A DNA stretch of 64,000 bases from Bacillota bacterium. GTDB taxonomy: Bacteria; Bacillota; Negativicutes; CTSoil-072. The notes beneath the pieces were generated by a model. That model made no database searches. It was not told the DNA's origin and was given only the letters and a program-made list of their open reading frames with translations. The translations under genes and the position numbers were made by a program. Numbering within the stretch: position 1 is the first letter of the stretch; each line of letters starts with the position of its first letter. The DNA lies in assembly GCA_017889545.1 (NCBI GenBank), contig JAGFZV010000004.1, positions 1 to 64,000 on the forward strand, in the 5' to 3' direction. Positions 1 to 64,000 of this stretch are shown in pieces.

Positions 1-1
1 A

Positions 2-802
2 ACATTTATAACAAGTTATTTCCGGCATATTTCGGAAGCTTTTTTGCCTACATATGCTTCAATCATATTGGCGCTGCAGTTATCTGGGGTTGATATGACC
101 GCTTTCGTACTCAGCATGCTGCCCATGGCAGCGGTCTTGTTTTTATTGGGCTATTTTCTTTATGTAAAAAAAATACCGGTAAATACCGGATTGCCGCATT
201 CTACTGATAAAGCATCGCATGCGAAAAATTTTGTACGCAGTATATGGACGATCATGGCCATCATTGCGATAATATTAGTTTTTAAACTCCAGGTACATGT
301 TGCGGTCGGTCTGATCATTATACTTAACTTTATCATTGACAAGTTTACCTGGCGCGAAATACGACCCATGTTTATCAGTGCGTTTGAATCCAAATTGATA
401 TTGAGCACCATCGTAATTATGATGTTTAAGGATATTCTGACGTATACCGGGGTAATCAACAGGCTGCCCGAAACTTTGGCCGTCCTGCCGGTTCCGCCGG
501 TCATAATTTTCGCACTGGTTTTCTTGTTCGGAACAATCATTGCAGGCATTCAAGCAATTATTGCGTTAGGAATACCGTTAGCGTTTGCCGCGATGCCCAA
601 CGGAGGGGCAGCCTTAATGGTATTGCTGATGTCCATGTCATATATAGCAATGCAGGTTTCGCCCACGCACATTTGTCTGGCGCTGGTAACCGAAAGTTTT
701 GGAACATCGTTCCTCGATTTAGTCAAACGGACTGTACCGGTCATGCTCTGGTTTTTGGTTATACTTTCCGGGTATAGTTATGTACTGTACTTATTTCAAT
801 AG
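2..802 (+). CDS. DUF401-like permease family integral membrane protein, 5' truncated by window edge
   Basis: Frame is open from base 2 (TFITSYFRHISEAFLPTYASIILALQ...) to stop at 802; multiple hydrophobic helices. The track start at 44 is an internal TTG. Confidence 0.65.
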   Translation, partial: TFITSYFRHISEAFLPTYASIILALQLSGVDMTAFVLSMLPMAAVLFLLGYFLYVKKIPVNTGLPHSTDKASHAKNFVRSIWTIMAIIAIILVFKLQVHVAVGLIIILNFIIDKFTWREIRPMFISAFESKLILSTIVIMMFKDILTYTGVINRLPETLAVLPVPPVIIFALVFLFGTIIAGIQAIIALGIPLAFAAMPNGGAALMVLLMSMSYIAMQVSPTHICLALVTESFGTSFLDLVKRTVPVMLWFLVILSGYSYVLYLFQ

Positions 803-892
803 CATGATCATTGATTATGATTCATTGAATTATACGAACCAAATCTTTTTCTTAATTAGCTTTTCAAGAAATTAAGATAAGAGGTGTTAAAA

Positions 893-1630
893 ATGGATTT
901 GATTGTAATTCAATATTTAGTCTTGGTTCCTGTTACATTGGCGACTTCAATCATTACACTATTCACAGGGTTCGGGGTAGGCACTATCATGATGCCCGTC
1001 ATGGCATTGTTTTTTGACGTTAAAGTGGCTATCTTTCTGGCAGCGATTGTCCATTTTTTTAATAACGTATCCAGGTTAGCCCTATATCGGTCAGAAATTA
1101 ATTGGCAAATTATCAAGAGGTTTGGCGTAGTCAGTATTATAGGGGCTTTTGTTGGTTCCTTTGCACAGATTTATCTTGACAGCAACTGGCTCAAAACGGG
1201 AGTCGGATTGTTTTTGGTAATCTATTCGATTTTGACCTTGTCCCCTGGGAAGGTAAATCTTCAATTGCCCCGGAGCATCGATTTCATAGGCGGATTTCTG
1301 TCTGGTCTGGTTGGTGGTTTGATTGGCAATCAAGGAGCAATTCGTTCCGTGTATTTATTGAGATACGGGTTGCAAAAACAGGAGCTTGTCGTATCTGCTG
1401 CGCTCATTGCCGTGATTATCGATTCAACAAGAATACCGGTTTATGCATATTCCAACTTTCAATACTTGCAAGATAACATTCTGCTTTTATCTACTGTCGT
1501 AGCATCGGCGATCCTGGGCACTGTCGTGGGGAGCAGACTATTGCCGAAAGTTTCATATGACCTGTTTAAAAGGATCATACTAATCGGAGTCCTGATTCTT
1601 GGGACGCTGATGATGTTTCGAATTATTTAG
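893..1630 (+). CDS. sulfite exporter TauE/SafE family protein
   Basis: ORF 884..1630, likely ATG 893 after GAGGTG; GFGVGTIMMPVMALFF and GGFLSGLVGGLIGNQGAIRS are typical of TauE/SafE repeats. Confidence 0.8.
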   Translation: MDLIVIQYLVLVPVTLATSIITLFTGFGVGTIMMPVMALFFDVKVAIFLAAIVHFFNNVSRLALYRSEINWQIIKRFGVVSIIGAFVGSFAQIYLDSNWLKTGVGLFLVIYSILTLSPGKVNLQLPRSIDFIGGFLSGLVGGLIGNQGAIRSVYLLRYGLQKQELVVSAALIAVIIDSTRIPVYAYSNFQYLQDNILLLSTVVASAILGTVVGSRLLPKVSYDLFKRIILIGVLILGTLMMFRII

Positions 1631-2022
1631 CGTCCTTATCTGTCCCGTGCCCCAGAGGATAGCGGTATGTAGCGTCACCGATGACAAAGGGGACGTTCCT
1701 TTTTTGTCACTAGATTGTTTCTTTAGTAGCTATCGGAAATGCTTTTCAGTCGATATACAGTAGATCCTGCGCTTGAATTGGAATTGATTGTGAGGAGTGG
1801 ATACGTTTATACCAGACATAAGCAAATGATATTTTGAGATTTCAGGAAGATTTAGTTTCCAGATGAAGAAATACCTCTAAGGACGATCATTTGTACTAAT
1901 GGGAGTGAATTGCACGAGATTAGTATAAAGGCAAAACAGAAAATATTCTATGCTGAGAAAGTTGAAAAAGAGGGATTATCTATTCGCAATTTAGAGAACG
2001 ATTGCTATTTTTCAAGATGCAT

Positions 2023-2142
2023 AGGGAAAGTTGACAAAAAAGGAACGTCCCTCGTTATATCTCAGATGCATAGGGAAAGTTGACAAAAAAGGAACGTCCC
2101 TGCGTCATTCTTAGGGAAAGTTGACAAAAAAGGAACGTCCCT
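2023..2142 (+). repeat. three direct copies of a 30-nt core agggaaagttgacaaaaaaggaacgtccct (2023, 2072, 2113)
   Basis: Read directly; copies 2 and 3 sit in an exact ~41-bp tandem unit ending ...gcgtcattct. A related inverted copy lies at ~1682-1709. Confidence 0.9.
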
Positions 2143-2503
2143 GCGTCATTCTTACTCGTATGGCAATTGAAACATGCTTTTGGGCATTGTTCGAAGTGAA
2201 AAATGGCGATCATTTTCTCACCTATGATTAGTCTGAAAATAAAAAAAATATAGACAAGTTCTAAGTTGGATAGAAGGATTTGTATAAAATTAACAGAATG
2301 TTTTAAGTAATGAAAAAACACGCTTCGGAGCTGAGCAAAATGAAGAATAGGGTCGGGAAAACTTTATTACCGCTGGCATGGGTTATGCTGTGCTTGGGTA
2401 TGGTTTTCTGTACTTTCCAACCCAGTGCTGATGAAGGAACTTTTACAAAAAACCGGCATTGGCATTGACAATAAGTATGCAAAATCTAAAGGAGGTAGTT
2501 ACC

Positions 2504-4891
2504 TTGTCAACTCTCAAAACTTATTTGGATGGAACCCCCTTCAATGGTGTAATTGGACGAACAGTACCGGAATCCAGTCCTGCCTGGCCGGAACCTGTAA
2601 GGCCGCCTGATGGGGCGCCGAATGTGATTTTTTTGGTTTTAGACGATGTCGGCTATGGTCAACTGTCCTGTTTCGGTGGTTTGGTTGAGACCCCTGTCAT
2701 AAATAAAATAGCCGATAATGGACTGCGGTATACGAACATGCATACGGCGGCACTTTGCGCTCCTTCCCGGGGCTGCATCCTGACCGGACGGAACCATCAC
2801 AATCTTGGCCTGGCCTCAATTGGAGAAATGTCGACAGGCTACCCCGGCTACAATGGAATTCTGCCCTTTGACAGAGCAATGCTCGGTGAAATCCTTGTGC
2901 AGAAGGGCTATAGTACCTTTGCCGTTGGTAAATGGCACCTAACGCCGACGGAACACTCAACTGCTGCCGGACCCTATGACCGATGGCCGTTAGGCCGCGG
3001 TTTCGAGCGCTACTACGGCTTTTTGGGGGGAGAAACCAGCCAATGGTATCCGGAGCTCGTGTATGACAATCATTTTGTAGAACAGCCTGCTACACCAGAA
3101 GAAGGCTATCATCTCAGCATCGATTTAGCGGATAAAGCGATAGAGTTTATTCAGGATGCACATGTTAATGCACCGGATAAACCATTCTTCCTGTATTATT
3201 CAACGGGAGCCGGGCATGCGCCTCATCATGTACCGAAAGAGTGGGCGGATAAGTACAAAGGCAAATTCGACATGGGCTGGGATGAATACCGCAAGATTGT
3301 CCATGCCCGACAATTAGAAATGGGTATTATTCCTCCGGGAACCGAGTTATCTGCCCATGACCCGGATGTGCCGGTATGGGACAGCCTGTCGGCGGAAGAA
3401 AAGCGTCTGTATGCAAGAATGATGGAAGTCTACGCCGGGTTTGTCAGCTTCACGGATTACCATTTCGGCCGCGTCATCAGTTTCTTGGAAGCAACAGGCG
3501 AGATGGACAACACCTTGATCATTGTCATTTCGGATAATGGCGCCAGTGCGGAAGGCGGCCCTACCGGTTCCGTCAACTCGAATCTCTTTTATAACAACGT
3601 TCCGGAAGATTTGGAGACAAACTTGAAATTCATTGATGCGCTTGGCGGTCCTGAGACGAACAACCATTATGCCTGGGGGTGGGCGAATGCGGGCGACGCG
3701 CCTTTCCGGCGTTGGAAACGCGAAACCTACCGAGGCGGTACGACGGATCCGTGTATTGTGAGTTGGCCGAAGGTCATTACGGGCAGCGGCGAAATACGGA
3801 TGCAATATGGCCATGTGATTGATTTTGTACCTACGGTTTTGGAAGCAATCGGCGTGCAAGCGCCTGAGACCATCCGCGGCGTCACCCAAAAACCGTTCGA
3901 CGGAGTCAGCTTTGCCCATACTTTTAACCAAGCGGATGCGCCTACGCTCCATCATACCCAATATTTTGAGATATTCGGGCATCGCTCAATTTATCATGAC
4001 GGCTGGCGAGCAGTTTGCCCATGGCCTGGCCCGAGTTTGACGGAGGGCGCGAAGAAAAACCGGAAATTTGGTGATATTATTGATAATAAGATCCTCAGCG
4101 ATATGGAGGCCCATGACTGGGAATTGTACCATGTTGATGAAGATTATTCGGAAACCAAAAACTTGGCGGCCGAGCGTCCCGACAAATTAATTGAGATGAT
4201 TGGCCGTTGGTGGACAGAGGCAGGCAAAAACAATGTTCTCCCGATTGACAGCTCTACATTAGTAAGACTTTGTGCAGAACGTCCGACGATTGCCAGACCG
4301 CGCAGCAAAATGGTGTATTATCCGGGTGGTTCGCCGGTCCCATTTATTGCGGCACCCAAAGTTTATAACAAGCCGTTCAGCATCACGGCCGACGCTGTAA
4401 TCCCTCCGGGCGGCGCTGAGGGAATTTTGCTTTCCCATGGCGGAAGGGACGGTGGTTACACGTTCTTTGTGAAAGAGAAGAAGCTGCATTTTATTTACAA
4501 TTATCTGGGACGAGATATCTTCAAGCTAACTTCAAATGAAGAAATTCCGGAAGGCGAAGTTTTGCTGCGCTATGAATTCGAACCCACCGGCAAACCGAAT
4601 CCAGCAGAAGGGAAAGGTGTTCCTGCCAACGGACAGCTTTACATCAATGGGAAACTTGTGGCGGCCATCCAGATGCCGCATACCGTACCGACTCTTTTTC
4701 ATACCGTACCGACTCTTTTTGGCTCTGAGGGATTGACCTGCGGTTATGAAGGAGGATCGGAAGTTGCGCCGGATGAATACCGTGGAAGCTTTAAGTTTAC
4801 CGGGCTGCTTAAACAGGTTGAACTGGAAATTTCCGGGGAAATGCTTCCGGACACAGAAACTGATCTGATGATTGCGCTCAAACGACAGTAA
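2504..4891 (+). CDS. arylsulfatase / sulfatase family hydrolase
   Basis: VIFLVLDDVGYGQLSCFGG N-terminus and formylglycine motif LCAPSRGCILTGRNHH. Best start is TTG 2504, 8 nt after GGAGG. Confidence 0.9.
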   Translation: MSTLKTYLDGTPFNGVIGRTVPESSPAWPEPVRPPDGAPNVIFLVLDDVGYGQLSCFGGLVETPVINKIADNGLRYTNMHTAALCAPSRGCILTGRNHHNLGLASIGEMSTGYPGYNGILPFDRAMLGEILVQKGYSTFAVGKWHLTPTEHSTAAGPYDRWPLGRGFERYYGFLGGETSQWYPELVYDNHFVEQPATPEEGYHLSIDLADKAIEFIQDAHVNAPDKPFFLYYSTGAGHAPHHVPKEWADKYKGKFDMGWDEYRKIVHARQLEMGIIPPGTELSAHDPDVPVWDSLSAEEKRLYARMMEVYAGFVSFTDYHFGRVISFLEATGEMDNTLIIVISDNGASAEGGPTGSVNSNLFYNNVPEDLETNLKFIDALGGPETNNHYAWGWANAGDAPFRRWKRETYRGGTTDPCIVSWPKVITGSGEIRMQYGHVIDFVPTVLEAIGVQAPETIRGVTQKPFDGVSFAHTFNQADAPTLHHTQYFEIFGHRSIYHDGWRAVCPWPGPSLTEGAKKNRKFGDIIDNKILSDMEAHDWELYHVDEDYSETKNLAAERPDKLIEMIGRWWTEAGKNNVLPIDSSTLVRLCAERPTIARPRSKMVYYPGGSPVPFIAAPKVYNKPFSITADAVIPPGGAEGILLSHGGRDGGYTFFVKEKKLHFIYNYLGRDIFKLTSNEEIPEGEVLLRYEFEPTGKPNPAEGKGVPANGQLYINGKLVAAIQMPHTVPTLFHTVPTLFGSEGLTCGYEGGSEVAPDEYRGSFKFTGLLKQVELEISGEMLPDTETDLMIALKRQ
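4679..4720 (+). repeat. exact 21-bp in-frame tandem duplication (HTVPTLF x2) inside the sulfatase gene
   Basis: cataccgtaccgactcttttt occurs at 4679-4699 and again at 4700-4720. Confidence 0.95.
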
Positions 4892-4968
4892 AAATAGGGG
4901 TTAAAGTTCCTGTGCGGTGAAGCGGAGTAGAATTAGAATACGGAAAATCGGAGAACTTTAGAAAGAAA

Positions 4969-5131
4969 GACTCTGTTCGTAACCCGTGTTGCTATTCAAT
5001 ACCGGTTGCGAACAGAGTCGCAAGAAAAGGGGGGCTGTCCGAAACAGGTATTTAAAACCTATTTTGAGACAGCCACTTGAAAAATTCGGCTCTGAGGTGT
5101 GAAAAAAGACGCAGGGGACGTCCCCTGCGTC
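4969..5131. terminator. cluster of three hairpins downstream of the sulfatase gene
   Basis: 16-bp stem 4969-4984/5004-5019; GGCTGTC...GACAGCC; 24-bp perfect palindrome GACGCAGGGGACGTCCCCTGCGTC at 5108-5131 followed by TTTCTC. Confidence 0.6.
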
Positions 5132-5348
5132 TTTCTCTGCTGCTTCTTCATTACGGGTTACCCTTCGGTAAAAACAGGTTCGGAAATTTGATGAATGCAT
5201 GCAGAAAAAGTTTGCGAGAAAGCATGATTTTTAATATTTGACGAAGAAGATATAACTGTTAAGAGATGAAATGTTGTATCTGATTCTATCTTGATTTTCT
5301 CAACGATTTCGGCGACATTTTCGTTTAGCAGGGAAGAGGAGGTGTACT

Positions 5349-5645
5349 ATGAAATTGAAAATTACCCCAAAAGCGCAAAAAATTATTGCTGACCAAGGCA
5401 ACAACGTGATTGTTAAATTAGAAGGACATGTGTGCTATGGCTGAGGCGGAGCTCAGTCAAGAGACATCCCATCCGTGCGATGGGGCATGCCGGAAGCACT
5501 CGAGATCGATAAATACGAAAAAATGGACATTGGCGGAACATCTGTCTATGTTCAGAATGGAATCAAAATTACCGCCAGCACCAGAATTGACGCAGTGACC
5601 GGAGGAGCGGGCACCAAACTCTTTCTTTTGGGATTCGCAGGGTAA
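5349..5645 (+). CDS. putative selenoprotein, HesB-like / 'CC/Se motif' type, Sec (TGA) at codon 32
   Basis: ATG 5349 after GGGAAGAGGAGG; MKLKITPKAQKIIADQGNNVIVKLEGHVCYG-U-GGAQSRDIPSVRWGMPEALEIDKYEKMDIGGTSVYVQNGIKITASTRIDAVTGGAGTKLFLLGFAG*; in-frame TGA 5442-5444; hairpin CCCATC-CGTGC-GATGGG at 5468-5484. Confidence 0.8.
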
Positions 5646-5670
5646 ATTCATTCGAAAGCAGGGGAGATGA

Positions 5671-6747
5671 ATGACAGCTAAGGTTTATTATGTTAAGTTG
5701 GAAAATGGAGCATCCGCGAACCAGCAGGCGGAGGCAATAAGCAAGTTATATGAGAGCATAGAGGCGAACTCGATTGTTCATAAGAATGATTTTGTGGCGA
5801 TTAAGTTTCATGTTGGCGAAGGGACAAACGTAACCAGAATCAAGCCCGAAGTTATTCGTCAATTGGTCAAAAACGTGGAAGAGAACGACGGATTACCATT
5901 CTTAGTTGAAACATCAACTTTATATAAAGGGGAAAGACATAATGCCGTGCAGCATTTGATGCAGGCGCATCGGCAGGGATTTGGCATCGATAATATCGGG
6001 GCCCCCTTTATCATGGTTGATGGACTTCTAGGTAATACGGAACTCGCAGTTGCGATCCATGGGGAGATTCATCAGACGGTAAATGTGGCAAGAGAGATTA
6101 AAAGTGCGGATGTGCTTTTTGTCGTTTCTCATGCGACCGGCTGCATTTCAACGGGTTTGGCTGCCTGTATAAAAAATCTTGGTATGGGTTTAGCCAGCCG
6201 CAAAGGAAAAAGAAGACAGCACTCTGCTGTGTTGCCGGTAATTAATACTGAGGAATGCGTCAATTGTCAAAAGTGCAGTAAATGGTGTCCGGCCGAAGCG
6301 ATTATTGACCAAAATGGAAAAGCGTATATTGTTCCTGAAAAATGTATAGGTTGTGGCGAGTGCATAGCGACATGCCGTTTTGATGCAGTCAAATATGATT
6401 TTGGTACGGATCAGGGTTATCTCCAAAAAAGTATGGCGGAGCATGCCTGCGGAGCTGTAATTGATAAGCCCGGAAAGTGCCTATATTTTAATGTTTTAAC
6501 TGACATGACTCAGCATTGTGATTGTCTATTAAAATGTCCCGGAGAAAAATTGATCCCCGATTTAGGGATCTTAGCATCCGTTGATCCTGTTGCAATTGAC
6601 CAAGCAACACATGACTTAACAACAGAAGCGTATGGCAGCGGTTTGGGTCAGTTAGCTTTTCCAGAAAAGAATGGCATGACCCAGATTGAGCATGCGGAAA
6701 AAATCGGTATGGGAACGCGTCAATATAAATTAATAGAAATCAGTTAG
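5671..6747 (+). CDS. DUF362 domain-containing protein with two 4Fe-4S ferredoxin motifs
   Basis: CVNCQKCSKWCPAEAI and CIGCGECIATCRFDAV; DUF362-like N-terminus (VAIKFHVGEGTNVTRIKPEVI). Confidence 0.9.
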   Translation: MTAKVYYVKLENGASANQQAEAISKLYESIEANSIVHKNDFVAIKFHVGEGTNVTRIKPEVIRQLVKNVEENDGLPFLVETSTLYKGERHNAVQHLMQAHRQGFGIDNIGAPFIMVDGLLGNTELAVAIHGEIHQTVNVAREIKSADVLFVVSHATGCISTGLAACIKNLGMGLASRKGKRRQHSAVLPVINTEECVNCQKCSKWCPAEAIIDQNGKAYIVPEKCIGCGECIATCRFDAVKYDFGTDQGYLQKSMAEHACGAVIDKPGKCLYFNVLTDMTQHCDCLLKCPGEKLIPDLGILASVDPVAIDQATHDLTTEAYGSGLGQLAFPEKNGMTQIEHAEKIGMGTRQYKLIEIS

Positions 6748-6902
6748 ACAAAGGACGAAATTATTTTGACAAACCGAATTTTTTTTCGTATACCCAGCGC
6801 ATTGCCAAATTAATGGGGCGGCTTTCGGAAGAAGAACAAGAAAAACTTATTAGTTTATTGAAAAAAATTGTTGATGAGTAAGTGTAATTGCGAAGGGATA
6901 AA

Positions 6903-7336
6903 ATGGAAGAATTTCAAAAAATATTAGGACCATTTGATGGATCTGAACCGGCAAAGAGAGGTTTAAAGCGGGCAATTTATTTGGCTGAGCGTTGTGGACA
7001 AAATTGGGTATACTGTTGTTTGTTCTCAATTTGAACAAAAAAATGGCGGCACTTGAGCAAGTGGGTACAGGTGATTATGTGCCCAATGAATTCAAAGAAG
7101 AAGGCTATCGTATGCTGGCAGTTGAAATACACAAGATGCTCAAAGAACTAGAGCCGGAAAATATCGTTACAATCGGACACCCTTCAGAGGTGATTATTGA
7201 TACCTGTAAAGAGGGTCGGTATCATCTTATCGTTATGGGCAGCAGAGGTGTGGCCAATATGCAACAGCTTTTCATGGGAAGTGTGAACAGATAGGTGCTC
7301 TATCATGCAAACTGTCCAGTAATGATCACTCGCTGA
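6903..7336 (+). pseudogene. universal stress protein (UspA family), frameshifted and with an internal TAG
   Basis: MEEFQKILGPFDGSEPAKRGLKRAIYLAERCG then a frame change to KLGILLFVLNLNKKMAALEQ...; TAG after MGSVNR with in-frame VLYHANCPVMITR continuation. Confidence 0.8.
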
Positions 7337-7928
7337 AAAAGAAACCGGACTACTATCTCTTCTGCATAAAATTGCAGATTTTTAATAACCGTTTTGCGCG
7401 GCGTTGCCAGGGTATAGCACCTTATAATTTGGTTCGTTATTTTTTTGTCATACTTTTGGGGATAATGACATAGAACTTCAAAACCTCGATATAGATTAGT
7501 TAAAACAAAATAAAAAATGAGAAAATTGGATGAAATGAGAGTAAATAAGATAAAAAGGTGTTAAAGTGATCAAAAACAAAGATATTTGACAATTTGTATT
7601 TTTTTTAAAATATAGATATAATAAATGCATCAACTGGTAATAACCAGCATATCAGTTACTGCCTTCATTCTTATAATGCCAATCCAGAGTAGAGTATTAA
7701 TTTCCTTGAAGTTAATTCGGTAAGCTAGCACGATAAATTCAATTTATAACTAAGTTTTCAAGATGTTTTTTAGCAACAAAGCGGAATTTACAGAAACTTA
7801 GATGCAAAGAACTTCAGCGATCAGCAAATGGGGTGAAGCTCAATATTGAAATAGGGTAAAAAGACTAAGCTTACGATCAGGGATCACAATAAAAAAATAA
7901 CATAAATAAAGCAATACTTAGGAGGGAA

Positions 7929-9968
7929 ATGTATATGAAAAGAAAAACGATGACCGACAAAATTCTAGTCCTGGGGATTGATGGTCTGGATCCAAGTTTG
8001 ACTAAGAAGTATATGGATCAAGGCCTGCTTCCCAATATTAAAAAACTAGCAGAACGTGGCGCTCAGAGAGAGGACTTGGTAATGCTTGGGGCACATCCGA
8101 CCATTACTCCTCCGATATGGACTACTTTAGCAACAGGAGCCTATCCCATGACTCATGGGATTACATGCTTTTTTAATCAATCTCATGAAAACTTAGATGA
8201 AATTGTCTATGCATTAGACTCGCGGAAATGTAAAGCTGAGCAACTATGGAATGTGTTTGCAGAAGAAGGCAAAAAAACCTTAGTTTGGCATTGGCCAGGC
8301 AGTTCATGGCCTCCAACTTCCGACAATCCGAACTTAAGTGTAGTTGATGGCAGGCAGCCAGCGGCGGTAAATAATGGTGTTGGCAGCGAAGATGGGGATA
8401 AAATGATCGTTGCCTCCAGCGATTTTACCGCAGTTAAATATAAGCCAAGTGTTGCGCTCACGGCAGGTGCCGGTTGTGTTCTTGATATAGATGAAGAACC
8501 AACAGCTGAAGAAGAGTCTTCGAACTTCCGCGTAAAGCAAGCAAGTGGAAAAAACGTAAAAAATTATGTGACGTGCGCCGAAGACGGTGAACAAGCGGTA
8601 TTGGGCAATGTAGCTTTCGATATTGGAAATTCTCCAATTACAGAGCCCAAAGGCTGGAACGCTGCGCCTAAAAATGCAAAAGAATTCACTATTCTTACAT
8701 CCGGGGGACTTCTTAGAAGACCGGCCTTAATACTGCAAGACGACAAGGGCGAATATACTTCTATCGCAATCTATAAGTCCAAAAAAGAAGAGCAGCCTCT
8801 ATTGACACTGCAGAACGGCGAGTTTGTAGCTAACTGGGTGGATGAAATTAAAAAAGAAGATCGAACTTATGTGGGGGCAAGACATATCAGAGCTTTGGAA
8901 ATTGCTCCCGATGGCACGAAAGTGAAGCTTTGGATGAGTGGTTCACGAGATATCGAGAACGATGCTTTTTGGCACCCCAAAAGCTTGCATACAGCAATTG
9001 TAGAGAATGTTGGAAATGTTCCTGCTTGTGGAATAGTTGGCGGCGGAGATCCTTTGCTGGTCGAAAAAGCATTGTTACCGGCATGGGATGCGTATTGTAA
9101 ATGGCAGTCCGATTCTTTACGATATCTCATGGATCACGAAAAGTACGAAGTGATTTTTTCGCATCTGCATAACGTTGATAATATTGGCCATCAGATTTGG
9201 CACTATGCAAAAAACAGGAAAGAATGGGCTAATCTGGATGAAAGCGTGTACCAAGGGTTTATTGAACGGGTATATACGCAAACCGATGAATATGTAGGAG
9301 AGTTTTTAGAATATCTAGACAAGGATTGGACGATCCTTATTGTGTCCGATCATGGCTTGATCACTGAAGAGAATGAGCCGCCGATCCTTGGGGAGTTTAT
9401 TGGAGTGAGCGTGCCTGTTATGCGAGATCTCGGATTTACAGTGATGAAAAAAGATGAAAATGGCAAAGAATTAAAAGAAATTGACTGGGAAAAGACAAGA
9501 GCGGTTGCAGTTCGGGGTAATCACATTTGGATAAATTTAAAAGGGAGAAATGCAACTGGAATCGTTGATCCCGATGAAAAGTACATGCTGGAAGTAGAGA
9601 TTATCTCTGCATTGTATAATTATAGGGATCCTCACACTGGCCGCAGAACCATTTCCTTAGCGCTCAGAAATAAAGATGCAGCGATCATTGGGATGGGTGG
9701 TCCTGAATGCGGCGATATAATATTCTTCCTGGAAGAAGGGTTTAACCGTTTGCACGGGGACGCATTGTCAACGCAAAAAGGCTATTTCGACACATCGGTA
9801 TCACCAATTTTTATAGCAGCTGGGAAAGGCATCAAAGAAAACTTTACTACGGATCGCGTTATTCGGTCAGTTGATTTTACTCCCACTATCGCAGTTTTGG
9901 GCGGGGTAAGAATGCCTGCGCAATGCGAAGGAGCGCCTGTTTATCAAATTTTGGAAGAAGAGTTTTAA
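7929..9968 (+). CDS. alkaline phosphatase family / phosphodiesterase-nucleotide pyrophosphatase-like protein
   Basis: ILVLGIDGLDPSLTKKYMDQGLLPNIKKLAERG; TPPIWTTLATGAYPMTHGI; LIVSDHGL; GGAGGG RBS. Confidence 0.85.
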   Translation: MYMKRKTMTDKILVLGIDGLDPSLTKKYMDQGLLPNIKKLAERGAQREDLVMLGAHPTITPPIWTTLATGAYPMTHGITCFFNQSHENLDEIVYALDSRKCKAEQLWNVFAEEGKKTLVWHWPGSSWPPTSDNPNLSVVDGRQPAAVNNGVGSEDGDKMIVASSDFTAVKYKPSVALTAGAGCVLDIDEEPTAEEESSNFRVKQASGKNVKNYVTCAEDGEQAVLGNVAFDIGNSPITEPKGWNAAPKNAKEFTILTSGGLLRRPALILQDDKGEYTSIAIYKSKKEEQPLLTLQNGEFVANWVDEIKKEDRTYVGARHIRALEIAPDGTKVKLWMSGSRDIENDAFWHPKSLHTAIVENVGNVPACGIVGGGDPLLVEKALLPAWDAYCKWQSDSLRYLMDHEKYEVIFSHLHNVDNIGHQIWHYAKNRKEWANLDESVYQGFIERVYTQTDEYVGEFLEYLDKDWTILIVSDHGLITEENEPPILGEFIGVSVPVMRDLGFTVMKKDENGKELKEIDWEKTRAVAVRGNHIWINLKGRNATGIVDPDEKYMLEVEIISALYNYRDPHTGRRTISLALRNKDAAIIGMGGPECGDIIFFLEEGFNRLHGDALSTQKGYFDTSVSPIFIAAGKGIKENFTTDRVIRSVDFTPTIAVLGGVRMPAQCEGAPVYQILEEEF

Positions 9969-10329
9969 TATTCCGTTCGAATAACAAACTATTCATTAAG
10001 GCGAGAGTCGTTTTTTAGATAGAAGGGTTCTGCTCGAAATAGGAAGACGATGTAAAGTATTGCTATATCACTTCACTCCGGGTCATGAACCGATCAGACG
10101 GGCTTCTGGGGTTTCCAGAGTAGTGGCGGCCGCGGCTTGGGTTGCCACTGCTCTCCCATAAGAAAAATTATGTTCATGGCGTTCGAATTGACCTTGTCAC
10201 AAATTTATTGCGGATTTTATTTGCCATTCGCGAAACGTTTCTTTGTTATTATTGGGCATCAGCTAGAATTTTAGATTTCCTTTTTATACTAATGCAAATT
10301 TCCAGACTGATTTAGGGGGAAAGGTTAAC

Positions 10330-10656
10330 ATGAAACTCAAATCGTTAAATGCGATTACATTTGAAGAAGAGATTTACGATAATGGTCAGCCATGTTTGGT
10401 TGTCTTTTCCAGGAAAAATTGTCATGTTTGCGCCGAGGTAGTTCCTATGTTAGAAGAGGCAGCGGAAAATTATATCGATAGTTTTGGATTTTTCTATGTA
10501 GATGTAGAAGATGAAAGTGATTTATTTAAAAGATTTTCTCTCAGAGGAGTTCCCCAAATCCTATTTTTTAATAATGGAGAATACCAAGGCAAATTAGGCG
10601 GCCTTCTTGAAGAAGAACGTGTGGTTGAAAAAATTGAAGAAGTCAGGATGGGATAA
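10330..10656 (+). CDS. thioredoxin family protein (CHVC active site)
   Basis: PCLVVFSRKNCHVCAEVVPMLEEAAENY...LRGVPQILFFNNGEY. Confidence 0.85.
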   Translation: MKLKSLNAITFEEEIYDNGQPCLVVFSRKNCHVCAEVVPMLEEAAENYIDSFGFFYVDVEDESDLFKRFSLRGVPQILFFNNGEYQGKLGGLLEEERVVEKIEEVRMG

Positions 10657-10657
10657 A

Positions 10658-11878
10658 ATGTCAAATATTTATGACATCGTGATAATTGGGGGAGGACCGG
10701 CTGGATTATCTGCGGGAATATATGGCGGACGCGCGAAACTTAAGACCGCAATTTTAGAAAAAGGAACAGTTGGGGGAATGGCAGCTACCACAAGAGAAAT
10801 GGTAAATTACCCTGGATTTAAAACATCGACTGGACCGGAACTGACGAAGGCAATGGCAGACCATGCCCGGGAATTTGGAACTGAAATCAATAAAGATGAA
10901 GTAAAAGATATAGATCTTAATGGAGAAATTAAAGTAATTAAAACCAAAAAAGGCAAAGAATATCAGACCCGGGCTATAATAATCGCTGTTGGGTCACAAC
11001 CGCGCTTGCTCAATATACCGGGGGAAAAAGAGTTCCGTGGCGACGGGGTATCCTATTGTGCGACCTGTGATGCTGAGTGCTATGAAGGACTACATGTAGT
11101 CGTGGTTGGCAATGGGGATGCAGCGATAGAAGAGGCTATGTTTATAACCAAATATGCAAGTAAAGTGACAATTATTGTTATTCACGACGAAGGAACCTTG
11201 GATTGTAATAAATTGAGCGCTGAAAAAGCCTTTAAAAATGATAAGATCGAATTTATATGGAAATCGGTCGTAACCGAAATCAAAGGTGAAAATGCAGTTA
11301 CTGGGGTAACCATCAAAAATTTGAAGACGGGAATCATCCAAGAGTTACAGACGGATGGAGTATTCATCTATGTAGGAATGGTGCCGGAGACCGGTTTTTT
11401 AAAAGGCAAAGTTGAGATGGATGAAAGAGGATATCTCTCGTGTAATGGTTTAATGGAAACCTCCGTTTCCGGAGTCTATGCAGCAGGGGACGTGCGAACA
11501 AAATATTTACGTCAGGTGTCAACCGCGGTCGGAGATGGAGCAACAGCGGCAGTAGCTGCTGAAAGGTATATTGCGGAACAAGAGAGTTTTAGAAACTATG
11601 TGCTAAATTCAGATAAGCCGATCCTTATGGCTTTTTGGGATCCTGTTGTGCAGGAAAGCCTGGATTTGTTATCTGTTCTGGAGAAAACTGTTGCCGATCA
11701 TGGTGACGCGGTCAATCTGATTAAAATCGATATGTCCCGTACGAAAATGATTGCCCAAAAATATAATGTGAGTAAAGTGCCAACTGTTTTATATCTTCAG
11801 GGAAAAGACGAATTTACGGTGTTTGATGATGAAAATTGTATCGCTAAGCTCGATGCCTTTCTCAAAAGGAATATCTAA
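10658..11878 (+). CDS. FAD-dependent thioredoxin reductase with C-terminal thioredoxin-like domain
   Basis: DIVIIGGGPAGLSAGIYGGRAKLKT; SYCATCDAECY redox motif; GVYAAGDVR; C-terminal PILMAFWDPVVQESLDLLS...VSKVPTVLYLQG Trx fold. ATG 10658. Confidence 0.9.
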   Translation: MSNIYDIVIIGGGPAGLSAGIYGGRAKLKTAILEKGTVGGMAATTREMVNYPGFKTSTGPELTKAMADHAREFGTEINKDEVKDIDLNGEIKVIKTKKGKEYQTRAIIIAVGSQPRLLNIPGEKEFRGDGVSYCATCDAECYEGLHVVVVGNGDAAIEEAMFITKYASKVTIIVIHDEGTLDCNKLSAEKAFKNDKIEFIWKSVVTEIKGENAVTGVTIKNLKTGIIQELQTDGVFIYVGMVPETGFLKGKVEMDERGYLSCNGLMETSVSGVYAAGDVRTKYLRQVSTAVGDGATAAVAAERYIAEQESFRNYVLNSDKPILMAFWDPVVQESLDLLSVLEKTVADHGDAVNLIKIDMSRTKMIAQKYNVSKVPTVLYLQGKDEFTVFDDENCIAKLDAFLKRNI

Positions 11879-12173
11879 ATAGACTGCCAGCAATACAAAA
11901 AAGAAGGTTATGTTGGTTTCAACAACCATATTCATGTGTGGAAGAATTATATACTATCCTGGTGTTCTTATCCTTGGGCAGGTTGGATGTAAAGCGGTTG
12001 CTCATCACATTTTATAGTTTGGGTATTTCAGGTAGAGCATTAAGTTCTTGAAAAGCGGAAAAATCCAAGTAGAGAAACTTGCTAATGGCTTCATTCTCCA
12101 CTTAAATTCGTGCTAGGGAAATCGTAGCGGTTATGCTAAAATAGTGGAAGGAAGTGAAGTAAGGAGCGATGTG

Positions 12174-12917
12174 ATGCTTTACCAAGGAAGCGCTAAACCT
12201 TTATATCATCAACTTAAAGAGGTTATTGTACAAAAAATAGAAAACGGGGAATATCCGTTTGGGCATAGATTACTTGGCGAAAGGCAACTTGCCGAAATTT
12301 ATAATGTTAGCAGGATTACGATACGCCAGGCAATCAGTGAACTGGTTACAGAAGGGTTTCTAATCAGGCAGCATGGAAAAGGAACATTTGTTGCGAACAG
12401 GAAGATCGTTCATAATTTAGGCAGGCTGACTGGAGTGGTAGAAGATCTAGCTCTGCAAAATTATAAAGTTGACACGACGGTTCTTTCCCAAAAATTTGAA
12501 AAAGCTTCTCCGGATATTCAAAAACATATTTGCTTAGAAAATGAAACCATAGTTTTTGGTATTACGAGACTGTTAAGAACAAACAACTCGCCGCTGGCAA
12601 TCAACTATTCCTATGTTTCGGAGAATATTGGTTATCTTGTAAATACCTTCAATTTGGAACACGATATTCTTTTTGAAATGTTAGAGCGCAATGGCTATAA
12701 GATAAGTCATGCTGAGCAGTATATCGGTGCTGATAAGGTGTCTGCTGCGGAGGCAAAACTTCTGGATTATAAGGCTGGCGCACCCATATTAGTAGTAAAG
12801 CAGATCATTTACGTTGAAAGCGGACAGCCTATCATGTTTGCAAAGAATGTCTTTCGACCGGATAAATATGAGTATCAAATCGATTTGAAACGGAATCTGC
12901 CATCGAGTTTATCCTAG
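12174..12917 (+). CDS. GntR family transcriptional regulator (HutC/UTRA type)
   Basis: PLYHQLKEVIVQKIENGEYPFGHRLLGERQLAEIYNVSRITIRQAISELVTEGFLIRQHGKGTFV. Confidence 0.9.
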   Translation: MLYQGSAKPLYHQLKEVIVQKIENGEYPFGHRLLGERQLAEIYNVSRITIRQAISELVTEGFLIRQHGKGTFVANRKIVHNLGRLTGVVEDLALQNYKVDTTVLSQKFEKASPDIQKHICLENETIVFGITRLLRTNNSPLAINYSYVSENIGYLVNTFNLEHDILFEMLERNGYKISHAEQYIGADKVSAAEAKLLDYKAGAPILVVKQIIYVESGQPIMFAKNVFRPDKYEYQIDLKRNLPSSLS

Positions 12918-13184
12918 TACATAGGGTATTCAGACTGCTTTTTGGAACACATAACTTGAAAAGACCTTGTCAATGGTGGAGACGATATTTTACCAGTCGG
13001 TTCTGTTGCGGCGCGTGCTTATTTATTGCCAATTATAAAAATTGTAAAAGAGAAAAGTTGTTTTTTAAACAATGTGGTAATATCCACATAACCAATGTAA
13101 AAATACTAAACTTATACGAAAAGGCATTGAAGTTGTATCAGCGGTGACTATGAGTGATTATTAAAAAAGCAGGGAGTGTTAAAA

Positions 13185-14042
13185 ATGAAATTTGGTTATA
13201 TTGGCCTAGGTTTGATGGGTGGCCCATTAGCACGTAATTTGATTCGGGCTGGTAAAGATGTGATGGTCTTTGATCTCAGCGAAGAAGCGATTGCAAGAAC
13301 GCTAGCCGCAGGGACTACTGGCAAGGCAACAAAAAACGTTGATGAAATGGCGGGTTGCGATGTCGTTTTCACCAGCCTTCCGCTTCCTAAACATGTCGAA
13401 GAAACAATGTTAGGCGAAAATGGTCTTTTGATCAAAATGAAAAAAGGTTCTCTGTATATTGACGTCAGCACAATCGATCCAGTAACTGGGAAGAAGATTT
13501 TTGATTTTTCCGCCAGTAAAGGGATTGATTTTCTGGCTTGCCCATTGGGTAAGGGACCTGCACAGGCGGAAAAGGCCGAACAGCCTATTTTTGCTGGTGG
13601 GGCAAGGGAAGCTTTTGATAAAATGCTGCCGGTGCTGCAAATCGTCGGAAGTCCTGTGCACTATATAGGCGGCGTAGAACAAGCCTATGCTTTCAAACTT
13701 CTGAGCAACATGATCGGGATGACCAATTTAGCTGTTTTGGCTGAAGGAATCCGGATCGGTGAAAAAGCGGGCATTGAGACAAAGAAATTATTGGAATTGC
13801 TGGAAGAAACGGGCGCGAATTCGTTCCAAATGCAAGTGCGCGGACCATGGATCGCCAACAATGATTTTGCCAATCGGTTTGGCGTGGCGTTAGCGTTGAA
13901 AGATGTTCGACTTGGCTGTGAAATGGCCGATGCAATGAATTACGAAGCCAAATTCACAAAAATGGCGAAAGAAGCTTATCAGGCTGCGGATGATGCCGGT
14001 TTTGGCAAAGAAGACTGCAATGCCGTGTATAAAGTTTTATAA
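13185..14042 (+). CDS. NAD(P)-dependent oxidoreductase, 3-hydroxyisobutyrate dehydrogenase family
   Basis: KFGYIGLGLMGGPLARNLIRAGKDVMVFDLS; LYIDVSTIDPVTGKK. Confidence 0.85.
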   Translation: MKFGYIGLGLMGGPLARNLIRAGKDVMVFDLSEEAIARTLAAGTTGKATKNVDEMAGCDVVFTSLPLPKHVEETMLGENGLLIKMKKGSLYIDVSTIDPVTGKKIFDFSASKGIDFLACPLGKGPAQAEKAEQPIFAGGAREAFDKMLPVLQIVGSPVHYIGGVEQAYAFKLLSNMIGMTNLAVLAEGIRIGEKAGIETKKLLELLEETGANSFQMQVRGPWIANNDFANRFGVALALKDVRLGCEMADAMNYEAKFTKMAKEAYQAADDAGFGKEDCNAVYKVL

Positions 14043-14365
14043 ATTATTTCATAGTTGAATAGGATCAAGTGACGATAAACACGTATATTTTTGAGGGATG
14101 GCGTTGTACCATGAATTAATCCATAGTGGAAGACCTTTCTGTGATGCATTGAGTGTTCTGAATTGGTTCTATTGCAGTGTAGGACCATTATGGATTATTT
14201 CTTTCGCGAGTGATATTTTAAATCATAAAGGTCAACAAAACGGCCGGTGTACAAGACGTTACATTCAATATTTGGCGGATTTGTCTGAAAAAACTTAAAA
14301 ATTTCTGGACGATGGGTAAGTAGAAAATACAACAAAATAATTGTAAAGAAATAGGAGTGAAGAGA

Positions 14366-15736
14366 ATGGGAAAACCTACAACATCTGTTAATGCTCCGAC
14401 CCAATCTACAGTAAATTTAGATGATGTTCCAGAACTGAAAATGCCCCCAGCGAAAGCCTACTTTTGGTCTTTTATATTGTGGTTTATGTTTGTTCTCGAT
14501 ATTATGGATCGATTTACCTTGGCTGTTTGCTTGCCAGCAATTAAAAAGGAATTCCTTCTTACGGATGCACAAGGAGGCATGCTGGGCACAGTCTTTTCGT
14601 TAACCATGGTAATTTTTTCAATTCCTATCGGCATAGTTGCTTTTAAGTGGAGTCGCCGGAAGGTCTGTGCAATTATGGTGGGATTTTGGAGTCTTGCCAC
14701 TATGGGCACTGGAATGGCCAATAATTATGCACATCTGATTGGGGCGCGAATGGCTACTGGGTTAGGCGAAGCCAGTTATCTATCCGTTGCTTATGCACTT
14801 CTCAGTGCGTATTTTCCCAAAAATAAGCGTGGATTTCTTTTGACGATATTTAATACCGGCAATCACGTTGGCAAAACAGTCGGTGTAATGATCGCAGGCT
14901 ACTTAGCCTATCATTTTGGATGGAGAAACTGCTTTTATATAGTAGCTATACCAGGACTCATCATGGCAGTTTTTGCCTGGTTTTTGCCTGATTTCAAAAA
15001 TGAGGTTAAAGTGAAAGTAGATAAAATGGAACAGGAGGGTCAATTAGACTTTACGATACATAAAACTGGAACGAAAGAGGTTATATCTTATATATTTCGC
15101 TCTCCTGCAGTTTTTATGTCGATCCTGCTTTCCGCAGGTTTTGTTATGGTAAACGCCTCCTTGGCATTTTGGGGGATCACAATTTTCACCCGGACATTTG
15201 ACGTGAATGTTAAAGATGCAGCAACGTTTATTGGTAGTGTGGGGATAGTGACCACTTTACTCCTGATCCCTGGAGGTAAACTTACAGACATATTTCACAA
15301 AAGATATAAAGCAGGCAGGGTAATCTATTCATACTTCTTAGGATTTGGGATACTAGCAAGCGTAATTGTTTTCACTATGAATAATTTGGATGCTAAAAAC
15401 CTGCAAGTAGCATTGATTTCTTATGGATGTTTAACCGTATTGTTAATGTTGGGGTTTGGCAATACCAATACAATAACCCAGGACCTGCTGCCTCCGCATT
15501 ACCGCACTGTTGCCAGTTCCTTCATCCCGGTCTCGAACCAGCTAATTGGAGGGATGACTGGCCCATTAATGGTTGGAATGTTTTCCGATCGTTTTGGAAT
15601 AAGTTTGGGATTTGGTTACGTTACCGCTATTGCATTTACTTTAATCATGGTACTATCAATCGGCTGTAAGATATTTTATGAAAAAGACCGGAAAAAGCTC
15701 GAAGCTATGGGACACTTTGATTTAGAAAAAGCATAG
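14366..15736 (+). CDS. MFS transporter
   Basis: FVLDIMDRFTLAVCLPAIKKEF, about 12 hydrophobic segments, ATGLGEASYLSVAYALLSAYFPKNKRG. Confidence 0.85.
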   Translation: MGKPTTSVNAPTQSTVNLDDVPELKMPPAKAYFWSFILWFMFVLDIMDRFTLAVCLPAIKKEFLLTDAQGGMLGTVFSLTMVIFSIPIGIVAFKWSRRKVCAIMVGFWSLATMGTGMANNYAHLIGARMATGLGEASYLSVAYALLSAYFPKNKRGFLLTIFNTGNHVGKTVGVMIAGYLAYHFGWRNCFYIVAIPGLIMAVFAWFLPDFKNEVKVKVDKMEQEGQLDFTIHKTGTKEVISYIFRSPAVFMSILLSAGFVMVNASLAFWGITIFTRTFDVNVKDAATFIGSVGIVTTLLLIPGGKLTDIFHKRYKAGRVIYSYFLGFGILASVIVFTMNNLDAKNLQVALISYGCLTVLLMLGFGNTNTITQDLLPPHYRTVASSFIPVSNQLIGGMTGPLMVGMFSDRFGISLGFGYVTAIAFTLIMVLSIGCKIFYEKDRKKLEAMGHFDLEKA

Positions 15737-15835
15737 TCATTCTGAACGAGTATGTTCAAGGAGTGTAAAACAAGAATTATGTACACTGGATGTTTATCTT
15801 TATGACGTGGGATTAGGAATAAAGATATTCATGCA

Positions 15836-15879
15836 AAAGAAACATTACGTGAAACTTCAATTTTACGTAATGTTTCTTT
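15836..15879 (+). terminator. intrinsic terminator-like hairpin
   Basis: AAAGAAACATTACGT (15836-15850) pairs perfectly with ACGTAATGTTTCTTT (15865-15879). Confidence 0.7.
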
Positions 15880-16164
15880 CCTGCAAAAACGGCAGCTGCT
15901 TGGTCAAGTCCAAATTTGTGTGTAAAATCAATCTTGGTAAGATGAACTCAAATTATTCGAATGAATTTTTGTGATGAACGCAAATCGGATATGAATAACT
16001 CCTTGGCGTATGGAAAATTAGTTGCCGGAGTGGTAGGGATTTCTTAAACATAGCAGTTTCTTTTTATGATGCATCAGTATACAGTTCAAACTATCAAAAG
16101 ATAGCTAAAGGACTAAAAAAACTTATCAACTTTTAAATGACCTTTTCGAAAAGGGCGGATTAAC

Positions 16165-16911
16165 TTGCTAACAGATGTTTATGTTCTAATAGTCTTAATG
16201 TTATCCAGTTTTCTCCATACCATAACTGGGTTTGGCTTTGCTATCATCACTGCGCCGCTATTGGCTCTTGCTCTGGAGGCAAGAGAGACAGCAATGTTGA
16301 TCGTGACTACCAGCATTATTGTCATGCTATTTATTTTGAGAGCTGCTAAAAATGAAGGTAGCTTCAAAGCAATACTACCAATAGTCGGAGCAGCTATTGT
16401 CGGGGCCATACCAGGCGCGTATATAGTAACGGTTATTAGTAACGATGGGCTGAAAATCTTCATCGGTATTGTTCTAATTGTGGCTGCGACAGCCATGTGG
16501 AAGGATTATTCCTTACAAACGAAAAAACAAAAGTTTGTTTTATCTATCGTGGGAATAATAAGTGGTTTTTTGTCTACTACCACAGGTGTAAGTGGGCCAC
16601 CGGTAATACTGTATTATCTGAACGCGAAAGCAGAGGAAAACAAAGATGTTTTTCGTGGTAATCTAACACGTTATTTTCTTCTATTAAATATTGTTGCAAT
16701 TATCATCTCTTACGCGTCGGGAAACGTTCAGAGTGGGAAGTTGTGGTTGTATACGCTACTGGCCGTGCCCGCCCTATATATTGGATTTTATCTTGGTGAG
16801 CGATTTTTTCACCGTCTAAACGCTGAACTTTTTAAGAAAATCTCCTTGGCGATGGTTTTATTCAGCAGTATCGCGGTTGTCGTATCGGTACTGGCCAAGC
16901 ACCTGTATTAA
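16165..16911 (+). CDS. sulfite exporter TauE/SafE family protein
   Basis: LHTITGFGFAIITAPLLALAL and GIISGFLSTTTGVSGPPVILYYLNAKAE. Confidence 0.85.
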   Translation: MLTDVYVLIVLMLSSFLHTITGFGFAIITAPLLALALEARETAMLIVTTSIIVMLFILRAAKNEGSFKAILPIVGAAIVGAIPGAYIVTVISNDGLKIFIGIVLIVAATAMWKDYSLQTKKQKFVLSIVGIISGFLSTTTGVSGPPVILYYLNAKAEENKDVFRGNLTRYFLLLNIVAIIISYASGNVQSGKLWLYTLLAVPALYIGFYLGERFFHRLNAELFKKISLAMVLFSSIAVVVSVLAKHLY

Positions 16912-17212
16912 AACAACTCAACGACCTTTACTAAAAAATCAATAGTTCCGTAAAAGTTGAGAAACAATCATTCTGATTTGCTAAACCGCTGAAGCAAGTG
17001 GGAAGTAGTAGTCCTCCCCTGGCGTTGCTTCGAATTACTCGCAACGTTAATGATTAAATAAGGCCTTTTACCTAGGCGATATATTACCTCCCGACCATCA
17101 TTACAGAAGGTCGCTTTTTATTTTAACTGTTTTTTAGTGGAAAAAGTCAAGTTGGGCCGCATAGACGTAGAAGTAGTAATGAATCTTTTTATTTGAACAT
17201 TGAAATAAAATT

Positions 17213-17557
17213 AAACGAGGCCGGCAAATCATACGAGGCGAATACTATGACATCATGGCACGAACCGATGAGTGATTGGCGAAAAACATGACACTTTATA
17301 AACAGCGGCAGATGCTCGTGGAACACCCATTTGGGACCATCAAGCTAACAATGGGTTACACGTACTTCCTGCTGAGTGGAATAGGAAAGGTGCGTGGAGA
17401 AGCGGTTATGCATTGCTTAATGTATAACCTAAAACGCGTGCTCAAAATTTTAGGAACGGATAAATTAATGGCAGCAATCCGGAAGTTTTCAACTTTTATT
17501 TCCATGATTGCTGGCGTTTTTCTTCATTTTCGGCTATTTAGACCTATAACCACTTGA
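17213..17557 (+). pseudogene. transposase C-terminal remnant (IS1182-like)
   Basis: KRGRQIIRGEYYDIMARTDE*LAKNMTLYKQRQMLVEHPFGTIKLTMGYTYFLLSGIGKVRGEAVMHCLMYNLKRVLKILG; internal TGA. Confidence 0.75.
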
Positions 17558-17943
17558 AAATATGGTTATTTCGCACAGCCTGACGTCCCTAAGTATTCAT
17601 AAATTAAAATGAGCTCGTATTTACGATGAAAAATGATAGGGTGCGGTGATGACTTCGTTATTCATGTATCGCCTGGGCATGCAGGTAAATTCGAAATTGC
17701 TAATCGCTCCCTTCAAACGCATAACTCATCTAAATATGATTAAAGAGAAGGGAATATTGTTTCTATAAAAAAGCCTGTTACTGTGATATCATAGAAATGG
17801 TTATTAATATTGTTAACAAAGGAGTTGTTGTTATATGTTCAACACAATCAACGTGGGGATTGCAAGAAACTGGGGGGGTGAGCGCAGAATAAATTAGTGT
17901 AGCACCTCCCAGAAGTTGCAGATTAAACTTTTGGAGGATAAAA

Positions 17944-19023
17944 ATGAGTAAAATCGATATGAAAAATTTAGGATTCAGTGAAAAATTTGCTGCTGAGTCT
18001 AGTTTCTATAGAAATCTTTTTGTCGGTAGAGTCGCTTCTCAATACAAGAATTATTATAAAGTAATCAATGTGAATGGCGAGTTAACGGCAGAAATATCGG
18101 GAAAGTTTCGTTTTGATGCGATGAAGTTGTCGGATTATCCTGCAGTGGGCGATTTTGTTATGCTTGACCGCAATGAGGATACGGAAGGAAATGCGATCAT
18201 CCATCACGTCTTAAAACGGAAAAGCGCTTTTGTAAGAAAGGCAGCCGGAACGTCCAACGATGAACAAATCGTAGCTGCAAACATCGATACTGTTTTCATT
18301 TGCATGTCACTCAACAACGATTTTAATCTTCGCAGAATAGAACGTTATCTTGGTGTCGCTTGGGACAGCCAGGCTATTCCGGTTATTGTGCTTACTAAAG
18401 CGGACTTATGCACTGATCTTTCCCAAAAGTTATCGCAAATCGATGCAATTGCCTGTGGAGTGGATGTCCTTGTTACTTCAAGTCTGACCAATGATGGTTT
18501 TCTATCAGTGAAGAAATATCTTGATATAGGCAGAACGGTTGCCTTTATCGGTTCGTCTGGAGTAGGCAAATCCACCCTAATCAACAAACTCATAGGGGAA
18601 AACGCTTTTGCAACCCAGCAGGTGAGAAATGATGATAAAGGACGGCATACTACTACCAGACGGGAACTCATTGTTCTTCCCAGTGGCGGAGTCGTTATTG
18701 ATACTCCCGGGATGAGGGAACTCGGTCTGGAAGGGATTGACTTGTCAAAAACTTTTGCAGACATTGACGAACTTTCAACAAAGTGCAAATTTCATGATTG
18801 TACTCATAATTGTGAGCCGAATTGCGCGGTGCAAAGAGCCATTAGCGACGGATCGCTGCCTAAGGAACGGTTTGAAAATTATTTGAAGCTGCAGAAGGAA
18901 GCGAAGTATGAGGGCTTGAACTCCAAACAAATCGAAACAGAAAAATTTGCTGTTATGTTCGCCGACGTGGGTGGGATGAAAAATGCACGGAGGTTTGCCA
19001 AAGAGAAAAATAAGCAAAGGTAG
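17944..19023 (+). CDS. rsgA: ribosome small subunit-dependent GTPase A
   Basis: Circularly permuted GTPase: VIVLTKADL, GSSGVGKSTLINKLIG, DTPGMREL, and CKFHDCTHNCEPNCAV zinc motif. Confidence 0.93.
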   Translation: MSKIDMKNLGFSEKFAAESSFYRNLFVGRVASQYKNYYKVINVNGELTAEISGKFRFDAMKLSDYPAVGDFVMLDRNEDTEGNAIIHHVLKRKSAFVRKAAGTSNDEQIVAANIDTVFICMSLNNDFNLRRIERYLGVAWDSQAIPVIVLTKADLCTDLSQKLSQIDAIACGVDVLVTSSLTNDGFLSVKKYLDIGRTVAFIGSSGVGKSTLINKLIGENAFATQQVRNDDKGRHTTTRRELIVLPSGGVVIDTPGMRELGLEGIDLSKTFADIDELSTKCKFHDCTHNCEPNCAVQRAISDGSLPKERFENYLKLQKEAKYEGLNSKQIETEKFAVMFADVGGMKNARRFAKEKNKQR

Positions 19024-19061
19024 GATTTTGGAAAAAACATCAACAGTTGCACAAAACAATG

Positions 19062-19093
19062 AAAAGCATCTCGTGCGAGGTGCTTTTTGTTTT
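19062..19093 (+). terminator. intrinsic terminator after rsgA
   Basis: AAAAGCATCTCgtgcGAGGTGCTTTTTgtttt. Confidence 0.75.
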
Positions 19094-19297
19094 ATTCTTT
19101 GGGTGAAACCGACCGGACAAGTTGTCTGGAGGGAATTGTTTTCTTTGGCCGAAGGTTGTATAAAATAGGCGATATACACGTAGGGGGGAGGTAATTATGA
19201 GCATATAGTCGCGATTTTATCAAAGGTTCTCGCTATAAAGCATCCATTCGAGCATATTTTCTTACTATGGGATTAAAATATGAAGGGGGATATCGTT

Positions 19298-20737
19298 GTG
19301 AAGGTATATGATAAACAGTTTATTAACGGGGAATGGCGAGTTGGTACTGGTAAATCAAAATTAAGCAATTACAATCCTTTTTCGGGTGAATTGCTTTATG
19401 AATATCAGTCCGCAAGCGCTCAGGATGTTGATGATGCCTGCCAAGCTGCAGCAAAAGCACAAAAAGACTGGGCGAAGACTCCTCCCAGTCTAAAACAAGC
19501 AATGCTGGAAAAATTAATTTCTGTGATTTTGGAGATGAAAGAAGACATTTATGCTTGTCTGATCGAAGAAGGTGGTTCACCTCTTCCTAAGGCGAATTTT
19601 GAATTTTATACCAGCATCGATATTGTAAAAGAAGCGATGTCTTTTCCTGCCCACATGGAAGGGAAAATTTTTCCATCCAATATACAAGGAAAGGAAAATT
19701 ATATTTTTAGAGTTCCTAAAGGCGTGATTGGTGTCATTACTCCTTGGAATGTTCCCATTGTTTTAGCAATGAGGTCTGTTGTCCCCGCTGTTGCTACCGG
19801 TAATGGGGTCGTCTTAAAACCAGCTTCCGATACTCCCGGCTCAGGATTTTTGATTGCGGAAATATTTGAACGGGCTGGCTTTCCTAAAGGCTTGGTCAAT
19901 GTCGTTGCCGGACGCGGTTCTGAAATTGGTGATGCCATTGTAGAACATCCTATTCCTGCATTAATTTCGTTTACTGGTTCAACTGAAGTTGGCCGAAGGA
20001 TTGGTTCTGTTGCTGGCAGCATGATTAAAGATGTTTCCTTGGAGTTAGGCGGCAACAACGCGATGATCATTTTGAAAGATGCAGACCTCGTCCAGGCGGC
20101 TAAGGCAGCGGCTTTTGGCGCTTTTTTCCATCAGGGGCAGGTATGCATGGCATTAAACCGCATAATTATTGACGCATCAGTTCATGATGAATTTGTCGAT
20201 ATTTTCGTTCAAGAGGTCAAGCATCTTCCGATAGGTGATCCGGGAACAGAAGGGGTTTTTATGGGGCCGATTATCAACCGGGGACAACAGGAAAAAATTG
20301 AAAAATTAGTAGCGGATACGATTGCTGTCGGTGCCAAAGTAGCACTTGAAGGCAGGACTGAAGGCGGACTCATATATCCTTGGATTTTAACAGAGGTTGC
20401 CAATGATATGCCGGCTGCGGCCAACGAGGTATTTGGACCTGTCTGTTGTATCATCAAGGTAAAAGACGAAGCGGAAGCCATTCAATTGACGAATGAAACT
20501 CAATACGGATTAAGTGGCAGTGTTTTCACCAAAGATGTCTTTCACGGCATCAAGGTCGCACGTCAAATCGATAGCGGCATGGTCCATGTCAATGATCAGT
20601 CCATCAATGACGAACCTCATGTTATGTTTGGTGGCTCAAAATTTTCTGGTGTTGGACGTTTTAATGGAAAATGGGTAGCCGATAAATTTACAACAGAAAA
20701 ATGGATTAGTGTACAGGCAAAAGATAGAGCCTTTTGA
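19298..20737 (+). CDS. aldehyde dehydrogenase family protein
   Basis: ITPWNVPIVLAMRSVVPAVATGNGVVLKPASDTPGSG; FTGSTEVGRRI; LELGGNNAMIIL; FHQGQVCMALNR. GTG 19298 preferred over ATG 19280 because GGGGG precedes it. Confidence 0.92.
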   Translation: MKVYDKQFINGEWRVGTGKSKLSNYNPFSGELLYEYQSASAQDVDDACQAAAKAQKDWAKTPPSLKQAMLEKLISVILEMKEDIYACLIEEGGSPLPKANFEFYTSIDIVKEAMSFPAHMEGKIFPSNIQGKENYIFRVPKGVIGVITPWNVPIVLAMRSVVPAVATGNGVVLKPASDTPGSGFLIAEIFERAGFPKGLVNVVAGRGSEIGDAIVEHPIPALISFTGSTEVGRRIGSVAGSMIKDVSLELGGNNAMIILKDADLVQAAKAAAFGAFFHQGQVCMALNRIIIDASVHDEFVDIFVQEVKHLPIGDPGTEGVFMGPIINRGQQEKIEKLVADTIAVGAKVALEGRTEGGLIYPWILTEVANDMPAAANEVFGPVCCIIKVKDEAEAIQLTNETQYGLSGSVFTKDVFHGIKVARQIDSGMVHVNDQSINDEPHVMFGGSKFSGVGRFNGKWVADKFTTEKWISVQAKDRAF

Positions 20738-20900
20738 TGAGGAACGTACGGCAAATCGTCCAATAGTAATATGAGGGACAATTTGGCATGTTCATATAAG
20801 CTGCTGAAACTTCGCCCGCATGTTACAAAAACAGACTGTTTTTTGTTAAAATATATTATAGAACTTTATTTATTCCAATAAGAAGGAGCATTGAACGTTT

Positions 20901-21464
20901 ATGAAAAAAGTTGTTGCTTTGATGGGGAGTCCGCGAAAAAATGGGAATACCGCTACAATCATCGGCGAAATACTCAAAGGCGCGCAAGACGCTGGCGCTG
21001 AAACGAACCTTTTTAATCTCATCGACATGAATATTAAGCCATGCGTGGCTTGCTATTATTGCCGGCAGCACGAGGGTTGCGCTGTTAAGGACGACATGCA
21101 GGCAGTGTACGAAGCCATCAAGAATGCCGATGCCGTTATTATGGGTTCTCCTGTGTACATGTTCCAGGTTACTGGGCAAATGAAGATGCTGATGGACAGG
21201 TTGTACCCCCTCTTGAGCGGAGAAAATGGCAGCTATGCTCTTCGGTACGGGAAAAAACAGACGGTCACCGTTTACTCTCAAGGCGCCGATGACAGCAACT
21301 ATTTCCAGGAATACTTCATCTACAACCAAAAAGTTCTGGATATGCTGGGGCTGGAAGCGGTCGACCACGTACTTTGCTGCGGCGCTAATGACAGACGCTT
21401 CGCTGCCGGCAACTCTGCACTGATGCAAAGAGCTTATGCCATTGGCAAAAAACTTGCAGAATAA
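20901..21464 (+). CDS. flavodoxin family / NADPH-dependent FMN reductase-like protein
   Basis: KKVVALMGSPRKNGNTATIIGEILKGAQDAGAE; IKPCVACYYCRQHEGCAVKDDMQ; GSPVYMFQVTGQMKMLMDR. Confidence 0.9.
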   Translation: MKKVVALMGSPRKNGNTATIIGEILKGAQDAGAETNLFNLIDMNIKPCVACYYCRQHEGCAVKDDMQAVYEAIKNADAVIMGSPVYMFQVTGQMKMLMDRLYPLLSGENGSYALRYGKKQTVTVYSQGADDSNYFQEYFIYNQKVLDMLGLEAVDHVLCCGANDRRFAAGNSALMQRAYAIGKKLAE

Positions 21465-21540
21465 CAAAAGAATGCTGAGGGCCAACGTGCCTTCCGATTG
21501 CGCTAGCCTGCCCCTTGGCCCTAATCAATCTCTCGCGCAA

Positions 21541-21578
21541 AAAACAAAAAGCATCTCTCACGAGGTGCTTTTTGTTTT
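21541..21578. terminator. intrinsic terminator between convergent genes
   Basis: AAAACAAAAAGCATCTCtcacGAGGTGCTTTTTGTTTT, near-perfect palindrome, same stem as the rsgA terminator. Confidence 0.8.
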
Positions 21579-21628
21579 GGGACAGCTAGGCGCTTAACTT
21601 GATATTAATGATCGTTGCGAGGATATTT

Positions 21629-22921
21629 TTACACGTCCATCTTAAAGTAACTTCTATTTTCTTGTTTTCTTTTCGTAATTCCAGCCATAAAGTACAAGCA
21701 AGTAAGGGATATTACTCCCAATACTACGAGATACATTGCGATCGGAACCCAAGAGTTGTTGAAGGAAGCAAGTAAGAGCGTGGCTACAAAAGGAGCCATG
21801 CCCCCTGATATTGCGGCCCCCAGGGATTGTGCAATTGAGATCCCCGTGAAACGTGTTTTCGTATCAAAGGTTTCCGAGTATAACGTGCCCTGGATTGCCG
21901 TCATCGGTGACGAGACCAACATTCCGATGACTGTAGCTATATAAAGCAGAATTAAACTTTTTGAAGAAATCAGATAAAAATACGGAAATGCAAAAGTCAT
22001 CGTAAGGAGGGCACATATAGCATATAATCGTACTCTGCCAATTTTATCTGAAAGTATTCCGGCGAAAGGGATACATATTGCAGTGACTATTGTCGCCATT
22101 GTCACTGCGTTAAATATACTTATCTGACTATAGCCCAGAATTTTTGTTCCATAGGAAATGCTAAAGACTGCAACGATATAGAATGGCGAAGATTCTATAA
22201 ACTTTACTCCGATAGCCAGCAATACTTCGCGCCAATTGTTGCGGAGTACCTCTCCGAGCGGAAACTTTGCCAAATTACCTTCTTCTTTTGCTGCCCTGAA
22301 TTCAGGAGTTTCGTCGAGGCCGCCGCGAATCCAAAGGCCTAAGACGACTAAAATCACGCTCATGAGGAACGGAATTCGCCAACCCCACGCTAAAAACTGG
22401 TCACTGGGAAGCATGCTCAACAAAGAAAGCGATACGGTTCCCAACAGCATTCCCAGATAAACTCCGATTTGCGGAACACTGCCAAACAGCCCTCTTTTCC
22501 CCTTGGTAGCATATTCGACGGATAGAAGCATCGAGCCGCCCCATTCGCCGCCTAAGGCAATCCCTTGACAGATGCGCAACAAGACGAGCAAGATTGGCGC
22601 AGCAATTCCAATCGTTTGATAGCTGGGTAATAAGCCCATTAGAACGGTTGCCGTGCCCATTAAGGATAATGTCATTACTAGGGTTTTTTTTCTGCCGATT
22701 TTATCGCCGATATGACTGAACATGATTCCGCCGAGCGGCCGGAAAAAGAAAGGGACCCCAAAAGAGGCATAAGCGATCAGCAAAGCTACAATAGGATCAA
22801 AATTCGGGAAGAATAATTTATTAAAGACCAGAGGAGCTAATGAGCCGTACAGAAAAAAATCAAACCACTCAACAGCGCTCCCCATGAGGCTGGCAATAAA
22901 AACTCTCGTCGTCTGGTTCAA
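21629..22921 (-). CDS. MFS transporter, metabolite:H+ symporter-like (MHS/ProP type)
   Basis: GSAVEWFDFFLYGSLAPLVFNKLFFPNFDP; RPLGGIMFSHIGDKIGRKKTLVMTLSLMG; GGEWGGSMLLSVEYA. Confidence 0.88.
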   Translation of the reverse strand: MNQTTRVFIASLMGSAVEWFDFFLYGSLAPLVFNKLFFPNFDPIVALLIAYASFGVPFFFRPLGGIMFSHIGDKIGRKKTLVMTLSLMGTATVLMGLLPSYQTIGIAAPILLVLLRICQGIALGGEWGGSMLLSVEYATKGKRGLFGSVPQIGVYLGMLLGTVSLSLLSMLPSDQFLAWGWRIPFLMSVILVVLGLWIRGGLDETPEFRAAKEEGNLAKFPLGEVLRNNWREVLLAIGVKFIESSPFYIVAVFSISYGTKILGYSQISIFNAVTMATIVTAICIPFAGILSDKIGRVRLYAICALLTMTFAFPYFYLISSKSLILLYIATVIGMLVSSPMTAIQGTLYSETFDTKTRFTGISIAQSLGAAISGGMAPFVATLLLASFNNSWVPIAMYLVVLGVISLTCLYFMAGITKRKQENRSYFKMDV

Positions 22922-22956
22922 ATGAATTTCCTCCTTGTAAGATTATCTATTCTTTA

Positions 22957-23793
22957 TTAGTATAATTGCTTTAAATCTTCTTCTTTCATCCCAAACGAAT
23001 ATTCCGGACCAGGAAAAGTCCCATCCATGGATTCTTGGTAAAATTGATTTAATGCGTCAACCATTTGTCCATTGAGTTTGGCATATTGCTTCACAAATTT
23101 AGGCACAAAACGGTCGAACATTCCTAATAGATCTTGGGTAACCAATACTTGGGCGTCACAGTGCGGACCGCCGCCGATACCCATTGTGGGAATAGCTATT
23201 TGCTCAGTGATCAATTTTGCTACCGGAGAAGGAACGCATTCCAGTACAACAGCAAACGCTCCTGCTTCCTCTAAAGCTTTGGCATCTTCAATTAATTGCT
23301 TAGCCGCTGCTGCATCTTTGCCTTGAACTTTAAATCCACCTAATTGATTAGCCGTTTGCGGAGTTAACCCAATGTGACCCATGACTGGGATTCCACCGTC
23401 AACCATTGCTTTGACGATATGGGCGACTTTTGCTCCGCCTTCTAACTTAACAGCGTCGGCTCCGCCCTCTTTCATAATCCGATTGGCATTGCGAATTGCA
23501 TCTTCCACACTCACATTATAAGACCCGAATGGCATATCGCCTACGATAAAGGTCCCCGGAGCACCGTGGACAACTGGTTTCGTGTGGTGAATGATATCCT
23601 CCATTGTAACCGGTACAGTACTATTGTACCCGAAAACAACCATGCCCATTGAATCACCAACCAAAATCATTTCAATAGGTGTTTTGTCAATAATGGATGC
23701 CAGCAAAACATCGTACGCCGTCACTAGTGTAAACTTTTTGCCTTGCGCTTTTAATGCCTTGAATTGTGGAATGGTTAATTTTACCTTTGCCAT
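22957..23793 (-). CDS. panB: 3-methyl-2-oxobutanoate hydroxymethyltransferase
   Basis: FTLVTAYDVLLASIIDKTPIEMILVGDSMGMVVFGYNSTVPVTMEDIIHHTKPV; GHIGLTPQ; GIGGGPHCDAQVLVTQDLLGMF. Confidence 0.92.
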   Translation of the reverse strand: MAKVKLTIPQFKALKAQGKKFTLVTAYDVLLASIIDKTPIEMILVGDSMGMVVFGYNSTVPVTMEDIIHHTKPVVHGAPGTFIVGDMPFGSYNVSVEDAIRNANRIMKEGGADAVKLEGGAKVAHIVKAMVDGGIPVMGHIGLTPQTANQLGGFKVQGKDAAAAKQLIEDAKALEEAGAFAVVLECVPSPVAKLITEQIAIPTMGIGGGPHCDAQVLVTQDLLGMFDRFVPKFVKQYAKLNGQMVDALNQFYQESMDGTFPGPEYSFGMKEEDLKQLY

Positions 23794-24295
23794 GAATATC
23801 TCTCCTTAAAATGTATTTTGAACAGCCATGATTATTATCTATCACCTTCTTTTATTTAGATTTTCTCGTAATACATTTCCAAATAGTTTTAGATAATTTA
23901 ATTTTAATAGACAATACATTTTACAAGATTGTAGTTAGTAAATTATGAAACTCTTTCATTGAATATGTGATGATTAGAGATAACTTTCTAATATTTTTTA
24001 AGTTGAAAAAATATTTGCCACTAAGCCACAACATGATTTGTCATTCACTAATGCCAAGATGTTGTTCCACCAGACGAAACAATCGTTTCGTATTAATTAT
24101 AAAATTTTTTATCCTTATAATCAGGATAAGAACATTGTGCGTGAATTTTAGAACAGGGTCTGATTATTTACATTTTGCAGAAATTTCAATCTTGATAAGA
24201 AGTTTATAATACTTCATATACTTTGTCAACGCCAATGAGAGGGTTTGAGTATCTGCGTTTTAACATCTCATTTTTCATGACTAAAAAAGTTAATT

Positions 24296-25087
24296 TTAAA
24301 TGAAGCCTCCATGCGAATAACCAAGACGTACGGAAATGTTGGTCGCCGTTTCTTTAACAATTGGTATCAATTTGGATATAGTTTTATTGGTCATTCTCAC
24401 TGTTGGACCAGCTACGCTAATCGCCGCTGCAACTTTTCCGGTATGTTTAAAAATCGGAGCAGACACACACCGAATGCCTGATAAATATTGTTCGTCATCC
24501 AAAGTATATCCTTGTTCTTTAATCTTATTCAATTCAATACGCAATAATTTTGTATCAACAAGAGTCTTGTGTGTGTATTTTTGAATTTCACCCTTGTTTT
24601 GCAATTGCTCTAGTAACTGATCTATTGCGGTTGGATCAGAATATGCAAGTAGTACCCTTCCTAAGCCAGTGCAATATGCAGGAAAGCGTGTGCCTATGTC
24701 CAACTGGATCCGCAACGGTTCCCTAGATTCAATCCGGTCAATGTAATATACATCAGTCCCATCCAAAACTGCTAAGTTGACTGTTTCTTTTGTATCCAAT
24801 GCTAATTTTTCCAGATAAGGATAAGCAATTTTTCGAATTCCAAGACGATTGACTACTTTATTACCCAGTTCAAAAACTTTTAAATTCAGTCTATATTTTT
24901 CTGTCGCAGTTTGTTCAATGTAACCTCTTATGCGCAAAGTAGTTACCAGACGATATACGGTAGCTTTCCCTAGCCCAACCTCTCTGCTTAATTCAGTAAT
25001 TCCCATCTCTTCAAACTGACTTAAAGTTTCTATAATGCTCAATGCCCTATCAACGGAATGCACCACATCAGAAAACTCTCCCATCAC
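24296..25087 (-). CDS. IclR family transcriptional regulator
   Basis: VDRALSIIETLSQFEEMGITELSREVGLGKATVYRLVTTLRIRGYIEQ; GIRCVSAPIFKHTGKVAAAISVAGP. Confidence 0.92.
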   Translation of the reverse strand: MMGEFSDVVHSVDRALSIIETLSQFEEMGITELSREVGLGKATVYRLVTTLRIRGYIEQTATEKYRLNLKVFELGNKVVNRLGIRKIAYPYLEKLALDTKETVNLAVLDGTDVYYIDRIESREPLRIQLDIGTRFPAYCTGLGRVLLAYSDPTAIDQLLEQLQNKGEIQKYTHKTLVDTKLLRIELNKIKEQGYTLDDEQYLSGIRCVSAPIFKHTGKVAAAISVAGPTVRMTNKTISKLIPIVKETATNISVRLGYSHGGFI

Positions 25088-25479
25088 AGTTAAACCTCCA
25101 ACCCAGTATTACTAATCTCCAGCTTTGACATTGATTTTGCGGTATGCTCTAAAATCAATAAATTCAGATATCCGCTAAACAAAAGGCATCCTCAATATAT
25201 TGTATAACATCCTCTTTCGCTCAACAAGACCAAAGCAAAGAGGATGTTGTAAAAACATGGCAATGAAAAAACAAATTCGGTTATTCGGCAATGGAGTGCC
25301 GGCGGGGGATATAGATAAATTTAAAGGATATCCTGAAAATAAATAAAATAGTAAATAGAAAGATTGAAAAATCGTTATGGTTAAGGTCAAATTGAAAATA
25401 GAGCAATAATCGTATATAATATAGTACAATATATTATAGTTTAGTTATTTTGGATCGATGTTGAGCTAAGGAGATGTCT

Positions 25480-26175
25480 ATGAATAAGAAGCCCCCAGCC
25501 ACAGTAAAAAAGCAACTGGCTTATGAATATATTCAAAAACAGATTATTGATGGGTCGTTTGGTCCTGGATACAGGATTGTGATTGACCGGATAGCGCGGG
25601 AATTGAATCTGAGCACGATCCCCGTGCGAGAAGCCATTCAGCAGCTGGAAGCGGATGGCCTGGTTCAAATCATTCCTTACAGCGGAGCGGTAGTTCAATT
25701 GCTGAACGACAATGATTATCAAGAAGCGATGTATGTATTGTCTCTGCTTGTAGGAGCGGCGACAGGCCTAGCGGCCAAAAACCTGACGCAGGCAGATATC
25801 AATGAGCTTGAAGAAATTAACGAAGCGATAAAAGAGGCCCTTAGCAATTTTGATTTTGACAAAATTACCGAGTTGAACAGGGCATTTCATGACATTATCG
25901 CTGACAAATGCGGCAATGTGTATCTCGCCGAGAAAATAAAACAAACATTTCAGCGAATATTCCAGGTTGTCAGAGCAGGTTTTTCCCTTGTGCCACAGCG
26001 GGCAAAGGATTCAGCTGAGGAACATGATGTGATATTAAGAATGATCAGGGAAGCTGTTCCGCCGGAAGAGATCGAAAAATATGTCCGGCAGCATACCCTC
26101 AATATGCTGACTGCCGTGCAGGGCCGAAAAGCAGCCTTGCAGGGGAAAGATTTTCATTATGTGCGGTCAATGTAA
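25480..26175 (+). CDS. GntR family transcriptional regulator (FadR/FCD type)
   Basis: AYEYIQKQIIDGSFGPGYRIVIDRIARELNLSTIPVREAIQQLEADGLVQIIPYSGAVV. Confidence 0.9.
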   Translation: MNKKPPATVKKQLAYEYIQKQIIDGSFGPGYRIVIDRIARELNLSTIPVREAIQQLEADGLVQIIPYSGAVVQLLNDNDYQEAMYVLSLLVGAATGLAAKNLTQADINELEEINEAIKEALSNFDFDKITELNRAFHDIIADKCGNVYLAEKIKQTFQRIFQVVRAGFSLVPQRAKDSAEEHDVILRMIREAVPPEEIEKYVRQHTLNMLTAVQGRKAALQGKDFHYVRSM

Positions 26176-26695
26176 CGTGTCTTAACCCAACGCATGCTTC
26201 GTTCAATTCTGCTTTGCACAAATGCATAATGTTGCTTAAAAGGGCTCCTCCTTGTGTGTTTAGGGTTGATTTCTGAACAATTCCTATCTCAGCACACTAA
26301 GGGGCTCTTTTTAATTTTGCGCTAAACTTATTTCACGCTATCTGAATTCGTTAGAATGTTTGCCAATGGCGGGAAATATGTGATGTAAAAAAATTCATTA
26401 AGTGCAAAAAATGCTTGAAATAATAAATTATTTGATATATTATGAATATAAATATAATATACGAAATAATATATTATTTTCGCGCGAACGATATAGATTT
26501 TTTTGGTCATAAACGAAGATTTGCGGTACGCTCTGAAGAAGAATGAAAAAGGCAATGTGCTCTATCGCGCGGAGTTAAGAAACAAGGAAGGAGGGAAAGG
26601 CAATAGGCCTGTGAATTTTTTATAATTTAGCTAGAAACAAAATAAGGGTCGAGATAATTGCATGTCCACTGAAACTTAAAAGGGAGGTAATGAAC

Positions 26696-27994
26696 ATGTC
26701 GATCAAAAACCCCGCGAATCAGTTGCTTACAGATGAAATAAAACCAACCAAGCAGCGTTTTATTACTCTGCTAATCCTGTTAATCGGCATTATGGTAGTA
26801 TATCTGGATCGGGTAAATGTTTCCGTTTTGGCTGCAAATGGGACTTTTCTGACGGATATGGGCATCCAGGGGCAACCAGTGAAAATTGGAATGATGATGT
26901 CAACATTTTTATTTGCCTATGGATTTGGCAATTTGTTGCTAAGCCCATTGGGAGATTATTGGGGACCACGGAAAACAGTAACACTGGCATTGGTACTATG
27001 TTGTATATCGATTGCTATGGGCGGAATGGCGGGAACTTTTACTGTGCTGATTGCCAGTCGGATTATATTGGGGATCGGTGAAGGAGCATATTATCCAATG
27101 TCAGGAATTTTTACTAAAAATTGGTTTCCGCCGCAAGAACGTGGACGGGCGAACGCTGCCTGGATTATCGGACAATCCCTTGCCCCGGCGGCGGCGATGC
27201 CGTTTTTTACTTATATAATCGGGACGTATGGTTGGCGGGAAAGCTTTCATGCAGCATTGGTTTTAACGATCATTCCCTTAGTGTTGTTTTGGTTGTATAT
27301 AACCGATAAGCCCAAAACCCATAAAAAAGTTAACGCTCTTGAGCTTCGGCATATTGAAGAAGGATTGGCCAGGGAAAAGAAAAATGAGGATAGCGGCATA
27401 AAAGAGACTTTATGGCAACGCGTGAAGCCATTTATTACAAATTATCGGTATTGGCTCTTAGTGTACTGGTACATATCCTTGAATTTCGTATTTTGGGGAA
27501 TGGTTTCATGGCTGCCAAGCTACTTAAAAACCGCCCGCGGTTTTTCCTGGTCCGAAATGGGCTGGCTATCTGCACTGCCGTTTTTAGCGGCAATTATTAC
27601 CAAGGCGTTTGCAGGATGGGTAGCCGACCGCACGGGAAGGTGCGCGCCTATACTTTTTGCAGCAATGGTTTTAGGCGGTTTTGGGACTTATTTGGCAGTC
27701 ATCGCCCCGGGGAAATATTTGGCGGCGGCACTGTTAGTCATTTCTTTTGGGTTTGGCAATATGGCGGCGCCAGCTGCCTGGACGCTGCTGCAGGGACTAG
27801 TAGATGGAAAATCATTGGCAACTGCTGGTGGAACCATGAACGCAATCGCTGCTTTTTGTTCATCTACTAGTCCGGTTTTGATCGGTTGGGTTATCAGCTC
27901 GACCGGTAGTTACGATGGGGGATTGTTCATGCTGGTCGGAGCCGCACTTCTTGCCTCTGGGGCCGCAGCAGTTTTAGCATTTCAAAAACTATAA
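26696..27994 (+). CDS. MFS transporter (anion:cation symporter-like)
   Basis: VYLDRVNVSVLAANGTFLTDMG; RIILGIGEGAYYPMSGIFTKNWFPPQERGRANAAW. Confidence 0.88.
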   Translation: MSIKNPANQLLTDEIKPTKQRFITLLILLIGIMVVYLDRVNVSVLAANGTFLTDMGIQGQPVKIGMMMSTFLFAYGFGNLLLSPLGDYWGPRKTVTLALVLCCISIAMGGMAGTFTVLIASRIILGIGEGAYYPMSGIFTKNWFPPQERGRANAAWIIGQSLAPAAAMPFFTYIIGTYGWRESFHAALVLTIIPLVLFWLYITDKPKTHKKVNALELRHIEEGLAREKKNEDSGIKETLWQRVKPFITNYRYWLLVYWYISLNFVFWGMVSWLPSYLKTARGFSWSEMGWLSALPFLAAIITKAFAGWVADRTGRCAPILFAAMVLGGFGTYLAVIAPGKYLAAALLVISFGFGNMAAPAAWTLLQGLVDGKSLATAGGTMNAIAAFCSSTSPVLIGWVISSTGSYDGGLFMLVGAALLASGAAAVLAFQKL

Positions 27995-28046
27995 GCATGT
28001 TGAGAATGTCTTACGCAATATACACAAATTAAGAGGAGGTTTTTCA

Positions 28047-29237
28047 ATGAAAATCACAAGTGTAGAAGTAATTAAAGTGGCCACGCCGTTCAAACCGGAC
28101 ACATCGACCTGGCAGCCAATTGTTGTCAGAGTGAATACCGATGAGGGAATCAGCGGCTATGGCGAACTGGGAATGGCTTATGGTATCGGCTACACGGCCG
28201 GCTTTGGAATGTGTCAGGACCTGGCCAGGATCATTATTGGCATGGACCCCAGAAACAACGAGGAAATCTGGGAAAAAATGCTCAAGAAAACCTTCTGGGG
28301 CCAAGGCGGCGGCACCGTGATCTTTTCCGGAATGTCGGCACTGGATACGGCGCTATGGGATATAAAAGGCAAAGTGCTGAATACTCCTCTTTATCAATTG
28401 CTGGGCGGAAAAACGAACAAAAAACTTCGGGCTTATGCCAGCCAGCTGCAATTTGGCTGGGGCCTGGGCAAAGACAAGCAAAGCCTCAACCATCCCAAAG
28501 AATACGCCGATATTGCGCTGCAAGCCGTAGAAATGGGCTTTGACGCAGTGAAAGTCGACCCGATAGGATTTGATAAAAATGGCGTATGGCGGGCTATGGA
28601 CTTAACCGGCACGCTGCCGCAGGATCATGTTGAACTGGCCTATCAAAGAGTGAAGGCTATTCGGGAGGCCGTGGGATCCGGAGTGGATATCATTGTCGAA
28701 ATGCATGCCATGACTGACACCACGGCGGCCATCCAGTTCGGCAGGCGGATTGAAGATCTGAACATAATGTATTATGAAGAACCGACGATGTCGCTCAATC
28801 CCGACCAAATGAAGCAAATCGCGACCAGTGTTAGAGTGCCGATCGCCGCCGGCGAGAGGATATATAGCCGTTGGGGTTACCGGCCGTTCTTCCATAACGG
28901 CTCAATCCAAATGATTCAGCCCGACGTCGGCAACTGCGGCGGCATCACGGAAGGTAAAAAAATCTGTGATATGGCGCATGTCTACGATGTTAAGGTGCAG
29001 GCTCATGTCTGCGGCGGCCCAATAGCCACAGCGGTGGCGCTGCACCTGGAGGCGGCTATACCGAACTTCATGATCCATGAGACACATCGTTACTCATTAT
29101 TGGAAGGCAATATTTGCACCTGCAAATATGACTACCAACCGGAGAACGGCTACTATGAAGTGCCTGAACTTCCCGGCATTGGTCAAGAATTGGATGAGGA
29201 TGTTGTCAAAAAATCATTCATTGAGAAAGTATCATAA
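28047..29237 (+). CDS. mandelate racemase/muconate lactonizing enzyme family protein (enolase superfamily)
   Basis: GEGISGYGELG-like N-domain; VDIIVEMHAMTDTTAAIQFGRRIEDLNIMYYEEPT; AAGERIYSRWG; IQPDVGNCGGITEGKKI. Confidence 0.9.
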   Translation: MKITSVEVIKVATPFKPDTSTWQPIVVRVNTDEGISGYGELGMAYGIGYTAGFGMCQDLARIIIGMDPRNNEEIWEKMLKKTFWGQGGGTVIFSGMSALDTALWDIKGKVLNTPLYQLLGGKTNKKLRAYASQLQFGWGLGKDKQSLNHPKEYADIALQAVEMGFDAVKVDPIGFDKNGVWRAMDLTGTLPQDHVELAYQRVKAIREAVGSGVDIIVEMHAMTDTTAAIQFGRRIEDLNIMYYEEPTMSLNPDQMKQIATSVRVPIAAGERIYSRWGYRPFFHNGSIQMIQPDVGNCGGITEGKKICDMAHVYDVKVQAHVCGGPIATAVALHLEAAIPNFMIHETHRYSLLEGNICTCKYDYQPENGYYEVPELPGIGQELDEDVVKKSFIEKVS

Positions 29238-29338
29238 ACCTAGGCTGTGCCCTTTTGGAAACTAGGAAGAGTAAAAGGTCTGCATAGTAAAATTGATTTC
29301 TGCATATTTTGATTGGTTGATAATGCAGAAAAAGATTT

Positions 29339-29371
29339 TTGAGGAACTTCAAATAAGAGGTTCCTCTTTTT
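29339..29371 (+). terminator. intrinsic terminator
   Basis: GAGGAACttcaaataagaGGTTCCTCTTTTTCTT. Confidence 0.75.
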
Positions 29372-29622
29372 CTTGCCTAATTAAACTTTGCAACACAGGC
29401 TGCGGACGTCGAGAAAGGGATAAATATTTTTATGTTGTAAGAAAAGAATAATTTTGCCGCTGATAAAAAACAGAATAATTTGATAATTACAGCGATTTTG
29501 CTGACAACATGGTTGGGATAATGATAAGATATCAATACAAATAGAAATGCTGCTAAAAGACCCATTCTGGATAAAAGCGTATAATAGATAAGAGTTCATC
29601 AAATCATGCAGGGAGAAATAAC

Positions 29623-30183
29623 ATGCACAAAATTAGCATATGGAAGAAATGCTTGTTGGTACTATGGGCCATTTTGCTTTTTATAAGTTTGGCAGGATGT
29701 CAGTCAACTTCAAAAGGCCCAGCGGAAAGACCAAGCTCGAATACGGCTATTTCGAAAGAGGACACTGCTGCTAAACAGGTTCAGACGGATCAAGCTGCAA
29801 ATGCAACTGGTGTCATCCGCGTTCAGGTAAAAAAGGGGGAAAGTTATTCAACCAGGGACGAAGTGGCGGCATATATTTTCGAATTTCATACACTGCCGCC
29901 AAACTATATCACGAAGACCGAAGCGCAAAAACTGGGCTGGGACAATTCAAAAGGGAATCTTTGGAAAGTAACCAATCGAAAGTCTATTGGCGGCGATCGC
30001 TTTGGTAATCTAGAAGGACGATTGCCAAAAGCAAATGGGCGTCAATATTATGAATGCGACATCGACTATTCTGGAGGATATCGTGGTGCTGAGCGTATTA
30101 TTTATTCCAACGATGGGCTTGTTTTCTATACGGATGATCACTACAAAACTTTTGAGCAGTTATACTGGGGGGACAGCAGATGA
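29623..30183 (+). CDS. barnase-like guanyl-specific ribonuclease with lipoprotein signal peptide
   Basis: LFISLAGCQ lipobox; AAYIFEFHTLPPNYITKTEAQKLGWDNSKGNLWKVTNRKSIGGDRFGNLEGRLPKANGRQYYECDIDYSGGYRGAERIIYSNDGLVFYTDDHYKTFEQL strongly resembles mature barnase. Confidence 0.92.
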   Translation: MHKISIWKKCLLVLWAILLFISLAGCQSTSKGPAERPSSNTAISKEDTAAKQVQTDQAANATGVIRVQVKKGESYSTRDEVAAYIFEFHTLPPNYITKTEAQKLGWDNSKGNLWKVTNRKSIGGDRFGNLEGRLPKANGRQYYECDIDYSGGYRGAERIIYSNDGLVFYTDDHYKTFEQLYWGDSR

Positions 30184-30467
30184 AAGAAGTCCGGTTAAAT
30201 GGAGCTAAAATGGTGGATAAAGCTGCAACTCATGCTTATTTAAAACGAAAATTAACGTTGCCAGGGTATTATGGCAACAATTTGGACGCTTTATGGGATT
30301 GTCTTTCAACTGATTTCGTCCAGAAAAAAATCATCATCCATAAGCCGGAAGCGATGATAAAAAACTTAGGCTCTTACGGTGAAGCGATCATAAAGCTCTT
30401 CAAAGAAGTTGCGGAAGAAAATAAATATATTGAGGTGCATGTTGATAATCATACAAATGAAAATTAA
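30180..30467 (+). CDS. barstar family ribonuclease inhibitor
   Basis: LPGYYGNNLDALWDCLSTDF barstar motif; ATGA overlap with the upstream RNase stop. Confidence 0.92.
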   Translation: MKEVRLNGAKMVDKAATHAYLKRKLTLPGYYGNNLDALWDCLSTDFVQKKIIIHKPEAMIKNLGSYGEAIIKLFKEVAEENKYIEVHVDNHTNEN

Positions 30468-30485
30468 GAAAATAAGTATGGGCAG

Positions 30486-31481
30486 ATGAAAAAAGAAAGC
30501 AGAGATGATCCGGGCATGTCGACTAAGAGCCATGTGTCATCAGCAAAACCTTACTTCAGCGGCTCGTTTATTCAATCGTGGTATTGCCAAGATTGGGATA
30601 TAAAACGCTGGCATCAAGAACTTTCCATGCTTCGAGATATCGGTATTACGGAAATCATTATCCAAAGCACAGTAAACACAGCAAATGCGGACAAATACGC
30701 CAGTTATCCAAGTAAAATAGCTGGCTGCCGATCGAATGATGTCGATCTGTTGGCGCATGTGCTAATGGCAGCGGACGATTTAACCATGAAAGTCCGCATA
30801 GGAACCGGCGAGAATCATGAATGGTGGAAAAAAGGGGTTTGGTGGAAAAAAGGGGCTTGGGATCGAGCATGGTTGTTAAATGAAGCCAAGGAAAATATTG
30901 CGATCGTGGAGGAGATTGCTGAGAAATATACAACGCATTTTTCTTTTGCGGGTTGGTATATCCCCTATGAAATTTACAACATTACAGCAATCACAAGAAG
31001 AAAACAGGCCGACTTGAATGCTTTCTTTAAATCGATTGTAAATGCAATGAAGATAAGAACACCAGAAAAAACGGTGATGGTATCTCCTTTCTACAACTCA
31101 AAATTATCGATTCTGGGTCCTTTAGCAAACTGGACCAAGGCGTTAACGAATATTTTTATAGGAACAGGAGTGGATATCATCGCGCTGCAAGACAGCATAG
31201 GAGTCGGCTATAATCAGGTAAGTCAGCTGGAAAACATTTTCACTTATACCCAAAAAGCTGCTCAGGCAGTTGGTGCTGTGCTTTATGCCAACAATGAAAC
31301 CTTTGCTTTAACAGATGCTGGAAATGTTCCTGCAACGCAAAGACGTATCACGCTGCAAATAGAGAAGGTGAGGGCATATGTTGCCGGGTATGTTGCGTTC
31401 AGTCTCAGCCATTATCAGAATAAATATAGAGAAACAAATAGCTATATGGATTATAAAAATTACTACCTCTCGAAATTATAA
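30486..31481 (+). CDS. DUF4434-like (TIM-barrel glycosidase-like) protein
   Basis: [66 protein letters not shown]. Confidence 0.7.
30822..30857 (+). repeat. 18-bp tandem duplication ([12 protein letters not shown]) inside the DUF4434-like gene
   Basis: tggtggaaaaaaggggtt then tggtggaaaaaaggggct, one mismatch. Confidence 0.9.
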
Positions 31482-31579
31482 GGGCGAAAGATATGCGAGC
31501 GGCCCAATACGTTGTTAAGTATAATAATTTTACGCTGCAGCATGAGCCGATAGGCGGTGTCAAAAAGGGGGGGATGGAC

Positions 31580-32446
31580 ATGAAAATTGATCCTAAGGAC
31601 TTTCGTGTTTCGGAGGAAGAGAAGGTTAAGTTGAAAACATGGCCGACAAAGGTTTCGTCCTATTTTGAGTCAAAGGAAGATTACGAGAATACCTTACGAG
31701 AACATATCCAAGAATTAAGTGAACTGCAGAGCTTGATGTATGCGCATAACCGCTATGCGTTGCTGCTGATTTTCCAGGGAATGGATGCTGCTGGAAAAGA
31801 CGGTGCGATCCAGCATGTGATGTCCGGTGTCAACCCGACAGGATGTCAGGTATATACTTTCAAGACCCCCAGTGCGGAGGAACTGGATCACGATTTTCTC
31901 TGGCGAACTATCTGCGATTTGCCGGAAAGAGGCCGAATAGGTATCTTTAATCGTTCCTATTATGAAGAGGTGATTGTAGTTCGTGTTCACCCCTCAATCC
32001 TCGAGGGCCAGAATTTGCCAAATGAATTGCAGGACAATAATATCTGGGAAGAACGATACCAGTCAATCATTAATCTGGAGAAGCATTTGTATCGGAACGG
32101 TACCCGGATCATCAAGTTTTTTCTGCATCTTTCAAAGGATGAGCAGCGCAAACGTCTACTGGAGCGAATCGATGCACCCGAAAAAAACTGGAAATTCAGT
32201 CGTGCCGATATTGAAGAACGTCAGTATTGGGAAGACTACATGGCGGCCTACGAGGACTGCCTGGGAGCGACGAGCACTAAGGAGGCGCCTTGGTATATCG
32301 TGCCAGCGGATGAAAAGAAAAATTGCAGATTGATCATTTCGAAGATTATTCTTGATACGATGAATGACTTGCAGATGCATTATCCTATAATAGACGACAA
32401 GCGCCGAGAGGAGCTCCAACTGATCCGCAGCATGCTTGCTGAATAG
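31580..32446 (+). CDS. polyphosphate kinase 2 (PPK2) family protein
   Basis: [79 protein letters not shown]. Confidence 0.93.
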
Positions 32447-32662
32447 GATGACTTGGCGTTTTTTCAAAGTAAGGCGCAAGCTAGCAACACGAATACCCGA
32501 AAACTACGTTTGAACGATTATTGAAGGATTTTGTGTAAAAAATCGCGAATATTCTGAACTAACGCTTATTTAAAACGCAAAATCAAAGATTTTGGGATTG
32601 TTTTTAACAACTGTCATACAGATGGATGCCGAAGCGCAATACCTTAATTTTGCAGTAAATAA

Positions 32663-34885
<2,223 letters not shown>

Positions 34886-34980
34886 TCTTGGGATACGCGT
34901 TTTCCAAGGTTTGCAAAAACTTATTGACACAGTTATCCATCGCATATCAAGAAAATTATAACGATACAACTTTACTGTAA

Positions 34981-35037
34981 ATAAAACTACCGCAAAAGGT
35001 TGCCATTTAGGTGGCCGTTATTTTGCGGTAGTTTTAT
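34981..35037. terminator. bidirectional terminator hairpin
   Basis: ATAAAACTACCGCAAAA (34981-34997) pairs perfectly with TTTTGCGGTAGTTTTAT (35021-35037). Confidence 0.8.
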
Positions 35038-35073
35038 TTGTGCTTACGCTATTTATTTCAAATTGCATATGTG

Positions 35074-35721
35074 TCACTTTTTGCTTTGGTCAACCGGCGT
35101 AGGAGGAGTGCTCAGAAGCAGAAGGTTTTCAATATCTGCTTTTAAAAGGGTCGCAGCCGTTGCAAGGTCGCCTTTTTCCAGGTAGTCAACGAAAGCTAGG
35201 TGTAAATCCATGGAGGCAGAATGTTTTTTCTGTGCGAAAAAGATCGTCTGGATGTTTAAAGCGTCTTCCAAGAGCTTATAGGCGTAATGGTTGCCATAAG
35301 CGGAGAATAATTTTAGATGAAATTGGCAATTGTAGTGCCAGTGAGACATGAAATCATTGGTTAGGCAGCTCATGTAGTTCACGCAGATGGTTCTCAGTTC
35401 TTTGATACTGGCTTCATCGATATAGCTACCATAACTTTCCAAGAAAGAACATTCCAAAGCGGAACGAAATTTAACAATTTCCAACAATTGTTTTCTGTTT
35501 GGCTGAAGAATTTTATATCCCTGACGGGGAATGCTGGATAGAATAAGGGTTCCGGTCAGCTGAGAAAGGGCTTCGCGTATGGGGGCTCGGCTAACATTAT
35601 ATTTTTCCATCAAAAATTTTTCAGTCAGGATGGTGTCGGTAGAATATACGCCATTGATAATATCAGAAAACAAAGCTTCATAAACTTGATCCTTTAATGT
35701 ATCTGGATTTTTTTTGTCCAT
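35074..35721 (-). CDS. GntR family transcriptional regulator (FCD type)
   Basis: LKDQVYEALFSDIINGVYSTDTILTEKFLMEKYNVSRAPIREALSQLTGTLILSSIPRQGYKI. Confidence 0.9.
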   Translation of the reverse strand: MDKKNPDTLKDQVYEALFSDIINGVYSTDTILTEKFLMEKYNVSRAPIREALSQLTGTLILSSIPRQGYKILQPNRKQLLEIVKFRSALECSFLESYGSYIDEASIKELRTICVNYMSCLTNDFMSHWHYNCQFHLKLFSAYGNHYAYKLLEDALNIQTIFFAQKKHSASMDLHLAFVDYLEKGDLATAATLLKADIENLLLLSTPPTPVDQSKK

Positions 35722-35935
35722 AGAATATCTCCCTAAGTAGATTGTTAAGTTATTATATATTGAAAAAAAAGGTTAGTCAATATGAGCGAAACATGAATTT
35801 CATGCATAATAAAGAAAAAATGCCAACGTGATCATATCACGAAATATCAAATATAGGCTAATTTGCCTCTGAATTACAATAATTATAGAAATAACGTACT
35901 AAAAAATGGTAATAAAATAAAATTTTCGAAATATA

Positions 35936-35964
35936 TTGACTGATATTATTAGTTGTGATATGAT
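35936..35964 (+). promoter_or_regulatory. candidate sigma-A promoter TTGACT-17-TATGAT with overlapping palindromic operator
   Basis: TTGACT 35936-35941, 17-nt spacer, TATGAT 35959-35964; GTGATATGATCA(G) at 35955-35967 matches 12 of 13 to the reverse complement of GTGATCATATCAC at 35828-35840. Confidence 0.6.
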
Positions 35965-36207
35965 CAGAGCAAATAAAACAGTATGAAATGGCAGGGAAAT
36001 TATACTGGTAATTGCTGCTAAAAAGCTAATAAATTAAGCAATATCGTGGTCATATTAGAATTGAGAAATTAAGTTAAATTTTATTGAAGAATAGTGATGT
36101 GCAAATGCTGAAAAATTTTGCAGTATAACCTGACAAACTTGAAAATGCAAAAATTAGGAAATCATAAACAGCTGTCAGTAAATTATGGAGAAAAGGAGAC
36201 AAAGAAC

Positions 36208-36714
36208 ATGATCGACAACAAAATTAGTATCAAAGGGGACCCGGTAGTAGACATTCAGAGAGGTGCAATTGGACATCGCGCAACCTGGACCGGTTTAACG
36301 TACACAAAGGCCAGAGAAGCAGGCAAGGCCGAAGAGACAGAAAAATTCATCCGGGAAGCAGTTGCAGAAACCGCTAAGGTTCAGGCCGCTGCAATCAAAT
36401 CCAAATGCCAGGATCCGGAGAGCGTTGCATGTTTTGCCGAAACATTTCTCAATCCGAACGTCGCAAAGACGTTTGAAATTGAATTCAAGACCAAAACCGC
36501 AGACAGAGTGGATCTGGCATTTCATCATTGCCCACTGTTGAAAGCATGGCAGGATCTAGGCTTTGATGATGAAACCTGTGAAAAATTATGCGACATGGCG
36601 ATGGACGGAGACAGAGGCATTGCCGCAGCCATGGGCTATGAATTCTACTTGGGAGATACCATTGCCAACGGCTTTAAGACCTGTCAGATGGCCTATTTCA
36701 AAAAAGGCAAATAA
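36208..36714 (+). CDS. L-2-amino-thiazoline-4-carboxylic acid (ATC) hydrolase family-like protein, copy 1
   Basis: 168 aa MIDNKISIKGDPVVDIQRGAIGHRATW...; RBS aaaaggag; track start 36118 is probably too far upstream. Family assignment is from recollection. Confidence 0.6.
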   Translation: MIDNKISIKGDPVVDIQRGAIGHRATWTGLTYTKAREAGKAEETEKFIREAVAETAKVQAAAIKSKCQDPESVACFAETFLNPNVAKTFEIEFKTKTADRVDLAFHHCPLLKAWQDLGFDDETCEKLCDMAMDGDRGIAAAMGYEFYLGDTIANGFKTCQMAYFKKGK

Positions 36715-36766
36715 TTAAGCGTTCGTCAAAAATAATTAAAATTATGGAGAAAAGGAGACAAAGAAC

Positions 36767-37273
36767 ATGATCGACAACAAAATTAGTATCAAAGGGGACC
36801 CGGTAGTAGACATTCAGAGAGGTGCAATCGGACATCGCGCAACCTGGACCGGTTTAACGTACACAAAGGCCAGAGAAGCAGGGAAGGCCGAAGAAACAGA
36901 AAAATTCATCCGTGAAGCAGTTGCAGAAACTGCTAAGGTTCAGGCGGCTGCAATCAAATCCAAATGCCAGGATCCGGAGAGTGTTGCATGCTTTGCGGAA
37001 ACTTTCCTCAATCCGAATGTTGCAAAGACGTTTGAAATTGAATTCAAGACCAAAACCGCAGACAGAGTGGACCTGGCATTTCATCATTGCCCATTGTTGA
37101 AAGCATGGCAGGATTTAGGCTTTGATGATGCAACCTGTGAAAAATTATGCGACATGGCGATGGACGGAGACCGAGGCATTGCCGCAGCCATGGGCTATGA
37201 ATTCTACTTGGGAGATACCATTGCGAACGGCTTCAAGACCTGTCAGATGGCCTATTTCAAAAAAGGCAAATAA
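36767..37273 (+). CDS. ATC hydrolase family-like protein, copy 2 (near-identical paralog)
   Basis: 168 aa, differs from copy 1 at one residue (DDETCEK vs DDATCEK); same leader sequence attatggagaaaaggagacaaagaac. Confidence 0.6.
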   Translation: MIDNKISIKGDPVVDIQRGAIGHRATWTGLTYTKAREAGKAEETEKFIREAVAETAKVQAAAIKSKCQDPESVACFAETFLNPNVAKTFEIEFKTKTADRVDLAFHHCPLLKAWQDLGFDDATCEKLCDMAMDGDRGIAAAMGYEFYLGDTIANGFKTCQMAYFKKGK

Positions 37274-37300
37274 TTAAGCAGTGAAAAGGAGACCTCTTTA

Positions 37301-38566
37301 ATGGATAAAGTGCAATACGATAATTATATTACGATATTAAAGGGAGAACTTATTACGGCTATGGGCTGCACGGAACCGATTGCCATTTCCTTTACCGCTG
37401 CTAAGGCACGAGAGGTCCTTGGGCAGATGCCGGAACGGATGGTTATCCGCTGCAGCGGCAATATTATTAAAAATGTGAAGGGTGTTGTAGTGCCTAATTC
37501 TGGCGGTCAGAAGGGCGTGGAAGTGGCAGCCATCCTAGGCGTTGTCGCAGGGAAATCGGAACTGGAGCTTGAGGTCATCAGCCAGGTAAAACAGGAAGAC
37601 ATTGATCAGACCAAAACGTTATACAGTCAGGGTATCTGCAGTTGTGAGCTGGAAGAAGGAGAAGAAAATCTTTTCATTCGCGCAGAGCTAGCAGCTGGAT
37701 TGGAAACGGCAGCGGTGGAAGTGAGAACCAAGCACAACCACATTGCCAGAATAGAAAAAAATGGTCAGGTGATATTTGAGCAGCCAGATCTTTCAATTGG
37801 CGAGTCTGGGGATAAGTCAAAGCTCAATATCGAGGACATACTCGATTTTGCTAACGAAGTAAAGTTGGATGATATAAGAGAAATCATCAGCCGGCAGATT
37901 AAGTACAACTCCGCCATATCAGCAGAAGGCCTGACGAATAAATGGGGTGCCCAGGTTGGACAGACTTTCCTGAATTTTGGCAGCAATGATGTAAGGATTA
38001 GAGCAAGAGCAGCAGCAGCAGCAGGATCTGATGCGCGAATGAATGGTTGTGCCCTCCCGGTAGTCATCAATTCCGGAAGCGGCAATCAGGGGATCACATG
38101 TACTATGCCGGTTGTTGTTTATGCTGAAGAGATGGGAGTAGATGAGGATACCCTTTATAGGGCGCTTGTTCTGACCAACCTCCTGTCCCTTCATCAGAAA
38201 CGCTATATCGGGAACCTGTCCGCTTACTGTGGAGCCGTATCCGCTGGGGCGGCTGCAGCTTGCGGGATTGCTTATCTGAATGGCGCCGATTATGATGTCA
38301 TTGGAAAGACCATCATCAATTCCTTGGGAAATGTGGGCGGCATTATATGCGATGGAGCAAAGGCATCTTGTGCGGCGAAAATCTCCAGTGCAGTAGATGC
38401 TGGTATTATGGGCTATGAAATGGCAAAACGTGATTTGTTCTTTCCCTTCGGCGAAGGTCTTGTAGAACAGGATTACGAACAGACAATTCGTAATATCGGC
38501 CGTATGGGCTACTATGGCATGAAATCCACCGACGTAGAAATCCTTAATATTATGATCGGTAAGTAA
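37301..38566 (+). CDS. L-serine dehydratase alpha-like / L-cysteine desulfidase family (UPF0597) protein
   Basis: LITAMGCTEPIAISFTAAKAREVLG; VVVPNSGGQKGVEVAAILGVVAG; INSGSGNQGITCTMPVVVYA. Confidence 0.85.
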   Translation: MDKVQYDNYITILKGELITAMGCTEPIAISFTAAKAREVLGQMPERMVIRCSGNIIKNVKGVVVPNSGGQKGVEVAAILGVVAGKSELELEVISQVKQEDIDQTKTLYSQGICSCELEEGEENLFIRAELAAGLETAAVEVRTKHNHIARIEKNGQVIFEQPDLSIGESGDKSKLNIEDILDFANEVKLDDIREIISRQIKYNSAISAEGLTNKWGAQVGQTFLNFGSNDVRIRARAAAAAGSDARMNGCALPVVINSGSGNQGITCTMPVVVYAEEMGVDEDTLYRALVLTNLLSLHQKRYIGNLSAYCGAVSAGAAAACGIAYLNGADYDVIGKTIINSLGNVGGIICDGAKASCAAKISSAVDAGIMGYEMAKRDLFFPFGEGLVEQDYEQTIRNIGRMGYYGMKSTDVEILNIMIGK

Positions 38567-38689
38567 TTTCCTATCGTGTGATAGGCAATACTTTCGGGGA
38601 AGTTTCGGGTATAATTTCAAGGGGTTTTAGTATTGGAATAATTAACGTGACTATATACAATCTAATAAAGTTATAGGAGGAAAGATCAT

Positions 38690-39943
38690 ATGAAAAAACG
38701 TTGGGTTGTTCTAGCCGTATCTTGGATCGTGTTTTTCGTGGCATTTCTCGATCGGGTGAATTTGTCAGTCGCTATGCCCTTAATATCTAAGGAATTCTCT
38801 TTATCCCCGGAACAGGTTGGATATTTATTTAGCGCCTTTTTTATCTCATATACTGTCTTCCAAATACCAGGCGGCTATTTGAGCGATAAAGTCGGGCCTA
38901 AAAAGGTGCTGCTTGTTGCTTTGGTATGGTGGTCGATTATGACCATGGCTACAGGGCTGGCGCGTTCGTTTTCTCAGTTTTTTATCGTACGTGTACTTTT
39001 TGGCATCGGGGAAGGTCTTCAGCCACCGTGCGCCTTCAAATTGAATAGCAACTGGTTTCCCAACCAGGAGCGGGCCACTGCGAATGCAATCTTCACTTCG
39101 GCCTGTTCCTTCGGACCTGCTATTGCGCCGTCAATCGCCGTAGCTATTATCGGCCTTTGGGGCTGGCATGCACTGTTCTATATTTTTGGTGGACTGGGTT
39201 TTATCATTCTTCCGTTACTGATCTTTTTCGTAAAAAATTCTCCGGAAGAGGATCCTACCATTTCGAAAGAGGAATTTAATTATATTAAGAAGGGGCAGGC
39301 AGAAATCGTTCAGACAGCATCAGATGAAACAAGTGTTGGCCTTATGAGCGTACTTAAGAACCGGAACATTTGCCTGCTGGCTCTTACTTACTTTGGCTTT
39401 ATGTGTGCATTCTTTGGTTTGTTATCCTGGTTGCCCAGTTATTTAGTAAAAGCGCGTGGCTTCGAAATGGTGAAAATGGGTATCTTCTCAGGGTTGCCGT
39501 TCTTAGCGCTGGGTATTGCCCAACCGTTTGGCGGCTGGCTTTCCGATAAAGTATTTAATGGTCGCCGTAAAATCCAGGCAATTCTGGTGAATTTAGCAGC
39601 TGGGCCGATGCTTTATGGCGTGGTTGCAGCTCCAACGGAAAATGTTGCTATGGCACTTCTGGTTTGTACAGGATTTTTAGTAGGCATGGCATTTGGTCCT
39701 TTGTGGGCTATGCCGATGGAATCGGTGAAACGCAGCTATGTCGGTATGGCGACCGGCGTAATGAATGCCGGTGGCAGTATAGGTGGTATCTTATCGCCGA
39801 TTATCATTGGATACTTGGTGGGCATGTCTGGGTATAATGCTGCATTCGTCTTTATGGGTGGCGCATTAGTGTTCACCGCGATAGTTGCCTCCTTTGTTAA
39901 ATTACCGCCGAAAGAGAATGCCCGCATTGCTTCCGCGTCCTGA
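38690..39943 (+). CDS. MFS transporter (ACS-like)
   Basis: VAFLDRVNLSVAMPLISKEFSLSPEQVGYLFSAFFISYTVFQIPGGYLSDKVGPKKVL. Confidence 0.88.
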   Translation: MKKRWVVLAVSWIVFFVAFLDRVNLSVAMPLISKEFSLSPEQVGYLFSAFFISYTVFQIPGGYLSDKVGPKKVLLVALVWWSIMTMATGLARSFSQFFIVRVLFGIGEGLQPPCAFKLNSNWFPNQERATANAIFTSACSFGPAIAPSIAVAIIGLWGWHALFYIFGGLGFIILPLLIFFVKNSPEEDPTISKEEFNYIKKGQAEIVQTASDETSVGLMSVLKNRNICLLALTYFGFMCAFFGLLSWLPSYLVKARGFEMVKMGIFSGLPFLALGIAQPFGGWLSDKVFNGRRKIQAILVNLAAGPMLYGVVAAPTENVAMALLVCTGFLVGMAFGPLWAMPMESVKRSYVGMATGVMNAGGSIGGILSPIIIGYLVGMSGYNAAFVFMGGALVFTAIVASFVKLPPKENARIASAS

Positions 39944-40054
39944 AAATAATCATGCACGAAAGTTTTTCGGGCAAAAGAGAAGCGAACCGGCTTAATGGAT
40001 GAAAGCGTAGGGGAAATAACCGTCTTTTTCGCTAGACCGGTCTAAACAAAATTT

Positions 40055-40112
40055 GAATAAATAAAACTGAGCGCCCGCAATTTAAACTTTGGGCGCTCAG
40101 TTTTATTTATTC
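40055..40112. terminator. bidirectional terminator, perfect 22-bp stem
   Basis: GAATAAATAAAACTGAGCGCCC (40055-40076) / GGGCGCTCAGTTTTATTTATTC (40091-40112). Confidence 0.85.
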
Positions 40113-40299
40113 TTCCGAAATCAAACGACATAATGAAGCCCCATATAAGCAAGAGGAAATTTAATATTTGCAAAACGGTCGTCAGAAGTGTTCGTATATC
40201 TTTCTATTGAACAAGGGCTGATGTAAAGAGGGATGGTAATGTTCCCAATAATCGAATACAATTAGTATAGTAATGTTTTATCGGAATGGGGGAGGCCAA

Positions 40300-41223
40300 A
40301 TGAGATTAAACCAATTTGAGTTTTTAGTAGCTTTAAAAAGGTATAAATCTTTTTCTAAAGTCTCGAAGGCTCTTTTAATCTCACAACCTTCTATCAGCAG
40401 AGCAATAAAAGAATTAGAAGAGGAATTAGGTTATATTGTTCTAAAACGAGGACAAAACGGTATAGAATTTACGCCTAAGGGTGAAATGCTAGTGGAAAAA
40501 GCGGAAAACATTATGGGAGAGGTTTATAGCATAAGGGATATTAATTCTGTAATCGAAAGCGATCTAAAGTGCGAAGTCCGGATCGGAACATCTTCCCACT
40601 TTTGCAATGCAGTTGTATTAGATGTTCTCGTGGGATTGAAAGCAGAGTATCCAAAATTGGTTATTAAGCTTATTAACAGTGATGTTAGGCGTGTTATTGA
40701 AGAAATTGCGGCGAAAGACCTGGATGTAGGGATTATTCAAATTAATACCGTTGATGAAAGTCAAATATCAACTGAAATTGAAAAAAACACGTTGACTTTT
40801 ACTGAAATATTTAATGAAGAGATGTGCTTTATTGTAGGACAAAATCACCCTTTATTAAAAAAAGAAAAAGTAAGTATGGTGGAAATTTTGCAGTTCCCTT
40901 TTGTAACTGCAAAAAATTCAACAATTGAATTACTTGCGAATTTTTTTCAAAATTACGGTTATGATAAGGGTTTCATACAAATAAATGATATTGCCAATCT
41001 GAGAAGATTCATTGGGGCGTCTAATTCCGTCGCTGTAATATCCAGGAGTGCTGCTCTTAAAAGTAATACTATTTTTAAAGATAATCTGGTTTCGCTATCA
41101 ATTTCGGATTTTGAGTGGCGCTGCCGAACAGGATGGATTCATAAAAGGAATGCACTTTCCAGCACGGAGGGAATAATTATAAAGGAGCTGACTGATCGTT
41201 GTCGTCAATATAACCAAAAATAG
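40300..41223 (+). CDS. LysR family transcriptional regulator
   Basis: MRLNQFEFLVALKRYKSFSKVSKALLISQPSISRAIKELEEELGYIVLKRGQNGIEFTPKGEMLVEKAENI. Confidence 0.93.
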   Translation: MRLNQFEFLVALKRYKSFSKVSKALLISQPSISRAIKELEEELGYIVLKRGQNGIEFTPKGEMLVEKAENIMGEVYSIRDINSVIESDLKCEVRIGTSSHFCNAVVLDVLVGLKAEYPKLVIKLINSDVRRVIEEIAAKDLDVGIIQINTVDESQISTEIEKNTLTFTEIFNEEMCFIVGQNHPLLKKEKVSMVEILQFPFVTAKNSTIELLANFFQNYGYDKGFIQINDIANLRRFIGASNSVAVISRSAALKSNTIFKDNLVSLSISDFEWRCRTGWIHKRNALSSTEGIIIKELTDRCRQYNQK

Positions 41224-41283
41224 TTTTCAGAGGTAGCTGGAATTTGCCAGGGACTCTGAATTTTCACCCCGTTTTTTATAATG

Positions 41284-41336
41284 AAATCCGCTCCCGGTTA
41301 CTAACGTAATGTTAGCGAATGGAAGCGGATTTTTAT
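41284..41336 (+). terminator. intrinsic terminator after LysR gene
   Basis: AAATCCGCTccc...ggAAGCGGATTTTTATT. Confidence 0.65.
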
Positions 41337-41514
41337 TATTGGTCCATTGTTTTTAAATTGATTGATTTTATTGCTGTTAATAATAACTGATTAGGTTATA
41401 CGCTGCGGTAATAGATCATATTTGTTATTGGTATTTTACTCTCATGGTTTGGAATGATAAGCTTATTGTGAGAATTGTCACAATATGAATTTTAATGATA
41501 TAGGAGGGACTGCT

Positions 41515-41772
41515 ATGCCACCAGTAATTGACAAGGCGAAATGTATTAAATGTGAAATATGTGCACAAATTTGCCCGTTGGATGTTATTCGAGTTGAAAA
41601 AAAAGATCAAGAAAGGGAAATTGTAGTCAAGTATCCTTATGAATGCTGGCACTGTAGAGCTTGTATCAAGGAGTGTTCATCCAATGCCATTACAATGAGA
41701 TATCCATTATCTCACATGATGTTTTATATGGATGTGCCAACTGCAGATAGGAGTGATTGCAAATGCAAGTAA
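41515..41772 (+). CDS. 4Fe-4S ferredoxin, AprB-like
   Basis: MPPVIDKAKCIKCEICAQICPLDVIRVE...YPYECWHCRACIKECSSNAITMRYPLSHMMFYM. Confidence 0.85.
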   Translation: MPPVIDKAKCIKCEICAQICPLDVIRVEKKDQEREIVVKYPYECWHCRACIKECSSNAITMRYPLSHMMFYMDVPTADRSDCKCK

Positions 41773-43439
41773 AGATAAGAAAAGAAATTATTAAAACAGA
41801 ATTGTTAATTATTGGCGGCGGTATCGCCGGCTTGCAGGCCGCTATTACCGCTGGGCAAGAGGGTACTTCTGTTATTGTTGCGGAAAAAGCGGATACTCGT
41901 CGGTCTGGCAGCGGCGCGAATGGAAATGACCATTATATGTGCTATATTCCTGAATGTCATGGAGATGATTTCAAACGAGTGATTAGCGAGATTAATGAAG
42001 GGATGGAAGGAGGACCATGGCAGGATCAAATCATGTTGCGTAAAATGATGAAAAGATCCTATGGCATTATTCAAAAATGGGAATCTTACGGCATCGATAT
42101 GAGACCAACCGGCAAATGGGTATTTGAAGGCCATGCAATGCCGGGTCGGCAGAGATATCATCTAAAGTATGATGGTCAAAATCAAAAAGCGGTTTTAACG
42201 CAGAAAGCGTTAGAAAACGGCGCACAAATAATGAATAAAGTCTTTATCAACGAAGTACTTGTAAACGAAGAGGGCAGAGCTGTTGGAGCGATCGGCTTTA
42301 GTCTGGCTGAAGATGATTCGGAAGTCATCATTTTTCAAGCGAAAGCAGTTTTGCTGGCAACGGCTCAAGCGATGAGAATGTATCCTCATGGGAACCCTAC
42401 TTTTATTTTTAATACTCATAGTTGTCCGGCTGCTGCCGGAGGAGCTGCTATTGGATACCGGGCAGGGGCTAGGTTGGTTAATTTAGATGTTCCGTACATC
42501 CATGCTGGAGTCAAAGGTTTTGCTCGTTCCGGTAAGGCGACCTGGATTGGCGTCCTATCTGATATTCATGGCAAGCCGGTAGGCCCTTTTTTGACCAAAC
42601 CGAATCGAGAAACTGGCGATGCAATGATGGATATCTGGCCTGGTATTTTTGGTGAGCGGCTCGATAATGGGACAGGTCCAACTTATATGAATTGTACCGA
42701 ACTTAGCGAAGAAGATCTAAAGTATCAGGAAAAAGCCTTTGAAAGTGAAGGTATTGATTCTATAACGGAATATTGTGAACAGCGCGGGATTGATCTGCGT
42801 AAAAGCATGATTGAATTTGGTACTTATGACTATTCCTTGGCCCAGAGAGGTATCGATATTAATTTAGATGGAATGACTACGGTTCAAGGTCTTTATGCAG
42901 CAGGAATTTGCTGCGGGAATGTTCGAGGAAATATTACGAATGCATCTGTCTGGGGTGACGTCGTTGGGGAGCACTCAAGTGAATACGTGAAACAGGTAGA
43001 AGAATTTGATATAAGTGAGCATCCCCTTATTAAAGAAAAAATTGATTTCTACATGGAACTAATGACAAAAAAAATCGGGGCCCATTGGCTGGAAGTTAAC
43101 TCTACGCTGCAACGGATTATGAATGATTATGTTGGCTTAAAAGTTCGCTCAGAAACGCTTTTAACGGCTGGAATAAAGTATCTTGCTGATTTGAAGCGGT
43201 ATTCAGTTTCGGAGCTGAAATGTGAAAATTCGCATGAATTGATGCGAACTCTCGAAGTTTTGGATTTAATAGATTTAGCCGAAGCGGTAGCTTTAACCGC
43301 GAAAAATCGTCAAGAAACACGAGGTAATCATAAGCGCGTAGACTTTACTTATACTAATCCATTGTTAAATGATAAATTTCAAACGATTGAAAAAACCAAA
43401 GACGGTATAAAAATGGCATTTAGGGATAAAGAAAAATAG
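41763..43439 (+). CDS. FAD-dependent oxidoreductase, AprA/fumarate reductase flavoprotein-like
   Basis: TELLIIGGGIAGLQAAITAGQEGTSVIVAEKADTRRSGSGANGNDHYMCYIPE; GLYAAGICCGNVRGNITNASVWGDVVGEH. Confidence 0.85.
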   Translation: MQVKIRKEIIKTELLIIGGGIAGLQAAITAGQEGTSVIVAEKADTRRSGSGANGNDHYMCYIPECHGDDFKRVISEINEGMEGGPWQDQIMLRKMMKRSYGIIQKWESYGIDMRPTGKWVFEGHAMPGRQRYHLKYDGQNQKAVLTQKALENGAQIMNKVFINEVLVNEEGRAVGAIGFSLAEDDSEVIIFQAKAVLLATAQAMRMYPHGNPTFIFNTHSCPAAAGGAAIGYRAGARLVNLDVPYIHAGVKGFARSGKATWIGVLSDIHGKPVGPFLTKPNRETGDAMMDIWPGIFGERLDNGTGPTYMNCTELSEEDLKYQEKAFESEGIDSITEYCEQRGIDLRKSMIEFGTYDYSLAQRGIDINLDGMTTVQGLYAAGICCGNVRGNITNASVWGDVVGEHSSEYVKQVEEFDISEHPLIKEKIDFYMELMTKKIGAHWLEVNSTLQRIMNDYVGLKVRSETLLTAGIKYLADLKRYSVSELKCENSHELMRTLEVLDLIDLAEAVALTAKNRQETRGNHKRVDFTYTNPLLNDKFQTIEKTKDGIKMAFRDKEK

Positions 43440-43595
43440 GTTAAGTGATGCATACATTTACCGGATAAAAGTACGTGCAGTTGATTAAGCCTCCTAGACT
43501 TCCGTTTTAGTGCAATAGTCTGGGAGGTGAGAAATCTTTTGGAATTTAGCATGGAGCAATATTGAATAAATTATTAAGCAACGGAGGTATCAGGC

Positions 43596-45077
43596 ATGAG
43601 TGTTCCAGCCAAGGCCACTACTTCATGGTGTACTAATGGAGATTTAATGTATTACATTCATTCATGTATTTGCATTGCAATAATGTTTGGGTTCGGTTTT
43701 CTTGCTCCTGTTGAACCGCTGACTGTTATGGGGATGAAGATAATCGGGATTTTTTTAGGACTTTTATATGGGTGGATGTTTGTGGGTTTAATCTGGCCTA
43801 GTTTGATAGGGTTGCTTGCCTTGCCACTATGCGGTTACATGACGGCCAAACAAATGCTTGCTGTAAGCTTTGGTGATAATGTAGTAATGATGATGTTTTT
43901 CATCTTTATTTTTTCCGCGATTATTGAAGAATGCGGACTATCCAGATTTATTTCGTTATGGTTTATAACCAGGAAATCAGTGATGGGAAAACCTTGGCTG
44001 TTTAGCTTTGTATTTTTAGGGTCTGTATATCTTCTAGGGGCTTTAACCAGTTCATCGCCAGCAATTATTATCGGCTGGAGTATTTTATATGGAATTTGCG
44101 GAGAACTTGGTTTCAAAAAAGGGGATAAATATCCGATAATGATGGTATTTGGAATCGTTTTTGCGGCACAAATGGGGATGTCGCTTATGCCATTTAAGCA
44201 AGTGCCATTGGTTTCATTAGGCGCCTACGAAAAAATGGCAGGAACGACGATTGATTATTTAACATATATGCTTATTTCGGGTGTAGTTGGCATATTGAGT
44301 ATGGTAATACTTGTTTTTATTGGCAAGTATATTTTTAAGCCGGATGTTGAGCCGCTAAGAAAGATGAATTTGCAAGTTTTTGATGTTAAGTCCGGGCTTG
44401 TATTAAACAAGATACAGAAAGTGGTTATGTTTTTCTTATTGCTTCTCATTTTTCTTTTGATTGTGCCTAGTGTATTGCCTAAAACCATGTGGATAAGCAA
44501 AATTTTGTCCACTATTAGTGGAACTGGTGTAGTTATTCTTTTAGTAAGCATTATGTGCTTTTTAAAAGTAGATGGAAAGCCGCTGATGAATTTTAAAAAA
44601 GCTGAAAACACAGGGGTAACATGGGGGATTGTATTATTACTTGCGGCTGTTCAGCCTGTGACGGAAGCATTAACTAGTAAGGCCACAGGATTTAATCCTT
44701 TTGTAATTAGTATTCTGGATCCTGTTTTTGGTGGAACATCAGCATTATTTTTTCTCTTGTTTATGGGTGTTGTTTCAATATTATTAACGAATTTCTGTAA
44801 TAACGGAGCTGTTGCTGTTGCGCTCATGCCGATCGCATATACTTATTCTCAGGCGATGGGTCTGCATCCAGGCATCATCGCGATCATTATTACGCTGGGT
44901 GTCCATATCGCATTTATGACACCGGCTGCCAGTGCCAGTTCCGCCTTGTTACATGGTAATAACGAGTGGATAAATACCAAATCAATATTAAAGATTGGCT
45001 CATATATGTTAGTTGTATCATATGTTTTGATCATTGGCATTAGCCTGATTTTAGGGAAATTAATGTTTAATTATTAG
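43596..45077 (+). CDS. SLC13/DASS-like anion permease
   Basis: About 12 hydrophobic helices; FLGSVYLLGALTSSSPAIIIGWSILY; GVHIAFMTPAASASSALLHGNNEW. Confidence 0.75.
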   Translation: MSVPAKATTSWCTNGDLMYYIHSCICIAIMFGFGFLAPVEPLTVMGMKIIGIFLGLLYGWMFVGLIWPSLIGLLALPLCGYMTAKQMLAVSFGDNVVMMMFFIFIFSAIIEECGLSRFISLWFITRKSVMGKPWLFSFVFLGSVYLLGALTSSSPAIIIGWSILYGICGELGFKKGDKYPIMMVFGIVFAAQMGMSLMPFKQVPLVSLGAYEKMAGTTIDYLTYMLISGVVGILSMVILVFIGKYIFKPDVEPLRKMNLQVFDVKSGLVLNKIQKVVMFFLLLLIFLLIVPSVLPKTMWISKILSTISGTGVVILLVSIMCFLKVDGKPLMNFKKAENTGVTWGIVLLLAAVQPVTEALTSKATGFNPFVISILDPVFGGTSALFFLLFMGVVSILLTNFCNNGAVAVALMPIAYTYSQAMGLHPGIIAIIITLGVHIAFMTPAASASSALLHGNNEWINTKSILKIGSYMLVVSYVLIIGISLILGKLMFNY

Positions 45078-45155
45078 TTGTATTTTTCAGATCATGCTGT
45101 TTTTTGTATCGGTCGAATGGCATTTCGCGACAAAGTTTTAAAAATACCGGTAAGG

Positions 45156-45195
45156 CAATAGCACGCAGTTTACACTTGCAAACTGCGTGCTATTG
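45156..45195. terminator. 16-bp perfect inverted repeat downstream of permease gene
   Basis: CAATAGCACGCAGTTT (45156-45171) / AAACTGCGTGCTATTG (45180-45195); no clear T-run. Confidence 0.55.
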
Positions 45196-45361
45196 ATTCC
45201 TGGAATTAGGATTTATTGCATAGTGTTCACTAGGCAACCATTGAGTCCAATACACGAAGCATTATCTGAATTAACTGTTAATTCTCTTGTTAAATAGACC
45301 AATATTTGGTAAACTAAAAGTGAGGAATAAGCGTAATATCTTGACAGAAAGAGGGATGAAA

Positions 45362-45718
45362 ATGAAAAAGATCAGTTTCTTAGCGTTAATTGTTTTTTTG
45401 CTGATTTCTGTCGGAGGTAATGCAGATGCAGCCGGCAATGTCAGGGTTTATGGCGAATACCTTACGGATGAAAATGGCTACAATTATGGGGTAAGATATT
45501 TTGTTGACAGTACTGTTAATGAAGCCATATATGTCTATCCTTACATATACTCCCAAGATAACGTATTTGGGGATGTTGTGTCCAATCTGGTTCTTTTGCA
45601 GGCGTACGAAAAAGGTGTCAATATCGGGAACTTCCAAGCAAGAGACCGGAGTAAAGCTTGGTCTGTTGATGTGCGGGCGAAGTGGATAGAAGTATCGAAT
45701 TATCCTCCCAAACGCTAA
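45362..45718 (+). CDS. hypothetical secreted protein
   Basis: Signal peptide MKKISFLALIVFLLISVGGNADAAG then 100 aa; RBS gaggg. Confidence 0.6.
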   Translation: MKKISFLALIVFLLISVGGNADAAGNVRVYGEYLTDENGYNYGVRYFVDSTVNEAIYVYPYIYSQDNVFGDVVSNLVLLQAYEKGVNIGNFQARDRSKAWSVDVRAKWIEVSNYPPKR

Positions 45719-45767
45719 AATCACAGGATCAGAATAGAGGATTTTTATTCAACGGAGGAAAATAACT

Positions 45768-46052
45768 ATGAAATCTTCTGTGGAGCGGTTTGATTTTATC
45801 GTTGGATTTATAACAATTATAGTCGTCTGTAATGGGATCATATATCTGATGCCGGAACCCAAAACAGGAGCAGTCGTTGTATGGCTGGTAGGCATGTGTG
45901 TGCTGGCGCAGTTATGTTATCGACGACTGCTTGACCTAAAAGAAAACCCTTGGAAGTGTCTGATCATTTTTGTGCCAATTTTGAATTTGTTTTTTATTCT
46001 AAGGCTAATGCTGAAAAAAGGAATTCCACCAAAAAGAAATTCACCGGAATAG
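45768..46052 (+). CDS. hypothetical small membrane protein
   Basis: RBS ggagg; three hydrophobic segments. Confidence 0.6.
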   Translation: MKSSVERFDFIVGFITIIVVCNGIIYLMPEPKTGAVVVWLVGMCVLAQLCYRRLLDLKENPWKCLIIFVPILNLFFILRLMLKKGIPPKRNSPE

Positions 46053-46386
46053 CATGCGTCAGGGACTGTAGAAAATGAAACGGGGTATTTTAATTTTGGG
46101 ATGATTACTTAGGAATGCACTTAATATTCCTCAAAATTACAAATTCTAATTTCAATTTGCAAAGCCATGGGTGTTAAATTATGATCGTCTAGACTTGTGT
46201 TTAGGCGCTTATTTTTCTTAATGGGGAACTATTGCACGGAAATTTAATACACAGAATTTAGAAGGGTTTTGTGTATTTGCACGGAATATTTATACAAAAA
46301 GGCATCCCCTAAAAGTTTGAGTCGCCGAGTCGCTGGCATTTTAAGAAACGCGAAGGATAAAGTAAAGGAAAGAGGGAGAACATAGT

Positions 46387-47403
46387 ATGAATTATAAGGA
46401 ATTATTGGAAAATGCACGTACCTGTATTGGCAGTTACTGCAAGGCATGTAATATCTGTAATGGTGTTGCCTGTAAAAATAGCATTCCTGGACCAGGCGCA
46501 AAGGGTGTTGGCGATACAGCCATCCGCAACTATCAGAAATGGCAGGAAATTCGTGTCAACATGGATACACTCTGTGCAAACAGAACAGTCGATACAAAAC
46601 TGGAATTGTTTGGACAGACGTTTGAATATCCGTTTTTTGCTGGGCCTGTCGGAGCAGTAAATATGCACTATAGTGATAAATTCAGCGATAAGACTTATAA
46701 TGATACCCTGGTTTCTGCCTGCATGGAAAACGGAATAGCTGCGTTTACCGGTGACGGTACAGATCCGCAAGTCATGGAGGGTGCAACAGCGGCAATAGCC
46801 AAAGTGAATGGCCGTGGCATTCCCACTATTAAACCCTGGAATATTGATATAATCAAAACCAAAATGGATCTGGTGCATCAGGCAGGTGCTTTTGCTGTTG
46901 CCATGGATGTAGATGCAGCCGGTCTGCCGTTTTTAAAAAACATGACGCCCCCGGCCGGCGGAAAATCAGTTGATGAGCTTCGCAAAATTTCTGAGATTGC
47001 AGATATTCCTTTTATCGTCAAGGGAATTATGAACATAAAAGGTGCATTGAAGGCGAAAGAGGCAGGTGCAAAAGCAATTGTTGTTTCCAATCATGGCGGC
47101 AGAGTGCTGGATCAGTGTCCGTCAACTGCGGAAGTGCTTCCGGAAATTGCCGCAACCGTCGGAAGAGACATGAAGATTCTCGTTGATGGCGGGATCCGTT
47201 CAGGTACTGATATTTTCAAGGCGCTCGCACTTGGTGCAGACGGTGTCTTAATCTGCCGACCGTTTGTCACCGCTGTTTATGGTGGCGAAAAGGAAGGCGT
47301 GAAGATTTATATTGAAAAATTGGCTGGCGAATTAAGGGATGCGATGATTATGTGTGGTGCGTTCAGTCTGAGTGAAATCACAAAAGATATGGTGCGTAAA
47401 TAA
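46387..47403 (+). CDS. alpha-hydroxy-acid oxidizing (FMN-dependent) family protein with Cys-rich N-terminus
   Basis: IPFIVKGIMNIKGALKAKEAGAKAIVVSNHGGRVLDQCPSTAEVLPEIAATVGRDMKILVDGGIRSGTDIFKALALGADGVLICRP. Confidence 0.9.
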   Translation: MNYKELLENARTCIGSYCKACNICNGVACKNSIPGPGAKGVGDTAIRNYQKWQEIRVNMDTLCANRTVDTKLELFGQTFEYPFFAGPVGAVNMHYSDKFSDKTYNDTLVSACMENGIAAFTGDGTDPQVMEGATAAIAKVNGRGIPTIKPWNIDIIKTKMDLVHQAGAFAVAMDVDAAGLPFLKNMTPPAGGKSVDELRKISEIADIPFIVKGIMNIKGALKAKEAGAKAIVVSNHGGRVLDQCPSTAEVLPEIAATVGRDMKILVDGGIRSGTDIFKALALGADGVLICRPFVTAVYGGEKEGVKIYIEKLAGELRDAMIMCGAFSLSEITKDMVRK

Positions 47404-47461
47404 CGAGTTCGACTGTTGGACGGTACGGTAAGGCCAAAACTAAGCGAAAGGACGGTAGATC

Positions 47462-48013
47462 ATGATGGCGTTTGTGGAATTGCCGATTGAAAAAGCGTTC
47501 ATGCTATTTGAGCCTGGGCCTGTTATTCTGGTCACGACGAATGACGGCACGAAGGATAATCTTATGACGATTTCCTGGCACATGGTAACGGATTTTACTC
47601 CGCGTCTGGCACTTACTACCGGCCCATGGAATTACTCGTTTGGGGCGCTGACTCAAAAAAAAGAATGTGTTCTGGCCGTTCCGGCCATTGATATTGCCGA
47701 GAAGGTTATTCGTATTGGGGATTGCTCCGGCACCTGTGTTGACAAATTCAAGACATTTGCACTGACGCCGTTGCCAGCCAGTGAGGTTAATGCGCCGTTA
47801 GTTGCTGAATGCCTTGCCTGTCTGGAATGTCAAGTGACCGATTATATTGAAGATCCCGGCATTTTTCTATTGAGAGGGATCCGGGCATGGATTGACAATG
47901 ACCGTAAGGAACGGAGAACATTCCATGCCGTCGGCGATGGCACATTCGTGGTCGACGGAGAAATCATGAATCTGCGTCATTTGATGGCGGATAAAATTCC
48001 TCCTGGTGTCTGA
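47462..48013 (+). CDS. flavin reductase family protein
   Basis: LFEPGPVILVTTNDGTKDNLMTISWHMVTDFTPRLALTTGPWNYSFGAL. Confidence 0.85.
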   Translation: MMAFVELPIEKAFMLFEPGPVILVTTNDGTKDNLMTISWHMVTDFTPRLALTTGPWNYSFGALTQKKECVLAVPAIDIAEKVIRIGDCSGTCVDKFKTFALTPLPASEVNAPLVAECLACLECQVTDYIEDPGIFLLRGIRAWIDNDRKERRTFHAVGDGTFVVDGEIMNLRHLMADKIPPGV

Positions 48014-48062
48014 TAACGCATGACCATTATTTATGATGAATAGATGAGGAGAGTGTTGCCTT

Positions 48063-48458
48063 ATGAAAAAAATATCACCATCCATGGATGAATGGCTCAA
48101 AGAAGCAAAAGCCGATCCAGCGGCTTTACAAGTTGGCATGTTTTTGGTCCATAATGGCGTTGTTCGACAGACACCCAAAGCCCAGGTCCGCCAGGGATTT
48201 GATGACGGATCGCAGGTAAAGGGAATGGAATTTGCATATGATGATGCGAAAGTGGATGCAGTGATTGCCGAAACCTATAAAATGAAGGGCATATTCTATA
48301 TTAGAGTTTGGTTGAATGAAGGCCAGCTTGAATTAGGCGACGACATCATGTATGTGCTGATAGGCGGCGATATCAGGCCGCATGTTGTCGATGCATTGCA
48401 ATTCCTGGTTGGCAAGATCAAAAACGAATGTGTTACTGAAATCGAACAAAAGCAGTAA
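48063..48458 (+). CDS. MoaE-like molybdenum cofactor biosynthesis protein
   Basis: VGMFLVHNGVVRQTPKAQVRQG...GIFYIRVWLNEGQLELGDDIMYVLIGGDIRPHVVDALQFLVGKIKNEC. Confidence 0.75.
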   Translation: MKKISPSMDEWLKEAKADPAALQVGMFLVHNGVVRQTPKAQVRQGFDDGSQVKGMEFAYDDAKVDAVIAETYKMKGIFYIRVWLNEGQLELGDDIMYVLIGGDIRPHVVDALQFLVGKIKNECVTEIEQKQ

Positions 48459-48634
48459 ACGGAACGATAACAGGCTGTGTGAAGGATAAAAGGAAGCACT
48501 TCTGCTTCTGCAATGTGGAATTATCTTTTTAGCAAAAAAGAACGATCGATACCGACAGATTCCATTCCTGCAATAAAAACAGATCTTCTGGCCTCAAGTA
48601 ACTGATCGAAAAAATTAAAGAGCATAATGATGCA

Positions 48635-48678
48635 GAATATAGTTGAGGCAGAGTTTCTACTCTGCCTCAACTATATTC
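48635..48678. repeat. perfect 19-bp inverted repeat with 6-nt loop
   Basis: GAATATAGTTGAGGCAGAG (48635-48653) / CTCTGCCTCAACTATATTC (48660-48678). Confidence 0.95.
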
Positions 48679-48810
48679 GCCGATAGCATCTATTCTTAGG
48701 CTTAGCACGGTGAAAATTTTCTAAAAAAGCAGGAAGAATGGCTTCGAAGATGAAAATAGAAAGTATCACAAATTATCTGCAGTACAAATATTCAAAAGGC
48801 GGTGTGACTT

Positions 48811-49689
48811 ATGAGAGAACCATTATTTATTGGTTCGGCAACAGCGATTGTAACTCCATTTACCGAAGATGGCGTAAATTACCCGGCACTGGCGGAATTT
48901 ATTGAGTTTCAGATTAAAAACGGTTCGGATGCAATTGTTGTCTGCGGAACCACTGGAGAAGCTTCTACCATGCCGGACAAAGAGCATATTGAGGTTATTA
49001 AGTTTACGGTTGATACAGTGAATAAGCGGGTGCCGGTTATTGGCGGTACCGGCAGCAACGACACCCGGCATGCTATCGAGTTATCGAAAGAAGCAGAGGA
49101 TGTTGGCGTCGACGGAATTTTATCAGTTACCCCCTACTATAATAAAGCCACGCAAAAGGGGTTATATCAGCACTTTAAGATGATTGCCGATAGTGTCAAA
49201 ATTCCAATGATTATGTATAACGTACCGAGTAGAACAGGGATGAATATGAACCCTGACACGGTAAAGTCGTTATCGGAAATTGACAATATTATTGCGATTA
49301 AAGAATGCAATCTCGGGCAGGTTGGCGATATCGTTAATTTATGCAGTTCGGATTTTTCCGTGTATTCCGGCGATGATCCGGTAGTTTTGCCGGTACTGTC
49401 ACTCGGCGGCAAAGGGGTCATTTCTGTTATGGCAAACATCATTCCCCGGGATACTCACGATATGGTGATGAACTTTTTCCAAGGGGATATTAATGGCGCC
49501 ATCAAGATGCAATTGCAGACTTTAGACCTGATAAAGGCGTTATTCAGCGAAGTAAATCCTATCCCTGTGAAGGCTGCCGTGAATCTGCTGGGCTTCAAGG
49601 CCGGTCCATGCCGAATGCCTCTCACGGAACTTTCTGAGCATAACCTTGAGCTTCTTCGCAAAGAAATGCAAGCTTATGGGCTGATTTAA
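48811..49689 (+). CDS. dapA: 4-hydroxy-tetrahydrodipicolinate synthase (DapA family)
   Basis: GSATAIVTPFTEDGVNYPALAEFIEFQIKNGSDAIVVCGTTGEASTMPDKEH; PYYNKATQKGLYQHF; PSRTGMN. Confidence 0.92.
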   Translation: MREPLFIGSATAIVTPFTEDGVNYPALAEFIEFQIKNGSDAIVVCGTTGEASTMPDKEHIEVIKFTVDTVNKRVPVIGGTGSNDTRHAIELSKEAEDVGVDGILSVTPYYNKATQKGLYQHFKMIADSVKIPMIMYNVPSRTGMNMNPDTVKSLSEIDNIIAIKECNLGQVGDIVNLCSSDFSVYSGDDPVVLPVLSLGGKGVISVMANIIPRDTHDMVMNFFQGDINGAIKMQLQTLDLIKALFSEVNPIPVKAAVNLLGFKAGPCRMPLTELSEHNLELLRKEMQAYGLI

Positions 49690-49694
49690 ATAAA

Positions 49695-49739
49695 AGGGCA
49701 TGAAGTTCTTCTTTTTACAAAAGACTTCATGCCTTTTTT
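49695..49739 (+). terminator. intrinsic terminator after dapA
   Basis: AGGGCATGAAGTtcttctttttacaaaagACTTCATGCCTTTTTT. Confidence 0.85.
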
Positions 49740-49866
49740 AGTACACCAGAAAGTATAAATTTTATCTGGTGTACATAAGTGCAACCAGCGGCTTCCGCCA
49801 TCGCTATAAATGCTCGGCGCAAGCCGGGTTTTCTAAATTAGTAATTTAGAATCTGTTTATGCAGCC

Positions 49867-50295
49867 TTATTTTACAATCATAACTGGAATGTCGGAATAA
49901 GTCACAAGCTGATGCGCCACACTGCCTAAAAGGAGTTGGCCAAAACCACCCAAACCGCGTGTGCCGGCAATAATCATATCCGCTTTTTCTTGCCGTGCAT
50001 AATTGATGATTTCTGAGGCCGGATTGCCATGCAGCACTTTGCTGTGTACTTCGATGTGCCTCCCTGTGCAATATTTTTTTGCGGTTTCGACTTTTTTTTC
50101 ATAGATATTTTCAGCGTTTGCTGCCCATAAACTATAATCCATACCTTCCGACACTGCAACGGGTATTTCAGAAACGACGGATACCAATGAAATTTCCGCA
50201 GCTAAACTCTGTGCCAAATTTGCCGCTGTTGTGAGTGCCTTTTCACTGTCATGTGACCCATCATACGCAACAACAATCTTTTTGAAAGCCATCAT
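49867..50295 (-). CDS. universal stress protein (UspA family)
   Basis: KKIVVAYDGSHDSEKALTTAANLAQ...MIIAGTRGLGGFGQLLLGSVAHQLVTYSDIPVMIVK. Confidence 0.92.
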   Translation of the reverse strand: MMAFKKIVVAYDGSHDSEKALTTAANLAQSLAAEISLVSVVSEIPVAVSEGMDYSLWAANAENIYEKKVETAKKYCTGRHIEVHSKVLHGNPASEIINYARQEKADMIIAGTRGLGGFGQLLLGSVAHQLVTYSDIPVMIVK

Positions 50296-50342
50296 GTAAC
50301 CCTCCTCGTTTTTTCTTTACCGCAAAGGAAAAGCAACTTTCT

Positions 50343-52754
50343 TTACTTGGGGAGCCTAGTTTCCATATCGATCACTTTCACAGTAATCTTCATTACTGAG
50401 TCCGGGTTAAGGGACATAGAATCAATTTCTTCTTTCACCAGAAATTCAGCAAACTCGGGATAATCACTCGGCGCTTGCCCACAGAGGCCGCTGTGGCGGT
50501 TATTCCTTTTAGCGCCCTGGATAGCTAAAGAAACCATCTTAAGCACCCCAGGGTCACGCTCGTCAAAGTCATGTGCTACGAGTGCGGAGTCACGGTCCAC
50601 TCCGAGGGTAAGCTGGGTCAGGTCATTGGAGCCGATGGAAAAACCGTCAAAGACTTGGCTGAATTCATCAATCAAGATAACATTATTTGGTATCTCGCAC
50701 ATGACATAAACTTCAAGCCCATTTTCTCCTCTTTTTAGACCGTTCTTTGCCATTTCAGTCAGGACTTTTTTCGCTTCGTCCACCCGGCGGCAGAAGGGGA
50801 TCATAAGGATAAGGTTGGTCAATCCCATATCTTCCCGGACTTGTTTCATTGCTCTGCACTCAAGTGCAAAACCTTCCCTGTACTTGTCATCGTAATAGCG
50901 GGAAGCGCCGCGGAAACCGATCATTGGATTTTCTTCTTGTGGTTCAAAGTACTGTCCTCCTATGAGACTGGCATATTCATTGGTCTTAAAATCGCTCATT
51001 CGCACGATAACCGGTTTGGGGTAGAAGGCCGCCGCGATGGTTCCGACTCCATGGGCAAGTTTTTCGACAAAATAATCCTCTTTATTCATATATCCAAAGG
51101 TAAGGTACTCGATTTGTTTCTTGACGTTCTCATCGGTAACATTGTCAGGATGAACAAGTGCCATAGGGTGTATCTGGATATAACTGTTAATGATGAACTC
51201 CATCCGGGCCAGACCGACACCATCATTGGGAATCATCGAAAGAGAAAATGCTTGATCAGGATTTCCCAAGTTCATCATAATCTTGGTCCTCGGCCGTTTC
51301 AAATTACTGAGGCTAATCTTTTCAACATGGAACGGCAGCAGCCCTCGATATACTTTGCCCTCGTCACCCTCTGAACAGCTTACGGTCACTTCTTCACCGT
51401 TATGGATTTTTTCCGTAGCATCTTCCGTGCCTACTACGGCCGGAATGCCAAGTTCACGGCTTACGATAGCTGCATGACAGGTTCTTCCTCCCCGGTTTGT
51501 TACAATCGCCGAAGCGGTCTTCATTACCGGTTCCCAGTCAGGTGTAGTGGTGTCGGCTACGAGTATTTCTCCGGGTTTAAATGAAGCGAGGTGAGCTGCA
51601 TCCTTGACAATGTGAGCTTTGCCATTGCCGATTTTTTCGCCTACGCTTTTGCCGGAAGCTAACAACGTTCCTTTATTGTCAAGATAATAGGTTTCGAGAA
51701 CATCCAGGGCCTTCGTCGATTGGACCGTTTCCGGCCGCGCTTGCACAATGAACAATTCGCCGCTGATGCCGTCTTTCGCCCATTCGATATCCATGGGGCG
51801 ATTTTCCCCGGCTTTCTGTGAATAATGGTCTTCAATCGTGAGCGCGTAACCCGCCAATTTCAGGACATCTTCGTCGGTCAGACAAAAACGTCTGCGGTCA
51901 GCTTCGGGTACTTCGATATTCCGGGTCAACGTTTTTGAACCACCCTGACCATAAATCATTTTTATCCGTTTATCGCCGAGATTTTTTCTGATGATTGCCT
52001 TACGGCCTTCCCTGAACGTTGGTTTGAATACATAGTATTCATCCGGATTGACAGCTCCCTGGACAATATTTTCGCCAAGCCCGTAGCAAGCGGTAATAAA
52101 AATCACGTCACGGAAGCCGGTCTCTGTATCCAAGGTAAACGTTATACCACTTGTAGCCAAGTCGGAACGCACCATCTTCATCACTCCGATGGAGAGAGCC
52201 ACCTTGAAATGGTCGAAATGATGATCAATCCGATAGGATATCGCCCGGTCAGTAAAGAGCGAGGCAAAACATTTGCTGCATGCCTCTCGCAAAGCATGTT
52301 CGCCGCGAATGTTTAGATATGTTTCTTGCTGACCGGCAAACGAGGCAGTGGGGAGATCCTCCGCGGTGGCCGAACTCCGTACCGCAACATCGACTTCGGG
52401 ACCGTACTCGTCGCATAACCTGTCATAGGCGGTCTTTATTTCTGCCCAGACGTTATCCGGAATACCAGCGCCTAAAATCAAATCCCTGGCTTGCTTGCCG
52501 CGAACCGCAAGATCGGCCACGTTTGTCTTATCAAGACCCGCCATCGTCTCCTTGAGTTTATCTAAGATGCCGGCGGATTTGATCATATTCCAATACGCAT
52601 CGGCAGTTATGGCATAACCGTTTGGTATCTTTATCCCCTTGGCGGTAAGCTCCCGATACATTTCTCCTAACGAGGCGTTTTTTCCGCCTACGATGGAGAC
52701 ATCTTCAATCCTTATCTCTTCAAACCAGCGGATGAACGCAGCAACTTGTTTCAT
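50343..52754 (-). CDS. ppsA: phosphoenolpyruvate synthase
   Basis: VGGKNASLGEMYREL; AVRSSATAEDLPTASFAGQQETYLN; GGRTCHAAIVSRELGIPAVVG; GLCGQAPSDYPEFAEFLVKEEIDSMSLNPDSV. Confidence 0.95.
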   Translation of the reverse strand: MKQVAAFIRWFEEIRIEDVSIVGGKNASLGEMYRELTAKGIKIPNGYAITADAYWNMIKSAGILDKLKETMAGLDKTNVADLAVRGKQARDLILGAGIPDNVWAEIKTAYDRLCDEYGPEVDVAVRSSATAEDLPTASFAGQQETYLNIRGEHALREACSKCFASLFTDRAISYRIDHHFDHFKVALSIGVMKMVRSDLATSGITFTLDTETGFRDVIFITACYGLGENIVQGAVNPDEYYVFKPTFREGRKAIIRKNLGDKRIKMIYGQGGSKTLTRNIEVPEADRRRFCLTDEDVLKLAGYALTIEDHYSQKAGENRPMDIEWAKDGISGELFIVQARPETVQSTKALDVLETYYLDNKGTLLASGKSVGEKIGNGKAHIVKDAAHLASFKPGEILVADTTTPDWEPVMKTASAIVTNRGGRTCHAAIVSRELGIPAVVGTEDATEKIHNGEEVTVSCSEGDEGKVYRGLLPFHVEKISLSNLKRPRTKIMMNLGNPDQAFSLSMIPNDGVGLARMEFIINSYIQIHPMALVHPDNVTDENVKKQIEYLTFGYMNKEDYFVEKLAHGVGTIAAAFYPKPVIVRMSDFKTNEYASLIGGQYFEPQEENPMIGFRGASRYYDDKYREGFALECRAMKQVREDMGLTNLILMIPFCRRVDEAKKVLTEMAKNGLKRGENGLEVYVMCEIPNNVILIDEFSQVFDGFSIGSNDLTQLTLGVDRDSALVAHDFDERDPGVLKMVSLAIQGAKRNNRHSGLCGQAPSDYPEFAEFLVKEEIDSMSLNPDSVMKITVKVIDMETRLPK

Positions 52755-53057
52755 TGTTTTCCCCCTCCAAAGTTCTTTTTTCGAAAAGGGGCTGTTTTTC
52801 GATAATCATTTCAGAAATATTTTCATCAATTTTTACTGTTTGCGCATGGAACACTTTATATCATTAGTTTACCATGTTTTAAGCATTAATTTTCGAAAAA
52901 TTCATAATTGTTTTCCAAAAAAGCTAATTATGCAGGAATTATTATGCTGATGCAGAAAAATTTAAATAAATGATTGAAAAGTTTTTGTGTTTCGAGAAGC
53001 CATCACGTCTGTATTTTCGAATATTGAAATTGGTACAAAAATTGGGGGCATGTCGGG

Positions 53058-53696
53058 ATGCAATTAACGAAAGAATTGATGATCATAGGTATTGCAGGGG
53101 GATCCGGGGCTGGAAAGACCACTGTTGCACGCACCATTGCGGAAAGATTTGGAAAAGCGAATGTAGCCTACCTGTCTCAGGATTGGTACTATGTGGATCG
53201 GTCAAACTTGACGGTTGAAGAGCGGGAGAAATTAAATCTGGACCACCCGGATGCATTTGACAGCCAATTATTGATAGCGCACTTAAATCAGCTGCGCAAA
53301 GGACTTCCGGTCGAGGTACCGACTTATGATTACAGTATTCATACCCGCACAACAAAGACGCTTCCTTTGTCGCCGAAATCGGTAGTCATATTAGAAGGAA
53401 TCCTAGTCTTGGCAATAGCAGAACTGCGCTCGATTTTAGATTTTAAGATTTTTGTTGATGCAGATCCGGACATCCGTTTGATACGCAGACTAAAAAGAGA
53501 TATAGAGGAACGCGGCAGCACTTTCGATAAGACTGTTAAACGTTATCTGTCCACAGTCAAGCCAATGCATGAAGCTTTTGTAGAACCTTCCAAAAGGTAT
53601 GCGGACATTATCGTGCCGCGAGGCGGGGAAAATGAAATTGCCATTGATCTGCTGGCCGATGTAGTCGAACATTATGCTGTTCATCATTCCAGTTGA
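53058..53696 (+). CDS. udk: uridine kinase
   Basis: IGIAGGSGAGKTTVARTIAERFG; VAYLSQDWYYVDRSNLTVEEREKLNLDHPDAFDSQLL; RRLKRDIEERGSTFDKTVKRYL. Confidence 0.93.
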   Translation: MQLTKELMIIGIAGGSGAGKTTVARTIAERFGKANVAYLSQDWYYVDRSNLTVEEREKLNLDHPDAFDSQLLIAHLNQLRKGLPVEVPTYDYSIHTRTTKTLPLSPKSVVILEGILVLAIAELRSILDFKIFVDADPDIRLIRRLKRDIEERGSTFDKTVKRYLSTVKPMHEAFVEPSKRYADIIVPRGGENEIAIDLLADVVEHYAVHHSS

Positions 53697-53771
53697 ATTG
53701 AAACGACATGGAAATGTGATATCGCCAATGGTTCGAGTGGGTTTTAAGATATTAATCCATTACACAAAATA

Positions 53772-53813
53772 AAAGCACGTAGAACCTTAGAAATCCAAGG
53801 TCTGCGTGCTCTT
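53772..53813. terminator. terminator hairpin between convergent udk and cupin genes
   Basis: aaaGCACGTAGAaCCTT...AAGGTCTGCGTGCtcttt. Confidence 0.7.
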
Positions 53814-53891
53814 TAAATAGTAGAATTTTACTGTCCGCTACGAATGAGAAGATCAGTTTTGGAGAACCCGGTATGTTACAGCTTGAGGTTC

Positions 53892-54248
53892 TCAGAACCC
53901 CACATGTCCTCTCTTTGGAACGATGCAGAGAAACTGGAGGTCCTCGCCTGAGTCGTTAGTGTTGAGAAGTTGATGTTGAACGTTTTTAGGAATAACCGTA
54001 TAACAGCCTTTTTCGACAGAGTACTCTTTCCCTTCCATAATCATCGTGCCCTTGCCCTCAAGAACATACACAATGTGTTCGTAATCGTGCGCATGATCTC
54101 CTGAGTGGCCTCCCTTTTGCACCTCGAATTTACGTAGTACGTAGTCGTCCCAACCATTCTCCTCGTTTACGAGTACCTTGCCCTTGATGTTCGCATAACC
54201 CTCTGCAGCGACAGATTTAGCAATGATATCTTTTTCATGACCAGGCAT
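53892..54248 (-). CDS. cupin domain-containing protein
   Basis: KGGHSGDHAHDYEHIVYVLEGKGTMIMEGKEYSVEKGCYTVIPKNVQHQLLN. Confidence 0.9.
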   Translation of the reverse strand: MPGHEKDIIAKSVAAEGYANIKGKVLVNEENGWDDYVLRKFEVQKGGHSGDHAHDYEHIVYVLEGKGTMIMEGKEYSVEKGCYTVIPKNVQHQLLNTNDSGEDLQFLCIVPKRGHVGF

Positions 54249-54486
54249 TAAACACCTCTCCCTTCATACTGGTAATAGTAATGATCTAATAATGTAATTA
54301 TTGCATACGCCACAAGCATTACACAAACAAGACGAATTCTATTAATTAGAAATATTTAATCGATTTTGTTTCGTTTAAATATACATTTTGCGAAATTTAT
54401 GCTAAAATTTTTATAAAATTATTATATTCAATCCTCATGCTTGAATTTTTATACTATTATGAAACTATTTACTGGATGGAGGATGA

Positions 54487-55197
54487 ATGATGAACCCTAT
54501 AAACCTAGAAGTCGGGAGAAAGATTAAAAATTTCCGTAAAAGTAAAGGCATGACATTACAAGAATTTGCCAAAGAAATTAATAAGAGCAAAGCAACACTA
54601 TCAAAATACGAAAGTGGAGATATTGCTACTGATTTAGTAACACTTTATAAAATTGCTGCTGTTTTGCATATTCATGTGGAACAACTTCTATATACAGAAC
54701 CTGAACAAGACTCACTTTCAGGAAATAGCACGCCATCAGCTTTTTTTAAAAACTCCACACGCTTTTATTCTTATTTTTATGATGGCAGAATAAAAAAAGT
54801 TGTGAGATGCGTAATCGATATTTTACCCCAAGCCGATGCAAACCGTTATAAAACAATACTTTATATGAATATTGGCAGCTATGACAATTATCAAGATTGT
54901 GAAAATACATACTGGGGGTATACTGAACACTACGATACGCTCACCACAATGGTTATGAAAAATCAGGCGACGCCTCTTGAGAATATTTCAATTAATATTT
55001 TAGCGTCTTTCATGACATCGCAAAAGAAGTGGGGCTTAATGTCCGGCGTTTCATTTCGCCCTTTTATGCCAATTGCCTTAAAAATGCTTTTTTCCAAAAT
55101 ACCACTAGATGAAACACAAGAATTAATCAATGAGCTTAAGATTTCCAAAGAAGACATAAAAACAATGAAGATATATAACATGCTGGCTGTAACCTAA
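54487..55197 (+). CDS. XRE family helix-turn-helix regulator
   Basis: VGRKIKNFRKSKGMTLQEFAKEINKSKATLSKYESGDIATDLVTLYKIAAVLHI. Confidence 0.9.
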   Translation: MMNPINLEVGRKIKNFRKSKGMTLQEFAKEINKSKATLSKYESGDIATDLVTLYKIAAVLHIHVEQLLYTEPEQDSLSGNSTPSAFFKNSTRFYSYFYDGRIKKVVRCVIDILPQADANRYKTILYMNIGSYDNYQDCENTYWGYTEHYDTLTTMVMKNQATPLENISINILASFMTSQKKWGLMSGVSFRPFMPIALKMLFSKIPLDETQELINELKISKEDIKTMKIYNMLAVT

Positions 55198-55312
55198 ACT
55201 TCATTATTTATTTAGGACTTGCTAACGCATTGAAAAAAATCCAGCAAATATAGAGATTTTGAATGTCAATAATAGCTTTGCCATTTCTTAAAAGAATGGG
55301 GGAGAAACGGAA

Positions 55313-55909
55313 ATGTCATTATTAATCAATATCATATTCGATTTTTCTTGTCCTTATTGTTATTTAGCCTGGGGCTACACTCGCAAATTGCAAGAAAGGA
55401 TCCCTTTTGAGGTGGATTGGACGACATGGGAAATCCATCCTGATCTGCCGAAGAAGGGAAGGAATATATATGAAGTTGTGCCTGGTGTGAACTTGGAAGA
55501 ATGGTGCTATAAGCTCAACGCTCTCGGTGCGCCGGTTGACCTGATTCCCGGGAACAAGGTTTTTGTGCCTAATACCAGATCCGCTTTGGAAACGGCGGAA
55601 TTTGCCAGGGAAAATCAAAAACTGCAGGAGTGGGTTGATGCCGTTTTTCAAAGTAGTTTTGTAGAAAATAGAGATATTGGTGATATTGACGTTTTGTTGG
55701 ATCTTGCAGAAGATATCGGCCTGAACTGTGATAAACTTCAACGCACATTGAAAATGGATTATTATGGGAAAGTTTTATTGGCAAATGATCAGACCTGCGT
55801 TGAAAGGCAGATCGAGTGGGTACCTACCATTTATGTTGGCGAGAATAAGATTTTAGAAGGGGCCTTTACTTTTTCAGATTTTGAGAAAGCGGTAAGGAAA
55901 TTTTTTTAA
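55313..55909 (+). CDS. DsbA family oxidoreductase (FrnE-like)
   Basis: IIFDFSCPYCYLAWGYTRKL; C-terminal WVPTIYVGENKILEGAFTFSDFEKAV. Confidence 0.85.
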   Translation: MSLLINIIFDFSCPYCYLAWGYTRKLQERIPFEVDWTTWEIHPDLPKKGRNIYEVVPGVNLEEWCYKLNALGAPVDLIPGNKVFVPNTRSALETAEFARENQKLQEWVDAVFQSSFVENRDIGDIDVLLDLAEDIGLNCDKLQRTLKMDYYGKVLLANDQTCVERQIEWVPTIYVGENKILEGAFTFSDFEKAVRKFF

Positions 55910-56090
55910 AAAAAGGGAACTGGCTTTGTGAATTTTTGCGAAACGGATTAATTTTCATAATATTTTGATAAAATTATCGAGCAAAATCCCTTCCGTAAGG
56001 TATAATGGAAGCAGAACAAATCTAAAAAACGGTAAGAATATCTTGATCGGTTTATATCAAGTATCGGTAATACAATAATTGAGGAGAGGA

Positions 56091-56912
56091 ATGATGAAAG
56101 TGGAACTTATCCAAGTGGATCGGGAAAAATGCGTGAAATGCGGGATTTGTGCGGATGTTTGTCCCATAGGCATCATCCATATGAAGCAAGAGTGGCCGGA
56201 GCAGGCAGATCCGGAAAGCTGCATTGCCTGCGGACATTGCGTGGCTGCCTGCCCACATGAGGCGCTCGATAATTTGCGGGCGCCGCTGTCGGGGCAAACG
56301 GTGATGGCAAAATTTCCAGCCGTGCCTCAGGAACAGGCCTATCAATTTCTGCGATCCAGGAGGTCAATTCGCAACTATGAAAAAAGACCGGTGCCCAGGG
56401 AGAAACTGCTGCAGTTGCTGGATATAGCCAGATATGCGCCAACGGCCAGCAATTTTCAGAGCATATCTTATCTGGTCATTGAAGATCCGCAGATTCTGCA
56501 GCGCATCAGAACGCTGATAAACACCTGGATGGAAGAACAGTTGCACCTTGGTTCTTATTGGGCGCAACGTTATGCCGGGGTCTTAAAGAGGTTTGAAGGG
56601 ACCGAAACGGATACAGTTTTGCGGAACGCGCCTTGCATTATCGTAGCTGCTGCCCCCAAAGGCCTTGAGAATGGGCGAGATAACGCGAAATTTTCTCTGG
56701 CTTATGTGGAATTATATGCGCCGGCAATGGGGATGGGAACATGCTGGGCAGGACTCTTGCAGATGTGTGCATTTTCCGGATACAAGCCCCTGTTGGAACT
56801 GCTGAATTTGCCGGGAGATAGAGAGTTTAGCGGAGCCATCGTAGCAGGCTACCCTAAATATCGATATAACAGACTTGTAGATAGAAACCCGCTTCAGGTC
56901 GAATTCAGGTAA
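56091..56912 (+). CDS. nitroreductase family protein with N-terminal 2x4Fe-4S ferredoxin domain
   Basis: CVKCGICADVCPIGII and CIACGHCVAACPHEAL; FLRSRRSIRNYEKRPVPREKLLQLLDIARYAPTASNFQ. Confidence 0.92.
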   Translation: MMKVELIQVDREKCVKCGICADVCPIGIIHMKQEWPEQADPESCIACGHCVAACPHEALDNLRAPLSGQTVMAKFPAVPQEQAYQFLRSRRSIRNYEKRPVPREKLLQLLDIARYAPTASNFQSISYLVIEDPQILQRIRTLINTWMEEQLHLGSYWAQRYAGVLKRFEGTETDTVLRNAPCIIVAAAPKGLENGRDNAKFSLAYVELYAPAMGMGTCWAGLLQMCAFSGYKPLLELLNLPGDREFSGAIVAGYPKYRYNRLVDRNPLQVEFR

Positions 56913-56965
56913 ATAGGATCAGATGGAGTTTTTACCTGCAATGAAACCAGGTCTTTCTTCATGTC

Positions 56966-56998
56966 CCCTCAGACTTAAGTTTGAGGGTCTTTTTTTTG
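56966..56998 (+). terminator. intrinsic terminator
   Basis: CCCTCAGACTTAAGTTTGAGGGTCTTTTTTTT. Confidence 0.85.
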
Positions 56999-57167
56999 CA
57001 AAGACGTTGGAAGCTTTGCATAGAAATAAAACAAAAACGTTGATCTTTTGCCATAATGCTGCATGGATAGTCGCTTTTCAAGGAAGTGCAAAGATGATTA
57101 AATATACAAAATAATCGAAAAATATGATATAATTGAAGCCATAAAACTTCACAAGGGGGAATTGTTG

Positions 57168-57530
57168 GTGAAGGTACTTAATTTTTATTATGACATCCAT
57201 AACTATCAGCTTGAAAGGAGAGAGAAACACTGTTCCATTCGGTTAGGGGATAAGAGACCAAAATATCAGGATGGGGATATTGTTTGGATTACTTATGGTA
57301 TCCGTGATGAAGTATTAAAGAAAATCTACACTGGCGCAATTCGCCGTGTAGATTATAAACAAATTAAACAGTTGACTAAAGAAGACTTGGTAAGTGAAAA
57401 TCCATCAGCGCCAACTATTGAACAATTACTTGAGTTTTTACAAAAAATATATAAAAAGCCAATTACTGTAGATGATTATGTTTCTGTTATTTATTTTAGA
57501 GAAGTAATTGAAGAAATGGTTGAAGAATGA
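57168..57530 (+). CDS. hypothetical protein
   Basis: GTG start after aagggggaattgttg; 121 aa charged protein, no domain recognised. Confidence 0.6.
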   Translation: MKVLNFYYDIHNYQLERREKHCSIRLGDKRPKYQDGDIVWITYGIRDEVLKKIYTGAIRRVDYKQIKQLTKEDLVSENPSAPTIEQLLEFLQKIYKKPITVDDYVSVIYFREVIEEMVEE

Positions 57531-57644
57531 TGGCGACTGCATTCGGGTCCCGTTAGTGATTATTGATTGCATCCGGTAGGTCGAAAGTGAATCACGCAAG
57601 ACCTACTGCACTAGATGAATTTTATACTTATGGAGGAAGATAGC

Positions 57645-59276
57645 ATGGAAAAAACAAAAGATGTTTTGGGGACAGTCAACAGGGGCAACCCTGCCCAATC
57701 TGGATTATGTACCTTGTGCCGTGCTGATTGTGCGGGTAAGTGCGAAAGTTGGCTCTCTAGCATTAAAGGAAGGAAACTGCTGTATCCACGCGACTTTGGG
57801 TTGATCACTGCAGGCAGCTCTAACGAGTGTAAAACAGGTGTATCTTACGATACCCTTCGCATACAAGGATATAACTACGGTGCACACGGATTGACGCAGG
57901 AACTGTCGACAAGCGAAGATGATTGTATTTTCCCAAATGTCAATACCGAAAGTGTCTTTGGCAACACCATAAAGACAAAATGCCGGATGCCGTTAATGAC
58001 CGGAGCTCTTGGTTCGACTTTTATTGCAGCTAAATACTGGGAATCGTTCGCGATCGGCGCTGCGTTGGTTGGCATCCCGATCGTCATCGGTGAAAATGTT
58101 GTTGGCGTCGATAGGAATTCCCTTTTAGAGAAGGGAAATATTACCGATTCTCCGGAATTGAATCGTCGCATCGATTGTTATCTGCGTTACCATGACGGCT
58201 ATGGTGCGATTATCGTCCAGATGAATGTCGAGGATGCCAGAAATGGAGTCGCTCAGTATATTATTGATAAATACGGGGACAACGTTGTCATTGAATTGAA
58301 ATGGGGGCAAGGTGCAAAGGATATCGGCGGTGAAATCCAGGTAAAGGATATTGACTATGCTTTGTTCTTAAAAAATCGCGGCTATATTGTTGATCCGGAC
58401 CCGACAAAACCGGAAGTGCAAGAAGCCTTCAACGCTGGAGCAATTCAAAGTTTTGCACGTCATAGCCGCCTGGGTTACACAAACCTTTCATCAGCGGACC
58501 AGGTGAAGGAAAACTTCATGAATGCAGTTGCTTATCTGCGGAAAATCGGTTTCAAACGGATCACTTTGAAAACTGGTGCATATGGGATGGAAGCTTTGGC
58601 AATGGCTATGAAGTATTCAACAGAAGCTAAGCTGGATCTGCTTACCATTGACGGTGCAGGCGGCGGAACCGGAATGAGCCCGTGGAACATGATGGACCAT
58701 TGGGGTGTTCCCTCTATTTTGCTCCATACCAAAGCTTATGAATACGCTAAAGTATTGGCTGATGCCGGGCATAAAGTGGTCGATTTGGCATTTGGTGGTG
58801 GATTAGTTCGTGAAGACCATATGTTTAAAGCCTTGGCTTTGGGTGCGCCATTTGTCAAGCTCATTTGTATGGGCCGTGGTCTTATGATCCCCGGTTTCTT
58901 AGGCTCAAATATTGAAGGAGCTCTGCATCCGGAACGGCGGGCAAAGGTGTCTGGTAATTGGGAAAAACTTCCCAATAGTGTTTTGGAGCATGGAAAGACT
59001 GCAACGGAAATCTTTGCTGGTTACCATGATGTTCAGAAGAAAGTCGGCAAAGATGAGATGAAAAATATTCCATACGGTGCGATTGCTATGTGGACTTACT
59101 CTGATAAACTTCAAGCCGGTTTACAACAATTCATGGCTGGAGCACGTAAATTCTCAATTTCGGATATTGCTCGGGATGATATTGCTTCTGTCAACCGTGA
59201 AACAGAACGCGAAACAACCATCCCATTTATTACTGATGCACAAAACGAACGTGCCTATGCGATCTTAAAGGGTTAA
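57645..59276 (+). CDS. FMN-binding glutamate synthase family protein
   Basis: VVIELKWGQGAKDIGGEIQVKDI; DLLTIDGAGGGTGMSPWNMMDHWGVPSI; GLRxP-like FVKLICMGRGLMIPGFLGSN; Cys-rich N-terminus CTLCRADCAGKC. Confidence 0.88.
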   Translation: MEKTKDVLGTVNRGNPAQSGLCTLCRADCAGKCESWLSSIKGRKLLYPRDFGLITAGSSNECKTGVSYDTLRIQGYNYGAHGLTQELSTSEDDCIFPNVNTESVFGNTIKTKCRMPLMTGALGSTFIAAKYWESFAIGAALVGIPIVIGENVVGVDRNSLLEKGNITDSPELNRRIDCYLRYHDGYGAIIVQMNVEDARNGVAQYIIDKYGDNVVIELKWGQGAKDIGGEIQVKDIDYALFLKNRGYIVDPDPTKPEVQEAFNAGAIQSFARHSRLGYTNLSSADQVKENFMNAVAYLRKIGFKRITLKTGAYGMEALAMAMKYSTEAKLDLLTIDGAGGGTGMSPWNMMDHWGVPSILLHTKAYEYAKVLADAGHKVVDLAFGGGLVREDHMFKALALGAPFVKLICMGRGLMIPGFLGSNIEGALHPERRAKVSGNWEKLPNSVLEHGKTATEIFAGYHDVQKKVGKDEMKNIPYGAIAMWTYSDKLQAGLQQFMAGARKFSISDIARDDIASVNRETERETTIPFITDAQNERAYAILKG

Positions 59277-59389
59277 AATTATTCGTTCTTATAGTCAGTT
59301 GCCTTTATGAGGTGGCTGACTTCTTTATAGATGGCAGAGAGTGTGTATGGGATCGAATGATCCACTAAATGGTGTATCGGGGGGCAGTT

Positions 59390-60658
59390 ATGTTCAATGA
59401 GGATACCCGTAGCATTCTTTCGCGAAAAGTACGCGAAAGTGGACAGCAATTGATCGATATTTGTTCGCAATTAGTCAAAATCACTAGTGAGACACCACCG
59501 TCAGACACCCGTGAAGCAGCCAAAGTGTTTGGGGAAATGTTGCAACAGATAGAGGGCGCGGAAGTATCTTTTCATATGCTTCAAGAACCTGTTATGAATG
59601 TCGTCGCACGGATAAAAGGGAAAGGACCTGGTAAACGTTTGGTATTTAACGGCCACCTCGATACGTTTCCGATCGGTGATCGGGAAACGTGGACAGTAGA
59701 TCCTTTTGGTGCATTGCAGAAAGATGGAAAGCTTTTTGGGCGCGGCGTTGCCGATATGAAAGGCGGCATCGCAATTTATATCTTAGCGTTCATATTATTG
59801 GCGGAGTGCCGGGAACAATGGTCGGGAGAACTTGTGATCACGGTGTCCGGAGATGAAGAAAATATGGGCGTGTTAGGATCCAAATATGTATTGGATACGG
59901 TACCGCATGCTGCCGGAGATGCCATGATATCTGGAGATATCGGAACTTCAAAAATATTGCGTTTTGGTGAAAAGGGTCTGCTATGGTTTGAACTTGCCGC
60001 AACAGGAAAAGCTGGGCATGGGGCACACGTGCACCGTGGGATTAATGCTATTGATCGTCTGATTGCAGGTATTATGAAGATTCACGAAGGGTTACGAGAA
60101 ATACCTGTTAATGCGCCGGAAAGAGTAACCCGGGTTATTGAAACAGCCAGCAAGGTATCGGAAATATATTCCGGCACCGGGGAAACCAAAGTTTTGCAAT
60201 CCATTACAGTTAATTTCGGAGTCATTGAGGGTGGGATTTCAGCTAATTTAATTCCTGCAAAAGCCATGGCGAAGGGGGACATAAGAATTCCTGCAGGCGT
60301 GACATGCAAGCAGGTTGAGGAAAAGCTTGAAGAAATTGTAAATTCTTTCGAAGGGCTTTCCCTTAAGGTTATTAATGCTTGGGATCCTAACTGGTCTGAT
60401 CCGGACCATGAAATTTTTGCTTTGATTATTAAAAATAGCCAGGAAGTGTGGGGAGGTGATGTCGTTAATACAATGCGGGTTGGCGCTTCTGATGCACGGC
60501 TATACAGACTCCTGAAAAATGTTCCGTCAGTGAATTGCGGTTTGCATGGACACAATCTTGGCGGTCCTGATGAGTATGCTGAAATAGAAGATATGATAAA
60601 AGTTGCTGAAATCCAGATCTTGACGGCTTTTGATTTTTTAACAAAAGGTACCAAATAA
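59390..60658 (+). CDS. M20 family metallopeptidase (ArgE/DapE/CPG2-like)
   Basis: RLVFNGHLDTFPIGDRETWTVDPFGALQKDGKLFGRGVADMKGGIAIYI; GDEENMGVLGSKYVLD; LHGHNLGGPDEYAEI. Confidence 0.92.
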   Translation: MFNEDTRSILSRKVRESGQQLIDICSQLVKITSETPPSDTREAAKVFGEMLQQIEGAEVSFHMLQEPVMNVVARIKGKGPGKRLVFNGHLDTFPIGDRETWTVDPFGALQKDGKLFGRGVADMKGGIAIYILAFILLAECREQWSGELVITVSGDEENMGVLGSKYVLDTVPHAAGDAMISGDIGTSKILRFGEKGLLWFELAATGKAGHGAHVHRGINAIDRLIAGIMKIHEGLREIPVNAPERVTRVIETASKVSEIYSGTGETKVLQSITVNFGVIEGGISANLIPAKAMAKGDIRIPAGVTCKQVEEKLEEIVNSFEGLSLKVINAWDPNWSDPDHEIFALIIKNSQEVWGGDVVNTMRVGASDARLYRLLKNVPSVNCGLHGHNLGGPDEYAEIEDMIKVAEIQILTAFDFLTKGTK

Positions 60659-60704
60659 AAGGATAACGAACTTTTACGAAATAAAAAGAAGGAGGTTAAG
60701 AAAA

Positions 60705-60809
60705 ATGAACATTTGGAATAAATTTCGTGATTTTTGTAGTCCCTGAATTCTCATGTGGGTGCTGTTAGCACTCATCATATTGATAGTTTTACTAATGGGT
60801 AAAGATTAG
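60705..60809 (+). CDS. putative 34-residue membrane mini-selenoprotein with CSPU motif (in-frame TGA 60744-60746)
   Basis: RBS aagaaggagg then ATG 60705; MNIWNKFRDFCSP-U-ILMWVLLALIILIVLLMGKD*; hairpin GGGTGCT-GTT-AGCACTC at 60757-60773 just after TGA. Confidence 0.6.
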
Positions 60810-60856
60810 CTGTAAAATGCGCTAAAATACTTTTATGGAAGAATAAGAGCAACGTT

Positions 60857-60891
60857 AAGCCTGCGGAGCAATGTGCTCTTAGGGCTTTTTT
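60857..60891 (+). terminator. intrinsic terminator downstream of mini-selenoprotein ORF
   Basis: AAGCCtgcgGAGCAatgTGCTCttaGGGCTTTTTT. Confidence 0.8.
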
Positions 60892-61067
60892 CCATAGCGG
60901 ATGGTACTTTTACAAGGATGGATAAATATACGTGAGAGAAGAGGTCTTTTACGGAAAAGTATAGAATTTTGGTATATAATGTTATTTCAAAATGAACAGA
61001 TCTTAAATGCAAAAATGGATAAAGGTCGTGTGAAAATGTGTGAAAAACATGAGGAGGAAGTGGCGGC

Positions 61068-61544
61068 ATGAATGTAACCATCGGACAATCCGCTCCCGAT
61101 TTTTCTTTGCCGGATGAAAGCGGAAATTTTCATGCTTTGGTTGACTATCGGGGGAAATTGGTTATTTTATATTTTTACCCCAAGGATAACACTCCTGGCT
61201 GCAGCAAGGAAGCGCTGAATTTTGCCCAAATTCATGCAACAATCACCGCTTATGGCGGAACAATTATTGGGATTAGCCGGGATAGTCAATTATCTCACGG
61301 CAAATTTAAAATAAAATTTTCTCTGCCGTTTACGCTTCTGAGTGATATTGATGGCGCCGTATGTAACCAGTATGAAGTGATTAAAGAGAAGAACCTGTAT
61401 GGTAAGAAAACGATGGGGATTGAACGTTCCACTTTTATTATTGACCAAGATGGCGTGATCCGTGATATTTACCGGAAAGTTAAAGTAGACGGACATGCAG
61501 AACAAATTCTTGAATCAATAAAAAGAATAGCATCGTCGCAATAA
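61068..61544 (+). CDS. bcp: peroxiredoxin, BCP/AhpC-TSA type
   Basis: IGQSAPDFSLPDESGNFHALVDYRGKLVILYFYPKDNTPGCSKEALNFAQ; GIERSTFIIDQDGVIRDIYRKVKVDGHAEQIL. Confidence 0.9.
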   Translation: MNVTIGQSAPDFSLPDESGNFHALVDYRGKLVILYFYPKDNTPGCSKEALNFAQIHATITAYGGTIIGISRDSQLSHGKFKIKFSLPFTLLSDIDGAVCNQYEVIKEKNLYGKKTMGIERSTFIIDQDGVIRDIYRKVKVDGHAEQILESIKRIASSQ

Positions 61545-61644
61545 TTGGCCGGCGAAGACTATGTTTTCTGGTTTGTGTTCGTGAAGCAATATCGAAAAGA
61601 CTATTGTAAGAATCAGATATATTATAGAATTGGAGAAAGTCATC

Positions 61645-62496
61645 ATGTTTGAGAAATTAAGAAATTCTATGATATCTCAATATATAGGCCAACTCATCGT
61701 TCGGTATAAAGAGGATGAGTTGGCAGCAATGAGTGCACAAATAACGTATTATTTGATATTAGCTTTCTTTCCTTTTCTATTTTTCCTAATAAACTTATTA
61801 AGCTTCACCCCACTATCAAATAAATTATTAATTTCAAACTTCAATATCATTCTTCCGCACGATACTGCTATTTTGGTAAAAAATATATTAGCAGAGACTG
61901 TGCAAGCGAAAAGTAAAACAATTTTATTTTTAGGTATGCTCGGAAGTCTTTGGGCAGCCTCACAAGGAATGTCGGCAATTATAAGGGGTCTTAATCATTC
62001 GTACGGTGTAAAAGAAAGTCGACATTTTATTAAACTCAATTTTATTGCCCTTTTGTCCACCATGGGTTTGACAGCCATGATCATATTTTCATTTTTCATG
62101 ATCGTATTTGGGAGGATTATAGGGTCTTATGTCTTTGGGTTGATGGGAGCAAAAACTTTATTTTATAGTATCTGGTTGTTTTTGCGATATGGCATTTCTC
62201 TTACCTTAATGTTAGTCACATTTTATTTAATATATAAGTATTTACCGAATAGAAAATTGAAATTTAACAATATTATGGTAGGCACTATTTTTACAACAAT
62301 TGGTTGGGTTTCCGCCTCCTTATTATTTTCTTTTTACATCAATGGCTTTGTAAATTATGAAATAATTTACGGAAGTTTAGGTGGGATTTTTGCTTTAATC
62401 ATTTGGCTCTACATGAGTACTTTAATCTTTCTTCTTGGAGGAGAATTAAACGCGATCAGCAGCAATGTAGAGAAAAAAAAGAACGTTGCAAAATAG
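61645..62496 (+). CDS. YihY/virulence factor BrkB family membrane protein
   Basis: DELAAMSAQITYYLILAFFPFLFFLINLLSF; GSLWAASQGMSAIIRGLNHSYGVKESR; SLGGIFALIIWLYMSTLIFLLGGELNAI. Confidence 0.9.
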   Translation: MFEKLRNSMISQYIGQLIVRYKEDELAAMSAQITYYLILAFFPFLFFLINLLSFTPLSNKLLISNFNIILPHDTAILVKNILAETVQAKSKTILFLGMLGSLWAASQGMSAIIRGLNHSYGVKESRHFIKLNFIALLSTMGLTAMIIFSFFMIVFGRIIGSYVFGLMGAKTLFYSIWLFLRYGISLTLMLVTFYLIYKYLPNRKLKFNNIMVGTIFTTIGWVSASLLFSFYINGFVNYEIIYGSLGGIFALIIWLYMSTLIFLLGGELNAISSNVEKKKNVAK

Positions 62497-62757
62497 TAAG
62501 CTGAACCGATTATTGTTGATATACGAAGAAAGAAAAGATGATGTTCTTTTAAACTTGCTTAGTTTGGTTGAGCGGATTTGTACCCAGTCAAACTGAAATA
62601 TCGAGGCTAGTCTTGAATAATTCTAATAAGTCTATTAATTCTGAAAATAATGATGGACTTATTTTAAATTTAGTATAAAATTTAAGTAAGAGCAAATTTA
62701 ATTGAGTTTTCAAAAAGATGAAATGTGCTAATCAGAAAAAGGGGAGGCGGAGTTCGT

Positions 62758-62970
62758 ATGCAGGAAATCAAAGTCAAGGTTGAGGACATGAAGACCCCGG
62801 AAAATGCTGACGCTATAAAGGAACATCTTCTTACAATGGAAGGAGTAACTGATGTTACAATTGATATTGAAGATAATATGGTCAGTATCAAAAGTACATG
62901 TAGTCCTGATGATCTAGTGTGTTCAATAAAAACCCTGGGTTTTTTCAATGTAAATACCACTAGTTTATAA
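62758..62970 (+). CDS. heavy-metal-associated-like small domain protein lacking the canonical CxxC
   Basis: MQEIKVKVEDMKTPENADAIKEHLLTMEGVTDVTIDIEDNMVSIKSTCSPDDLVCSIKTLGF; RBS ggggaggcgg. Confidence 0.6.
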   Translation: MQEIKVKVEDMKTPENADAIKEHLLTMEGVTDVTIDIEDNMVSIKSTCSPDDLVCSIKTLGFFNVNTTSL

Positions 62971-63014
62971 GACTGAAAGCTCCAAAAATAATAAGTGAAC
63001 ATAGGGATAACTTA

Positions 63015-63052
63015 AGCGGCCTTGGTTCGTCCATCGGACTAAGGCTGTTTAA
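63015..63052 (+). terminator. probable intrinsic terminator
   Basis: AGCggCCTTgGTTCGtccatCGGACtAAGGcTGTTTaatt. Confidence 0.5.
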
Positions 63053-63206
63053 TTATGAGTTCCCGTGGCTATAATACTCATTATGCAGCGCAGAAGGAAA
63101 AATTCACAATTATGTTTTTGCAATATTCTGTGATATTTGTGATAAAATAATTGTAGAAGACTGTATAGAAAGGTTCTTTTTAATTTTCAAGGAGGTTGTG
63201 TTATTG

Positions 63207-64000
63207 ATGGATGATATACGGACGATTCGTAAAATTGTAACCGGCCAACATGCTGTGGATGGCGCCGGTGTAAAACTGGTAAGAGTGATCGGTCACAAGG
63301 ATACGAGAGATTTTGATCCATTCCTCATGTTGGACGCTTTCGATTCGGTGGACCCTAACGATTATATAAAAGGCTTTCCCTGGCATCCGCACCGCGGCAT
63401 TGAAACAATCACCTATTTGATCCAAGGAGACATTGAACATGGGGATAGCCTTGGAAATAAAGGAAGTATCTTCGATGGAGAATGCCAGTGGATGACTGCA
63501 GGATCCGGGATCATTCATCAGGAAATGCCAAAGCCCAGTAATAGAATGCTTGGGGTTCAGCTATGGCTAAACCTGCCGGCCAAAGATAAAATGGTTCCCC
63601 CGAAATATCATGGACTAGTGAAAACAGATATTCCGGTGATTGATGAAGAAGGACTCAAGATACGCATTATTTCCGGAACCTATAATGGAAATGCTGGCGC
63701 AATGGAAGGAGACTATGTGAAAGCGTTATATTTGGATGTGGAAATAGATCCAGGGAACGCATGGTCTTTGAATACGAATAAGTTTGCAACCTTGTTTGTT
63801 TATATTGTGGAAGGTGATGGTTTTTTTGGTCCAGAAGAAGATGGGTTTGTTTCGGCAAAACATGCCATACTATTTAATGAAGGAACGAAATTTCAGGTAA
63901 AAGCTTCTGATAAGGGATTGCGGTTTTTGCTTATATCAGGGAACCCTCTTAGGGAGGCAATTGCCTGGGGTGGTCCGATTGTTATGAATACGAAAGAAGA
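63207..64000 (+). CDS. pirin family protein, 3' truncated by window edge
   Basis: ggaggttgtgttattg ATG; DDIRTIRKIVTGQHAVDGAGVKLVRVIGHKDTRDFDPFLMLDAFDSVDPNDYIKGFPWHPHRGIETITYLIQGDIEHGDS...MTAGSGIIHQEMP; open to base 64000. Absent from the ORF track because no stop falls in the window. Confidence 0.93.
   Translation, partial: MDDIRTIRKIVTGQHAVDGAGVKLVRVIGHKDTRDFDPFLMLDAFDSVDPNDYIKGFPWHPHRGIETITYLIQGDIEHGDSLGNKGSIFDGECQWMTAGSGIIHQEMPKPSNRMLGVQLWLNLPAKDKMVPPKYHGLVKTDIPVIDEEGLKIRIISGTYNGNAGAMEGDYVKALYLDVEIDPGNAWSLNTNKFATLFVYIVEGDGFFGPEEDGFVSAKHAILFNEGTKFQVKASDKGLRFLLISGNPLREAIAWGGPIVMNTKE

What the first reader, a model, noticed from the sequence alone, without database searches (positions are those of the whole stretch)
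36180..37279. Tandem duplication of an ATC-hydrolase-like gene under strong purifying selection
Two 541-bp units (offset 559 bp) carry 168-aa ORFs. By hand count there are about 20 nucleotide differences, and only one changes an amino acid (E/A in DD[E/A]TCEK). The duplication includes the identical RBS leader. Maintenance of near-identical proteins despite synonymous drift implies selection on protein sequence, through dosage or a homomeric/heteromeric complex.
Basis: seen in the sequence. Interest (0 to 1): 0.6.

Follow-up and report, generated by a model that had tools for sequence, protein, structure and literature searches.

The report
Duplicated gene in a cysteine-breakdown operon
A bacterium of the class Negativicutes carries two side-by-side, almost identical copies of a small gene that its relatives have once, at the head of an operon that probably imports and breaks down a cysteine-like compound; this looks like an ordinary gene duplication with both copies still working, not a new kind of system.

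Summary
Two 541-bp units (36180-36720, 36739-37279; offset 559 bp, 18-bp spacer) carry 168-aa ORFs that differ at exactly 20 nucleotides: 19 synonymous, 1 replacement (E122A). Pairwise dN/dS is 0.012-0.026. Purifying selection is real, but it is close to the norm for the family: single-copy orthologue pairs run from 27:3 and 7:0 (synonymous:replacement) upward. E/A at position 122 also varies among single-copy orthologues. The genome has only these two copies. The 23 other Negativicutes genomes with a close orthologue (60-83% identity) have one each. The gene heads a conserved cassette: divergent GntR/FCD regulator | ATC, ATC, cyuA (L-cysteine desulfidase, catalytic and cluster residues intact), MFS transporter. 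The cassette has probably moved between families: dS is 0.4-1.1 where gyrB is saturated. The predicted fold (pLDDT 97) is V4R/Bet3/MopR-like with three invariant cysteines, supporting a published sequence link. A separate lineage (L050) carries two copies flanking cyuA with 98% protein identity and dS of about 0.9. Best reading: a lineage-specific tandem duplication, both copies functional and redundant (dosage), feeding a cysteine-type substrate to CyuA. There is no evidence for a heteromeric complex. An assembly error is unlikely but untested.

The parts
35074..35721 (-). GntR/FCD-family regulator, divergent from the operon
   Evidence: Pfam PF00392 and PF07729; orthologue at the same place in most cassettes
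35829..35839 (+). operator-like site TGATCATATCA (site 1), inferred GntR site
   Evidence: exact match; same motif in the equivalent region of many relatives
35936..35964 (+). sigma-70-like promoter TTGACT-17-TATGAT with extended -10, predicted
   Evidence: consensus match only, and the number of such matches in the region is no more than in shuffles
35956..35966 (-). operator-like site TGATCATATCA (site 2), overlapping the predicted -10
36180..36720 (+). repeat unit 1 (leader, RBS, CDS, 6 nt after the stop)
36208..36714 (+). ATC-hydrolase-like gene, copy 1 (168 aa, Glu122)
   Evidence: PF14196 E=1.5e-18
36721..36738 (+). unique spacer between the units
36739..37279 (+). repeat unit 2
36767..37273 (+). 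ATC-hydrolase-like gene, copy 2 (168 aa, Ala122)
   Evidence: PF14196 E=1e-17
37301..38566 (+). cyuA-like L-cysteine desulfidase (421 aa); C23, E25, C310, C350, C357 present
   Evidence: PF03313; PDB 9he0/9fsl L-cysteine desulfidase E=5e-21; residues compared with PMC12647591
38690..39943 (+). MFS transporter; closest NCBIfam model is the D-galactonate transporter subfamily, below its cut-off
   Evidence: PF07690, TIGR00893 271.8 of 395 bits

Best explanation
A lineage-specific tandem duplication of the first gene of a cysteine-type catabolic operon. SHOWN: two copies, 19:1 synonymous:replacement differences, single copy in all sampled close relatives, conserved cassette with cyuA, cassette divergence far below that of gyrB. 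INFERRED: (1) the operon was spread horizontally among Negativicutes and Clostridia; (2) after the duplication both copies stayed under the family's normal purifying selection while synonymous sites and the flanking spacer drifted; (3) the copies are biochemically redundant, so if the duplication has a benefit it is more protein (dosage); (4) the MFS protein imports a cysteine-derived carboxylate, the V4R-fold ATC-hydrolase-like protein opens or deconjugates it to cysteine or a cysteine derivative, CyuA cleaves cysteine to pyruvate, ammonia and sulfide, and the GntR protein represses until the substrate is present. Step confidence: (1) 0.85, (2) 0.85, (3) 0.55, (4) 0.4.
For: Differences and dN/dS. 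The synonymous changes are not clustered (P=0.64 for gap variance, 0.90 for the longest gap), so there is no sign of a partial conversion tract. Copy number among relatives: 28 of 381 Negativicutes have any match; the window genome is the only one with two close copies, the other 23 close orthologues being single, and none of the 72 named loci has a tandem near-identical pair. Position 122 is Ala in most and Glu in a few of 17 single-copy orthologues (12 against 5 by the base at the variable position). CyuA residues intact. Cassette dS 0.43-1.06 against the window genome versus saturated gyrB in the same genome pairs, and only the cassette aligns as DNA in most of these genomes. V4R/Bet3/MopR fold.
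Against: No sister species in the collection: the nearest held genomes share only the class, so the copies cannot be dated, and recombination with a diverged allele of the same species cannot be separated from drift after duplication. No S- or N-carbamoyl-cysteine amidohydrolase is in the cassette, which a literal ATC pathway would need. The pair's ratio (ML omega about 0.016) is at the low end of the orthologue range (0.037-0.30 by ML, plus one 7:0 pair).
Confidence: 0.6

Rival explanations
1. The second copy came from recombination or transfer of a diverged allele of the same cassette, so the synonymous differences are allelic divergence and not drift after duplication.
For: The cassette is horizontally transferred; synonymous-only allele differences would look the same. 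Outgroup states at the 20 sites are mixed, 11 favouring copy 2 and 9 copy 1.
Against: The copies are 96% identical to each other and at most about 85% identical to any other sequence found; leader and end of the unit are identical.
Confidence: 0.25
2. Assembly artefact: two strain alleles joined in tandem.
For: Draft assembly of 50 contigs; the pattern of differences resembles strain alleles; reads not available. Probable two-strain bins occur among this family's metagenome loci (L065/L066, L080/L081).
Against: Unique 18-bp spacer, sharp unit ends, a difference about every 25 nt with no identical run over about 90 bp, position inside a 141-kb contig, different sequence after each copy.
Confidence: 0.07
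3. The two proteins form an obligate mixed complex, or bind a shared partner such as CyuA, which freezes both sequences beyond the family norm.
For: The window pair and an independent pair in L050 (53 synonymous to 3 replacement codons) have lower ratios than orthologues at similar dS (L050 pair against L050b/L053, Fisher P=0.001); V4R/Bet3-fold proteins are often dimers (established knowledge).
Against: Only one or three mostly conservative differences, so no subunit specialisation; other orthologue pairs are nearly as constrained; single-copy operons are the rule in relatives.
Confidence: 0.12
4. The ATC-hydrolase-like protein is not an enzyme but a ligand-binding or sensor protein like other V4R-domain proteins. 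(This competes with step 4 of the best explanation, not with the duplication.)
For: Fold matches are to MopR/PoxR phenol sensors and Bet3; V4R domains are described as ligand-binding (PMC2253512); it often heads transporter operons.
Against: No fused output domain; invariant or near-invariant R, H, D and W residues beyond the three cysteines suggest an active site; the family is named after a reported ATC hydrolase activity (cited in PMC5847659).
Confidence: 0.35

Closest known systems
[quoted passage not shown]
   Same: Both copies score far above the curated cut-off (68.5 and 65.7 against 28.1 bits) over positions 7-145 of 145; three invariant cysteines
   Different: Activity untested; no racemase or carbamoyl-cysteine amidohydrolase beside it; sits with cyuA instead
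CyuA L-cysteine desulfidase operons (E. coli cyuA-cyuP; Methanococcus maripaludis CyuA)
   Same: CyuA with conserved Cys/Glu dyad and three cluster cysteines, next to a transporter and a regulator
   Different: An ATC-hydrolase-like gene is added; GntR/FCD regulator; MFS transporter
V4R / Bet3 / MopR-PoxR sensor fold
   Same: Predicted fold (Foldseek E 2e-4, TM about 0.54) and a three-cysteine cluster
   Different: About 10% sequence identity, no signalling domain attached
Recent tandem gene duplicates in bacteria
   Same: Head-to-tail, own RBS included, few replacements
   Different: Synonymous divergence (dS 0.15-0.21) is high for a tandem pair, which is usually either identical or quickly lost (general knowledge)

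Membership tests
PF14196 ATC_hydrolase | Profile match over the curated cut-off along the whole domain | tested here: met
PF14196 ATC_hydrolase | Cluster of three conserved Cys shared with the V4R domain (PMC5847659) | tested here: met
   C108, C128, C159 invariant in 60 sequences; that they bind a metal was not tested
PF14196 ATC_hydrolase | Hydrolysis of L-ATC | not testable with these tools
   needs an enzyme assay
V4R/Bet3-like fold | Structural similarity | tested here: met
   model pLDDT 97.1; best PDB matches TRAPPC3/Bet3 and MopR/PoxR, E 2e-4 to 5e-3, TM 0.5-0.57
CyuA L-cysteine desulfidase (gene 37301-38566) | Catalytic Cys23/Glu25 dyad, absent in SdaA/B serine dehydratases | tested here: met
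   C23 and E25
CyuA L-cysteine desulfidase (gene 37301-38566) | Three cluster cysteines (Cys287, 329, 336 of MmCyuA) | tested here: met
   C310, C350, C357 align with them
Recent tandem duplicates under purifying selection | Adjacent copies, mutual best matches, dN/dS well below 1 | tested here: met
Concerted evolution by gene conversion | Tracts of identity interrupted by divergent blocks | tested here: not met
   differences spread evenly, P=0.64; the identical first 62 coding nt are only weakly unusual (P=0.08)

The most novel reading that the evidence does not exclude
PF14196 proteins are dedicated, stoichiometry-limited partners of CyuA-type cysteine catabolism: a V4R-fold enzyme that prepares a still unknown cysteine conjugate. 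More than one lineage has independently kept two near-identical proteins with synonymously diverged genes per cassette, because the amount of this protein limits the pathway.
Probability: 0.2. Interest if true: 0.5.

Novelty: new member of a known kind. Interest (0 to 1): 0.27.

Why it matters
The duplication itself is ordinary. What surrounds it is useful: the conserved pairing of a poorly characterised V4R-fold 'ATC hydrolase' family with L-cysteine desulfidase, a transporter and a regulator in an apparently mobile cassette gives a concrete, testable substrate class for a family known mainly from one industrial reaction. The two-copy natural variant offers a dosage comparison.

Tried and rejected
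Partial gene conversion: rejected, the differences are not clustered. Neofunctionalisation through E122A: rejected, the site varies E/A among single-copy orthologues. Constraint peculiar to duplicates: not established; only two pairs are lower than orthologues, and some orthologue pairs are nearly as constrained. Treponema (L065/L066) and Lachnospiraceae (L080/L081) within-bin pairs looked like further paralogues but are syntenic over the whole locus, so probably strains. RNA family in the operon: none. A solved homologue of the ATC protein by sequence: none meaningful. The original paper on the Pseudomonas ATC genes (PMC127550) is not held.

Full report
OBSERVATION. The repeat is real and was described accurately. 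Reading at an offset of 559 bp gives sharp ends at 36180 and 36720, with 20 mismatches in 541 bp and a unique 18-bp spacer. Both ORFs (36208-36714, 36767-37273) encode 168 aa. Nineteen differences are synonymous and one changes Glu122 to Ala. Pairwise estimates: dN 0.0025-0.004, dS 0.15-0.21, ratio 0.012-0.026 by four methods. The genome has exactly two matching places and no other PF14196 member.

FAMILY. Both proteins match Pfam PF14196 ATC_hydrolase over nearly the whole domain, far above cut-off. No NCBIfam model matches. Among 60 homologues, R18, R24, F105, C108, W114, L127, C128, M132, G134, D135, A153 and C159 are invariant. AlphaFold gives a confident model (pLDDT 97, pTM 0.89). Its best matches in the PDB are TRAPPC3/Bet3 and the phenol-sensor domains of MopR and PoxR, the V4R fold. 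This agrees with a sequence-based proposal in PMC5847659 that a domain similar to HNOB, V4R and ATC hydrolase shares three conserved cysteines with the last two.

OPERON. Downstream lie a cyuA-like gene and an MFS transporter; a GntR/FCD regulator is divergent. The cyuA product matches the solved L-cysteine desulfidase and keeps the Cys/Glu dyad that distinguishes CyuA from serine dehydratases, plus the three strictly conserved cluster cysteines (PMC12647591). In nearly all close relatives the ATC gene immediately precedes cyuA, usually with the GntR gene and often the same MFS gene. Two exact TGATCATATCA sites lie between the GntR gene and ATC copy 1, one overlapping a predicted extended -10 promoter, and the same motif recurs at the equivalent place in many relatives. 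In more distant relatives the ATC gene heads Liv-type ABC transporter operons or sits next to peptide transporters and an M20 peptidase (the Liv and peptide-transporter names rest partly on reading the sequences). The constant theme is import and breakdown of an amino-acid-like compound. In Pseudomonas, ATC hydrolase yields S- or N-carbamoyl-cysteine (PMC10821248). A further amidohydrolase would be needed and is not in the cassette, so the true substrate may be another cysteine conjugate.

COPY NUMBER. In Negativicutes, 28 of 381 genomes have any homologue. Twenty-four of them, the window genome included, have a close orthologue (60% identity or more). Only the window genome has two close copies; the other 23 have one each. 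None of the 72 loci from named genomes holds a tandem near-identical pair. The duplication is therefore specific to this lineage as sampled. The nearest held genomes belong only to the same class, so no sister species could be compared.

SELECTION. The pair's 19:1 ratio was compared with single-copy orthologues: 15.5:7.5, 26:3, 27:3, 7:0, 31:6, 24:13 and 22:22. It lies at the constrained end but inside the range. Codon 122, the only replacement, carries the Ala-type base in 12 and the Glu-type base in 5 of 17 close single-copy orthologues. Differences are spread evenly, which argues against a partial conversion tract. The 34 identical non-coding bases are mildly unexpected (P about 0.005, or 0.03 leaving out the ribosome-binding site), consistent with constraint on translation initiation.

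PARALLEL. In L050 (Candidatus Paralachnospira avium) two ATC genes flank cyuA; they are 98.2% identical as proteins and 88% as DNA, with 53 synonymous and 3 replacement codons. The ratio is lower than for the comparable orthologue pair (Fisher P=0.001). With the window pair this hints that copies in one genome are held more tightly than orthologues across species, as expected if both serve the same partner and substrate. Two cases are not proof. Older, diverged neighbouring pairs also exist (L044: 38% identity; G709).

HORIZONTAL TRANSFER. The window's atc and cyuA genes are 81-90% identical in DNA to those of genomes from other families, with dS 0.43-1.06, while gyrB and recA of the same genome pairs are 69-75% identical with dS saturated or above 3. 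The same contrast holds among the other genomes (for example G313/G005: cassette dS about 0.33, gyrB saturated), so contamination of the window genome cannot explain it. In a 16-kb stretch the DNA match is confined to 35067-39948 in most of these genomes. The cassette has thus probably been exchanged between families; close orthologues also occur in Clostridium species (L020, L024).

CONCLUSION. A true, lineage-specific tandem duplication with both genes apparently functional and most likely redundant, in a mobile cysteine-type catabolic operon. Raw reads and sister strains are the missing evidence.

Noticed in passing
35074-39943: The GntR-ATC-cyuA-MFS cassette appears horizontally transferred between Negativicutes families: low synonymous divergence against saturated gyrB/recA.
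   Followed up: yes
L050:1722-2210 and 3989-4477: Two ATC genes flank cyuA in Candidatus Paralachnospira avium, 98% identical as proteins but with dS about 0.9: an independent parallel to the window pair.
   Followed up: partly
L044:3388-4453, L045:1244-2323, L129/L147 (G709:C13:6068-7050): Neighbouring, strongly diverged ATC pairs in other Firmicutes, possibly the older outcome of such duplications.
   Followed up: no
L046-L086 (many): ATC-hydrolase-like genes head Liv-type ABC transporter operons in Lachnospiraceae and Treponema.
   Followed up: partly
40053-40112: Inverted-repeat element just after the MFS gene (the stretch also matches its own reverse strand); similar sequence at the matching place beside the cassette in G313.
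   Followed up: no
40273-45077: LysR regulator, two-cluster ferredoxin, FAD_binding_2 flavoprotein (succinate dehydrogenase/fumarate reductase-like) and a DASS/CitMHS-type transporter in one cluster; substrate unknown.
   Followed up: no
32669-34885: Long ORF whose sequence looks like a KatG-type catalase-peroxidase (recognised by eye, no family search run).
   Followed up: no
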